A stretch of 64,000 nucleotides of DNA from Owenia fusiformis (Eukaryota; Annelida; Polychaeta; Sabellida; Oweniidae). Of the stretch, positions 1 to 64,000 are shown piece after piece; the stretch's first letter is position 1, and every line of letters starts with the position of its first letter. The DNA is taken from assembly GCA_903813345.2 (NCBI GenBank), contig CAIIXF020000011.1, positions 1,636,571 through 1,700,570 of the forward strand, given 5' to 3'. Position numbers and translations under genes: made by a program. The notes below the pieces were generated by a model. The model searched no databases. It had not been told where the DNA came from and saw nothing but the letters and a program-made list of their open reading frames with translations.

Positions 1-1990
1 GGTTTACCGAAAATACACAAATGTGAACTTATAAGAGACAGATGTAAATGTGAACAATCCGAATATATAAAAATGGAATGTCCATACAATTTGACTTTTC
101 GTCCGATAGTTGGCGGTCCAACTAGTGAGACTAGCAAACTAAGCGAATTTATTGATAAAATTTTACAACCATTAGTACCAGAAGCGATGGGAAATAGTTA
201 CATTAAAGACGACATGGATTTCATAAAGAAATTACCCAATCTTACTACTAACTCTTCTACAATGCTGGTATCATTCGATGTAGTAGGATTATACAGCAAT
301 ATTCCGCATGAACTAGGTTTACAAGCAATATCTTATTGGTTGGATAAATACGATAATGACATCATAAAACGGATTTCTCCTGATTTCATTATGAAAGCTA
401 TAGAATTAATCCTCGAAAACAACTTTCTTCAATTCGATAACGAAGTGTTCCGACAACTGAAAGGAACAGCCATGGGAACGAAAATGGCCCCGTGCTATAG
501 TAATTTAACTTTAGCGTTTGTGGAAGAGAAATTAATGGATGAGATGCAAATAACATTTCCCGAAGATATTGCCAAATTCATTCAAATTAATTGGAGACGA
601 TATCTGGATGATTGCTTTATTCTTTGGCCTTTCTCTGAAGAAAGATTGAAAGCCTTTCACATGGTTCTAAACAGTATTGATATGTGAAAGTAACAGAAAC
701 CAACTCCCGTTCCTCGATATCATGGTTAAAATAAAACCTGGAGGTGAAATCGCAACAGACATTTTTAGAAAACCAACTGATACGCAACAATATTTGAACT
801 TTAACTCATGTCACCCACACCATGTTAAGATCAATTTACCGTATAACTTAGCCCGCCGTATCATCTGTATTGTAAGTGAAGAAGAAGTGCAAATTGAAAG
901 ATTAACCGAATTGGAGATTACACTGATATCACGTGGTTACCCCAGAGGCCTGATACACGATGCAATAAAAAAAGCCAAAGAATATACTAGACATGATCTA
1001 CTATACGGAAACAACAATGACAACAAAAAGGGTGATAAAAAATCCCTTTTATTTCAACATTCAACCCTAGAAACCCAGACTTGTTTTCAACTTTAAAAGA
1101 AAATGCAGTTGTTCTTAACAATGATACAAAAATGAGAGACGTGATCACTAAAAAACCATTTTTAAAGAGTAAACGTCAAAGCAGAAACTTGAAAAGAATC
1201 ATAACTTCTTCTGCTTTCAAATCTTATAAAGAGGATATAACTGTGACCAAATGTGAAAAACCAAGATGTGGCTGCTGTGTTCATATTTCTAATGATATTA
1301 AATACAATGGCAAAACATTCAACGCCAAGGTATCAATGAATTGTGAATCAAGAAACGTATTATATGCCATGAAATGTGCTGGATGTAACGAGATTTACAT
1401 TGGACAAACGGGCGACAAACTTCGGAACAGGGTCCGGGTCCATAAGCAACAAATTCGTGACCCTACTGTCCGTATGTTGCCAGTAAGCGAGCATATTGAT
1501 AATTGTGCTACTGGACATGAACCAAAATTCACAATAATGCCTTTTTTTAAATTTCATGAAGACGATATCGAACAAAGAATCGCCATGGAAAATCATTTTA
1601 TTAACATTTTTCAACCCAAACTAAACAAATAAATTGTTTATTGGTTACTATACATGTAACGGTTAAATTGTACGTGATGGATAAATACTACTGACAATAA
1701 TTAATTGTATTAATATTACGTCATATACCTTTTTACCTGTATATTTTTAAACCAAAAATAAACAAATAAATTGTTTATTGGTTACTATATAAGCGGATTA
1801 TATTTATATTACGTCATACTTACCTGTATATATCTTAAACCAAAACTAAACAAATAAATTGTTTATTGGTTTCCATGACGTTTAATTAATTATATTAATA
1901 TTACGTCATACTTACCTGTATACCTCCTGTTCTCATTTTTGAAAAATCTACTGAGGAATAAAGAAACATGTTTAGATTTTCAAACGTATT
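1..1990 (+). mobile_element. Penelope-like element (GIY-YIG type), 3' part
   Basis: Coding begins at base 1, so the 5' end lies outside the window. The reverse transcriptase shows the Penelope hallmarks: LPKIHK at the edge, then (counting from the Met at 73) FRPIVGG around residues 9-15, the motif A region SFDVVGLYSNIPHE around 67-80, GTAMGTKMAPCYSNL around 131-145 and the catalytic YLDD at 177-180. A GIY-YIG endonuclease follows (about 1240-1630), with a Cys cluster (KCEKPRCGCC) just ahead of a segment containing LYAMKCAGCNEIYIGQTG and RVRVHKQQ. Such elements prime reverse transcription with this nuclease. The coding region is spread over three overlapping frames (about 1-687, 677-1096, 1081-1632), so this copy is probably inactive. 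It ends in tail repeats and a short 3' segment to about 1990. Family assignment is firm; the clade is not resolved. Confidence 0.9.
1614..1925 (+). repeat. Three tandem tail repeats of the Penelope-like element
   Basis: A block starting with AAACAAATAAATTGTTTATT, itself nearly palindromic, and closing with ATTACGTCAT and an ACCTGTATA run occurs three times (about 1614-1750, 1751-1840, 1841-1925), with internal length differences. The first copy overlaps the last codons and stop of the nuclease frame. Tandem terminal duplications are known in Penelope-like elements. Confidence 0.75.
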
Positions 1991-1999
1991 TTATTAGTT

Positions 2000-2250
2000 C
2001 TTCTTATTTTTACTTATATATATATATATATAACTGATGTTCTGTGGTATTTCACTGTGTGGTATTAAATTCAAAAATCCCCTTATATTTATGTGGAGCT
2101 CATCTTATGTGGTAAAACACCTATATAATTGATGTTCTGTGGTATTAAATTCAAAGATGCCCTTATGTCTATGGTCTATGTGGAACTCATCTTATGTGGT
2201 AAAACACCTTTTTAATTGATCCTATGCAAAGCAATATTAAACTGGTGGTT
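2000..2250. repeat. TA run and diverged duplication
   Basis: A short (TA)n run at about 2016-2030 is followed by two diverged copies of a roughly 95-base segment with GATGTTCTGTGGTATTAAAT and TCATCTTATGTGGTAAAACA (about 2035-2125 and 2132-2215). No coding signal. Confidence 0.5.
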
Positions 2251-2254
2251 TATA

Positions 2255-2471
2255 TTATTTAGCTTTGGCATAAGTTACCCAGAGTATCAGCTTCTTTTCA
2301 AGTAAGCTTTGACGATCTTCAGCAAAATTATGGTTTAATGACTCTACCGCGATGGCATTTGTTCCTCCAATCAGAGAGCAGAGATAAAACACGCTTGTAC
2401 ATATGATAGTCATTGAAAAATCAACGATCGATCCTAATTGGCTCGGAAAATTCAAAGGATCGTTGCTCATC
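2255..2471 (-). CDS. Possible terminal exon of an unrecognised minus-strand gene
   Basis: On the minus strand a pyrimidine-rich tract ends in CTTCTACTAG, a good 3' splice site, directly before an open frame that runs about 71 codons to a stop at 2255. The peptide begins MSNDPLNFPSQLGS, has a hydrophobic stretch (IVDFSMTIICTSVFYLCSLI) that could be a membrane helix, and ends KKLILWVTYAKAK. I do not recognise it. No upstream exon and no nearby AATAAA were found on this strand, so it may be a chance frame. Confidence 0.28.
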
Positions 2472-2788
2472 CTAGTAGAAGCAAAGCAAGCGAATGTAAA
2501 GGGTAGGCATTAGTATTTCATTGAGGTGAATAAACGACGCATTGAATATATTGTTTAAGAAAATATAATGTATATCCAAAATTTGCTACCATGGGTTGTT
2601 AACACACCAACTGTTGTAAATATGTACAATCAAAAACGAGACTGTAAATTGAGATAATTATGTGTGGATATGCTCTTGTTAACTGGCATTGACTCATGGG
2701 CAATGAGCAACACAAATTAAAAATCCATGCTTAGCTGCCTTATATTATCATCATTCACTCATTATTCATTCATTAGGCTATTAGCATG

Positions 2789-3591
2789 GGATCCAAGCAG
2801 GGCACGCCTTAAGCGTCGGACAGCCGGACTTGTCCGATTAAATAATGACAAGACCGGCTCTAAATCACAATTAGCCGGTCATTGTGACCGAGACCTTGTC
2901 CAATCTATAACCCTTAGCGTAGATATCGTGTCCGAGGCCTAAACATTTTGAGATGACCCTTAAACTGTTGCCTGTTCATTTGTTTTTTATCTCCCCTTTC
3001 CATGAAAATCAATCTACACGTATAACGACATGATAAATTATAATCGATAGGGAGTTAAAGTTTTAAATAGAACAGCCTCATTTAGAATGCTTATTTAATT
3101 CTCGTCTCGGAGAAAAAGCCGAACATCTCCAAATATAGTAATCGGAAAGTACCGAATCACAAATAGATACTTCCGGTGATCTCCAAATAAGGAGTTCTTG
3201 ACCCGAGTTCATCTAAAGATGGCGAAACCACTCCAAAAGTATGGATTCATATTCATATTTAGTTTTAAAACTGATTGTGCCAAGCGTAATTCTTAAGGTA
3301 CGTAAAAAACTAATCGATTATAGTACTTCAAGTACTACTTATGGATCAAATAGACGTAGCGATTTCGGCCATTTTCAGTGAAATATTGCACAATAGTACG
3401 ACTTTTCACAGATCAATTTTTGAAAATAGCGCGTTGAAAATTTTGACCAGGAAGATTTGCTCATGACGGCAGATTTTGGAGAGGTGTTGGTCATCTTGAC
3501 CAGCAGGTTTTGTATTTGACCACTTAAAAATTGGATCTTGCCGGTCATCTTGACCAGCAAGGAAAATTTGCTTAAGGCATGCCCTGGATCC
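2789..3591. repeat. Possible inverted-repeat-bounded element
   Basis: GGATCCAAGCAGGGCACGCC then TTAAG at 2789 is mirrored by CTTAAGGCATGCCCTGGATC at 3571-3590, giving imperfect inverted ends of about 22 bases around 800 bases. The right part also carries two diverged copies of a CATCTTGACCAGCA motif. No target-site duplication is evident and no transposase is visible. Confidence 0.3.
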
Positions 3592-3659
3592 AAGTCCTTT
3601 GAACCAGCCATATTTTAGGATCCGACACAAAACACTAGACAATTTTTGAGAGAACATTT

Positions 3660-5505
3660 TTATTATCCTAAAAATTTGTTGTACAATATCATAAAAATCA
3701 CCATCTTAACCAATTGAAATAGATACAACTGTTTGTAAGTCAAACTGTGTCAACTTTTTAAAAGTGATAAACTTGCCTTCCTAAATTCAAAAACTGTATT
3801 GACATTGTTCTGTAAATACACCCCAACAGATATGCCAAAGAGGAGCATTAGTAACGAGAGGGTTTATTGTCTGAACTTGTCTAAGATGCATTTTCATTGC
3901 TCTTGAGACAGAATATAGAGATATCAATTTAATATCAATAATAGCATTCAGCATATAGTATGAGTATTCAATGCTTTACTTTTACATGTAGAATACAATT
4001 ACCATTTGAAATATCTTTTATTTCAAAATAGCAATAAAAAGAATATTAAGCAAAGCTAAAGATATTGGTGTCAGGTCTTAAAATGCCTGATCAATACACA
4101 AGCTATAAAATACATTTTCCTTTCCCTCTACCATGCAAATTTGTCACATCAGTTCGCACTGGATTCTCATTTATATGAGAACATATACATTCAGGTTGAA
4201 ACATCTTACGACAAATCACAATAAACCATTGGAGAATGTTGAATGTTGAACAACAAGAATGCAGTGACATCCAACAATATATCAATCGATAGCAGTGTTC
4301 AATTTTATATTTACATGAATTCATACTATAGCTAGTATTCTTGTATAATTAGCCTGATCTATTCTACTTCTGCGAGAATTTTTCTTCTTTTGATGCAATG
4401 GTTATGATCAAAGTATATTTCATACAATCTATTCAATCAATTCTATTGAACATCTATCTCACATTATCAATTGATACAATGTATAATTGTATCAATTTTA
4501 CCAAATTTAGCAGTGATATCAAATATATGGGAATAACATGTAAAGACTTAAACAGTTTACTAATCATAAAGATTTTCTTATCTCATATAAGAAGAGTAGA
4601 AGACTGAATCTTTTGAATATGTTATTGTATCTTTGTACAAGTATATGCTCCCCAGGGTAGTACCCATATATATGCAAGGGACTTAGAATAAGATAAAGGC
4701 ATTTTATCCTGCATTTTTCAAATTTTTAGATGTTATTCCCAGATACAAGTTTCATAGTACTGCCATGTGGGAAGGGTCTAACTGGTGAAGAACTCTAGGA
4801 GCCTCTAGCTTCAGTACCAGATGATGCTGATAAAAAATAACTAAACTGGATGGTAGAATAGGGGTTTGTCTGCAAATATGCAATCATGAATCATTATGTG
4901 TTGTTATGTGTTATGTGTTATTTACAATCATACTGGTAATTATTGTGTTGGCCTACAAGTTCTAATATACAGGTATAAACAAATGACTTCAATTTACTAG
5001 ATTTTTAATAAAATAGGGCAATAATTATTAATAATATTTACAATCAAGGGTGGAAAAGACAAAAGACAATGCAGCTTGATTCGTGCCTGTACATTTGCAG
5101 TTAATATCCTATTCTACCATCTCCTAAAATCAGTTGACCAGCAACATCTAGAACTGATGCTAGAGGCTCTCAAGGTTCTTGAATAACAGACCTATGCCCT
5201 TAGTGTCAATTGTATATCACCCTATAGCTAGTATTCTACAACAACATTGGTAGACATTTGACAGTTACAAAACATTAAAATAACTATAACTAACTATAAT
5301 GTCCACTGGCAATATTCCAAAACATTAAAATAAGTATAACTAACTATAATGTCCACTTACAAAAATTACGAATTCATCTGGGACATTAGTAAAGAGAACA
5401 CTGACATTCATTTTTGTTATTCCTATTCAATCACATTTCAAACTCATGATGTCACAAAGATTTTTGACAGTCACAGGTCCTACTGACCTAAACTTCGAAA
5501 CAACT
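3660..5505. other. Non-coding stretch
   Basis: AT-rich DNA with no supported exon. The only structure seen is a tandem duplication of about 60 bases with ATAACTAACTATAATGTCCA near 5275-5360. Confidence 0.5.
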
Positions 5506-5509
5506 TAGC

Positions 5510-6392
5510 TGTGAGGGTTGATCAGAAATTTCTGAACCATGAGGTCTATTTTCTTCAATTTCTATTCAATATTCCTGATTTTCTCTCAGAAACCAGGGAC
5601 ATAGGGATTATTCAAGGTGAATTTCATTGTTCTATGGCAAGAAAATTTTATTTTTAATTGTCAAGAAGTCTTTCTAGGTTCTTTATTCATTTCAAATACA
5701 ACCTCAATACTGAAGCAATTTAAACAGTCCCTCTCCAGGTGCTTTCTTACTTTTGTGATAGTCATTGTGATTCTGACACACCATTATCATTGAAGAAGCC
5801 ATTTTATCATTGAACAGTGCCTTGACAGACAAAGAGTAGTTCTGTGTAAAACTGAATAAAAGCAAACAAGAAACCCTCCAGGATATTAGAGCTACTTTAG
5901 GAGAACAAGCAATGAGCAGACAGAGGGTGTATGAGTGGCACACCAGATTTTGAAAAGGAAGACAAGCGTGGAGTTAGATTTGAGGAGAACACCGATATTA
6001 TCCAGGAGTTCACCAGAGTGTGCAATGATGTTGGAAAGGATGGTTTTCAGAATGTGATTGGGGACTGGATCAAATGCAATAAAAATTTTACTGAGCACAA
6101 AGGAAATTATTGTGAAGGGACTGATGTAGGGGAATAGCTCTCTACTGTAATGCAATAAATTAAATAAATACATCAAAAATTCACTATTTTTCTAAAAAAT
6201 TATCTTTAGCAAATCTACCTTGATGTGTCACCAATTACCATAGCAACCACATCAATACATTAATGATGTCGTAAAATAATGAAATCCATATGGAATGATC
6301 CTTAATGTTCAAGGTTTATTTGTGAAAAAATCAGGGAAACTGAATAGAAAATAAAGAAAATAGAGAAACTTCTGATCACCCCTCATATAACT
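5510..6392 (+). mobile_element. Internally deleted mariner-family transposon
   Basis: The left end GTGAGGGTTGATCAGAAATT (5510) is matched by the reverse complement of AACTTCTGATCACCCCTCAT (about 6367-6386), a typical mariner terminal repeat, and the similarity continues inward. Between them, about 5880-5950 encodes a diverged helix-turn-helix region reading SRQRVYEWHTRF, and about 6045-6130 encodes a piece like a mariner transposase C-terminus (FQNVIGDWIKCNKNF, HKGNYCEG). The catalytic middle is missing and the remainder is not one open frame, so this is a non-autonomous relic. Confidence 0.65.
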
Positions 6393-6394
6393 TC

Positions 6395-6790
6395 CAATAG
6401 CTATAAATTTACCTAAACATTGGAATAACTAACTTCAATCATAACTTCCACTAGCTAAAACTCAATTCAACTTGGTCAATGGTGAACATTATTTTTTCTT
6501 ATTCCTATTTTATCAGATTCTCTTAATGACATAGGCTTTAAGCCTTTTGATAGCAACAGGTCATACTGACCTAAACATTGAAATACAACTATAACTGTAA
6601 CTTCCATTAGGTATCCCAATCCATCCATATCCAAATAATTATTCTAACTTATCCTATTTTATCAGATTTCTATAACTTTAACTACATAGTATGCTTCCAC
6701 AAGCTATCTCAATCCATCACAAACCATAATTATAACTTCCATGAGCTATCCCAATCCATATGTATCCAAGAAATATTCTTATTCCTAGAA
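6395..6790. repeat. Degenerate repeats with AACTTCCA(C/T)(T/G)AGCTA
   Basis: Diverged copies of a segment containing ATAACTTCCAYKAGCTATCCC and AATCCAT recur at about 6390, 6440, 6600, 6690 and 6740, with a partial relative before 5510. No coding signal. Confidence 0.45.
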
Positions 6791-7248
6791 ATTTAAGTGC
6801 TGACAACCCCTCTCAATGGTGAGATGTGTAAACCACATACTTGATCACTGGTGAGATGATGACCAATATTGCCTAGACTCAGAAGGTGATTATTATTGTA
6901 TGCTCATAGGTGGTCACTGTATGGATGTTGGTCCAATCTGACTATGTAGTGAAACTTAAGTCTCTCCACATTGACAATAAGAATCTGGAGATAACTTAAA
7001 TATTATAAGTTACCATGGTAACATATTTCTGGAAGTCTGTTGGCACTAATCACATGTTTTTTCCACATAAAACTTGGAGGCTAAAATAATACATCACCAC
7101 TTGGCATCATACTAAGGCTTCTATGTTCATGGTAAGTTGTATGTATAAAATGGTCCCTTGATTACCAACAAAATCAACCAAACTATTTAATAATATTGAA
7201 AGTATATAGTCTTGCTTCAACTATGTAGACCAGTGAACTGGACAAATG

Positions 7249-10200
7249 TCATATCATGTCAGTGAGCACAAAGTCTTCACCGTTTTCCAAGGCATCTTCC
7301 ATGAACTGTTCTGCTTCATAGTGGGTGCTGTGTTTCACATCCATGTAGATCTTCACAAGGGTCTCAGGAAAAAGAACTTTCATTACATAGTCCAGAAGAG
7401 TGAAGTTTTTCTTGCAGAACATGGCCATTAATTGTTCCATCACAACATCATGCTGCTCTTCATGGAATATACCCAGCCTCACTTGGTAGGTCAGGTCAAC
7501 TGCAAATATTCATTATAAAACACACTTTTAAATAAGACAAAATCACCTCCTCTGTGACCATCTTAGACCATAAATGAAATGTGTGGTGTATCCATCTTCT
7601 ACCAATGAAAACTACTTCAAGTAAAATTTCAAACTCCTTATGTGTTTGATTTGCTCAAACAGCAAACCCTTTCCTTAGTTACGGCAGTGTAGTCATAGAA
7701 TGGAAAAGCTGAATCAATATTTCAATTTTAAATTTAATTAATATTTCAATTTTAAAAACTACTAATAAAGATCGTAGTTTATATCAATTTCTTACAGATG
7801 CAAAAGTTCCTAAAGTTAAATATTTCTACATCATCTAATCTAACAATGGATATCAAGATGTAATAGTAAGAAAATAACATAATGAGGGGTTCCTTACTTT
7901 ACTTAAGTTTCTATATTTTACTTAACTTAAGTTTACTATATGCTTAGAACATGCAAAAATGACCTTATTGTACAAAGAACGTAGTGTACTCTCCATTATG
8001 ATTTCCCCATGAAAAAAATTAATTACCCAAATGCGAGAAGGTAGTTACTAGTTTCACCACCAGGTGGCTGATTTGGGTCAATTAACATGGCAGGTATATA
8101 AGGAAGTTCCCTTAAACTTGAATATTATCAATTCTAGTGGCCCAATTTTCATATAACCCATATGTGTCTGATACTTATACTAATGAAAATATGTCCAGTA
8201 AAGCAAAATATTATCTGTCCACTAAAAGAAAAGATATTGCATCTTTTGTGATTTTATAGCATAGGGTCCATGGGGAATCTCCCCGAGCTAGAAATCACAT
8301 TTTCAAAGAAAATTAATTTTTCAAAGTTGATAAACACTTTTTAAAACCACATTTCTAGATGTAATTTTACATGTAGATTTCAAAAATGATATTATATTGA
8401 CTGAATTTTGAATTTTTAATGACGTAAATCAAGATTATTTCTTCTCGCATCTGAGTTATTCATCTGATTTTTCAAAATGAATATACTGCTTTTATTATTA
8501 CATTTATATGTACACTAGTATCTTGTTGACCTATACTCAGCTTTGTATTGATGAATGGGCCACTTACTATATGCAATATGTCCTTTACCATTTGATAAAT
8601 GACTATTATCTTTATGGCTTGCAACTACTGTATGTCAATATTCCATGTGTACCTGTTCTATAGTTTGATTTTGCTCTTTTTAAGAAACTTAATCTTCATT
8701 ACAAGTAATATCTGCACTTCAAGACTATGCCATAATAGTACTGCTGCACAGAGATACTTGTGTGTTTGAAAATCATTTTCTCAATAGACAAGGATAAAAT
8801 CAGCAAATATATTTCGGCTAAGAGTATGTAATATTTGCCAACCCTGTATACAGGTACAGCTAACAGAAAACATGATTTGTAGCAGGTATTGTGCAAGTAC
8901 TATGTTATTCTGGATTTTGGTGTAAATTAGGACAAAAATAATGAAACTGAATTGTTTTCTAAGTTGGTATTGTAAGGTTTTAGTAAAATGCTTGCTTACC
9001 CCTAGCCTTGCCGCCTTTCTTGTAGTCTTCATGTCTTCTGTTGTAAGCTTTCCCCTGGTAGATGTTTCGCAGATATTTTTTGTTATCTTTCAAAAGGTGA
9101 CATAGTTGGTCTCGTGTTAAATCACAAACTTTGCTATAAGTAGACAAATACAATCCTCTTATATATACAGGGTGGCCCAAAAAAAACGTCCACATTTTTA
9201 TTTTTTTAATCTCTTTACTGATATGTTAGAAATATCAATAAATTATATATATTAGAAAGATAATTCAATTTCCAACAAAATGATGTATGATTCATAAAAT
9301 ATGAACGACTATTGGTGACTTCAAGGTAATTTCCGCACCATGAGGTAGTAATAGTCGAAAACAAGATTTTGCTACATGTTTTGAGCTTATTGCATAATAT
9401 TGCATTGCTTAATCAACACTTTTAGACTTTTATATAGGAAGAAAAAATCTAGAGTTGAGTTTTATTGTTTGTAAATCATTTTGTAGCTCTAAAATAATCA
9501 TGGAACCTATTTTTATGTATTGTAGTTCATTATAAAGTTAGATTGTTAGATGCATTGAGATTTGCTTCACATACGTTTTGCAAGAAACTCAGTTGAAATT
9601 TTGCTCTGACCCATGATATAGAATAAGTTTCCATTATTTCCTCTTCTGGTGTATATAATTGAATTTTCTGCCATAAACAATGTAAGTAGAGTTAAGTACT
9701 AAAAGTACAACATCATTATTGACCATTTCATGATAATTTTAGCCGTAAACAGGCATTATCTCCAAAATGTCTTGAAAATGAGTAAATATTCAATTATGTG
9801 ATACAGTCTCCACTACATTATTTAGGCTATATTACCAATACCTATTAACATGGTGAAGGAACTCAATAATATTGTATTTATAAATCAATTTGCTTTAATT
9901 TGATATATAAATCAACAATTTTGAACTTCTATTATTAGAATTATATCCCCAAAGCTTACATAGGGGTTATATCTGCCTGGTCAGTTCTTAGCATTCTGTA
10001 TTCAGCAATTGGTAAATCATGATCTTGACCCCTGTGGTAATTGAAATGTTATTTCAAGACAAATACTCATTTATGTGAAAGGAATTGTATATCATTTTGT
10101 TGGAAATTGAATTGTCTTTCCAATGATGTGTGATTTAAACACATTTCTGTAATATTAAAATTGTTGTGGCAAAAACAAAAATGTGGACATTTTTTGGCCC

Positions 10201-10670
10201 ACCCTGTATATATCAACTAATGACATGAATGGTAATATGCATTAAATCACTCATGGCTTCGGAACCAGAAATATTAGTCTTCAATTTATTACTCACGTCT
10301 CTTGCTTTTGAGAAACACTTTTAGACATACATTTTACAAAGATATCAAAATCTTTTAACATTGTAAGTCATACATAAACAGTTCATCAACATACGAGTTC
10401 ATACTCAATAAGCCTCCATTTGGAAAGTTCCATAAGTACTTACTTCACTTTGCTTAATACATCAGGCGTATCCTCTTCATCATTAATCACAATACATGTA
10501 GTATCATCATTGTCATTCACCATTTGTGCATTGTAGCCATGGTCTTTTGAGTTCAATTTTATAGGATTATTATCCATGGATGTTTCAGTTCGCTTTTTAG
10601 TAATGGTTGGGCAGTGTAAGGATCTTTCAAGAAGATTTGCGGCACTAAAGCTCTGTTTATGATGAGAATT
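7249..10670 (-). CDS. C-terminal three exons of a host gene, PWWP3A/MUM1-like C-terminal domain (tentative)
   Basis: Minus-strand exons are 10670-10444, 9133-9000 and 7499-7249, with stop at 7249-7251. Donors GAA|GTAAGT and AGGG|GTAAGC and acceptors ending TTATAG and TTTGCAG give matching phases (2, then 1), coding for 203 visible residues. The first exon is polar and acidic (NDNDDTTCIVINDEEDTPD). The second begins with a CDLTRDQLCHLLKDNKKYL helix and a basic stretch. The third carries a helical segment, HDVVMEQLMAMF then DYVMKVLFPETLVKIYMDV and EAEQFMEDAL. This VLFPE-type segment followed by a DxxxxxYEEAE-like helix resembles, from memory, the C-terminal region of the PWWP3A/MUM1 chromatin proteins. 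No PWWP domain is visible here. 5' exons were not found; the acceptor at 10671 is weaker than the others. That it is a gene is fairly sure; its family is a guess. Confidence 0.65.
9168..10206. mobile_element. Non-autonomous Tc1/mariner-type element, 1.04 kb
   Basis: The left end CAGGGTGGCCCAAAAAAAAC with GTCCACATTTTT is mirrored at the right by the complement of AAATGTGGACATTTTTTGGC then CCACCCTG, and TA flanks both ends. A second inner inverted block (AATTCAATTTCCAACAAAAT near 9261 and its complement near 10100) extends the symmetry. No transposase frame remains. It lies in the intron of the minus-strand gene, about 35 bases from the acceptor of the exon ending at 9133. Confidence 0.75.
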
Positions 10671-10679
10671 CTAGTGATT

Positions 10680-11085
10680 GATTTCTGCAATGAAGTTCAA
10701 ATTTTTATTAATATTATTTGCAATGTCTGCTTTAAGTCTAACTCAAAAGGTGCTTTGAATAATAGGAGCTTTGAAAACTTGAATGATGCCACAAATAAAC
10801 TAGAAGATAAAATCATTCAAACCCATCGTAAAATTAATCTGCAGTTTCTTGGATTTCGTATGTCATGGGTTTAAGCAGGCCAACTAGTTCAAAAATTCTT
10901 TTACAGCCCAATGTTTTTATTTTGGCTAAGTTTTACTCTGGTCAAATTCATTGAAGAGGAAACATCCAAAGGTAGAATGGCCTTATTATTATAAGGAGAG
11001 TATGATTTTTATGGAGTTGTTGACTGACCCAATGTTCCGTATTTACATGTATTACACTTTTATGTTTTATTGTAAATGTCTACCA
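10680..11085. other. Non-coding stretch upstream of the minus-strand exon
   Basis: A 71-codon plus-strand frame (10659-10874) overlaps the minus-strand exon and has no splice or family support. Nothing else is seen. Confidence 0.4.
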
Positions 11086-11465
11086 TAGTCAAAAAGATGT
11101 TGGACAAATAGCCAAGACATTTTCAAGACATATAACCAAACTCTTAAAAAATGGTCCAAGACAAATAGCCAGGACATTTTTGGACATCTAGCTTAGTGTC
11201 TAACTGTAAGAACTATATATAGCCAAAAAGATCTCAGACAGGTACCCAAGACATTTTCAGGACATCTAACAAAAATTCTTAACTTTACATTTTAGACTAA
11301 AAATGATCCAAGACAAATAGCCAGGACATTTTTGGACATCTAGTTTAGTGTCTATCTGTAAGAACTATATATAGCCAAAAAGATCTTAGACAAATAGCAT
11401 TTTCAGGACATCTAACCAAACATTTAACTTCAAAAAAAAAGGGTCGGGACAACTAGCCAGGACAT
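11085..11465 (+). repeat. Tandem repeat, unit about 150 bases
   Basis: AGACAAATAGCCAGGACATT at about 11160 and again at about 11311 marks a unit of about 152 bases, containing GTAAGAACTATATATAGCCA. Partial units flank it. Confidence 0.65.
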
Positions 11466-11469
11466 TTTC

Positions 11470-12170
11470 AACGTTTGGTATGGTAATGGACCCATATTTT
11501 AGGATTTGGTATGGGAATGCCCTGAAATTTCTGATTTCTGAGGTATGGCAATGGTCGGCTTTTTGCTTTTCTGGTATGAGAATGGTCGTTGGAGATACAT
11601 TACTTCACATTTGTGGTATGGCATTAGTCCAGTTGTTGCAACTGTCCTAAATGTGAAGTTGTTTTGGGTCGTTTGGTATGGCATTGGTCGCATATTTGGA
11701 CATTTGGTATGGCATTGGTCCTACATTTTGATATTTAGTATGGCATTGGTCCCATATTTGGACATTTGGTATGGACTTCCGGCGTTATTTTGGCTGGTAT
11801 GGGAACATATTGAAATTTAAGAGATTGGTATGGGAACATATTGATATCTGAGGGTTCAGCCTAGGTCCCCCGCAGAATTTTATATACAGTGAACCCCCCG
11901 GGATCCCAAGGCTTCTTTAGTTTGAATATTAGCTTTTCACCCTTAACGTATGACAATGGTCCTATATTTGGACATGTTGTATGGTATTGGTATTTGGACA
12001 TATGGTATGACATTGGTTTTATACTTGGACATTTGGTATGACTTTTGGGCATTATATTGGTTGGTATGGGAACACCTTGAAATTTGACAGATTGGTATCG
12101 AAATATATTGATATCTGAGGTTTCGGCCTACATGTAGGACCCCTGTCAAATTTTGAATACAGTGAACCCC
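11470..12170 (+). repeat. GGTATGGCATTGGTCC minisatellite
   Basis: Diverged units of about 34 bases with TTTGGTATGGCATTGGTCC and ATATTTGGACAT recur across the block, with a partly duplicated larger segment (GATATCTGAGG, then a CAGTGAACCCC stretch, at about 11840-11900 and 12110-12170). Open frames in it are by-products. Confidence 0.7.
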
Positions 12171-12604
12171 TGGGATCTTTTCTTGTACTGAACAGTCAAA
12201 TTATTTTACAGAACATATTCTAAATAGTTCATTTATAAAGGTTGAAAATGCAAGATAGAACTGACTTACTAAATCTATTCAATGAAGTTCAGTAGAACTT
12301 TTTCTATGTCTCCCATCTTGCCCTATTCCGTAATATGGGGGATCAAAATGTTTTCTAGCTTCAATTTTTTTTGTTTGATAAGAATGTCAAATTCCTGAGG
12401 GACAATTTCAAGAAACCATGACATCAATAATATAATTTTAATCCAATGTGGATGTACACCATTGATTTTAATATGTAAGGGATTTAATATTGCATGCTTC
12501 TTTAAAGTCATAACTGTGGTTTGATATAACAGATACACTGTACAATTTCTCTGAAAAAATAATGTTCATACATTAGAATAATGTACTTGTGGTAAGATTT
12601 TTTA

Positions 12605-12905
12605 ATTTTTAAAATTATTTTTCCTGCCCCTGCCAGGCCCCCCGACAGCCTCCCGGCACAATTTCCACCACAAACTGCCCCCAAAATCTCCCCTTGTCAC
12701 AACCCCGGCACTTTAATAATGCCGACCCCGTCAACCCTGCCGACCCCAAAATTCTTTTGTTTAGCCCTAGGCAACTGCCCCCAAATGCCCCTGACAGCAG
12801 ACCCCGGCCTATGTTAAATTCCCATTGAGAATTTTTTTCGCCCTTGGCAAATTGACAACCCCTGGTCGCCAGCAAACCCCAGAGCTTTTTGCAAGGGCTA
12901 TAACA
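12605..12905. repeat. C-rich dispersed-repeat-like segment
   Basis: A 300-base island of C-rich sequence (CCCCGACAGCCTCCCGGCAC, GCCGACCCCGTCAACCC, CTGCCCCCAAATGCCCC) in AT-rich surroundings. The minus-strand frame of 125 codons here is glycine-rich low complexity and not credible as a gene. Confidence 0.45.
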
Positions 12906-13489
12906 TGACCATTGAAATAATTTCACAAGCTTGGGTGTAATACAGTTCCTTGTGTGGGAATCAATATACTTGCATTTGATAAAAATGACCATTTTTCTAT
13001 TTGTTATGGAAATTCATACTCATTACATCTTTAACTGACTTATTCTTTCTCATTTATTGTTAAAGTTCTTATAAATCATTGGTGATTTATGCATAAATCA
13101 TAAAATTATGGGAATGTTCTTACCTCACATGTGTGTTAGAAGCCCTCCATCTTGTTTCTTAATTCAATTGACCAATGAAAACAAAGATTACAAATATGCA
13201 AATTTGATAAAGATATGAGGTCTCTGATTGGTTTTCAGTGAATGCTCCTTCTCCAATCATAATCTAGTACAGAGATGTAATAGAGGAGGGAAATTTGAAA
13301 ATTTTGTAGAGTCATGGACAAATAATGGACATAGTCCATTTATGGACACTTAGACACTTCTTGTGTGGCATTCCCTGAAAATCCAAAATACCACAGTAGA
13401 TGGGTTTTTACATCCATTGAGAGATTTTGTTGTGTGGATAACCACATAAAAAAATTAACCACAGAAGCTATTTATTTTACTACCCGAAC

Positions 13490-13610
13490 AACCACACATA
13501 CCCCCATTCAAGAACACGGACGTACGTACGGACGGACGTACGTACGGACGGACGGACGGACGGAGGCGTTCCCTATATCCCTCCGAACTTCGTTCGATGG
13601 GATAACAACT
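13490..13610 (-). repeat. (TCCG)n repeat with conserved flank
   Basis: A run of GGACGGAC/GTACGTAC tetramers (about 13517-13564) is followed by GGCGTTCCCTATATCCCTCC. On the minus strand this reads GGGATATAGGGAACG followed by a TCCG run. Diverged relatives appear near 40618-40670 (plus orientation) and 49075-49115, so it is a dispersed family. Confidence 0.65.
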
Positions 13611-13929
13611 GAAGTTTTATCTATTATATTCTGAAGTTTCAGCATCAGACATTAATATTAAGTCTCAATATGGTTGCTATAACAACATGGGGGTAGGGGT
13701 GGGCGGGGCAGGCACCAATTTTTCAAATCGTGAAAAGATCTAAAGTGTAATTTTATTAATATTTCTTTCCTTTAAATGGTCAAAATGTTTGGGAAATTGT
13801 TAAATTTATTCAACATGATGTTAACCAAGTACAAATAATGACATTTAGCACTGTGATGTCATAATACCATATTTCAATAGTCACGAATTCAAATACAGTC
13901 ACAGTCAAGAAATTGCAAAAATGGCTGCA

Positions 13930-14590
13930 ATTCTTACCTGATAACAGAAGGCCTTGCCTTTTGTGGCCTAATTTCATACTTCACTTGGACTCACAGCCAT
14001 GCAAAACAATGCTACCATGAAGAAAGCATATAAGGAGTATATACCAGATAGAACTACAATTATGGGGTGGCAGAATAGATTTAAAAGAGACTATTTGACC
14101 CTGGATGACGACTCCAAACATGGGAGGGCAAAAACTCCACAAGTCACAGTGGAAAAAATTGCCAAGAGTGTTTGACCTGACAGGCATCAAAAGTACATAA
14201 CATGCAAAGGGCAATATTTTGAGAAAATGTGAAATGGGACACTGTGCAATATACATCCATTTAATCTAGGATGTGCACATAGTAATTTAGTATCTCAAAC
14301 ATGTATTTTTGAGCATACTTCTTACAGCTACACAAAATGGTATTTGTTGATTAATGATTTCATATTTTCAATTTTTTATTCCTTTTGACGTGACTGTATA
14401 ACCTGCCCCGCCCTACCCAAACTCACCAACTTGATTTTATCATAACATCAATATAGTTTTATCAGTCAACATGAAATTTTTCAGAATGATTAAAATATCT
14501 CTAAGGAACATTTACTGAAAATTTCAGGGAAAAATATCAATTATTGATAAAGTTAGAGCATATAGTGCATTACTTCTGGGACAACCCTCG
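13930..14590 (+). mobile_element. Degenerate mariner-family transposon, left end not found
   Basis: About 14015-14170 encodes an N-terminal mariner-like HTH segment with YKEYIPDRTTIMGWQNRFKR and DDDSKHGRAKTPQVTVEKIA, then, after a stop, a short C-terminal-like piece (KYITCKGQYFEKM). The right terminal repeat ends at 14590 (TACTTCTGGGACAACCCTCG) and is nearly identical to that of the small element at 31129-31223. As in the relic at 5510, the catalytic core is absent. Confidence 0.6.
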
Positions 14591-14994
14591 TACATAGAGA
14601 GATCTAAATTTTGTAGAGTTTTATTTTAAAATACTAAAATTCTAATACATGGTCCACTTCAAATGTTTTTTACTGACATTTTTCAAACCAAAAGTGTTTT
14701 TGTGATTTTGATACTAATACAAATAACTTTATACATTAATACTTTTCAGCCATTGTTTTCAAATTCCTAGAACGTTTTGGAGTAGAACAAGTATTTTTCT
14801 ATAAGTGTTTAAAGTTCTTGATAGTTCTAAAACTCAGAAACAAGCTTACTTTCACGGTGTTTCTGTTAATATGTTTGAAAACTAATATTCTAAAATGATC
14901 ATAACAATACAAATCATTCCAATGATATTAGACAGGCGATATGGCGATTGTGCAATATCATGATAAAATATGATGATATAATTATCAAATAAAA

Positions 14995-15078
14995 TATTAT
15001 TAGTATATGTATATTATTAGTATATCCATATTATTAGTATATACATATTATTAGTATATGCATATTATTAGTACATTT
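14995..15078 (+). repeat. 18-base tandem repeat (TATTATTAGTATATGCA)n
   Basis: About five copies of an 18-base AT-rich unit end at the left terminal repeat of the next transposon. Confidence 0.8.
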
Positions 15079-15081
15079 GTA

Positions 15082-15706
15082 CAGGGTGGGCCAAAAAAAA
15101 CGCCACTTTTTTTTCAAAATGCTATAACTTTTTTAATTTTTGATACAAAATCATAATTTGCATACCAAATGAAACTTGAAGTTGTTATCTAGCCATGGAT
15201 CATGAATTATACACTTTTACTTGAATAAATCATGTCACCAGCCTCTCAGTTAAACATGTGGTGTGCCATGACAAATAAGCATAATTTGCAAAATGTTGCT
15301 GAACTGATACGGCCTGATGACAGCCAATCTAATAGGCCTGATGCAAGCTCCAGTGAGTATAGGGTATGGGAATGTCTCCAGGAGATAGTATTAAGGCACC
15401 CAATCCAAAAAATTGCTCAACTAAAGCCGGCAATCAGGACAGGTTGAAAAAAACTTCGCTAACATTTCATTGATACTGCTATATCAGCAAGGCGACTAAA
15501 ACTAAAATCGATCATCAAATAGGGTGGCGGACCATTTGAACTCCTCTTTTAGATCAAATATAATCCATGCTGAAGGACTTGTTACATTATATTATTGCTA
15601 AGAACCCCTGGCACTATATAACTGCAAAATTTGGGGTATGTAGGTTGGAAAATAAAAATGTTGTAGTGTCTTGAAAAAAAAGTGGCGTTTTTTTTGGCCC
15701 ACCCTG
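15082..15706. mobile_element. Tc1/mariner-type element with transposase remnant, 625 bases
   Basis: Ends are CAGGGTGGGCCAAAAAAAAC plus GCCACTTTTTTTT and the matching complement, with TA on both sides. Inside, a 71-codon frame (15232-15447) reads SPASQLNMWCAMTNKHNLQN and later RPDASSSEYRVWE and LRHPIQKIAQLKP. Its pattern resembles the DNA-binding N-terminus of IS630/mariner transposases, but the catalytic part is missing. It ends 61 bases before the first visible exon of the large plus-strand gene. Confidence 0.75.
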
Positions 15707-15767
15707 TATATGCGTATGAAAACAAAGAAAAACAGTTTTATGGTATTCTTCTAATTTTATTATTTAG

Positions 15768-15863
15768 ATGATGACGGGGCCGGAGAAGAGGGTGGTTCGA
15801 GACTACATAGTTCTATGGGACGACACACTATGGGGACCCCTTCTACTCATCCTATGCCAGATA
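15768..15863 (+). CDS. First visible exon of the KIAA2012-like gene
   Basis: Acceptor TTATTATTTAG and donor ATA|GTAAGT. It reads DDGAGEEGGSRLHSSMGRHT then MGTPSTHPMPD and enters with one base carried from an unseen upstream exon. ATGATG at the exon start is in a different frame from the one that joins the next exon, so it is not taken as the start. Confidence 0.7.
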
Positions 15864-18800
15864 GTAAGTTATTTGAACATCATTTGTTTATAACCACACT
15901 GAGTTCTGATTTTTTCATCTTTTTTAATCAATAATACAATTATTTTAATCAAGATTTTAGTCAACTTATTAATGTAATGTCTTAAATAATACAGTACCAA
16001 CTACTTTTTTTTATCTTCATGTAACTGTATCTTAAATGGACGCACCAATTTTTGTGTGCCGCTGTTGTCCCTGCAATATGGCCACAAAGGTGCATTTTAA
16101 CACAGGTAAAATTAATTTTGACATACCCCTGGGTGTCATAAACTAAGTGTTTTAATATCGAAATTAGAGAGATCAAAATTAGAAATAGAAAAAAGCACTC
16201 TGAATGTGGATCATGACAATTTCAGGACAAGTTTAGTCTAAACAATCCATTCTGCTTATAATGTAGATTACATGACAGACCTAACAATGATTCGAACACT
16301 TTTTATCTTTTATCCACTAATATACTATACCTTGATGTTTGGTTTCACACAGCAACGTTCCTTTCCTCGTAAATTATTCATTGCAATCCACCAGTGATTT
16401 AGCAATTGGAAAATATCAACATGCCAATGGTAAAAAATAAAAATCGGCAGTTTCATTTTTTTAGACTAGTTCATGTGGATGATAGACAAATACCTTATAT
16501 AATATCTGTTTTAATTTACCGGTTGTGCTGAGCTGAACATTTCTACATCTTTAAATCCATAATATTAAATCGGTAGTTTCATTTTTTTAAACTGGTCGAT
16601 TTTCATGATAAGCCTAACTAATAGCCAAATATGATGTCTGTTTGAAAATGTCTTAGTTTTGCTGAATTTGGACATATCTATATCTTAACATCATATTGTT
16701 CAGGTTTTTTCAGATTTTCTTTGTTGTAATTATTACATAATGAAGTGCCATGAATTTTTCATGAGGAAAATGCTTCCAACATAAGTTATGATTACACATA
16801 CATAGGTTAAAATAATGCCCAGTTAGGACAGTTCATTAACAAAATTCCCCAGTTTATGTTGGGAGAAGCAGTTTTAAGGCCTAAAATTATTTGGGGCCCA
16901 CCAAAAGGGGTGGGTGGAGGCAGTCCACTCGGTATTGTTTCTATTGATGCCACTTTCAATTTTCACTTCAAACAATAAAAAAATATTTTCTTGAGCTAAA
17001 TGAACTTAAGTACCCCTGAGTTACCAGTTTACATGGGTGCAGATTTAACATGTAATTCTTCAAAATATCTGACATGAAGCGAATGACATTAAATATGAAT
17101 TAATCCATTATGGTGTATAGAACTATTTAATGAAATTACGATATTCAGGTAGAATAAATGCTGTTTTGTGAGCATTATGTGATAAAATCTCATATTTATA
17201 GCTATTTGTTGTAGATAGCATATTCTTGAATCAGATAGCTCAAAGGAGGTATCTTCCCAAGTGCCCTGAAAAAGTTCATGTGGTCCGCATTGACCATTCA
17301 TTCGTTTAGAAATCACTGGGGGATGTTGCACATTTTTATTGGTTTTTGAAACAGAATCAAATCCTGAGAAGTGTCAAGGGCTTATTTGAAAATTCAATTA
17401 ATTAGAATCTGGCTCTATCCTCAAAAGTCTCGAAATTATTTTTCTTCAATATTCCAAATTATAATGGGCCAATCACAGAGATGAATGTAAGTAGTAGGGT
17501 AACATAAATAAACTGATACACTCGGATATTTAGTAACTGGAAAATTACTGATATATCAAATAACAAAATCAGTATGTATTCTTTTCTTTATTCTGTTCTG
17601 ATTAACCATCTGCAGAGATAACGGGCAACATAGATGAACTTTTACACTGGGAGAATGGTGTGCTTTGGGAAATAACACAATCAGCATGCACACTTTATTC
17701 TGTTGTTAGGTTATAATACTTATGTATCATATGCAATTTTATCAGCATAAACTCATGTTACTTATTAACAGTAAATAATCTCTCACATACCGAGGAATGC
17801 AGAACAATAAAATGTCTAGAATTATGATAGTCTTCTCATAAACACAGGCATTTGATGATAAAGCGAGTCACGAATCAGTCCTGAATGGAAAATATGTAGA
17901 AAATGAATATTACATACCTGTATAATATAGAAAGAATATTACTTTAAAGAATGAGGAAAGTTTATGCGATATAGCTGATTTTAAGGAGATGATTTTTAAT
18001 GCCTAAGGATAGAAGAAATAGAAATATAAAAGCAGTGATATTCTAATTGGATATCAGAAAATTACCGGTCAAAAGTATCAGGTATCTGGTATCAATTAGA
18101 AGATTCACCTCATGTATCTACCTCAATCGAAATTAACTGAAAAGATATATTATGTTGATATATATTGGATGAACTTTATTGTATATAATAAAGAGTACTT
18201 GGACATAAGAATTTTGGATTAAAACTTAAGAGGAATGACACACACCATACATGCATAGTTGCATGACCTCCACTGCTGCTAGTGAATAATCTGTATTGGC
18301 AAGCCATACTTTATTCACACTTCCAAATATGGCAACTTTATTCAATCACAAAAGCAACAATAACAAAATGGCTGATTTCTTTACATTGTCAATTATTGGT
18401 AAAGCAGCGTGTCGATTTCATCCTAAACACAGGAAAGATTCTACGGTTCTTCCACCAATAGATAGAGCCACTAGAAAACCAAGAGTTGATACAAGAAAAC
18501 AAGGTGATTAACCAAAATGTATAAAGTTGATGCTCACTGAGCGAGGTATTCATCGAGAGATGTATTCATTGAGGGAAAGTACCTTAAGAAAAGTGACACT
18601 TTTCAAGAAAATTTTCAAGATGGCAGCTTAATTTCAAAATGGCGGCAATTTTTCGTAAAAAACGTAATCTTTGATAACTCAAATACCAGTGAACAGATTT
18701 GGTTGAAATTTTACATGATTGTGCCTAGGGACACAGTAGCTCTGTTCAAGAAATAATTTTCAAGATGGCGGCTGAATTTCAAGATGGCGGCCGAAATTCG

Positions 18801-21800
18801 TAAAAAACGTAATCTTTGATAACTCATATACCAGTGAACGGATTTGGTTCAAATTTTATATGATGATGCCTAGTTCACAATGGTATAAACTAACTTTGTG
18901 CCAAATTTTATGCTTCTATCACAAAGTGCACAAACATTTCAACATTTACACTAGCTATAATAAGCATAATATGTTTTGTTCGGTGTGATTTGCTACTCCG
19001 TGGAGTTGCTGTTTTTCTAGTTGAGGAAAGTATTCATTGAAATTAGATATCAATGTGTAAAATATTTATTGATAAAAGTATTTATTAAGTTAGAAATCAT
19101 TTTGTGAAATATTCATTGATAATAGTGTTCATTGAAATTAGTTATCACTTTGTGAAATATCCATTGAGAAAAGTGTTCATTGAAATTAGTTATCATTATG
19201 TGAATTGATTCATTGAGGAAAGTATCCATTGAAATTAGATATCAAGGTGTGAAATATTCATTGAGAAAAGTGTTCACTGAAATTAGATATCATTATGTGA
19301 AATATCCATTGAGAAAAGTATTCATTGAAATTAGATATCATTATGTGAAATATTCATTGAAATAAGTGTTCACGGAAATTAGTTATCACTGTGTGAAATA
19401 TTCACTGAGAAAAGTTTTCATTGAAATTACATGTAGATATCATTGTGTGAAATATTTATTGAGAAAAGTGTTTATTGGAATTAGCTATCATTATGTGAAA
19501 TATTCATTGAGAAAAGTATTCATTGAAATTAGATATCATTATGTGAAATATTCATTGAAATAAGTGTTCACGGGAATTAGTTATCACTGTGTGAAATATT
19601 CACTGAGAAAAGTTTTCATTGAAATTACATGTAGATATTATTGTGTGAAATATTTATTGAGAAAAGTATTTATTGGAATTAGATATCATTATGTGAAATA
19701 TTCATTGAGAAAAGAGTTCATTGAAATTAGATATCATAATGTGAAATATTCATTGAGAAAAATGAACATTGATATAATTTATCACTGTGTGAAATATTCA
19801 TTGAGAAAAGTGTTCATTGAAGTTAATGAACGTTGTGTGAAATAATTAAGTGCCAGTGAATTGCTGGAAAGTACATGTGATGAAGAAATTTCACAATACA
19901 TGTACTACATGTATTACAATATTTCATATATTTTTCAGTGAGAGTTCATGTACGCCATACCCTTGCTGATCACCCTGACCTAGTGGGGCTCAACCGTGGC
20001 TCCCCTGCAATCTCCCGCCAAGATGGCTCCATCACTGTAGACAGACCTCCGTGAGTATACATATACCAAGCACATTCTAATCAACCACTTTATTGTATGC
20101 AATAGCAGGCCCGTAGCCAGGATTTGCCAAGGGGGTTCACTTTTTGAAAAATTTCAGGGGGATTCACTTTTGACAATTTTGGTCCACAAATGGCCAAAAT
20201 CACTTAAAAAGTGCTCAGCATGGTGAAAAACTGCATGATTTTGAAAGAATTTTTGGCCAGGGGGGTTCGCCCGAACCTATTGAACCCCCCTGACTACGGG
20301 CCTGAATAGTGTATTCATAATATCGAGCCATATGATTCTCCATTAATACACAATGATGAAAGTTCTTTGACTCAGCTAATTAATTTGGTCAAAGACTGAT
20401 CCTGCTTACATATTAGTTCCATGAGACACTATATTTAATATCATTCTGTGTTCTCCATGTGATTTTTTCTCAAATGGGTTCAAAAATATTAAACCAAAAC
20501 TGGTCAAAATATGCAAGTATGTCATGATTTTTTCTCATTTCCAAGTGGGTGCAAATGGATTTCCGGATGGGTGCAAGCCTGTTTTTGAAATCTCAGGTGG
20601 GTGCTGCACTCACCTTCTCTAGTGTTTGAGTCACTGTCATTATAAATTATTTTGATAGAGACAAAGAAGGTTTTTGTATATCGTGAGTCACAGAAATCCT
20701 TTAGAAATTACACGTTACTTATTTTTATATTTTTAGGTCATATATGAAATCTGGATCAAGTCACGGCACCACCAGTCGAGTCTCATTACGTGACAATGAA
20801 GATGGTGAGCAAATACTCGTTAACCAATCAGATGACCTCAATCAAGCTACACAGCCTCTTATGCCCCAGTACCAAGGTATGTAGAAATATATGTATTAAC
20901 CCTTTTGTAAAGGTTTAGGATATCAAGACACATTAGTCTGTACAAAAATACATCACTTTCTACTAAACTACACTAATTTCACAATTCAATATTACAATAC
21001 ACTTTTTGTTCTATACAGGTCCAAAGACATTATTCTTAATGTTCATAGATTTACATATACTTTACTTTGGTCCATTATGGATGGTCCGAAGATATTTTTG
21101 GTTCGCAGACCTAATTTTTGTTAATATATTTAGTTTCGGTCTTTTGACTTGAATGTGTTTTGTTCATGCTCATCTGTTGTTGTGTTCTTAGTCATCAAAT
21201 CCTTAGTGTACAGTAAAATTTGTCCTAGTGAACACAAACTCATTTTCGGTTGAACACCTCTGAAACAATTGTACCTTTTTCATTAAGAAACAACGATGTT
21301 CATAAATATATGGGTATCGTATATGGAGAGGTGTACATAATAGAAAGGTGTACATAAGATTTATTTTGAAGAAATGTTTATTGAGAAAAGTTTTACTGTA
21401 TAGTCAAATATTGAAAAAATTATTGGATGAATCATATTATTTTCTGAAATGAATGAAAACCAAGGTATGATTTTTAAAATGTTTAATTTCTCATGTACAC
21501 AGTGGCTTTTATATTGGAATTCGATAAAAAAGACATGGCTGGTCCTTGTATTTTTCATGGTGAATAATTTGTGACATATATAATTTATGTAAATTATTTG
21601 TTATTATTTTTTCCTAAGACCTTTTTAATTTAATTTTTAATTTTTTTGTATAATTTGTTTTTTGACAAACCTGGGGTTAAATGCACTCGGATTATTAAAT
21701 TGGTGAGTTGCCTAATTGAATCAAATTCTCAAAATGCTTTCACATTAACATGTGCAATATATGTAAGTAAATGTACATATGTCTTTGTTTGATGTTTGTC

Positions 21801-24800
21801 TTTGTGACAAGAATTATACAATCAGATGTTGGTTGCATATGTGTCACCTTCTCAAAGATGCATGCTCAAAGACAAATTTTAGTGTGATGTCAGTTTTATA
21901 TATTCTTAAGTGATGTCAGTTTCATAACTCCCTATATGATGTCATTTTTTGATAAATTCTTATGTGCTTTCAGTTTGCAATGTGTATACATGTATGATGT
22001 CAGTTTGATAAATTTTAAGATGATGTAATGTCAGTTTGATCCTTTCCCAAGTTTTGTCAGTTAACATACCCATTTCATATTAATGCCAAAGTGATATATT
22101 CCCTAGCAATTTCAATGTGATTATTTACCGATGTCAGTGTGATAGTGTGAGAACCTATGTCAGTTTGAGGGTTTTCTATGTCAGTTTGATGCAATAACTA
22201 AAAGATCTTGGATTGATATTCCAAAGTTCTGTCAATTAAACATACCTATTTCCTACTTATTTTTTCCCTTCAGTGTGATACATTCCCTATTCAGATCAAT
22301 TTGATAATAGAACTAAAAAGGGTTCCCAGTATGATAAATTCCCAAGCTAAATTCATTAACATGAACCGTTCTTACTCAGTTCAGAGTAATACATTTCCTA
22401 GTACCGTAATGTCATTGTCATTATAACATTTTTCCAAATGATGTCAGTGGGATAGACTAGCTATATACAGTGTATGGCATATTGAAATACATTTGCTACA
22501 TGTTATTGTGTAGTGATGTCAGCATAATAAATTTATTTGTATGTGATGTCAATATGATAGTATTGATGCTTTGTCAATTCTGTGATGTTAGTGTTTAATT
22601 TTATTAAGATGTCAATGTTTATGAGAAATTATGTACTTAATTTGTTATTTAATGTTGTTATTCCCTGATATCGTATAAATATTTCTGCACTGTGCCAAAG
22701 GGAACTGTTTTTATTAAACAAAGCAAGAAAATTAAACAAAAAAGAGTACATCACAGCAATAAGGAAAAATTGATAATTTCATGCAAGCAGTTAATGTTGA
22801 AAAATTGAGAATTGGCACTAATTATGGCATTTAATTTGTGTATTGGAATCTTTCTCAAATTTTACAAGTTTTTTATTCGATATGATCATGGGCTTTCAAT
22901 TAGAGTTGAAATCCCATGATATGATGAATTGTATTTTTACATAAGCTACTACTTTAAACTTGAGAGATATTACAAATTCTTATTTTGCAGGTATAATGTC
23001 TGAGGGGTCAACTTTTTCTCTCGAAAACACGAGACCCGAATCTCAAAATCTTGGTGAATTTGTCATTGAAGATTCTGTCTCGCAAATGGAGCCATATTCT
23101 GTGCACTCGAGGGGAGGGAGTGCAAAGAGTGGAAGATCACGATCTGCAGGGGGTAGTAGAATTGCCACCCCTCTCAATGAAAATAACAATGAGGAAATTC
23201 AAGGTAATTTCCAGGGGCACTCAATAGGTGGCTCTGATATCATGAATAAGGAATTAGTTTATTAGTGATTGATCATTCATTTTATATGCTTCTATTTCTG
23301 CATGCCCTTTTCTATCAACTTCTGTAGTTATAACTCGTCATAGTCTATGCATGTTTACCTTAGCAACATTAACTTTTTATGTATTTCAAATTTGCTAGAG
23401 TATATGTAACAATAGCAACATTTAATGTCTATTTCCCTCATAAAACAGTAATTCTCCATGTTTAATGTATTTATGTATACATTTTTTATGCATGCTACAG
23501 TACCTTAACATTAACCGCTTAATTGTATATTCCATTCTGTTACCTTAGCAACGTTAATCATATGTTTATTATACATGTTCATTGTTTCTTGTTTACCCTG
23601 CATGACCCCCTGGCTGCATGAATCAATATTGGAAAGCATTTATACAGGGTGGTCCAAAAAAATTCCCTTATTCAATTTTCACTCAGGCATATGAGTATTT
23701 TAATGGCAACAGTGAAAAGGTTGTTATGCTCTCATTGGCAAAATTAAACTCAAAGTCATCCATCTTTGGTAAAAACATTTTCAGTCACAGTGCTTTCATT
23801 GGCTAATATACTCAATTGTGTTACTAACTGCTAAAAATGAAATGATTTTCCCCAATTTAAGGGCTTTCACTTGCAAAAGAAACCCCGAGTCAATCATGGT
23901 GCTTCGATTGGCAAAATCTAAAGCCAACTTCATAGTATACTTGCCTGTAGCCAGCTTTTACCAGGAGGGGGAGCTTTTTTCCAGGGGGGAGCTTTTTCAC
24001 AATTTTGGCTAAAAATCATGCAAAAAATTCTCAGAATGGTGAAAAACCACATGATTTTGAAAGAATTTCTGGCCAGGGGTGGGAGCTTCTGCTCCCCAGC
24101 TCCCCCTCTGCATGGCTAAGGGCCTGGTATAGACACTACATTCTGCATGTAAATCCCATTCTGCTTTGTATTCTATCTTTAGCCATGTTTAACATCCTCC
24201 AATCCCAGGGTTTCAAAATCCAGAATATATTCTTTCTTTTTACCCTCTGCGATAAGCAGTTAGCATTTCCCCGATTAAGAACTCGCAATCTGATTGGCTG
24301 TTGCAACACTGCGACAGAAATCATGTATAAGTCATTGCGCATAATTAGATCATGTGATTCAGTTAAATCGGGCGCTTCCAAATTGGTTATAGCAGGGGGG
24401 AAGAAGGAGGAACGGATTCTGGACACCTGCTTAGGAGGATATGTTTAACCTTGACAATTAAACTAACACTGTACTATATGCATGTTCAATGTTGTTTGTA
24501 CCTCCATGTAATTCTTTGTAGAGATAATAGATGGGTTTGCTAGTCAGTTTGCTTCCCAGAATGCATCACGGGTCCAGTCAGCGAGTTCTTTTACCAAATC
24601 TCGCTCTCCGACAATAAGACATGTGACACCAGGTAAAAAAAATCGGGACAAAAATTATACTCTCCCTTTATTTTTAACTCATTTGGAGCCTTATGGGATA
24701 AGATACCTTGTAATGTATATACTCTGCCTCGTAGGTTTGTGGCAGTGGCGGATCCTCGGGGGGCCCATGGGGCCTGGGCCCCCCCCCCCCTGAGTTGGGC

Positions 24801-27800
24801 CGAGGAAAAACTTTGGGCCAAATTAGGCTTTAAGGCCCCAAAAAGTCGGCCTTTTTGGTCATTACTAGGCTTTCTAAGGCCTTATTTTTTAATTTCAGGT
24901 CAAAGTTTGAAGAAAATGGGCCTCAAAATTTCAAAATTTGGGCCAACTTTTCGGTTTTAGGGGCCCAAAAATTTTTGTTTTTCTCTGACCGAAAATTTGG
25001 GCCCCCCCCCTTGTTGATTCCTGGATCTGCCACTGTGTGGTACATGTAATAAAACATACAATAGTTAAAAAGGGTGGCCATCAGTTGTTTCTTTACTTGA
25101 GATTATTTTCTGAGTCTCTTTATTTTTTGTCTGTTTATTGTCTTCAATTCTTTGTTTATTTTTGTTTACTTTTGCGTATTTATGTTTTTTTCATTTTCCC
25201 TGTCATTTAATTTTATTTTTGCCTTCAAGTGTATTTAGTTTTTCCTTTTGTCCTATTTCAAAAAGTATTTTATGCTTCTTTTGTTTTTTTAATCTTCTTT
25301 GTTTACTGTCTACATTATGTACTTGGATAATTGATTATTTTTTCAGCCTGTCTATTTTTACCCTAAACACAGTGTTGTATTAACTTCTGTTTCCCAATTT
25401 ATTTTCCTAAAACTGTCCTAAATATAAATTATTTGGGACCTGACCTTGATATAAACTTTTGCTGACATCTAATATAAATTTAAAGTCGTATTTAGACATC
25501 TGAATATTGACGTTCCTCTCAACCCATAGACAAGAATCATCTGGGGTGACAAAAATTGTTCAAATTGACCTTATTAGGTATACACCAAATGCAAGTTACA
25601 TATAAGCATTGCTAGCAGGTATTTCAAATATTAAAATATATTTTAATATACAGTATAATGTCACCACATATATTGTGTCATAAATTTTGCTGACATCTGA
25701 TGTCTCATTGACATTGAACCCAAACACTGACTCCTGACCTAACTACATGAATGAATTCTTACTGACATCTGACTTGTAAATAAACTCTTTTTGACAGCTG
25801 ACTTTAATATGTAAAAGCCATATGAAAGCCACATATAATCACATGGTGGTTATTTCAGATATTATCGTTCCCAAAGAAGCCGAAATAGAGGAACCAGCCT
25901 GGGGAAACACAGAAGATGGAAGTGAATACAATGTTCTTAACCAATCAGGGGCCATCCCTGCTTCACTGCGGTCACCATCTAGGCCCAGTACACGACCAAG
26001 CTCTGGTCATGGACATTCAGTTCCTAGTAGCCCTGGTTTGAATATTGATATTCCTCTCCCCCATCCACCTGAATCCCCTCACCCCCAAAGACAAGGATCT
26101 TCTGGGGTGAGATCAGGTGTTACCACCCCCGAAGCTGAACTTGCTCAACTTCCCAAGGAACATCCACCAAGCGTCAGAGTACCAAGTGTCAATGAGCCAA
26201 GCGTCCATGAGCATGAGCCAAGTGTCCATGAAAGTGTCCACGAACCAACTGACAAAGTGCCAAGTGAACATCCTCAAAGCCCTGCACCACCCAGTGAAAA
26301 AGCAGCCAGTATTAAAGCTCCAAGTGAAAAAGCCAGAAGTGTTAAATCTGCTAAACCCACCAAACAACCATCAGCTCCACAGGTGAGTGTTCTATACTGA
26401 TTCTCAATCAAAGGTAACCATCAAATAGCATTCTTTCATAAAAAACAATTTAATAATTCCACTTTTTTCATTATTCTTGCTACATGAGTAAATAAGGTAT
26501 TGAAAGATATTAACAATATTTAAAATCGGCTTATATATGGGAATGATTCTGCTGCATATAAACACCCGGGCATAAACTTTGAAATGTACCTATATTTTGA
26601 AACTGCAATGTTCATCGGATGCACCTGCTATCAGTAATTATAGCCTACTAAAGTCAGGATATGATATTTACCCTATGGATTTCAAAATATAATATACATA
26701 ATTTCACACTAAAATCAATAAAACCTTATAAACATACAAAAACTTTTTGATATTGATATCTACCCTCGGTCACTGGAAATTGTATGTCTCTTTGGTTAAT
26801 AATATCAGTGATTTTTCTTTCGCTGTTGGTGTTAATGTCATGTCTGAAGTATGTGAAATATTTATTACATGTCTTACATGTTATTCAGGCTGATAAAGCA
26901 CCACCTGCTAAGCCAAGACCTCCCGGAAGATTGGCCAAATCTCAGAAACCTGACAAGTCTTACAAAGACCCCTTAGGTATCACATCTGTATCTAATAAGA
27001 CTCCTGATGGAAAGAAAACCCCAAGAACTGCTGTACAGGATACTCCAGTGGAACCGCCTTCTGTGGTATGTAGGCCATGTATAAAGTATAATCAGGCCCG
27101 TAGCCAGGAATTGCCAAGGGGGGGGGGGGTCAGTTTTCAAAAATTTCCAGGGGGGGTTCACATTTGACAATTATGGCCCAAAATATGGCTAAAATCACTT
27201 GAGAAGTACTCAAAATGGTGAAAAACTGCATAATTTTGAAATAATTTTTGGCCAGGGGGGTTCATCCGAACTCTGCAAACCCCCCTGGCTACGGGCCTGA
27301 TAATGTAGTAAAACCTGCGAATTCTCAAAATAATTTTTGATAAAAAACACCTCTCTATATATTATATATTTGTCCGAACACATGTATAAAGTAAAAATAA
27401 ATAAGCTTCATTTTGCGAAATTTCAACATTTAAGATGAACCTGGATGATCTGTTGAAACCAACGAGAGAAGAAGAGGAAAAACGGAAGCGAGAGGAAGCT
27501 GAAAAGGAGGCTGCACGTCTCGCAGACCTTCACGCGGCTGCTGCAGAGAAAGCCAAACAACTACAGATGGAGAAAGAGCGAGAAGAAGCTATCAGTCCTG
27601 TTAGAAAAGATCTGGATGATATCAATGCTATGGAGAAAAAAGGTGTGTTCTTTTGTACCCTTATTACAACTTTCAGGTCCTCTGAGATGAATTAGAACTC
27701 TCTTAAAACATGGTTAATTAGCTCACATTGTAAACCTCAGAGATAGAGTTAGAAAAAGGTCATTAATGATAAAAACTCTAATAAATTAAGAATCTGATGA

Positions 27801-30800
27801 ATTAAAGTGTGAAATAGTTTGCACATGATTATGGTTGCAAGCATTCTTCATGTTTATTGTTGCATATGTTTGGACAACCATAAAATATACTTATGTTTGC
27901 ATGTGTTTATGTTTACATGTGTTTATGTTTACATGTGTTTATGTTTGCATGTGTTGCATGAGTCTTGTGTGTAATGGTTGTAAGCATTTATGATTAAATA
28001 TATTTATGGTTGTGTTTGTAATTACAGTATCAGGGATGCTTAAGGAGACAGGAGAGGACATGGGAGAGGGTTTAACTGCTGAAGAATTGGAGCTACGTGC
28101 ACAAATGCTCAAGGTAACCATGGCAACATACATGAAATTTAACTTTTTAATAGTTATCCTACACAAATTTGCTGAAGACTTAATATAAGTTATTGATGTT
28201 TGGCTTCCTTTTATACTACTGTATCACCATGATCATTGACTGTGTTCTACATGTATGTTGTGATATATATGTTGTTTATATTCTAGCAATAATTTGCTAA
28301 AGACGTTCATTGTTGATGTTTTGGCTTCCTCGTGTACTGTCACCATGACATTTACTGTGTTCTAATTGTGATACATTTTTTGTTGTTGTAATGTTGTATA
28401 TATATTGTTGTCTTTTTGTAGGAAAAGATGGAGGAAGCAGAAGCATTAATGATGGAAGCTGATGGTGCTAAACCTGCTCAAAGAACACTAGGCAAGCCTC
28501 GTTCTGAAAAGAAAACGGGCAAGAAAGGCGGGAAGAAGGGCTCAAAAGGAAAGGGGAAGGAGAAATCTGACGATGAATCCGTGAATCTAATTGCTCAGAA
28601 AGAGGCTCTTAAAGAACAGCGTCGTTTGGAAGCAGAGGTAATGCATTATGGGTAGAGAATTGCATTATGGTATAGATATCCATGTGATGCATTATAAATA
28701 TAAATATAAAACATTGCAATGCTATCTGTAGACTGAGAGAGAAAGGGGCATGCATGTATCTCTGTAACAAGGGAATTTATATTAGAGAGAAAACATTACA
28801 GTATTGAACAAATTCCAAGACCAAGACATTGTTTATTCAATTTTGTTTTTCTTGGAATTCTAGAACAGCAACAAGTTAATCTCAGATTATTTTAAAATGA
28901 AGACTTCAATCTCTTTTTACATATTTATTGTATGATATATGCAGTACACACCATTGACTGTATTACATGTATACCATTATGCAACATATATTATATGACA
29001 CCTGTATCCAGGCCAAAACAAAGGAGGCTGAGGCCCTTAAAGAAGCAGTCATGCTTAAAAAAGAGCAATCCCTTGCTAATATGCTGAAAAACAAGAGAGC
29101 AGAGAAGGTGAACTCCCAGGGTGCATCACTGTATTATTGCACACTTCTTAACCAATCATGCATGCGTGAAGCACTCAGAACAATGAATGGAGGCATTAAG
29201 GGAAAGCTCTTTTAGTGAAAACATGAACTTTCCTATATACACTGTACCTTTATATATTACCGACATTTTGATCTTCCATTGTGAAAGATTATAATACACC
29301 TTAGGCCCGTAGCCAGGATTTGCCAAGGGGCCGTTCAGTTTTCAAAAATTCCCAGGGGGGGTTCACATTTGACAATTTTGGCCCAAATATGGCTAAAATC
29401 ACTTGAAAAGTGCACAAAATGGTGAAAAACCGCATGATTTTGAAAGAATTTATGGCCAGGGGGGGGGGGGGTTCACCCGAACCCTGCGAACCCCCCCTGG
29501 CTACGGGCCTGCACCTGCAGAAATGATTCAAGGAGACTTGTTAAGAAATGTCTTTCAATGATTCTTGTACATTTTCCCAATATAATCCCCTCATTTCCTA
29601 CACAATAGACAAATTGACGCAACAAGATCTGAATTCCGATTTAATAGGTTTTTGGCATGATCAGAAACAAAACTCGAAATCATATTATCATGATGTACAC
29701 GTATTCCTAAAATTGAGTTAAAGTGATTTGTAATTCAAATTTCGAGATTTGGGCTACATTTCCAATTTACCATTTGTTTATAATTTCCTTGGGGGTATGT
29801 TTCTCAAAATGTCATGTATTACAGTTTGAGTGTTTCAAGTGTTTTCAATAGTATGTTTATGCAGAGTCTCTGGTTTATGAAGATGAGTGTAAGTCTTGTA
29901 ATGTGTGAATATTTTGAGAAACTGGCCCCAACAGCACTGCACAGAGGTGGTTGAAACAAAGATAACATGCACAAATCTAACATGTGGTGTGTCATGAAAT
30001 TTACAGCGAAAACTTGAGGAAGAACGTCTGTTAAAAGAGAAGATAGCTGAAAAGGAAGAGGAGAAATATCGTAAAAAACAGTTAGCCGATCGTCAGGCAA
30101 GGGTAGGGTCACATGACAATTTGACGTCAATTAGATAATATGGAGTTTAAGCTTGCAATGTTTTTTACAACCAAAACGTGAACGGAAAATGTTTTAAGCG
30201 ATGCATTTGTATGGGCGATTGGTCATACGTACAGGCTGACGTTTCGATTTTATATGCAAGCTTAAACTCCCTAATATTTATATATAGTGTAGATAGACAT
30301 GGTAGTATTGATTTGCCGTATATTTATATTTGGACCGTGTTTATTGGACAAAAACTGGTTTTGATTAAAAATGTGTATGTTTGATGTTTGCACAGTTGGC
30401 ACAGTACTGAGTTTTAATCACAGCACAATTTTGTAAATATCATTAAGTACATTACATGTATATAGCTATCACATTAGGCAAATAGCACATATAGAATAAT
30501 TCCAATAACTCGTATCACTTTAATTTATACTGTATGTAATGTGTTAATACTATTCAAGTAATTAATTATATCAATATACATGTATTATTACTATTCCTAC
30601 TGTATATTATCTCCATTTCAAAATTTGTTATAACTGTTTCTATAATTTATCAAAATTCATCTATATTATCACTATTCCTTAAATATACTATCACAATTTC
30701 AGATATGTTATTCCTTTTCCAAACAAGTTTCTTTGAAAATCAGAACATGAATTATAAAACAGATGTAAACAAGTCTGAAATACTAAATACATTACACAAC

Positions 30801-33800
30801 TGCCCTCTTTCTGTAGGATATGGAACTAGAGATGCGTGCCCTGGAAGAGCAGGCTGAAGAGGCTCGTCAGGCTGAGGAAGAGGCTAGAGAGGCATTGGCG
30901 GAAACACGAAAGAATTCCAGAGAAGAGCGAGAGGCACGACGTCAAGCAGAGATTGAACGCAAAAAACGTGATGCCCAGGAGAAAAGGGAAGAGGCGAGGT
31001 AGAAAAAATAATCTTATTATAGACATAAATCACATTTTTACTAAAAGGTTTAAAAAAAGTGTAATTTTAATTTTTGCAATTAAAATACAATTACAAGCAA
31101 CGTTGATCATATTGAGGCAATATAAATACGAGGGTTGTCCCAGAAGTAATGCACTATATGTTCTAACTTTCCTTAATATTCTTCAATTTAGCATATAGTG
31201 CATTACTTCTGGGACAACCCTCGTATATATGCACATGTTAATGGCAAGAACAAATAAAGTGAATATTTTTTTATGTCTTTAATGAGATAACAGAAACAAT
31301 GATAAATTCAAACAAAAGTCGAGAAATATACATGTACAATGTATTGTTAATTATTTTTTCAGACGTGTGAAAGAGGCCGCAAGACAACGAGAACAGGAAA
31401 TGCTAATGAGGATGGCTGATGCCGATACACGTCGCAAAATGATGGAAGAGGAAAGATACCGTCGTGAAATGGAAGAGGAGGCCGAAGCTGAGCGAATTGA
31501 GGTAAAACAGATATTTCCAAATCATGCGGTTTTTCAGCATTTTAGGAACTTTTTGAATACTTTTTGGCCAAAATTGTTAAATTTGAACCCCCTAGCAAAA
31601 GCTGGCCACGGGCAAGTGAATTTAGTACGGTTGCATAATATTTATTTGTTTTACAAAGCTGTATTTTGAAATCACAATCTAGCTATTTTTAAGATTAAAA
31701 TCTTGCTCTCGACCAAAAAATTATGTACAAGACTGCAGCCTCAAAGTCTCACTTATCATATTTCTTTGATACTCAATTAACCATCCAGCATGAGTTAGTA
31801 ACATTTGTTTGGATTTACTTTTCGGCTGTTTATCTATAAGTATTCTAGAGAAAAATATAAAACTGAATTCTGCTGGTGCTGCAATCTTTATATCAGCCCA
31901 GGAACTATGGTTTTCATATCATTTTTTGTATTTTTGTGTTAAATGATACAACAGCAAGAGGAGTTTGAGGCAAATGAGCTGTTTCTCCTTGAACAGATGG
32001 TAAACAACTTGCTTGTAAACAGCATGTAGATGTAGAGGCATTGCATGTCACTGTAAATTGTAAACAGAATGACACGTGCAGCTGTAGGGTGTAAACAGCA
32101 TGGCATGTGGAGCTGTAGAGTGTTAACAACATGTCATGTGCAGCTGTAGTGTGTAAACAGCATGGTGTGCAGATGTAGATTATAAACAGGATGGTGTACA
32201 ACTGTAGAGTATTGACAACATTGCATGTCACTGTAAATTGTAAACACTATGGCATGTGCAGCTGTAGAGTGTAGACAGAATGGCATGTGCAGCTGTAGAG
32301 TGTTAACAACATTGCATGCAATTGTAAAGTTGAAACAGTATGGCATGTGCAGCTGTAGAGTGTGAATAGCATGGTGTGCAGATGTAGAGTGTTAACAACA
32401 TGGCATGTGCAGCTGTAGAGTGTAAACAGAATGGCATGTGCAGCTGTAGAATGTAAACAGCAATGTGTGCAGATGTAGAGTGTTAACAACATGGCATTTA
32501 CAGCTGTAGAGTGTAAACAGAATGGCATGTGCAGCTGTAGAGTGTATACAGCATGGTGTGCAGATGTAGATTATATACAGGATGGTGTACAACTGTTGAG
32601 GGTTGACAACATTGCATGTCGCTGTAAATTGTAAACACTATGGCATGTGCAGCTGTAGAGTGTAGACAGAATGGCATGTGCAGCTGTAGAGTGTTAACAA
32701 CACAGTATGTGCAGCTGTAGAGTGTAAACAGAATGGCGTGTGCAGCTGTAGAGTGTGAATAGCATGGTGTGCAGATGTAGAGTGTTAACAACATGGCATG
32801 TGCAGCTGTAGAGTGTAAACAGAATGGCATGTGCAGCTGTAGAATGTAAACAGCAATGTGTGCAGATGTAGAGTGTTAACAACATGGCATTTACAGCTGT
32901 AGAGTGTAAACAGAATGGCATGTGCAGCTGTAGAGTGTATACAGCATGGTGTGCAGATGTAGATTATATACAGGATGGTGTACAACTGTTGAGGGTTGAC
33001 AACATTGCATGTCGCTGTAAATTGTAAACACTATGGCATGTGCATCTGTAAAGTTTTAACAGAATTGCATGTGCAGCTGTAGAGTGTTAACAACACAGTA
33101 TGTGCAGCTGTAGAGTGTAAACAGAATGGCGTGTGCAGCTGTATAGTGTTAACACCATGGGATGTGCAGCTGTAGAGTGTAAACAGCATGGCATGTGCAG
33201 CTGTAGAGTGTTAACAACATTGCATGCAACTGTAAAGTGGAAACAGTATGGTGTTCAGCTGTGGAGTGTTAACAGCAATGTGTGCAGGTGTACAGTATAA
33301 ACAGCATGGTGTATAACTGTAGAGTGTTGACAAAATAACATGTAGCTGTAGATTGTAACAAGCCTGGCAAGTACACTGTAGCTGCAGGGTGTAAACAGCA
33401 TAACATACATTTGAGAGTGTCAACAGTATGGTTTGAAGCTGTGGATTGTTAAAAGAATGGCATGCAGCAGGACATACATGTATCACTGTTTCAGTTTACA
33501 GAATGGTTGGCATACAGCTGTTGGGAGAGAACAGTTTTTTGGCTTACAGTTAGATAAGGTTAAAAATATGACCAAATTCATTTTTTATATTAGCAATTGT
33601 GAGTTTTTATATCGAGCATGTCACTTGAATCATGGGCCCTGGAAACCCCATGCTTAAATACAAGGCCCTCGGTCACCTTAGAAACACAATCACATGCAGT
33701 ATACGGTTGATTATTAGTGGCCTTGTACCTTCATGACTTAGCTTGTATTCACGATTAATCTACTATTCTATGGGCAACTCACTTGAATATGAATAGTACC

Positions 33801-36800
33801 TGTCTCCATTTCATTCTTATCTAAATGGGTTGATCATTAAATAGTAGGTTCATCCGGTAGCCGACAGCCGAAAGTTGCATTAGCGAATACCAAATTGATC
33901 ACAAAACAATAATTAATGATAAACATAAATGCATGATTCAATCAACTGCATACAGTATTTGAAGGGGACTCATCTCTAAGTTCAACTTTTACAACAGTGG
34001 TAATATATTTGCCATGTCAACTAAGAGCTCCTCATTCTGCATTGCTTTATCATGACGTCATATAGCTCTCTTGTTTATGGATTTTTGGAATTTGATACCA
34101 TCATCTGTGACTTAGTGACACGTTGTCCCAACAACAATCAAACAAACAAATAAACTTAGATACATCGCTGATTTTTACAAATTCCATTGCATAATTTGGG
34201 AGTTTGCTTCAGGTTTGCTTTATTTTCTTCGTTTTCGTAGCTAAAACAGTAAATACAAAATACCAATGTTCTATTTTTTTCCTCAAAAGATGTCAAAGTA
34301 AATGAACTTCAAAGCTTTGAAATCTTGAATCTTGTTAATGGATATAGAAAGTTAAATTAAAATATCATATGGCGTCAATTGTACTACAGAACTTTGGTAA
34401 GGGGTACAACCCTAGATGTATACCTACACATACTGCGGAAATATAACGAACTAAGAAGAAATAAAATTGAAATAAAAACGTTCCACCGTCGATTTTATCA
34501 AAAATGTCAAAGTTTATTGAAATAACAAAGCGTTTGACATGACATGACGAATGGCGTCTATTTTATTGCCAAACTTGGGTACAGGATCACAATCATTTAC
34601 TCATATTAGTGGAATGCTTTATCTACCCTCATTTGAATCCAAACTCTTTAGATGATTAAATAAAGTAAATTAATAACATTTTTAGCGATTGAATAATGAT
34701 TCAAATGTCTAAAACACGTAAAGCGAGATCATACTGTTTTACAATATGAATATTTCGCGTTTTAGATATTGAATGAAATTCTCAAAAATATAAAAAAGCG
34801 AAGTCCCGGCTGTAAATATCAGAAAAATAGACGGTGAAACAAAATGTTGTTGTTCAAGTTTTTTCCTCCAAGAATGTCAGAATTTATTGAAATGATATGA
34901 CCAAGGGAATATGACGATTACAGTTCGACATGGCGTCACTTTTCTTGGCTAACTTGACGGGGTAAGGGGTCACAACCCTTTACATATGTTGCTATTATAA
35001 TGCTTTATTTACCCCCATTTGTATTTTCTTGGAATGCAAACCCTTCAGATAATAAGATACATTTTAGCGACATCTAGCATCTCTAAATTAAGAACGTGTC
35101 GCTTAAAGCAAGCCTGTTCTAGCGAAGCGGTCAAACGTTTTTGTCATACAACGTCATACCCATCTTTAAGACGATGTAGTGAACTATTTTAACGTTTAAG
35201 ATTTGATTTATTTTACATCTAATGAGAGCATATATGAAATTTTCCAAAAAGCAAACAGAAACAGTGCATATACGGTACTCCAAAATCAGCTAGGTTAGAG
35301 ATGAGTCCCCTAAGAGTAAACATCAAGTCATGCATCGTAATAACTATAAGATAGTCTGATCGAATAATTTACAAATTTGGTACAATTTGGTACAGAATAT
35401 GTCTGCTTTAAATTGGCGAACTAGCCTTTTGCAGATCATTAACATAGACATCGAATATCAGAACAATTTGAATGAAATACTTTACATCAAATTACACTCA
35501 ACATTGATTTGACAAAGGTATGAATTAAAATGTACTCATCTTTGATTGTCTTTGTGAATACAGGAAGAAGAAAGGAGAGCAATGCGGGAAGCTGAGGAGG
35601 AAGAAGAGAGAATTGCAGCTTTGGAGAAAGCCGTAAGTTGATAAAGTTCCCAGCCTCGTATCCTCCTAATGCCTGGCCCCCATTTGCTCCGATTCTCCCT
35701 ACCGCGCCCGGCCAATTGAGTATTTTGTTCAAAATTGAATACAGATTTTAACAAAACACTCAATTGGCCATGCGCCGGCCGATGGATCGGAGCAAATGTG
35801 ACCCAGGCATAAGCAGGTGTCCAGAATCCGTACCTCTTTGTTCCCCTCTGCTATAACCAATTTGGAAGCTCCACATTAAACCGAATCACGTGATCTTATT
35901 ATGCGCAATGACTTATACACGATTATCATGGTAAACATGTCAATCCCCATCTTCTTCCAAAACATATCAACGTGGAATTGTCAAGATAAATAATTCTCAA
36001 AATAACTGATTCAACGATTGTTATATTTTTTCTGAATTTAAAGAATGTTGAATTATCTAATTTTCCTAATATAGACTTGGATTGAAGCTATGCTGAGAGA
36101 AATATTGAAAATGCTGAATTTTTTGATTTCCTGATAAAGGCCGAGGAAGAGGCAATGGTTCGAGATATTTTGAAAATGCTGAATTTTTTGATTTCCTGAT
36201 AAAGGCCGAGGAAGAGGCAATGGTTCGAGATATTTTGAAAATACTGAATTTTTTGATTTTCCTAAAATAGACTTTGAGAAATATTTTGAAAATGCCAATA
36301 AAGGCCAAGGAAGAGGCTATGGTTAGCGATATTTTGAAACTGCTGAATTTTCTGTTTTTCCTAATATAGGCTGAGGAAGAGGCGATGGTAAGGTTGATCA
36401 GAGAGCGAGAAGAGGCTGAGAAAAGGCAGAGGTTACTCAGAGAAGAGGCGGCAAAGATGCAAGAGGAAGAGGAGAAGAAAAGGTAAACTTTTATACTTGC
36501 ATGAGCAAAAAGGTTAACAAACAGGTAAAGTCTCATCTTGGTCTTATCAGTACGTTAACAAATAAATCTAGATTACATGTGACGTATTTGATTCATATGT
36601 TACTTGATTGAATCATATGTGACACGCTTGGATCCCATTTGAAATATTAGATTAATATGTGACATGCTTGCTTCAAATGTGATTATTTGATTCATATATG
36701 ACATGATTGATTTACATGTGACATATTTGATTCACATGTGACAGGCTTGACTCACATTTGAAACATTAGATTTACATGTGAAAGGCCTTCTTCACACGTT

Positions 36801-39646
36801 GTTAATTGATTCATATTGGTACATAACTTGAACCAAATCTGATCTGAATTTGACAATTCATGATCAATACTGGTATTCGACAGACTTGAATATGTGACAT
36901 AACTTAATCTAAATGTGACATAACTTAATAGATATGTGACATGATCTGTTTTACAGAAAAGCATTTGAAGAGGAGCAGCGTAGACTTGAATATGTGACAT
37001 AACATAATCTAAATGTGACATAACTTTAACTATATGTGACATGATCTGTTTTACAGAAAAGCATTTGAAGAAGAGCAGCGTAGACTTGAATATGTGACAT
37101 AACTTAATCTGAATGTGACATAACTTTAACTATATGTGACATGACCTGATATACAGAAAAGCATTTGAAGAAGAGCAGCGTAGACTTGAATATGTGACAT
37201 AACTTAATCTAAATGTGACATAACTTACTCTATATGTGACATGACCTGATTTACAGAAAAGCATTTGAAGAAGAGCAGCGTAGACTTGAATATGTGACAT
37301 AACTTAATCTAAATGTGACATAACTTAATCTATATGTGACATGACCTGATTTACAGAAAAGCATTTGAAGAAGAGCAGCGTATACTTGAATATGTGACAT
37401 AACATAATCTAAATGTGACATAACTTTAACTATATGTGACATGATCTGTTTTACAGAAAAGCATTTGAAGAAGAGCAGCGTAGACTTGAATATGTGACAT
37501 AACTTAATCTAAATGTGACATAACTTTAACTATATGTGACATGATCTGTTTTACAGAAAAGCATTTGAAGAGGAGCAGTGTAGACTTGAATATGTGACAT
37601 AACTTAATCTAAATGTGACATAACTTTAACTATATGTGACATGATCTGTTTTACAGAAAAGCATTTGAAGAGGAGCAGTGTAGACTTGAATATGTGACAT
37701 AACTTAATCTAAATGTGACATAACTTTAACTATATGTGACATGATCTGTTTTACAGAAAAGCATTTGAAGAGGAGCAGCGTAGACTTGAATATGTGACAT
37801 AACTTAATCTAAATGTGACAAAACTTTATCTCTCTGTGACATGACCTGTTTACAGAAAAGCGTTTGAAGAGGAGCAGTGTAGACTTTAATATGTGACATA
37901 ACTTAATCTAAATGTGACATAACTTTATCTATTTGTGACATGACCTGTTTTACAGAAAAGCATTTGAAGAGGAGCAGCGCAGACTTGAAGTTGAGATGAG
38001 GAAAAGAGAATTAGAAGAGCAGGAAAGAAAAGAGCAAGAGAAGGAGAGATTGTTAAAGGTAACATATGACAAAAGAAAATGTGACAATATATTTTGCAAT
38101 ATTAATAAGTTTGACCTTCTTAAAGTCAATTACCATATATCATTTTCTATAAATTTTCATGAAAGAATGGAAGACGAAGGGTCAGATTAAAAACAATAAT
38201 GTTTAATGTCCACTTTTAATCCCGTCAATTTAGGACATGAGATTGATTAGGTTTACATACACGTATCTCAAGGCGTGCAGTTTTATTTAATAGTGATATT
38301 GGTTTCAGAGATACATCAGTTTGAACTCCATGCTGATAATACTGTACGCTGCACTTAGTTTCAAATTGATGAAATTAGTTGATTTTCTTTTCTTTTGAAA
38401 AGTAGATAGTGTTTTAATGACAATGTGATTTAGTTGTGCAATCTTTTGATTTAATATATATGTGATTTTTTGAAAGAAGAACAACTTTGAAGGTTCCTTC
38501 AATTATAATATAATTTATGATTCAGTCGCTCAAATTGCTGTCATTTTTCTTTAATACTATTTCTTTGATATTTGCAGTTGAAGCAACTCGAAGAAGAAGC
38601 CCAGGATAAACTCCATCAAGCTATGGAAAAAAGACGTCAGGCTGCGATGAAACGTCGTGAACAAAACTTAGAGCAACGTGCACATTTGGAGAGTGTCAAA
38701 CATGGCCAGGGAATGACAAAACCTTGGCTTTTCTCGTACTATGTGCTTTGGCCTCGAGAGACTTATGAGAAGTTCGTTAAAATTTATTTGAATTCTTTGA
38801 ATTTGAGTTTATTCTCGTACTGTATTGACATGATATTAAAATGAAATGATTTTTCTCTACTTATTTAGCGTAATGCATGTATATTATATAAAATATAAAT
38901 ACACAGCACAATGTTTAGAAAAAATGTATTCATTCATAATGTATAGATAGTAGAGGTGTCAAGTATTAACCGGTTAACCGCCGATAATGCCTTGACCGGT
39001 CTGAGTTTTTTATGGGCGGTTAGTTGACCGTGTATAATTCTGTTATTTCCCGCGCTTATTTTGCATGCTAATCCGTTTGGTTTTATGGTGTCAGTTTCAC
39101 GTAAGCTACTCATACATGTCATAAGTCCCATAACTCCTTACAAACATCCAATCAGCAACTTTAATCCCTGCCATATTGCTTTCCCGCGCTTACTTTGCAT
39201 TTTAATCTGTTTGTTTTTCAAGCGTCAGTTTCATGTGAGCTACTCATACATGTGATAGGTCCGATAATTCCTTACAAACATCCAATCAGCAACTTTAATC
39301 CCTGCCACATTGCTTTCCCGCGCTTACTTACATAGAATAGCGTAAAGCTTGACGAACGTAAAAAATAAACGCCGATATATCATTTTTCCAATTTTTTCAA
39401 CTTTCAAGATCGAAGATTAAGATTTCATTTGAAATTATAAGTTCAAATTTCCCGCCGGTTAACCGACTTTAACCGGTAAAAAACCCCGGTTAACCGGTTA
39501 ATGCTCAAGCGGTTAATTGACACCACTAATAGATAGTGCTTTTTGAATAATTTCACTTTTTTACAAACTTTTATTTTTGCAGGTTAATGGGAGTCGGAGA
39601 TGACAAGAAGAAGAAGAAACCCAAACCTAAAGCCAAACCTAAATAG
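15768..39646 (+). CDS. KIAA2012-like: Large coiled-coil protein, probable KIAA2012 (DUF4670-type) homologue; 5' end not found
   Basis: Twenty exons with consistent phases: 15768-15863, 19939-20050, 20737-20876, 22991-23203, 24522-24632, 25859-26382, 26889-27065, 27435-27642, 28028-28113, 28422-28637, 29012-29107, 30007-30102, 30817-30998, 31363-31501, 31955-31999, 35564-35632, 36370-36482, 37956-38058, 38578-38771, 39583-39646 (stop 39644-39646). They give 993 residues. The first ~400 are Ser/Pro/acidic and probably disordered; a Lys/Pro linker follows; then about 450 residues of E/R/K/A-rich coiled coil; then GQGMTKPWLFSYYVLWPRET and a lysine-rich tail. From memory, vertebrate KIAA2012 has the same plan and ends in a GMSRPWVFSYF-like motif. 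The first visible exon starts mid-codon, so an N-terminal region is missing. Function is unknown; the coiled coil suggests a structural intracellular role. The gene is sure; the family name is moderately so. Confidence 0.8.
15870..18290 (+). other. Intron sequence
   Basis: Part of the first visible intron (15864-19938). It contains an imperfect duplication of about 120 bases with CGGCAGTTTCATTTTTTTA near 16440 and CGGTAGTTTCATTTTTTTAA near 16568. Otherwise nothing is seen. Confidence 0.5.
18545..18905 (+). repeat. AAGATGGCGGC dispersed repeat, two tandem units
   Basis: Two copies of about 147 bases carry TTCGTAAAAAACGTAATCTT, then a CCAGTGAACNGATTTGGTT stretch and ATGATGATGCCTAG. A third relative lies at about 40770-40935, so the family is dispersed. 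Confidence 0.75.
19020..19845 (+). repeat. 48-base minisatellite with 198-base higher-order unit
   Basis: About 17 units of the pattern CATTGAGAAAAGTRTTCATT followed by GAAATTAGATATCATTATGT and GAAATATT. The unit is 48 bases, so reading frames stay open and give 16-residue repeats (RKVFIEIRYHYVKYSL). A 198-base segment is duplicated end to end (about 19362-19559 and 19560-19757). It is intronic; the frames are not taken as genes. Confidence 0.85.
20106..20304. mobile_element. MITE, CAGGCCCGTAGCCAGG family, copy 1
   Basis: Inverted ends CAGGCCCGTAGCCAGG and CCTGACTACGGGCCTG with a perfect 5-base duplication AATAG on both sides. The interior shares GGTGAAAAACTGCATGATTT with the other copies. 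No coding capacity. Confidence 0.85.
21880..22620 (+). repeat. Degenerate GATGTCAGTTTGATAA repeats
   Basis: GATGTCAGT(T/G)TGATA with spacers such as AATTCCC recurs more than fifteen times at irregular intervals in the intron before the exon at 22991. Confidence 0.6.
23645..23800 (+). mobile_element. Left end of a Tc1/mariner-type element
   Basis: CAGGGTGGTCCAAAAAAATT preceded by TA matches the terminal repeats at 9168 and 15082. No matching right end was found before the next repeat, so the copy looks truncated. Confidence 0.45.
23943..24127. mobile_element. Diverged MITE related to the CAGGCCCGTAGCCAGG family
   Basis: CCTGTAGCCAGCTTTTACC at the left and GGCTAAGGGCCTGG at the right bracket an interior with GGTGAAAAACCACATGATTT, shared with copy 1. 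GGGGGAGCTTTT replaces the GGGGGTTCAC of the others, so it is a subfamily. Confidence 0.6.
24270..24435 (-). repeat. Dispersed repeat, also at 35813-35930
   Basis: The complement of TCCAAATTGGTTATAGCAGG, TCATTGCGCATAATTAGATC and GGATTCTGGACACCTGC appears in order at 35813-35930, so the two copies are in opposite orientation. No terminal repeats or promoter boxes were recognised. Confidence 0.6.
24743..25035. mobile_element. MITE with CAGTGGCGGATCC ends
   Basis: CAGTGGCGGATCCTCGGGG at the left and GGATCTGCCACTG at the right form inverted ends, flanked by the direct repeat TGTGG. The arms hold long C runs (about 24780 and 25003) that pair as a hairpin. Confidence 0.75.
25859..26382 (+). CDS. 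Exon 6 (visible numbering): Ser/Pro-rich and PSVHE repeats
   Basis: The longest exon, 524 bases, enters in phase 1 and leaves in phase 0 (CAG|GTGAGT). It opens DIIVPKEAEIEEPAWGNTED, continues Ser/Pro-rich, and then has short repeats, PPSVRVPSVNEPSVHEHE and PSVHESVHEPTDKVPSE, ending in a Lys/Ser/Pro stretch. It is most likely disordered. Open frames on the other strand and in +2 are shadows. Confidence 0.85.
27093..27299. mobile_element. MITE, CAGGCCCGTAGCCAGG family, copy 2
   Basis: Inverted ends as in copy 1 and a perfect 5-base duplication ATAAT. It starts 28 bases after the end of the exon at 27065. A run of at least 12 G lies near its left end. Confidence 0.85.
27435..27642 (+). CDS. Exon 8: start of the long coiled coil
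   Basis: Phase 0 acceptor TTTAAG|ATG. It reads MNLDDLLKPTREEEEKRKRE and continues as charged helix, then PVRKDLDDINAMEKK. The Met is internal because exon 7 joins it in frame. Everything downstream to 38058 is mainly heptad-like charged helix. Confidence 0.85.
27880..28010 (+). repeat. 17-base tandem repeat in intron
   Basis: About five copies of TTTATGTTTACATGTGT. A diverged duplication of about 145 bases (GATGTTTGGCTTCC and GATGTTTTGGCTTCC) lies in the next intron at about 28165-28400. Confidence 0.7.
29302..29511. mobile_element. MITE, CAGGCCCGTAGCCAGG family, copy 3
   Basis: Inverted ends as in copies 1 and 2 with a 5-base duplication CACCT (29297-29301 and 29512-29516). The first base of the left end is T rather than C. 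A G run of about 13 precedes GTTCACCCGAACC. Confidence 0.85.
31129..31223. mobile_element. 95-base palindromic mariner MITE
   Basis: CGAGGGTTGTCCCAGAAGTA and its complement bound an almost entirely palindromic 95-base element with TA on each side. The ends match those of the mariner relic ending at 14590, its likely source family. Confidence 0.85.
31508..31614 (-). mobile_element. Partial MITE of the CAGGCCCGTAGCCAGG family
   Basis: In reverse orientation: CCCGTGGCCAGCTTTTGC, then GTTCAAATTTAACAATTTTG and GCTGAAAAACCGCATGATTT. The opposite terminus is missing, and the remnant lies within about 10 bases of the donor at 31502. Confidence 0.6.
31955..31999 (+). CDS. Exon 15: 45-base micro-exon
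   Basis: ACAACAG|CAAGAGGAG to CAGATG|GTAAAC encodes QEEFEANELFLLEQM in phase 0/0. Its loss or inclusion would not change frame. The donor GTAAAC directly precedes a long minisatellite that repeats the same hexamer. Confidence 0.7.
32000..33480 (+). repeat. 31-base minisatellite (GGCATGTGCAGCTGTAGAGT)n
   Basis: Roughly 45 units combining ATGGCATGTGCAGCTGTAGA with GTGTAAACAGA or GTGTTAACAAC. A 393-base higher-order duplication is clear (about 32247-32640 against 32640-33033), near identical over at least 200 bases. Minus-strand frames rich in HSTAAHA are by-products. It begins at the donor of the micro-exon. Confidence 0.9.
33964..35309. mobile_element. Candidate non-autonomous DNA element, 1.35 kb
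   Basis: GGGGACTCATCTCTAAG at 33964 and TTAGAGATGAGTCCCC ending at 35309 are inverted ends of about 16 bases. The interior has about three diverged units that share ATGTCARARTTTATTGAAAT, ATGGCGTC and GTACCCC or GGGGTCACAACC patterns (near 34290, 34505, 34870). No transposase is visible. Most of the intron 32000-35563 is this element and the minisatellite. Confidence 0.55.
35669..35811. mobile_element. Palindromic MITE, ATGCCTGGGTCACATTTGCT family, copy 1
   Basis: Left AATGCCTGGCCCCCATTTGC and right GCAAATGTGACCCAGGCAT bracket a near-palindrome with CAATTGGCC on both arms. The related copy is at 44191-44317. Confidence 0.8.
35813..35930 (+). repeat. Dispersed repeat, opposite orientation to 24270-24435
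   Basis: GCAGGTGTCCAGAATCCGTA, then CTGCTATAACCAATTTGGA and GATCTTATTATGCGCAATGA match the other copy on its complement. It abuts the preceding MITE. Confidence 0.6.
36060..36369 (+). repeat. Tandem partial copies of the exon 17 start
   Basis: A unit of about 66 bases with AAGGCCGAGGAAGAGGCAAT and ATTTTGAAAATGCTGAATTT is repeated at about 36139, 36205 and, diverged, 36300, directly before the real exon (GCTGAGGAAGAGGCGATGG at 36370). An older, more diverged copy may lie near 36075. Each copy holds the first ~20 exon bases without a donor. Confidence 0.75.
36540..36900 (+). repeat. Degenerate TGATTCATATGTGACA repeats
   Basis: Irregular copies of TTGATTCATATGTGACA of about 20-30 bases in the intron before the 100-base array; the array units carry the same ATGTGACAT words. 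Confidence 0.6.
36942..37955 (+). repeat. Exact 100-base array of 3' splice site plus exon start
   Basis: CTGTTTTACAGAAAAGCATT is repeated so that exon-like starts fall at 36957, 37057, 37157, 37257, 37357, 37457, 37557, 37657, 37757 and 37856, ahead of the real exon at 37956. Each unit carries the acceptor, the first ~35 exon bases (AAAAGCATTTGAAGARGAGC onward to AGACTTGAA), then ATGTGACAT-rich intron sequence. Entering any decoy from exon 17 gives RKAFEEEQRRLE and then a stop within a few codons. Units are nearly identical. Confidence 0.9.
37956..38058 (+). CDS. Exon 18: the real exon after the decoy array
   Basis: It joins exon 17 in phase 2 and reads RKAFEEEQRRLEVEMRKREL then EEQERKEQEKERLLK. 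Unlike the ten copies before it, it stays open past AGACTTGAA and ends in a good donor, AAG|GTAACA. Confidence 0.85.
38578..38771 (+). CDS. Exon 19: end of coiled coil and conserved PWLFSYY motif
   Basis: TTTGCAG|TTGAAG opens LKQLEEEAQDKLHQAMEKRR; the exon then carries HLESVKHGQGMTKPWLFSYY and VLWPRETYE. The aromatic motif stands out in an otherwise charged protein and is the main reason for the KIAA2012 call. The donor GAGAA|GTTCGT is weak but is the one that keeps frame with the last exon; read-through would add about 24 other residues to a stop at 38842. Confidence 0.75.
38951..39528. mobile_element. hAT-type non-autonomous element, 578 bases
   Basis: TAGAGGTGTCAAGTATTAAC and the complement of GTTAATTGACACCACTA bound it, with a perfect 8-base target duplication ATAGATAG (38943-38950 and 39529-39536). 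The subterminal CCGGTTAACCG palindromes recur at both ends. The middle has a tandem duplication of about 130 bases (CTTACAAACATCCAATCAGC twice). It lies in the last intron. Confidence 0.9.
39583..39646 (+). CDS. Exon 20: lysine-rich C-terminus and stop
   Basis: TTTTTGCAG|GTTAATGGGA joins in phase 2 to give KLMGVGDDKKKKKPKPKAKP then K and a stop. A basic tail of this kind is often exposed or RNA/microtubule binding, but no motif decides it. Confidence 0.8.
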
Positions 39647-40490
39647 AGCAAGATGTACATTGTAAAACATGTACCCCGTCCACAATATTTCTCATTCCTA
39701 CTGAAGAAGAGGATGTTTTGTCCCCATGGTTACTAAGAGGATATCTCATCAAACGCTGAAAAAGTCTCAATTCCTCCCTTAGATAGTACATGGACACATA
39801 TTAAATGCAATGTACTGTTTACACACTATTGTAATCCCATAATTGCGTTTGAAACTTTATGAGAGACTGACATTAATTGGTCAATGATAACAACTTTACA
39901 TTGCCTATATAAGGGAGGTTTTGGATATGCGGTTTATCCATAGGAAGATGTGCATATCTCACGAGGGATAAACCCCTTATCCAAACCGACCGTATATAAC
40001 TGCTTTGTCCTATACCCAGTAGAGTTTTCTAATTCTTTTTCTTCAAATTATTTTTCAAAGCGGAAAGATATACCCTGGAGATATGGAGGTTCTGGATATG
40101 GAAGCCTCAAATCAGGATATGGGATATATATCTTACCAACTTACCTTCCTAAAACTCTACTTGGCATAGGATGAATGTATATATCTTCGTATTATATAGT
40201 GTAATTTTTTTAAAATGACGGCCAGTATTTGGAACTCTTAACAGTGGACAATTATCTATCAGACTATATTGTGTTTTTTCACTGAAATATAGACCTGCAA
40301 AATGTTTTGCAAATTATTTATGTGTATAGTTCCCGATTTGAATATTTAAATGTAGTTCATATTTGTATATGAAACCGTCCAGTATATTTATATTTTTATA
40401 CAGTCAGAGAGAATGTAGTTCTTTTATGAATTAAGAAGGAATCAAAACTATATATAGCAACATGTAGTGTACAAGTAACTACATGTAAAT

Positions 40491-40496
40491 AATAAA
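40491..40496 (+). terminator. AATAAA polyadenylation signal of the KIAA2012-like gene
   Basis: The first canonical signal seen after the stop at 39646, giving a 3' UTR of about 860 bases with no repeats recognised in it. Confidence 0.55.
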
Positions 40497-40599
40497 ATAT
40501 AGAATGTAGGATGAAATATTTGTTTTATTAAATGTATCACTATGTAACTGGCCGAATATTCCAGAAGCACTCGTTGCCATAAGTCGCACATTCAAAACC

Positions 40600-40960
40600 G
40601 GGTTTGCAAAAATCTGAGGGGGATATAGGAAAGTCGTCCGTTCTTTCGTCCGTTCGTTAGTGTGTCCGGACGAAAACGGAAAAAGCGTTGACCAGATTTA
40701 ATCAGGATTTTATAGACTTATGCCTTATTGGTGTAGGACCTCTACTCCAGAAAGACTTCAATATACCTGCTCAATTCCAAATGGCCGCCATCTTTCGTAA
40801 AAATGTAATCTTTGATATCAAAAATACCTGTGAACGGATTTGGTTCAAATTTTATATGATGATGCCTAGGGACATAGTAGATTTGTTGAAGAAAGAATTT
40901 CAAGATGGCGACTGAATATCAAAATGGCCGTCATTTTTGATGGAATTGGTTTAAATGTAA
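40600..40960 (+). repeat. Dispersed GGGGGATATAGG-TCCG / AAGATGGCG composite
   Basis: GGGGGATATAGGAAAGTCGT followed by CGTCCGTTCG is a diverged plus-strand relative of the block at 13490. It runs into AATCTTTGATATCAAAAATA and TGATGATGCCTAGGGACAT, shared with 18545-18905. Confidence 0.65.
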
Positions 40961-41115
40961 GTTTGTGATTAAAACGTCGTGGGAATTCTGCCTTCAACGC
41001 GTAAAATAAGGAAAAAGGAAAATCGTACCTTCGAGGTTCCGACATTTTGTTACCGAAACCAACAGTAATCGAATGGAGCACCAGTGATATCGGAACAATT
41101 TTATGAAGAAACGCT
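40945..41115. repeat. Partial copy of the foldback element at 43094
   Basis: AACGTCGTGGGAATTCTGCC, AAATAAGGAAAAAGGAAAAT and TTCCGACATTTTGTTACCGA match the arms of the foldback structure at 43094-43592. Confidence 0.7.
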
Positions 41116-41119
41116 CGTG

Positions 41120-42215
41120 CTTTCAAGGTCTTCAAGAAACACTTGGTGAAATAAAAATGTTAAAGTTATACCCGACCAGAATATGGCATTCTCATAAATT
41201 AAAAGATGGTTACTTAAAGTAAATTTAAACTATTGCATACACAAGTCTTTTCATGCAGCAGTGAATAGAATGAGGATAGCTAAATGTGTTGTTTTTATCT
41301 AAAACTGATTTTCAATAGTGACCACATTTATGCACTACATCATCGATTTCAATTATTTATTGATAAGAGTGATACGTTTTTTCTTAAGTGCAATTTATAG
41401 CTCTGTATTTAAGCGTCCTATGTCTGGCATTAAGATCACGTGAGAAAGAAAGTTCACATTGCGTCAGTTAAAATCACCATATAATACAAAAGGTGTTTAG
41501 AACGAACCTTCAATTTAAGTTTTCAAATTCATCAACAAAAATCAAAAGCAAAATCAACTTTTGATACATTAAAATCAAAATGCCAATACTTATAGAATTA
41601 GATACATAATATAAAATCATATTTCAAATGAATGAAATATATAGGGTATATTATAATGAGGAAAATGTAATAGATCTACCCGTTCAACCGTTATCTCCTT
41701 CTGTGTATCTCTCGCTCCAATATTCCCGGGAATCGTTTTCGTTCTGTGTATAGACAGTCAATTTGTTAGACTATCTTCCTAACAAAACCGTTTGCTAACA
41801 AATGTTTGTTAAAAAATCTACAAGAAAACATATTGCATACTCTTTTAAGAACTATCAGACTGGGATATGTAAATCAACAAAATGATTTGATAAGAGAAAT
41901 CAAGATAAGTAAAAGAGTCAAAGAGACCGACCCGGGCAAGGCTAAGGTACACACTACACACGTTAATTGATTCCTGAATTATGGATAATAAACATAACAC
42001 GTAATAAATTAATATTGCCATACACATTACATAGGATGGGGTATTCTTTGTATAGGTATTGTTCTGTAACAATTTTTTGCCCTTTCTCTTTGACACTTGT
42101 GCGTCCGAATATATTGATATACAAAAACAAACATAATGAACACACAAAACAATAGTTACCCTTAGAAACAAATGCTACTTACATTATATAAACTAAACTA
42201 TTACATTAAGCTATC
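41120..42215. other. Non-coding stretch
   Basis: AT-rich sequence; short overlapping frames on both strands near 41845-42170 lack splice or family support. Nothing else seen. Confidence 0.4.
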
Positions 42216-42221
42216 GCGATG

Positions 42222-42345
42222 AATAATGATACCAAGACAATGGTGATACCAAAACAATGGTGATACCAAAACAATGATGATACCAAAACAATGATGATAC
42301 GAAAAGAGTGGTGATACCAAAACAATGATGATACCAAAACAATGG
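42222..42345 (+). repeat. 18-base tandem repeat (GATACCAAAACAATGGT)n
   Basis: About seven copies of GATACCAAAACAATGRT. Confidence 0.85.
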
Positions 42346-43093
42346 TTTGTAATTGGAGCATGATTATTACATAGATATTTCACATTAATTTCAGCTACAA
42401 AAATCTAGCAAAGAAACCTTGTACCCTCTGTAAAAAGGTGCAGGGTCATTTATCAATTAAATTGTTTTTTTTTGTTTTTTTGCTATAATTATTCCAAACA
42501 TTTAAAGGTATTGTATGAATACTTTGAGCAAATGTAGAACATTTTAAAGAGATTCATTAAGATCGTAAAAAGTTAGATAGGATTGAATAAAACAACAAAC
42601 AAAATCGTGAATGTGATTTTTTACCATAAATTGACGTAGTAATAAATGTGAGAAATCCATGTAATAACATGTTCAAACTGAAATATAGAAAATTTTCAAC
42701 ATAGCATTTTCTTCCGTGTTATGTATGCCCCTCTACCTGCTTAATAAGGCAATGTATCTTCAAATAAAACCTTAGCATAGTTAGATTAGCGTCTATGGAA
42801 CACTTTTGTAAATAGTTTTCACAAGCAATTTTGTTTGTGAGTCTCAAATTTTGTCTTCCCGATTTCTGTCATGAATTACGTCAATTTTGCGTGCAAACAT
42901 TGGGAAGACGTTGTCATTACCGGATGCCCAAACGTGTCAGGAACACATAGATACTTGAATGATTTTGATTGGACATCAGGGTGCAGAGAAATCGTAATTT
43001 TACTGACTGGCTTCACGAAAAAATAAGCAGCATTTTAGGCCACCTTAAATACAAACGAATACGCCTAATCATGTACATGTGACTTTCATAGAC

Positions 43094-43592
43094 ACTGGTG
43101 ATCCACTCGATTACGCTGGAACCATTCGGTAACAAAATGTCGGAACGTGGAAGGTACGATTTTTCTTTTTCCTTATTTCACACGTCATAGGCAGAATTCC
43201 CACGACATTTTTATCACAAACGTTTATCAGTATCATATGTTTAAGAAAATGTACACATTTGCGAACGAATAGTCCAGAAGACAACGGAATCGTCGATTTA
43301 ATTCCTAACTTAAGTTACATAAACGGTATTTCGAAAAACACTTAAGATCTGCACTTTTAACCCCTACCGTTTATGTAACTTAAGTGAGGAATTAAATCGA
43401 CGATTCTGTTGTCTTCTGGGCTATTTTTTCGCAAACATGTACATTTTCTAAAACATATGATACTGATACACGTTTGTGAGAAAAAATGTCGTGGTGGTTC
43501 TGCCTACGACGCGTGAAATAAGGAAAAAAGAAAAATAGTACCTTCGACGTTCCGACATTTTGTTCGTAATCGAGCGGATCACCAGTGATATA
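43094..43592. repeat. Foldback element with arms of about 230 bases
   Basis: The left arm (TCATAGACACTGGTGATCCA to AACTTAAGTTACATAAACGG, about 43088-43325) is complementary to the right arm (CCGTTTATGTAACTTAAGTG to GATCACCAGTGATATAC, about 43368-43600), around a loop of about 45 bases. Shared landmarks are CAGAAGACAACGGAATCGTC and its complement. No coding content. Confidence 0.85.
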
Positions 43593-43769
43593 CAGAGTAA
43601 ACATTAAGTTAGAAATGTTCGAATCTACTTGCCGATGACATTGACTCTGACAGTCGGACTTTTTGACAACAATTGCATTGACGTTTTTCATATTGTTCAA
43701 AGGTAGCTGTACTCAAAACGCAATGTTTATTATTTCGTGCATATTACTAATTTTCCAACGGATGGCGAA

Positions 43770-44525
43770 CAATACTTGACGGTATTCTAATTGCTGCTAT
43801 TGCCAATATCTATCTATTGATTAAAAAGACAAACATATAAAACAATTCACAAAACAATAATGCCCTTGATTTATCTTACGAGATTAACTTTTCTATGAAT
43901 TGGTGTCAGCCGAAGTGTCACATTAGAAGTTTGAATGACCATGGATACTTGAAACAATGACGCACTTCATATATTCACGAAATTATTTCTGTATGAATTG
44001 CTGTCAGTCTAAGTTTTTATTTGAAGCGTTTAGAGTAAGACCAAACCAAACAGATAACTATGAATAATTAAAACTGAATGATCACGCAAACATATTTTCC
44101 TTGACACCTGTTTTGTAAGCCAGTACACAAGCCAGCACTCAAAATTAATGACAATTAACAGAATTAAGTAATCATTTTTGAAAGCCTGTTTTATGCCTGA
44201 GTCACATTAGCCCCGATTCATCGGCCGGCGCCGTTCAAAACTGAATACAATTGTGAACAGGATACTCAATGGCCGGGCGCCGGCCGATGAATCGGAGCAA
44301 ATGTGACCCAGGCATAATGAAAATACATTGATTATGAGCTTTAAACATGTTAAAGTGCATCCTGTGAAAATACCATGATAAATTATTGAGAATTGAAAGC
44401 CTTGCCAGTAATACAGAGAGGAAATGACTCGTCCCGGCTACTAACAAACAATAAAAAAATTTCAACCTTATGGAATGGGGTTTGTCACGGGGTTCTACTG
44501 TTCCACTTGACACAAGTTTCTTCAT
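43770..44525 (+). repeat. Dispersed repeat interrupted by a MITE
   Basis: TTCATATATTCACGAAATTA, TGAATTGCTGTCAGTCTAAG, a GATCACGCAAACA stretch with TTGACACC, and TTTGTCACGGGGTTCTACTG recur in order at about 53280-53607. An internal duplication places ATGAATTGGTGTCAGCCGAA near 43895. The MITE at 44191-44317 interrupts only this copy. Confidence 0.6.
44191..44317. mobile_element. Palindromic MITE, ATGCCTGGGTCACATTTGCT family, copy 2
   Basis: TTATGCCTGAGTCACATTAG and ATGTGACCCAGGCATAA form the ends of a 127-base near-palindrome with CATCGGCCGGCGCC and its complement inside. Confidence 0.85.
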
Positions 44526-44686
44526 CATCAAATTTTGTTGTAGTATATATTTTAAAATTCAGAAATTTTGGAAATTTATGACTGTCATAGTATTACACCT
44601 TAATAAAAATTCGTCTGTTTTTTCATATAACATCACATCGCAGCAAATTGAAAAACAGCAATACCAGTGAAAAAAGATAATCCAAT

Positions 44687-44698
44687 TGCGCATGCGCA
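44687..44698 (+). promoter_or_regulatory. NRF1-type palindrome TGCGCATGCGCA
   Basis: A perfect 12-base match to the known NRF1 binding consensus lies 325 bases before the first ATG of the secreted-protein gene. It sits in a segment whose relative near 62040-62110 lacks the palindrome (TTGCGTATGTG there), so it may have arisen within a repeat. A promoter role is inference. Confidence 0.4.
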
Positions 44699-45022
44699 TG
44701 TGTTCCACCATTGTATTTACACATCAATGTCGAATAAACTGAAAGGTTAACAAAAGATACAAAGAGTTATCTGTCAGTCATTATGTCACGTGACATTTAG
44801 TATGTTAATTCTAACATGTTCATTGGTCAAAAAGAAAACAGCTTTCAATTGCAAACCACTCCCTTTAATTTAATATATTATGAGGTTATATGATGGTTGA
44901 TTCTGTATATCGTATTTATACTCACGAGTGACCAAAGGGAACGAGTCCATGTTCATGCAGGAATGTAGGATGACCACCAAAGAATAAACACTCAATACAA
45001 GAGAAAAGCACAAAATACGAAG

Positions 45023-45380
45023 ATGATGATGATGATGATGATAATGAATATGATGGTGATGATAACTATATTCGCGTTTTTCATTTCAAAAATTGATATG
45101 AATAAACTTCAAATTTCCATCAATCTTTCCAATCGACAACTGGAGAAAACACCGTACTTAAAGATCACGAATGCAGAACGACTAGACAAACCACTCCGAT
45201 CTTTTAAAGTGGTTACGAACGGCCGATGCGCAGCTACGTGCACAGCAACGCCAGAATGCGCCTCGTATAATTTGCGGATGATAAACGACAAGATCTACAA
45301 AGCAGTTTGCGAATTGAATGGGCACAGCGGATCTCCCCCAAATCTTACGTCTAATAAAGTAGACTATTACGAAATAACAG
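45023..45380 (+). CDS. Exon 1: signal peptide and PAN/apple-like domain
   Basis: (ATG)n encodes the first six residues, followed by a hydrophobic core. The domain has LDKPLRSFKVVTNGRCAATC then CASYNLR and CELNGHSG. The donor ACAG|GTAAAG leaves phase 1. Confidence 0.75.
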
Positions 45381-48300
45381 GTAAAGAACAGATGATATTT
45401 ATACATATATATTTAACAGAGATTAATACTTTTTAACTCGGGTTTTTGTGAGCTATTGCAATCAGTCACTTTTTGTCTGTCCGTCTTTCTATCAACTGCG
45501 ATGGTTCATTGACATAGTTTTTCATAAAAATCTAAATAGTTCCATATATGAAATGTGTCTATATAAAATTCTCAATCATCCTATAAAAGGTGTTTCAAAA
45601 TATGCAGCCAATTTTATTTCCGAATTTCATGGTTTCAATCTTTTTGGTCATACTTTCACAGGTATTTCAACAATTTAAGTGGTTTTAGTTTCAAAATGAG
45701 TGTATACATACTCAATTGTAACATCAGTAGTGTCGCCAATGTTCGCCTCGTTTCAAAATGGCAGCCAGTTTTATTGCAGAAAGGGTTTTCAGCTGTTTTG
45801 ATCATAACGTCACAATTATCACTTATTTGATTAAAACCTTCTTGAGATGACACCAGTATAATGTAATTCATTCTAAATTATAACACATGAAGATTTTTTT
45901 CATTTGTAAACAATGTTAAACAAATACTTAGTGGATAAATAGTTATTAAATTACTTGGATAGTCACAGAAAAATTACCTACTATAAAGTAAGTTAGTTTC
46001 AAGTTTAGCAGGTTGTGAAGTAATTATTCAGTTGATATTTTACGTGTGTTAATAATCATTTCATCTGTGAAGAATTCGCATTGCATTTACATTCCTCGAT
46101 TATTAGTACCATACATATTGTATTTACTTATGTTCTGTTGTATGATCTATTCATTAATGTATTGCCTTTACTTCTGCCAGTCACTACAATTCATTCTGGA
46201 TTTACCTTTGTACAGTGTTTATTATTTACTTTGGTCAAATTTGGTAATATGACGACTGAGGTATTGTATTTACTTCTCTCGATCCTTATTAAATATTACT
46301 TATATTTATGTACTGTTGTATAATTTATTCAACCAAGTGATTGCTTTTCCTTGTACTTTTAGTGTCAATCAATACTTGAATATTTCTTCAAAAGTATTCA
46401 GGCTTTTTTATCGTTTAACTTGGCTTGGATTTTCAGGGAGAGTATTTTGTTCTCAAATGCTTAAGTGCTGCAGTCAATGTGCCATCCCATAAGCGTATAA
46501 TAACTTCACTAACTTACATTGCAGCCAACTGTTTTGATTTGAAATTTGACACATGACCTAAGGTCAGATGGGTCAAAAAACCTTTGAGGTTGAAAAATAT
46601 TTTAGTTGATAGGGCCACACAATGACAGAATTGCGAAGGTATCCTATACAACAAAAAATTAAGCAATACCGAGAAGTGGTCACTACCAGATCACCTATTA
46701 TATGGTACCAATTGTGCAAATATAAGCCAGAAATGATATATAAATGCAAGTTGATGATACGTCTGATCTCCTAGTAGGTGAAGGTGTCGGGCGTTACACA
46801 GAACCACATGTAAATAGAGTTTGTCCAATGTGCAACTCACCTGACACCTTGACTCATTTTATAAAAGAATGTGAAAAGATTGAACATTTAAGGGGTCCGA
46901 TTCGACCATATTTATTGGCAAATCGGGAAATGATGTCAGCTTTGTTTGCACCCAGTTGTTTTGATGACTGTGTCCTGATTGCAAGGACGATATATCAGAT
47001 GTATCAAGAGAGAATTAAGTCTCTCACCCTGTAAATAATAACACTAAAAGTGTATATATTATTTTATTTTCTTAAATCACATTGTATTAATAGAAAGTAT
47101 GTATGATGATCAGAATTGGTCGCAATAAAGAAATATATATATATATTATATAACAAAGTCAAAAGGGGAAAAGAATTATAAAATTTCAACTGTGTGTGTT
47201 TCAGTTCCAGTTAACGGAGGCCCTGGTACATGGTCAGCTTGGGGAGCGTGCTCTACAACATGCGGGGATGGAGACCAAACTCGCATAAGAGCATGTGACA
47301 ACCCATTTCCAGCTTATTGTGGAAGTCAATGCAATTCAAGTGATCTGACGGACATGCGGTCCTGTAATGAGTCAAAGTGCCCTGGTAATTATTGTATACA
47401 GCTAATACTACGATTTTGTTCACAATTTTCATTGGCAACATATCTGTCAATAAACCAGTCCCTAAAACGATTTAAAAAAATAATCTAAATAATATTGATT
47501 CTAATTGATACAATATATAGAATTGGATTGAACTTTTATGATTTGATAAATTGGAGCCAAACTCATATAGTTCACTGATCCTCTCTAATGGGTTGTACTT
47601 CCCCCTTATACCATTGGTTTTTGTGTAAAGAATACAAACTAAAATGAGGAATTGCTGTTTTACATCTTCAAATTCACAATCATATCTCTTTCACCTGCTA
47701 AACATTTCAGTTTGCCATTTTTGGACGTACCAAGCTGTGGGTTTCTGTTTTACTATTCCAGAGACAAATTAGAATCTATGTTTGTACAGTCATATATTTT
47801 ACTAAATATTAGAAAATGTCTAACCAGACATAAACGTTTCTCAGTTTCTCACTACATTAAGCACCCCAGAACAAAAGGATTCATGATTATTTTAATTGAG
47901 TGTTTTTCGTCATTTAATCATAATAATCGTGACATGCACTGAAAATTGCACAAAATTCAAGATCAAGATTTTACTTTCTAATTTATGACATTGATAATGA
48001 CGGCTTTGCGAATGGATGTTGACCCTTTGAATTACATATGGACTTCTAGAATGGATTTCTTCTGTTCTACATCATTTGAGACTAAATGCTTTATCTTCAA
48101 TGAGTACTAGTGCCAACTGTTTTGTCATGAGTATTGGCTATAAATTTTTTCAATATTTCTTCAACTTGTATATATTGTAAAGACTTCAGTATGAATGCAA
48201 TGCCCCTTGTTGTTCTGGTCCTGGATTGTGGTATTGGCTCTTGTCTAGGGTGTAACACCACTTTTTCAATTTATATCTTTCTATTTTTCTTAAGACAGGT

Positions 48301-50206
48301 GCACAATTAGAGTTTGCTTTTCTTGCTGGATTTCCTTCAGGTTTTTAGTCTTCCCTTTGGCGCTTGTGCTTAGATAAGCATTTATAATATTTTAGATAAA
48401 CCTGGACCACCTGGTCTACCTTTCGTATTTGTACTCGACGACATAGCTAATGTTACCTGGACTCCACCCCACGATGACGGAGGCGCAATTATCACCAATT
48501 ACAACATTGAAATGCGTCGTTCTGACAATTACAATAACACATGGGTGCGCGTGAACATGAACATATGTATTCCTGGGAACAGTTACTTGATGAGAAGTCT
48601 AACGGAAGATGTCGAATATGAATTCCGCATCGTGGCAGAAAATGAGGCTGGAACTGGGGAACCATCGCAACAATCAGTAAAATTCACATTTGGTATGTAC
48701 TTTTTGTCTACATTCTAGGTGAACCAAGGGGGTTACAATACCCGGGAATTTATCGGTTCGTACAGTACTTGTTTGTTATATGCGTGCGCCCGCAGCTCAT
48801 CCACTGAACGAAACGCCACTTCCCGCTGAAATCACCGGGTATTGATTTTCCCTTGGGTGAACTAGTTATTTTTGTGCATCGGTTTGATCTGTTCGTGCGA
48901 TTGAGAAGGTGCAATAGAAGCTGGCCTGAGGAATAGACTATTATGGTACGAATGGGCGCATATGTATCAAGGAAAATCAAAGGTTATTATCTTACAAAAG
49001 TTGAGGACTTTGAAGGTAATATTAAATTCCACAAACTTAAATCTATCATGATAGGAAATATTGAGCAAACGGGCGGATGGACGAATGAACGGATAAATGG
49101 CCTTTCTATATCCCTGTGCTCAAAGGTTGTTCGGTTCGAACAAAATATGAGCCTGGTTATAGAAAAACCGGTCTTATCAAAGAAATTAAAATTGTGCTAT
49201 AGAGCCAAAAATGTGCCCAAGATTAAGAGGAAAATGTGCTACATTCAAATACGACTTTTTGGTCTATATATGCAAAGAAGAATTGTTAAGACATAAGCCA
49301 TGCCTCATTTGAAAGGTCTTTTTGTGCTTTTTAAGATAAACAAAAATCAGATCAAAGTGTATACAAAGTGTCAGATCGTTTATTTTTTAAGAACTTAACG
49401 ATCGGTAATAATTTGTTTATTTTAATAAAATTTCAGTCAGGCCAAATGTTGTAATGAGAATACCAAGCCCTATATGGAGCCCTATATGGGATCTAACAGT
49501 AACCAGCCTAGGAAATATTGTTACAACAAGTACCCAACACTCTACATCAAAGATCTACAACCGCACGTTCCAACTGATTAAAGATCTTAACAAGAAGTTC
49601 ATATGCGTAACCAAAACCTCAGATGGTCAACTGGCCTTTACCACAAATCCCTTCAGCAATATAATCCACTTCTACACCGAGAATGGGTCACCTATTCGTA
49701 CCATCACATGCCCATCTGATATACGTCTAAATGGTATAGCCTCACTATCAGCAGGTGAACTGGTAGTGACTGATGGATACACCACCGGAGTTTATATTGT
49801 AGATTCTTCAAATGGGAACACCACACAAATCTCGACATCTGATGATATGTTCCAGAGTCCTACCTATTTGGCAGTTGACATTAGAAACCACATCATAGTC
49901 AGTGACTACCATCGACATTTAATCAAAGTGATCAACAGAGAAGGTCTTGAAATCATCCATTATGGCTCAGGGGAGGGGCAACTGATGGGCCCCCTCGGTG
50001 TCTGCACAGATATAAATGGATTCATCATTTTAGGGGAATTGGGAAACAGGGTACAACTCCTAACACGGAACGCAACGTTTCACAGTCTACTACTGACAGT
50101 AGCAGATGGTTTGTCCAACCCATACGCTGTACACGTGAACGAGGTGGGCGAATTGCTAGTGGGTGACTTTGGTGGCCAGCTGTTCGTTGTCAACTACCGA
50201 GACTAA
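45023..50206 (+). CDS. Secreted PAN - TSP1 - FN3 - NHL propeller protein, four exons, complete
   Basis: Exons 45023-45380, 47205-47384, 48396-48692 and 49437-50206 join with introns all in phase 1 to give 534 residues. Residues 1-24 form a Met-rich signal peptide (MITIFAFFIS core); the exact start among six tandem ATGs is open. Residues about 53-105 are PAN/apple-like with Cys 69, 73, 79 and 96. Residues 120-179 are a TSP1 repeat (TWSAWGACSTTCGDG, seven Cys). Residues about 180-278 are fibronectin III (NVTWTPPHDDGGAI, EYEFRIVAENEAGTGEPS). Residues 279-534 are an NHL/TRIM2-like beta-propeller on one exon (NHIIVSDYHRHLIKVI, GPLGVCTDINGFIILGE, GDFGGQLFVVN). It is probably extracellular, binding glycans or matrix; no catalytic motif is seen. 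I do not know a named family with this order. Stop at 50204-50206. Confidence 0.85.
46610..47155 (+). mobile_element. 5'-truncated LINE, 3' end
   Basis: A 96-codon frame at 46744-47034 includes VNRVCPMCNSPDTLTHFIKE and ECEKIEHLRG, the C-x2-C...H-x4-C cluster that follows the reverse transcriptase in many LINEs. An AT-rich tail with AATAAAG and a (TA)n run ends near 47155. It lies in the first intron of the secreted-protein gene, same strand, 50 bases before the TSP1 exon. Confidence 0.65.
47205..47384 (+). CDS. Exon 2: thrombospondin type 1 repeat
   Basis: A symmetrical phase 1-1 exon of 180 bases, VPVNGGPGTWSAWGACSTTC through MRSCNESKCP. It has the WSxWG and CSxTCGxG signatures for glycosylation and disulphide bonding. 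Confidence 0.9.
47390..48390 (+). other. Intron 2 of the secreted-protein gene
   Basis: AT-rich with no repeats recognised. A 96-codon frame at 47652-47942 is hydrophobic and low in similarity to anything known to me; it has no splice support. Confidence 0.5.
48396..48692 (+). CDS. Exon 3: fibronectin type III domain
   Basis: A symmetrical phase 1-1 exon of 297 bases beginning DKPGPPGLPFVFVLDD. It has the B-strand Trp, the DDGG-I-x-Y pattern and the closing YEFRIVAENEAGTGEPS, all standard FN3 landmarks. Confidence 0.9.
48715..48865. mobile_element. Small inverted-repeat element in intron 3
   Basis: CTAGGTGAACCAAGGGGGTT and the complement of CCCTTGGGTGAACTAG bound about 150 bases, with AATACCCGG and CCGGGTATT as inner inverted words. 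It starts about 23 bases after the FN3 donor. Confidence 0.65.
49437..50206 (+). CDS. Exon 4: NHL-type beta-propeller
   Basis: A single 770-base exon holds all recognisable propeller blades, entering in phase 1 with VRPNVVMRIPSPIWSPIWDL. Blades follow a pattern of (I/V)xVxxxGxIxxxx then a polar turn, typical of TRIM2/3 NHL repeats. The stop is followed one base later by GTAAGT, so a 3' UTR intron is possible. Confidence 0.85.
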
Positions 50207-50290
50207 GGTAAGTATGAAACAATAATGGAGTAACAGCAAATATAACATAGCATCATGGCATGAATGTTTTTATATAATTATTCGATTGAA

Positions 50291-50296
50291 AATAAA
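50291..50296 (+). terminator. Polyadenylation signal AATAAA
   Basis: 85 bases after the stop of the secreted-protein gene. Other AATAAA runs occur near 51307-51321, which would fit a longer or spliced 3' UTR. Confidence 0.45.
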
Positions 50297-50299
50297 TAT

Positions 50300-52080
50300 T
50301 ATAATGTAACTTAAGTATTATTTAAAAGTATGTCGAGAGAAAATATTGTAAACAACATGCTTTTTTAAATAGGTAAAGTCTATTGGCGTTAAAGAGTATA
50401 CATAATACATACTTTGTTATATTTTTTCGTGAAGAATAATAATGAACTAGAAAATGATTAAGTTCAATTTATTTAAAAGTAAACAATATTACATTTTAGT
50501 CCTGCATCAAGAAGGCAGATATATCAGCCGCAGCAGCAGTAACAACAACAATAACACAAACAATAATAATAACAACAATTATAGGAACAAAAATGTGACT
50601 TTTTACAATAACGACCATTATGAACTGACGAAAAATTGTTTTGACCAAAACACAACATTATTCTACAACACGAAGTAAACATTGGTGTTTAATCAACATT
50701 TATATTAATTGTGTACATAAAGTTTATGTATAGTTATATTAGTAAGGAAAGGTGATCACCACACATGTAAATATATTCAAATCTTAGTTGCAATTTGTAT
50801 TTAGATATCCTAGAATCCAAAATGTACAATATTTGGATGATGTAGAAGGTGATATATAGTGCGTCCAAAAAGGCAACAAACAAATACATTGTAGAATCAC
50901 AAAACCAGTGATGATTACATCAATTTAATTTAGTTTAACAGGAAGCAATATGTCTCCCCTGTTCAATGGTATGCCAATTATTCATATACGACCACAGACC
51001 ATTGAATATTATTCCTTTTGCACAACGGGCCAAAATCTTCTCTGGACCAAGTTTTAGACATTGCAACAGTTAACAAAGAGTCACCAATGAGGTTGCTGCT
51101 CTCCGCCAGAACCCCAAATGATTCAAAGAGGTGTGCGACGTGGAGACACAAACTAGTCTCTGTTTGTAGAGAAATACATGTAGTGGTCATGTGAAAGGGC
51201 ATGGAATGTAATCTTTTATGAGTAATCTTTTATAGGATGACAGTCAACGACTGTTTATGCCACTTCCTTTTCCATATATATATATCCAACAAGGATACTG
51301 ATGAAAATAAAATAAATAAATAAATTTTCTTTTTTTCTTAGTAAATCTTATGTAAATCTTGTGACAAGTTTATAATGATTTACCTAATTGCACATAGGAT
51401 CAGTTGATTGATGTTTCAAAACTTGGCACAACGGCCTTTTTACCCATGTACGAAAAGACAATGACTTTCAGTGTTCGATGATCAGATATGAACAAATGAC
51501 ATATCATTGAAAGGGGGAGACAAGTGGCTTCACGGTAAACTAAATGAAATCGATGTAATCAACACTGGTTTTGTGATTGTACACTGTTTTTGTTTGCTGC
51601 GTATTTTGGGACGCACTGTTTTGAAATAATCGAAGAAACAGATGTGTTTTCATTTTCTTTAAACAATATCATGAACACATGAACCAGCCTTATCCTACAT
51701 TTCATATTTGTTAAACATATTTGTAATTTGTACACAGTCTACTGTACTCAAAATGGTTTGAAACACAATGGTTAAAGCGACACTGTTTTTAAGAAATGCA
51801 AAGTATAGACGTGTATTGTCTCATTTTATGTACTCAGTGCTGATTAGTTAAATAATATATTAATCCCATACACAATATATTTTGTATGGCAATAAATTAG
51901 ATGTATACATTAAGTCATAAGCACAGCTTGTTGTTATCTGTTTTGACCTTTTATTGATTTCTTCAATTTTGTATAAAATGGGTCAATAGCATTCAGTTAT
52001 TCAATATCCAGTTATGACAGTTATCTTTAAGTCCAGCAAACATGTCATAGGATAAGCAGCCTGCATTATATATATCCTTG
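50300..52080. other. Intergenic or 3' UTR sequence
   Basis: An AAC/AAT-rich stretch (50535-50585) is the only feature; no exon, RNA gene or inverted-repeat element was recognised. Confidence 0.4.
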
Positions 52081-52705
52081 TCTTTTCATTGGTTAAGTGT
52101 CCAAAGAAGGAATTGTGGCGAAACATTTGCAGATACGAAGTGCAACTTTACAATGAAAATATGTCAATTCCTCAACAAAACATAAGAATACCTCTCACTT
52201 GCGCCAAAAAGTTAATTATATGGAGATTAGCACTTGGAAACCCTAGACTATTAACTATAGCCCATATTGTTGCCAAAGTAGTAGCACTTCCGGTAACATC
52301 AGTAAACACACTATGTGATAAATGTGGAATGTTCTACCAAGATCAATTAAATCATGCCTTGCTGAAGTGTCAAGCCTACAAGGAACACAGACAAGCATTC
52401 ATCAATGCTATTAGAGCAATATCTGATAATGCATCCTTACACCTCGACAACATTAGTGCTATGTTGCAAGCTGACCTCTGCAATCTATGCGTAGAAGTGT
52501 CCTTCAAAATACATCAATAAAATTGTAAGGCTGTGGGACATCGATTTAACTCCACTATATCCTAAGATAAGTGTTAATTTATTTTATATAAAATGTAAAT
52601 GTAAATAATGTTCATGTCAACTTGTATACTTGTAAAATGTGCTTATGTTTAAAAACTCCAATTACAAATTGGGAAATAAAATATACATACATACAAACAT
52701 ACAAG
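52080..52705 (+). mobile_element. 5'-truncated LINE, 3' end, second family member
   Basis: A 143-codon frame (52089-52520) carries KKLIIWRLALGNPRLLTIAH, then LCDKCGMFYQDQLNHALLKC, the same post-transcriptase zinc cluster as at 46610 but clearly diverged. A 3' region ends in ATACATACATACAAACATAC, a microsatellite-type tail. Confidence 0.65.
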
Positions 52706-53279
52706 GGCAAAACAAAAAATGTAAAAGAACTCAGCAAGAAAGGGAAAATATCTAAGAGTACACCAGTCATAAGGAACACAAACGTCAACCATCCCAAATC
52801 ATTATCGAACGTGAAAAGAAACAGTGTCTTATAACCACATCTCCAACCATTCCGGTTTCCTTTGCAGGATCAAAGGTATCTTCGATGTTCAACTTTCAAC
52901 ATTAAAAAATATTGAAACTAAAAATTCAAAAGCCTTTTTCATTCAATTTTTAATCCAAATGTTTAAACCAAAATGGTAAAAATCAAACCAAAATGGTCCA
53001 ACAGTTTGAACTAAGAAATCGACATTGCACTTGCAAGATCATTTATCTATTCAAAAAGTTCAGCATTGTTGTGCGCTGTGAGGTTTTATTAGGACATACG
53101 CCCATGTAGATCTATTCATAGCTTCCATAGAGTCAAGTAGCGCTTTGATTCTTGCATGTGCAAATAAAGATTGAGATTAATTAAAAACACAAGCATAGTA
53201 TTAAACAATTCGTAAAAAAGGATGCACTTAATTTGATTTATTTCACGGAATTAACTAAACCAACCGAAACAAATTAACA

Positions 53280-53607
53280 ATGGTCATTGATAATTTCAAT
53301 AAAGGCGCCCTTCATATATTCACAAAATAGTTTCTAAATGAATTGCTGTCAGTCGAAATCTATCATCGAAGCGTTTGGAAACGAAGTATTATTAAATCTG
53401 AGCGATCACACAAAAACAATGATACACATTGCCATTTGACACCTACTTTTGGGGATTAAAAAATAAAACTACCACATGTGTATTGTCGTAAAAACAATAG
53501 TTTTAGCTAAATACTTTACGGGATTTATTAGTATAACAAACCAACAACCATTTTCAACACATGTTTTTGTCACGGGTTCTCTACCGTTTCATTTGACAAG
53601 AGTTCCT
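53280..53607 (+). repeat. Second copy of the repeat at 43770-44525
   Basis: TTCATATATTCACAAAATAG, TGAATTGCTGTCAGTCGAAA, GATCACACAAAAACA and TTTTGTCACGGGTTCTCTAC match in order. Confidence 0.6.
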
Positions 53608-55779
53608 TTTTTATTATTAGACTCCAGATGTCAATCTGGAGTCTATTGTTTTTGTCAGTATTCTTTATTATTCTTTATTAGACTCCAGATGTCAATCTGG
53701 AGTCTATTGTTTTTGCCAGTATTCTTATTATTGTTTATTATTAGACTCCAGATTGAAAATCTGGAGTCTATTGCTTTTGCCAGTTTTCTTATTATTATTT
53801 TTCTTTCAGAATCTTCCTCCTTACAAGATTTCTCATCAACTAGAAGAGCTTACTTTAAGCTGCTTACATGATCAACTAGGGAATGTATCTGGGATGATGG
53901 GAATTTAGGTCAAATTTTTATCTAGATCAAAGGTCAAGAACTAGGTCAAATTTAGGTCAAATCAACATTCTGTCAATTATCTTCGTTGTTGTTTGTCGTT
54001 ACTCCTTCATCTTTTTTTCATCATGTAGCTTAGAAAAAAACAAATCGAGAATATGCCATCCGTTTTTTGATTATTCTTACCGATTTTGAGATATGGCGTC
54101 CAGAAAGTAGGTCAAACTAAAAAGTTAACCAAATTTAAAATATGAGCTATGAAATAAGTGAAGAATTTTCTCAGGAATCTGAATCTGCAAACCGAATTCC
54201 GATCCGTCTTCTGGTTCGAAAGTTAAGGCGTTTGGAAAATTTCGAGAAAAATCGATCTGATGATATCCTGATAGAAAGTCAAGTGTAGCAAAGAAAATAT
54301 AGAAAAAATCATCAATCCTTCCTTCCTATCCTGTCTGATCATATCCTACCTATCTCTCCTTCCTATCTATCCTTTCCTTCCTATCCTATCCTTCCTTCCT
54401 ATTCTATATCCTATCCTATCCTAGAACTGGGTCAAATCTTACATTTTCAATATTCTATCAATTATCTCCGTCGTTATTTATCGAAACATCTTCATCTTTT
54501 TTCATCATGTAGCTTATAAACAATCCTTTCATAAATGTGCCATCCGTTTTTTGATAACTCTTACTGATTTTGAAATATGGCGTCTGGAAAGTAGGTCAAA
54601 ACAAAAAGTTCTCCAAATTCAATGTATGGATTATGAATTAGGGGTAGAATTTTGTCAGGAATTCGAATCTGCAAACCAAATTTCGATCCGACTACCGGTT
54701 CGGAAGTTATGGCGATTTGAAAGCTCAAAAATCGCTAAATTTGGTGCCCCATGTTATGTCAATGAGAAAAACGATTTTTTTGAAGTGTAAAATACCAGAT
54801 ATAAACTGAGTACAGCTTAACATTCTAAAAGCCTATAAAAGAAGGGGACCTCGAAGGCTATCTAGCTTTAAAATTTGGACACCAAAATGCCTAGGTCAAA
54901 ATCTAGGTCAAAGTCATAGTTTTTCCTTAATTTTGCGATTCTGACATTACACTTTAATGATTTGCTTCGAAATTTTGTATACAGGTAGCAAAGAGTGTGC
55001 CTATAGTGTTAGCCTTCTGCCGTCAGAAAGTATTTTGACCCACTTTTGAGATATGGTGTCCGAAAAGTAGGTCAAAATAATTTTTTTTTCCAAATTTAAC
55101 ATATGAGTTATGAATTAAAGGTAAAATTCTGTCAGGAATCCGAATCTGCAAACCAAATTTCGATCCGACTTCCGGTTTGGAAGTTATGGCGTGTCCGAAA
55201 AGTAGGTCAAAATAAAAAGTTTCCAAATTTAATGTATGAGTTATGAATTAAGGATAGAATTTTCTCTGGAATCCAAATCTGCAAACCAAATTTCGATCCA
55301 ACTCCCGATTTGGAAGTTATGGCGTTTTGAAATTTCGAGAAAAATCGATCTGATGGTATCCTGATAGAAAGTCAAGGAAAAAAGATTTTTTTGAAGTGTA
55401 AAATACGAGATATAGACTGAGTACAGCTTAAGATAATGAATTCCTATAAAAGAAGGGGACCTCAAAAGCTACCTAGTTTCAATATTTGGACACCAAAATG
55501 CCTAGGTCAAAATCTAGGTCAAATTCATAGTTTTTCCTTATTTTTGCGATTCTGGCACTACACTTTTAGGATTTGCTTCAAAATTTTGTATACAGGTAGC
55601 AAAGAGTGTGCTAATAGTGTTAGCCTTTTGCCGTCAGAGAGTATTTTGACCCACTTTTGAGATATGGTGTCCGTAAAGTAGGTCAAAATAAAATGAGTTA
55701 TGAATTAAGGGTAGAATTTTCTCAGGAATCCAAATCTGCAAACCAAATTTCGATCCGACTTCCGGTCAAAAATTCCTAC

Positions 55780-55975
55780 TTACCTACCTACTCGGCTACC
55801 TACTTAGCTACCTACTCAGCTACCTACTCCGCTACTTACTCAGCTACCTACTCAGTTACTTACTCAGCTACCTGCTCAGCTGCTTACTCAGCTACCTACT
55901 CAGCTACTTACTCAATTACTTAATCATCTACTTACTCAGCTTCCTACTCAGTTACTTACTCAGCTCTTTACTCAA
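55780..55975 (+). repeat. CAGCTACYTACT 12-base array
   Basis: About fifteen copies of a 12-base unit (TACTCAGCTACC and variants) within the composite region. The Thr/Tyr/Ser/Ala frame is a by-product. Confidence 0.85.
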
Positions 55976-57994
55976 GTAAATCAATCTGGAGTCTTAAATT
56001 GAACTTTGTTCAATTTACAAATCTAGTTATTATTCTTTATTATTCTTTCCCAGTTTTCTCGATAACCATAAGGTTTCCAATAAAGATCATTATTCAGTCA
56101 ATTTATGTCCAGTATCTAGTTCCTCGGAAATTGGGTCAAATTTTTATCTAGGTCAAAGGTCAAGAACTAGGTCAAATCTTACATTTTCAACATTCTGTCA
56201 TTTATCTTCGTCGTTGTTTATCGTAACTCCTAAATCTTTTTTTCATCATGTAGCTTAGAAAAAGCCAAAGCAAAGATATGACATTAGATTTTTGATTACG
56301 CTTACCGATTTTGAAATATGGCGTCCAGAAAGTAGGTCACAATAAAAAGTTCTCCAAATTTAACATATGAGTTATGAATTAAGAGTAGAATTTTCTCAGG
56401 AATCCGAATCTGCAAACCAAATTTAAATCAGACTTCCGGTTCGGAAGTTATGGCGTTTTGAAAACTCAAAAATCGCTAAATTTGGTGCCCATGTTAAGTC
56501 AATGGGAAAAAAGATTTTTTTGAAGTGAAAAATACAGAATATAGACTGAGTTCAGCTTCATATAATCAAAGCCTTCAAAGGAAGGGGACCTCAAAAGCCA
56601 TCTAGCTTGAAAATTTGGACACCAAAATGCCTAGGTCAAAATCTAGGTCAAATTCATGGGTTCTCCTTATTTTTTCGATTCTGACACTACACTCTAATTA
56701 TATTCTTCAAAATTATGTATACATGTAGCCAAGAATATACTAATAGTGTTAGCCTTTTGCCGTTAGGAAGTATTTTGACCCACTTTTGAGATATGGTGTC
56801 CGAAAAGTAGGTCAAAATAAAAAGTTCTCCAAATTTAATATATGAGTTATGAATTAAGGGGAGAATTTTGTCAGGAATCCGAATCTGCAAACCAAATTTC
56901 GATCCGACTTCCAGTTCGGAAGTTATGGCGTGTCCGAAAAGTAGGTCAAAATAAAAAATCTCCAAATTAAACGTATGAGTTATGAATTAGGGGTAGAATT
57001 TTGTCAGGAATCCGAATCTGCAAACCAAATTTCGATCCGACTTCCGGTTCGGAAGTTATGGCGTTTTGAAATTTCGAAAAAATCGATCTGATGGTATCCT
57101 GATAGAAAGTCAAGAGTAGAGAAGAAAATATTGAAAAATTCATCCATCCTTCCTATCTGATCCTATCCTATCCTTCCTATCTATCCTTCCTTCGTATCTT
57201 TTCCTTCCTATCCTTCCTATCCTATCCTATCCTATCCTATCCTTTCTTTCTATTCTATTCTATTCTATCCTATCCTTCTTTCTTATTCTATCCTATCGTT
57301 CTTTCCTATTCTATCCTATCCTACCTTCCTATTTTATTTATCCATCTTTTTCTGGATGACTCAGCTTATTCTGGATGACTCGGCTTATTCTGGATGACTT
57401 GGCTAAAAAAAAGTCTAGATCTGGAGTCTGAAATTGAACTTCGTTCAATTTCCAAAATCTAGTTATTATTATTCTTTATTATTCTTTCCCAGTTTTCTCG
57501 TTAACTAGAAGATATTGAGTCAAGTCCTATATATAGTCCATTTAGGTCCTAGATCTAGTTTCTCGGAAATTGGGTCAAATTTTTATCTAGGTCAAAGGTC
57601 AAGAACTAGGTCAAATCTTACATTTTCAACATTCTGTCATTTATCTTCGTCGTTGTTTATCGTAACTCCTAACTCTTTTTTTCATCATGTAGCTTAGAAA
57701 AAGCCAAAGCAAAGATATGACATTAGATTTTTGATTCCGCTTACCGATTTTGAAATATGGCGTCCAGAATGTAGGTCACAATGAAAAATTCTCCAAATTT
57801 AACATATGAGTTATGAATTAAGAGTAGAATTTTCTCAGGAATCCGAATCTGTAAACCAAATTTCGATCCGACTTCTGGTCCTAAAGTTATGACATTTTAA
57901 AACTTTTTTTAACCTGCCAATAACCACGCGCAAGATCGAAAAAATCAATATGATGGTATCCTGATAGAAAGTCAATAGTGAAGAAAATATTGAA

Positions 57995-58450
57995 AAATCC
58001 ATCCATCCATCCATCCATCCATCCTATCTATCCTATCCTATATCTATCCTATATCCTATCCAATCCTATCCTTCTTTCCTATCCTTCCTATCCTATCCTT
58101 CCTTCCTATCCTATACTATCCTATCGTTTCTTCCTATTCTATCCTATCCTTCCTTCCTATTCTGAAAGGAGGGATAGGATACGAAGGAAGGATAGGATAA
58201 GAAGGATAGGAAAGAGGGATAGGACTGGACGACTTGCCTTATTCTGGACGACTCGGCTATATCCATCCCACCTATCCTATTCAATCCTATCCTTCTTTCC
58301 TATCCTATCCTTCCTTCCTTCCTATCCCATCCTTCCTATTCTGTCCTATCTTATTCTTTCTTCGGATTCTATCATATCCTATTCTATCCTTCCTATCCTA
58401 TCCTATCCTTTCTTCCTTTTCTGTCCTATCCTTCCTATCCTATGAATTCA
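57995..58450 (+). repeat. (TATCC/TTCC)n pyrimidine tract with inverted segment
   Basis: Long TATCC and CCTTCCTTCC runs are interrupted by a purine-strand segment (about 58162-58225: GAAAGGAGGGATAGGATACG and following) that is the reverse of its neighbours, so the block can fold. Related tracts lie at 54305-54425 and 57135-57345. Confidence 0.8.
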
Positions 58451-58589
58451 TCCATTTATCCATCAATCCATCGGCTTATTCTGGATGACTCAGCTTATTC
58501 TGGATGACTTGGCTTATTCTGGATGACTATTCATCCCATCTTAGCCTAACCATCCTTTCTTAATATTGATAAGATAATATTGAAAAATA

Positions 58590-59045
58590 GCTGTCCGGTC
58601 TGTTGATCCGAACTGTTGGTCTGGTTTGTCAGTCGGTCCATCTGTCCGGTCTGTCGGTCAGTCCATCTGCTCGGTCTATTGGTCTGGTCCATTGGGTCTG
58701 GTCAATAGGGTCTGTATGATCTTTCAAATCCATCAGTCCGGTCAACGTTAGGTCAGTCTGTCGGTTGGTCCTCCGGTCAGTCATTCAGGTCAATTTTCCA
58801 GTTAGTCAGTCATCAGGTTGGTCAGTTGGTCATCTGGTTGCTCATTCAGTCGGTTGACCATTCAGGTCAGTCATCCTTTCGGTCGGTTGTCCAGTTGGTC
58901 AGTCAACGGTTCAGGTCAGTCATCTGGTTAGTCGGTCTGCCAGTAGGTCATCTGATCAGTCAGTCATCCAGTTGGTAGTTCAGGTCAGTTGATCAATCAT
59001 CAAGTAGGTCAATCTGTCATTCAGGTTAGTCGGTCAATTGTCTAG
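58590..59045 (+). repeat. Degenerate GGTCAGTC array
   Basis: Repeated words GTCGGTCAGTC, CATCTGGT and TTCAGGTCAGTC at irregular spacing of about 12-25 bases, closing in TTATTCTGGATGACTCGGC copies also seen near 57360, 58240 and 58475. Confidence 0.75.
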
Positions 59046-59139
59046 TTTTGGATGACTTGGCTTATTCTGGATGACTCGGCTAAAAAAAGTCTAGATCTGG
59101 AGTCTGAAATTGAACTCGTTCAATTTCCAAAATCTAGTT

Positions 59140-61520
59140 ATTATTATATTTATTGACCCTCCAATCCTGGAGATAATGTTTATTTACAGTATGTAATAAA
59201 TGTAATAAGAATAACAATTACTATACATATTTGCTCATTGAGCAGTGACACAGCAGAAACCCCGTGGTTAGCACATATTCTGCCCTGGGGGTCCCTGTGT
59301 ACAAAGGAAAAGATACATTATATAAAACATCAATTTACTTAGACATCACCAGGAGTGCCAATCACAGCCCTTTGTCGACATACTGGTTGGTACTTCAAGT
59401 TATAGTGCTGCTGTTCTCGAGCCTTCGAATGTACATGTTTTGCACATCTGTTGCAATGCATCTGAGATCTTCATTTGAGAGGGTATCATCTCCACCAAAG
59501 ATGCATCGTAACTTAAGCATATTGGTCATGTGTCTACCATTTGGTATTCTACAAAGTATATTTATAATGTTAGTTCTTAAAGTGCTGTATTCGGGGCATT
59601 CTAAAATAAAGTGCTCCAGAGTTTCAATACGCTGCATGTCGCACATTTCACATGTTCTGTTAATCATAGGGACATTTTCCCACTCGCCAGTTATAGCTTT
59701 GAGGGTTCCGTGGCCAGTGAGCAGCCGCACCATCAGGGTGCATCTTTTAATAAAACTACAGTCCTGTCTGGCAATTTCCCACCATGCTATCGGTTTGGTA
59801 CCAGTCACTATAGTTCGGTATAATGATAGCTTATCATATGTAATCAATTCTCTCCTCCATATGTTATATTCAAATGTCCTTACGATATTCCTGACATATC
59901 GTTTCCAGGTAGACTTTGTAGGAACTACGCCGTTACCCATCATATCATATATCATTTCCGATATTCCAAACCGTGACGCAAGTGTCATTATGTCACCTAT
60001 AGGGGACAATTTATGCAGTGAAGTAGAATCATATCTGAACTTTATGATGCGCTTTATTGCTATGCTACGATAAATCGATCCTGGGACCTGGGAAAGAAGT
60101 TGTAGCAGAAACATCATTTTAGCTATTACTATAGTTGCCGTCATCGTATGCCAGCCTAGTTGCGGTAGTACAGCTGGATCAGATGTGTTTACTGGCAGGC
60201 CTTGTAGTTTCTTACAGATGCTTCTATGTCCCTGCTCTAACAACTTGTAATAATTTTCACTCAGTGGGACTAGCTCCATCCCATATGTCATTGAGGGCAT
60301 GCTAACGGACCAATATAGCTTTGACGCAGTGAGGGGGTTAGTTGGATTCTGAGTATGTGTTGTCGTCCCCACGTAGGCGTTCATTGCTCTCCTTCCTTTG
60401 GATAATGAAGTCTCAATCAATTCTCTGTTACTGTTGTTATTTGACAAGGGAAGTCCAACATGTTGGGTTGTTTGGACTACTTCTAATCTGCGACCCCCCA
60501 TCATCAGGTCTATCCCGGTATGTTGCGTAGCACGATTGTTGCTGAATACAATAACCTTACACTTATCAGGGTGATACTTGAAACGCCATTTTGTGCTGTA
60601 CTGATGCATTATGTTTAAAATGTCCTGCATTGTCTTCCTATGATAAGAAATGATGACTGTATCATCGGCATAGGATGGACATGTACATACTACATCCCCC
60701 ACAGAACATCCTTTCTCTGAGCCAATCACATCTAAGAGTAGCCTATTCATATACTCCCCGTAGAGCTCCATGGAGTAAAGCCCTCCCTGGTGGACTCCCT
60801 GAGAAATTGGGAACTTGTCTGAGAGTGTGACGTCATTTCCACACCTTACTGCACACTGGTAGTCACTGTAGCATAATCTCAACATCCTCCAGAGCTTCCC
60901 ATTTATTCCAAGGTTAAAAAGCTTGTAGAAGAGGCCATTGTGCCAAACCGTGTCGAAGGCCTTGCTAATGTCCATTGTGACCATTATGACGTCATTACCA
61001 TTCTCAAGTCCATTACATATAGCTTGTCTTGTCAGAAACGAGGTGTGGAGGCATGACGTCATTGCCTTGTTTGCAGCCTGCATCTCTGACTTCGGCTCGT
61101 TCCTATGGCATCTTCTGCTCCGGGTTACCATTATCTTCTCCCATAACTTCATGAAAGTCGTCATTAGCGTCAGGCCCCTATGGTTGTCCTTCTCCAATAT
61201 ATCCTTGTTTCCTCCTTTGAAGATGGGGATTAGTACCCCAAGCTTAAAGCTACTCGGGATGTGCTCTAATCTTATAATATGGTTGTACAATATGACAAGT
61301 ATGTGCGCAAGGGCGTCCTCACCAAAGCGTAAATGTTCAGTGCTAATTTCATCCCACCCTGTAGCCTTATTCCGAGAGAGGCTGTTTATTAGGTCAGTCA
61401 TCTCAGTGTAATCTAATGGATCCTGTAGCGCTTCATCCTCATTTGTAAAACTGTCCCGTATCATATCTATTATCCTTGAGTTAATTTCATGTTCATGTTT
61501 ACCATCATAACTATGCTACA
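59140..61520 (-). mobile_element. LINE with long open reverse transcriptase frame, 5'-truncated
   Basis: The minus-strand frame 61464-59395 is open for 689 codons. It shows LSRNKATGWDEIS (about 29-41), the motif A region VTMDISKAFDTVWHNGL (162-178, catalytic Asp 165), SQGVHQGGLYS (221-231), YADD at 265-268 and a C-terminal CEMCDMQRIETLEHFILEC zinc cluster. In-frame codons extend upstream to about 61513, then a stop and unrelated DNA; no APE endonuclease is present, so it is truncated at its 5' end. The 3' UTR ends in AATAAATATAATAATAA at about 59140 against the TTATTATT of the composite satellite. The clade (jockey/I-like) is not resolved. Confidence 0.85.
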
Positions 61521-61546
61521 CCTCTCATCAACATTAGATGTCGTAC

Positions 61547-61965
61547 ACATTTTAAAATCTAGAAAAGGACGATTCTCGGTTTGGAGAACGAAGTTCATCA
61601 ATCTAAATGAGCATTATCCCTGCTTCGGACAAATTTGATTTTTTTACATAATAAAGATTTGAATGTCTTCCTTTGAATAGTCATAACTTAATTTGGGTAA
61701 TATTTCTAGATTTTTCGCAAAAAAATATTAGCGCAGTACACTGATGAACTTCTTTCCCCAAATCGAGACTTGTATTTATATTGAATCGGTCTATTTGAGC
61801 ATTATCCCTGCTTCAGACCAATTTGTTATCTTTACATCTTGTAGATTTAAATGTCCTTTTTTGAATATTCATAGTTTAATTTGAGTAATGTTTCTATATT
61901 TTTCATGAAAAAATTATTAGCCCAGGAGACTGTTCTCCAAACAGAGAATCGTCCTTTAGATTCTA
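61547..61965. mobile_element. Inverted-repeat element with internal duplication
   Basis: AATCTAGAAAAGGACGATTC then TCGGTTTGGAGAAC at the left and GTTCTCCAAACAGAGAATCG then TCCTTTAGATT at the right are imperfect inverted ends of about 33 bases. Inside, a segment of about 190 bases is duplicated (TGAGCATTATCCCTGCTTC twice). It lies just beyond the LINE 5' end. Confidence 0.7.
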
Positions 61966-62834
61966 ATCACAGTCATAGCATTTCACATAAATCAAAATTC
62001 GTTGTGTGTTTTTTTTCAAAACTAGGAGCAGCGGTATAAAAAGATAATACCATTGCGTATGTGTCTACCCATCAATATATATCATACACGGGAAGGTTAA
62101 ACTACTTCTTTTGAAAGGATCAAGCTGTGTATTTGTGCAATAATGGTATATTTAAATTAAGATAAACAATATATTTGTGTTTTTAACAGAATCGTCACTG
62201 GCCCATAGTACACCACTTCGATTCATTGCTTTTCTCACCAATTAACAGTAGTTCGAGCGAAGAATTCGGTTCGGGGTTTTTTGAAGATTTCCCAGGATTT
62301 TTCCAGTCCAAGCCCTATTTAAGAGAATGAAAAGTCAATAAATATGGTTAAATGTATGAAATCACCTCTGTATAAAGACGTCCGGCACCTAAGGTTTATC
62401 TAAACACTTACATTAGCAGGGGTTAATTATCTACGGTTTATCTACATTAAGATAGACAGTCACTTGTGCCACTATCCGGTTGTACAAAATTATGGCTACA
62501 AAGCGAGTGAAATTGAGGACAGACCCTTGTAAGGTACCGTAATTCACGTTTTTGTAACAGCCCGAGTGCAGTTTCAAATACAAAGCAAAACTTACCCGGA
62601 TTTCAAATAGTTCTCAACCTGGGATACTGTTGCTGTTGGGTAAATACTGTAAAAACACGCTGCTACTCCAGCCTATATAAAGATTTCCAATAAAGTGTGT
62701 AAAATAAGTCAACTTTAAAATATATGTACACTTTATTCGGACAAAGATTATTTTTTATTTTCAGCTTTATACTGTACTAGAGTATACATATCATAAAGTA
62801 TTCTAGAATTTTGTTTTTTAATAATTTCCTGAAA

Positions 62835-63275
62835 TGTGAAATAAGCGTGTGATATCATAATACAGAGTCTGTTACACTGCTTCAAAGGCAAGCAGTTGAA
62901 CCTGAAATATAAAAAATCTATAGACCATTGTGCCATTATATATAGAAAAATATATTCATATTGCACACGAATGACATTTGTATATTTCAGATTATTTAGT
63001 GTTTAGTGCAATAAGCCTGTGCCCTCTTGTAATTTGAGGTCTGTCCGCCATGTTATCTTTTTGAGAATTAACATGGTAGAGAAGCATCAAAATATAAGAG
63101 GTAACAGACTTTATGAGCCAATTTACAAGCAATCCATGGCATATACAAATGTCATTCATGTGCAATATAAATATATTTTCTATATATTATTGCACAATAT
63201 TATTTAGATTTCTTATATTTCAGGTTAAACTGCTTTCCTTTGATGCAATGTAACAGACTTTACAGGCTTATTTCA
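62835..63275. repeat. Foldback element with arms of about 150 bases
   Basis: The left arm (AATAAGCGTGTGATATC ... CAGTTGAACCTGAAATATAA ... GAATGACATTTGTATAT, 62838-62988) is complementary to the right arm (ATATACAAATGTCATTCATG ... TTATATTTCAGGTTAAACTG ... CAGGCTTATTTCAACTG, 63139-63280). The loop of about 150 bases repeats TAACAGACTTTATGAGCC, a relative of the arm end. Confidence 0.8.
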
Positions 63276-63284
63276 ACTGTATCG

Positions 63285-64000
63285 CTTAGTTAAAGAGGAT
63301 TGGCTCCCAGGATCGAAACTCGATATTTTCCAGCAATGAAAACGTCAAAAGTCGTGTCGTTATTTTCTGAAATTATAACCGACTTCAACACATATTAATG
63401 GCCATATTAATATACACTATTACTACATTATTTGGTGAACCTATGCCAGAAGGTGTATTTTATGACATATATCTTAAATTGCAGACAATAGATGTACAAG
63501 TATATGCCATTTTGTAGGTATTTCTGTCGTGAATTCAAGTTATCTATATTATTTATCCTCCAAACATTAAAATATCATCTAAAATATAAAATATCAAAAT
63601 TATGTTTAGATTATTATTTTTAGAAATGAAATTACTTAATAGGAGCAATTAAATGATCTTTATTTAATTTTTAATCATTTCAATTGTCTTTGTAAAACTT
63701 TATTAAACATGTGTTGGACGATACAAAATGACTTTAAATGATGTGAAATATAAACGTACAGTCGAAAGTTAGTTGTATTCGTCTGTTTATGTTTATATTT
63801 AAATTACATCAAAGTATGCGTCATTGCCAAATCAGGAAACAATATATTTTCGTTTATCGTTCAATAAGTCTGGTTTAATTTCGTATCAGATATTATTTAT
63901 CACATTTGTGAGTGTCAAACAAACAATATACACGTTTCCTTGGATATAAGTATTGAATTATAAAAATAAAATTGTAAAAAGGGTCAACGTTAAAATTATT
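63285..64000. other. Non-coding right edge
   Basis: AT-rich DNA; no exon, repeat or RNA gene recognised. Confidence 0.4.

Follow-up and report, generated by a model that had tools for sequence, protein, structure and literature searches.

The window, a 64,000-nucleotide stretch of DNA (C11:1636571-1700570), was found to hold a predicted gene in which a leader, a PAN domain, a thrombospondin type 1 (TSP1) domain, a fibronectin type III (FN3) domain and an NHL propeller follow one another on four exons. The propeller carries hypervariable positions, five per blade, which we believe to be a new observation. The reading that we favor, with a little better than even confidence, is that the product is a secreted modular recognition protein whose NHL propeller was captured from a TRIM-NHL gene, whose top face is variable, and which belongs to a germline-encoded repertoire.

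Splicing of the window sequence joined the four exons through GT-AG introns into 534 codons plus a stop codon, with all three junctions in phase 1. The initial annotation had described four domains, one per exon, linked by phase 1 introns, and had called for a profile-HMM search of the product; both points were borne out, since Pfam analysis of the single exons placed PAN_1, TSP_1, fn3 and NHL above their curated cut-offs of 21.4, 21.6, 25 and 20 bits, respectively. The features are as follows.

45023..45380, + strand: exon 1, signal-peptide-like N-terminus and PAN domain; ends in phase 1 at the donor gtaaag; PAN_1 26.0 bits.
45050..45100, + strand: probable signal peptide, MMVMITIFAFFISKID; read directly, with a visual comparison against the leaders of paralogs L079 and L082.
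47205..47384, + strand: exon 2, TSP1 domain; phase 1-1; TSP_1 45.6 bits.
48396..48692, + strand: exon 3, fibronectin type III domain; phase 1-1; fn3 53.7 bits.
49437..50206, + strand: exon 4, six-bladed NHL propeller and stop codon; NHL 33.0 bits; placed with the AB-turn anchors.
50204..50213, + strand: stop codon with the donor-like motif TAAG/GTAAGT; possible 3'UTR intron; motif common to TRIM-NHL genes.

The ATG at 45023 lies inside an ATG-rich microsatellite, and the starts of the paralogs, compared by eye, favor the ATG at 45050 as the likely start codon. The 534-residue product first proposed therefore matches the codon count from 45023 but would probably be shortened to 525 residues. 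The N-terminal leader is hydrophobic, with an 11-residue hydropathy maximum of 2.8, and the leaders of the paralogs are alike. Exon 2 contains WSAW and CSTTCG, which we take to be C-mannosylation and O-fucosylation motifs. At the other end of the gene, the AAG/GTAAGT that overlaps the stop codon at 50204-50213 is a perfect donor consensus, and exon 4 may extend past the stop as far as this candidate donor of a 3'UTR intron.

The best solved relatives of exon 4 in a phmmer search were the NHL domains of human TRIM3 (E value of 1.8e-28) and TRIM2 (E value of 6.1e-28). No RING or B-box was found by Pfam in the spliced product, and a TRIM query gave no match near the window among the matches listed (best 109 of 273 candidates scored). 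The structure prediction and blade count that had been proposed gave a divided result. The single-sequence fold of exon 4 was poor (mean pLDDT of 49.1), its nearest PDB matches being TRIM NHL domains with low TM-scores, while in our own reading of the sequence there are six a-b-c repeats and blade 6 is closed by a strand from the N-terminus, with AB-turn anchors at exon residues 25, 63, 106, 150, 194 and 237. The faces of the propeller were accordingly mapped by sequence register and published LIN41 contacts, the AlphaFold model being too poor for this purpose.

Paralogs were sought in the same genome (498 Mb, 525 contigs), to which all comparisons are confined. Searches with the exons returned at least 150 NHL, 40 PAN, 89 FN3 and at least 150 TSP1 matches, the last being 150 of 611 candidates; the best 12 paralogous matches to exon 3 were 57-74% identical and lay on C11, C2, C58 and C8. 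From the NHL matches, 52 orphan NHL exons with frames too short for a TRIM protein, mostly 240-340 aa, were chosen by eye. The choice omitted some weaker matches of similar frame length (for example on C5, C9 and C4), and it included one frame inflated by a run of N and two exons, C11:5176813 and C3:6369274, which are split TRIM genes. A PAN, TSP1 or FN3 match was found within 30 kb upstream on the same strand of 14 of the 52, the window's own exon included; this count took in all 40 PAN, 13 of the 89 FN3 and 46 of the 150 listed TSP1 matches, the rest lying away from the picked orphan exons. In eight of these 14 loci two or more kinds of partner were present, and all eight kept the order PAN, TSP1, FN3, NHL. 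The number of TSP1 domains detected per locus ranged from none to eight and that of FN3 domains from none to two. Such variation between paralogs, together with the phase 1 exons, upholds the view that this is a modular protein with a leader, assembled by exon shuffling. Two of the PANs counted may belong to other genes, namely, those assigned to C11:2233485 (a weak match of 36% identity, 24 kb off) and C11:780837 (28 kb off).

Four paralogous stretches, L079 to L082, were read directly. They have the order PAN, FN3, NHL, with two FN3 domains in L081 and TSP1 unrecognized in all four. The exon edges are, by eye, in phase 1 as in the window in L079 to L081, and L082 differs in having its NHL acceptor at a more upstream position. 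In comparisons between the window's exons and paralogs for which dS was unsaturated, dN/dS was 0.20-0.46 for PAN, 0.14-0.29 for TSP1 (three comparisons), 0.29-0.52 for FN3 and 0.17-0.45 for NHL, some of the rows being one copy under two locus identifiers. These ratios (0.14-0.52 overall) and the presence of paralogs in the same genome exclude a chance origin, and we regard the predicted four-exon PAN-TSP1-FN3-NHL gene as confirmed at the sequence level. Genes of this type form, from the sequence comparisons, a multicopy family.

It could still be argued that the four exons are not one gene and that the NHL exon is dead or part of another transcript, given that 38 of the 52 orphan NHL exons had no PAN, TSP1 or FN3 partner within 30 kb upstream. 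We consider this extremely unlikely. The paralogs keep the domain order, the phase 1 edges match in L079 to L081, dN/dS is below 1 against paralogs for all four exons, and the sequons and few cysteines of the window's NHL clade (see below) fit the secretory path.

The surroundings of the orphan exons differ from place to place. At C7:36129572-39382783 and C3:612200-748681 there are groups of orphan NHL exons for which no match to PAN, TSP1 or FN3 was found in a range of 30 kb. Among the matches listed in a PAN_1 search (best 150 of 436 candidates), none was seen by eye to lie closer than 30 kb to an orphan exon on C3 or C7, and on C7 the nearest listed PAN was separated from these exons by at least about 90 kb. 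When frames in the 1.5 kb upstream of each of 23 orphan exons were searched for PAN, TSP1 and FN3, one clear FN3 was found; a TSP1-like match (E value of 0.001) was discounted as too weak. Around the window, TSP1, FN3, PAN and NHL exon matches are scattered over about 2 Mb (C11:312072-2501859), and at C9:4618613-4663768 TSP1 exons with 71-81% identity to exon 2 form a cluster, with none of the listed NHL matches nearby.

Alignment of the NHL domains showed that variability recurs at the same registers of each blade. Within the window's clade (clade A, 11 sequences), the mean entropies at offsets -11, -10, -8, +7 and +8 from the a-b turn were 1.94, 2.19, 2.46, 2.56 and 2.05 bits, respectively, one blade 1 position being unscorable, and all other registers were at 1.44 bits or less; blade 2 was weaker at -11 (1.1) and +8 (1.4). 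In the window these registers correspond to 30 codons, five per blade, between 49478 and 50173 on the + strand, identified by the register entropies and coinciding with the registers of the LIN41 RNA contacts. The first bases of the codons are as follows.

Blade 1, + strand: 49478, 49481, 49487, 49532, 49535.
Blade 2, + strand: 49592, 49595, 49601, 49646, 49649.
Blade 3, + strand: 49721, 49724, 49730, 49775, 49778.
Blade 4, + strand: 49853, 49856, 49862, 49907, 49910.
Blade 5, + strand: 49985, 49988, 49994, 50039, 50042.
Blade 6, + strand: 50114, 50117, 50123, 50168, 50171.

The mean entropy at the 30 positions versus elsewhere was 2.25 versus 0.69 bits in clade A, 2.28 versus 0.68 bits in the second orphan clade (clade B, 12 sequences) and 2.42 versus 1.06 bits in 10 TRIM copies, and the 30 positions accounted for 23, 21 and 20, respectively, of the 30 most variable positions. 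All of these alignments were made by tblastn against the window's exon, so that loops with indels may be misplaced. In seven recent orphan pairs, some of which share a member, amino acid differences were found at 142 of 415 sites in the top b-c and d-a loops and at 8 of 208 sites in the bottom a-b and c-d turns, compared with 7-10% of strand sites. At the TRIM-type loci L035 and L083 to L091, variability likewise peaks at the registers seen in the orphan exons, yet the local dN/dS there is below 1.

The position of these registers on the propeller was taken from LIN41. As excerpted from PMC5908797, 14 LIN41 residues contact RNA on the upper surface of the propeller, and its first strand closes blade 6. 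When the contacts were mapped through the TRIM71 chain, the letter agreed for 14/14 and all 14 fell on the five hypervariable registers; no further contact is named there. The same text describes most LIN41 contact residues as identical across species, unlike their counterparts in the window's family, which are its most variable positions, and reports that exchanging sets of them weakened repression (PMC5908797). High diversity at the same opening is noted for human TRIM NHL domains in an excerpt of PMC9634614.

Selection on these sites was assessed with site sets of 30 picked in one clade and tested in another. Relative to exon-wide dS, dN at the 30 sites was 2.44 in clade A (4 pairs), 3.31 in clade B (5 pairs) and 1.55 in three TRIM pairs, and for the rest of the exon it was 0.42 in clade A and 0.57 in clade B. 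With dS taken from the same codons the ratios were 1.25 (P = 0.24) in clade A, 2.02 (P = 0.005) in clade B and 0.62 in the TRIM pairs; since these local ratios are lower than the exon-wide ones, silent change is raised at the variable codons too. Codons with two or three base differences, which can inflate local dS, made up 109 of 590 top codons versus 57 of 1,754 elsewhere. By structural class, dN/dS in the 10 closest orphan pairs was 1.11 for the top loops (P = 0.23), 0.53 for the strands and 0.35 for the bottom turns. In a few recent pairs dN/dS over the whole exon appeared to exceed 1, but this was not upheld, as N was above S in one pair of the 13 tested (P = 0.018, uncorrected).

Change at the 30 sites was also compared with the DNA flanking each exon, with known exons masked. 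Nonsynonymous divergence exceeded that of the flanks in eight of nine testable orphan pairs, by factors of 2.1 to 15 (P ≤ 0.0079), two of the flanks being short (100 and 329 bases) and a tenth pair having no alignable flank; the very recent pair L028-L031, with one change, had no excess. Because the registers were defined on clade A, the four pairs of that clade do not provide an independent test of the sites chosen. Of the five clade B pairs, three exceeded their flanks, one did not and one had no test, and the pair L030-L038 exceeded its flanks.

These data bear on whether the protein might be an ordinary matrix or adhesion protein whose loops vary freely and have no role in recognition. PAN, TSP1 and FN3 are common matrix modules, the top-loop ratio of 1.11 is above 1 without being significant, and local dS is raised, all of which this explanation would accommodate. 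Against it, the turns of the opposite face are conserved while the top loops change, the 30 sites outpace the flanking DNA in eight of nine pairs, and codons that keep their amino acid have no significant silent excess on top (33 of 388 versus 102 of 1,581 elsewhere, P = 0.18). We therefore judge a matrix protein of this kind to be unlikely and diversifying selection on the top face to be likely rather than proven. The main alternative to such selection is gene conversion of the framework and flanks, which could homogenize both.

Features of the NHL domain outside the top face were consistent with secretion. Every one of the 28 N-glycosylation sequons in the window's clade maps to a c-d turn, the position being the final residue of strand c1 for seven, and CD5 carries one in 11 of 11 sequences. 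In clade B the sequons are mostly at CD3 (7), with others elsewhere, including two in the top loop BC1. The mean number of cysteines per NHL domain was 1.9 in the window's clade and 1.4 in the second orphan clade, versus 5.7 in TRIM copies. Sequons and few cysteines are both in keeping with a domain that travels along the secretory path, and the protein would, as predicted, probably be secreted. With five cysteines apiece and a total of one sequon, L030 and L038 look TRIM-like in both features, and the suggestion that they are secreted was dropped.

Next to be considered is where the NHL exon came from. The locus L035 encodes a RING, two B-boxes and an NHL domain in a single frame of 630 aa, and many other TRIM-like matches in the genome consist of one frame of about 600-700 aa. 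In the tree, one branch (96/86) separates 26 orphan NHL exons from 10 TRIM NHL domains; L017, L018 (truncated copy) and L026 were omitted from it, and L030 and L038 carried the label secreted. Rooting on the two most divergent TRIM copies made the orphan exons a single clade, and rooting on two very distant copies placed the root among the orphan exons; holding the orphan exons as one clade cost 1.9 log units (AU test, P = 0.355), so that such a clade is not rejected. We took the TRIM form as the older state because an excerpt of PMC3503706 lists the TRIM-NHL subfamily for animals in general.

The sequence around the stop codon provided a second line of evidence. GGTA directly after the stop triplet (TAAG/GTA) was found in 18 of 27 orphan exons and 8 of 10 TRIM copies, compared with 12 of 3,960 stop-like triplets in the window, and it is retained in relatives of about 40% identity. 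This suggests capture at the DNA level, with a TRIM-NHL gene as the putative source of the NHL exon. The undivided NHL exon had been taken to hint instead at a retrocopy, that is, a TRIM-NHL messenger that landed in a gene for a secreted protein. That proposal did not hold up well and we consider it very unlikely, because a copy of spliced RNA should lack the donor-like sequence after the stop, which is common to the TRIM and orphan exons, and because an undivided exon needs no retrocopy when the related TRIM-NHL genes already code in one frame.

Other elements were noted in the window. An open frame of 706 codons at 59395-61515 (- strand), with YADD and a zinc-knuckle-like end, reads like what we presume to be a non-LTR retrotransposon reverse transcriptase. 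Short frames at 46744-47034 (+ strand, inside intron 1) and 52056-52520 (+ strand) have a CxxC...H...C end resembling the tail of a non-LTR retrotransposon, and they had no Pfam match at an E value of 0.1. Two frames of 141 and 197 aa at 671-1632 (+ strand) look like parts of a GIY-YIG-containing element, presumably Penelope-like.

The predicted protein shares features with several known systems. TRIM2, TRIM3, TRIM71 (LIN41) and Brat have, as excerpted from PMC5908797 and PMC9634614, the same six-bladed NHL propeller with a first strand that closes blade 6, and the LIN41 RNA-contact registers are the hypervariable registers of the window's family. The product differs from the TRIM-NHL proteins in that no RING or B-box was found in it and in having a leader, PAN, TSP1 and FN3, and its clade differs from the TRIM copies in its fewer cysteines and its sequons at the bottom turns.

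NHL-type propellers also occur outside the cell, in teneurins, PAM and NHLRC3, which differ in having other partner domains; to our knowledge, no tandem family with a hypervariable face has been described among them. In FREPs, VLRs and the B30.2 domain of finTRIMs, recurrent variable positions of a scaffold form one surface, as they would here; differences concentrated on one face are common among recognition molecules. The window's family differs from these in that its scaffold is an NHL propeller and its diversity is seen between gene copies. The earlier statement that no described family has the PAN-TSP1-FN3-NHL order agrees with our search of the open-access literature, which, judged mostly by listings, yielded neither such a family nor one with a hypervariable NHL domain. 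No open-access paper was found that brings together an NHL repeat and thrombospondin type 1, and the listings for NHL domain and hypervariable comprised a bacterial Rhs effector and striated muscle only.

In our reading, the product is most likely a soluble recognition molecule, with a leader, a PAN/TSP1/FN3 stalk and a copy-specific top face on its propeller. What it would recognize is a separate matter. A reproductive or allorecognition molecule, its variable face under gamete or self/non-self conflict and not serving immunity, would be expected to have the same signature, and copies do cluster on C11 among the matches listed. We nevertheless consider it unlikely, since the TRIM relatives, presumably intracellular, vary at the same registers, which would fit defense somewhat better. 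It is because the TRIM relatives have the same pattern of variability that immunity is our first choice, and we conclude that the gene probably encodes a germline-diversified secreted recognition protein with an immune role.

In the mechanism that we propose, an NHL exon would have been captured at the DNA level from a TRIM-NHL gene, and the leader would send the resulting protein out of the cell. The PAN, TSP1 and FN3 domains would serve as an adhesive or assembling stalk, and the top face would bind changing foreign or non-self ligands, most likely microbial surfaces. Each gene copy would then represent one specificity of a germline-encoded repertoire. More tentatively, and with somewhat less than even confidence, we suggest that the RNA-gripping face of TRIM-NHL proteins may have been turned into a germline repertoire used both inside the cell, by TRIM ligases, and, once a PAN-TSP1-FN3 gene had captured the exon, outside it, by soluble receptors that bear a variable ring of 30 positions. 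If so, the six-bladed NHL propeller would become one of the few folds known to serve diversified recognition, and exon capture would be a way for an intracellular sensor to give rise to a secreted one. The finding also raises the testable question of whether the large TRIM-NHL sets of invertebrates may be immune repertoires.
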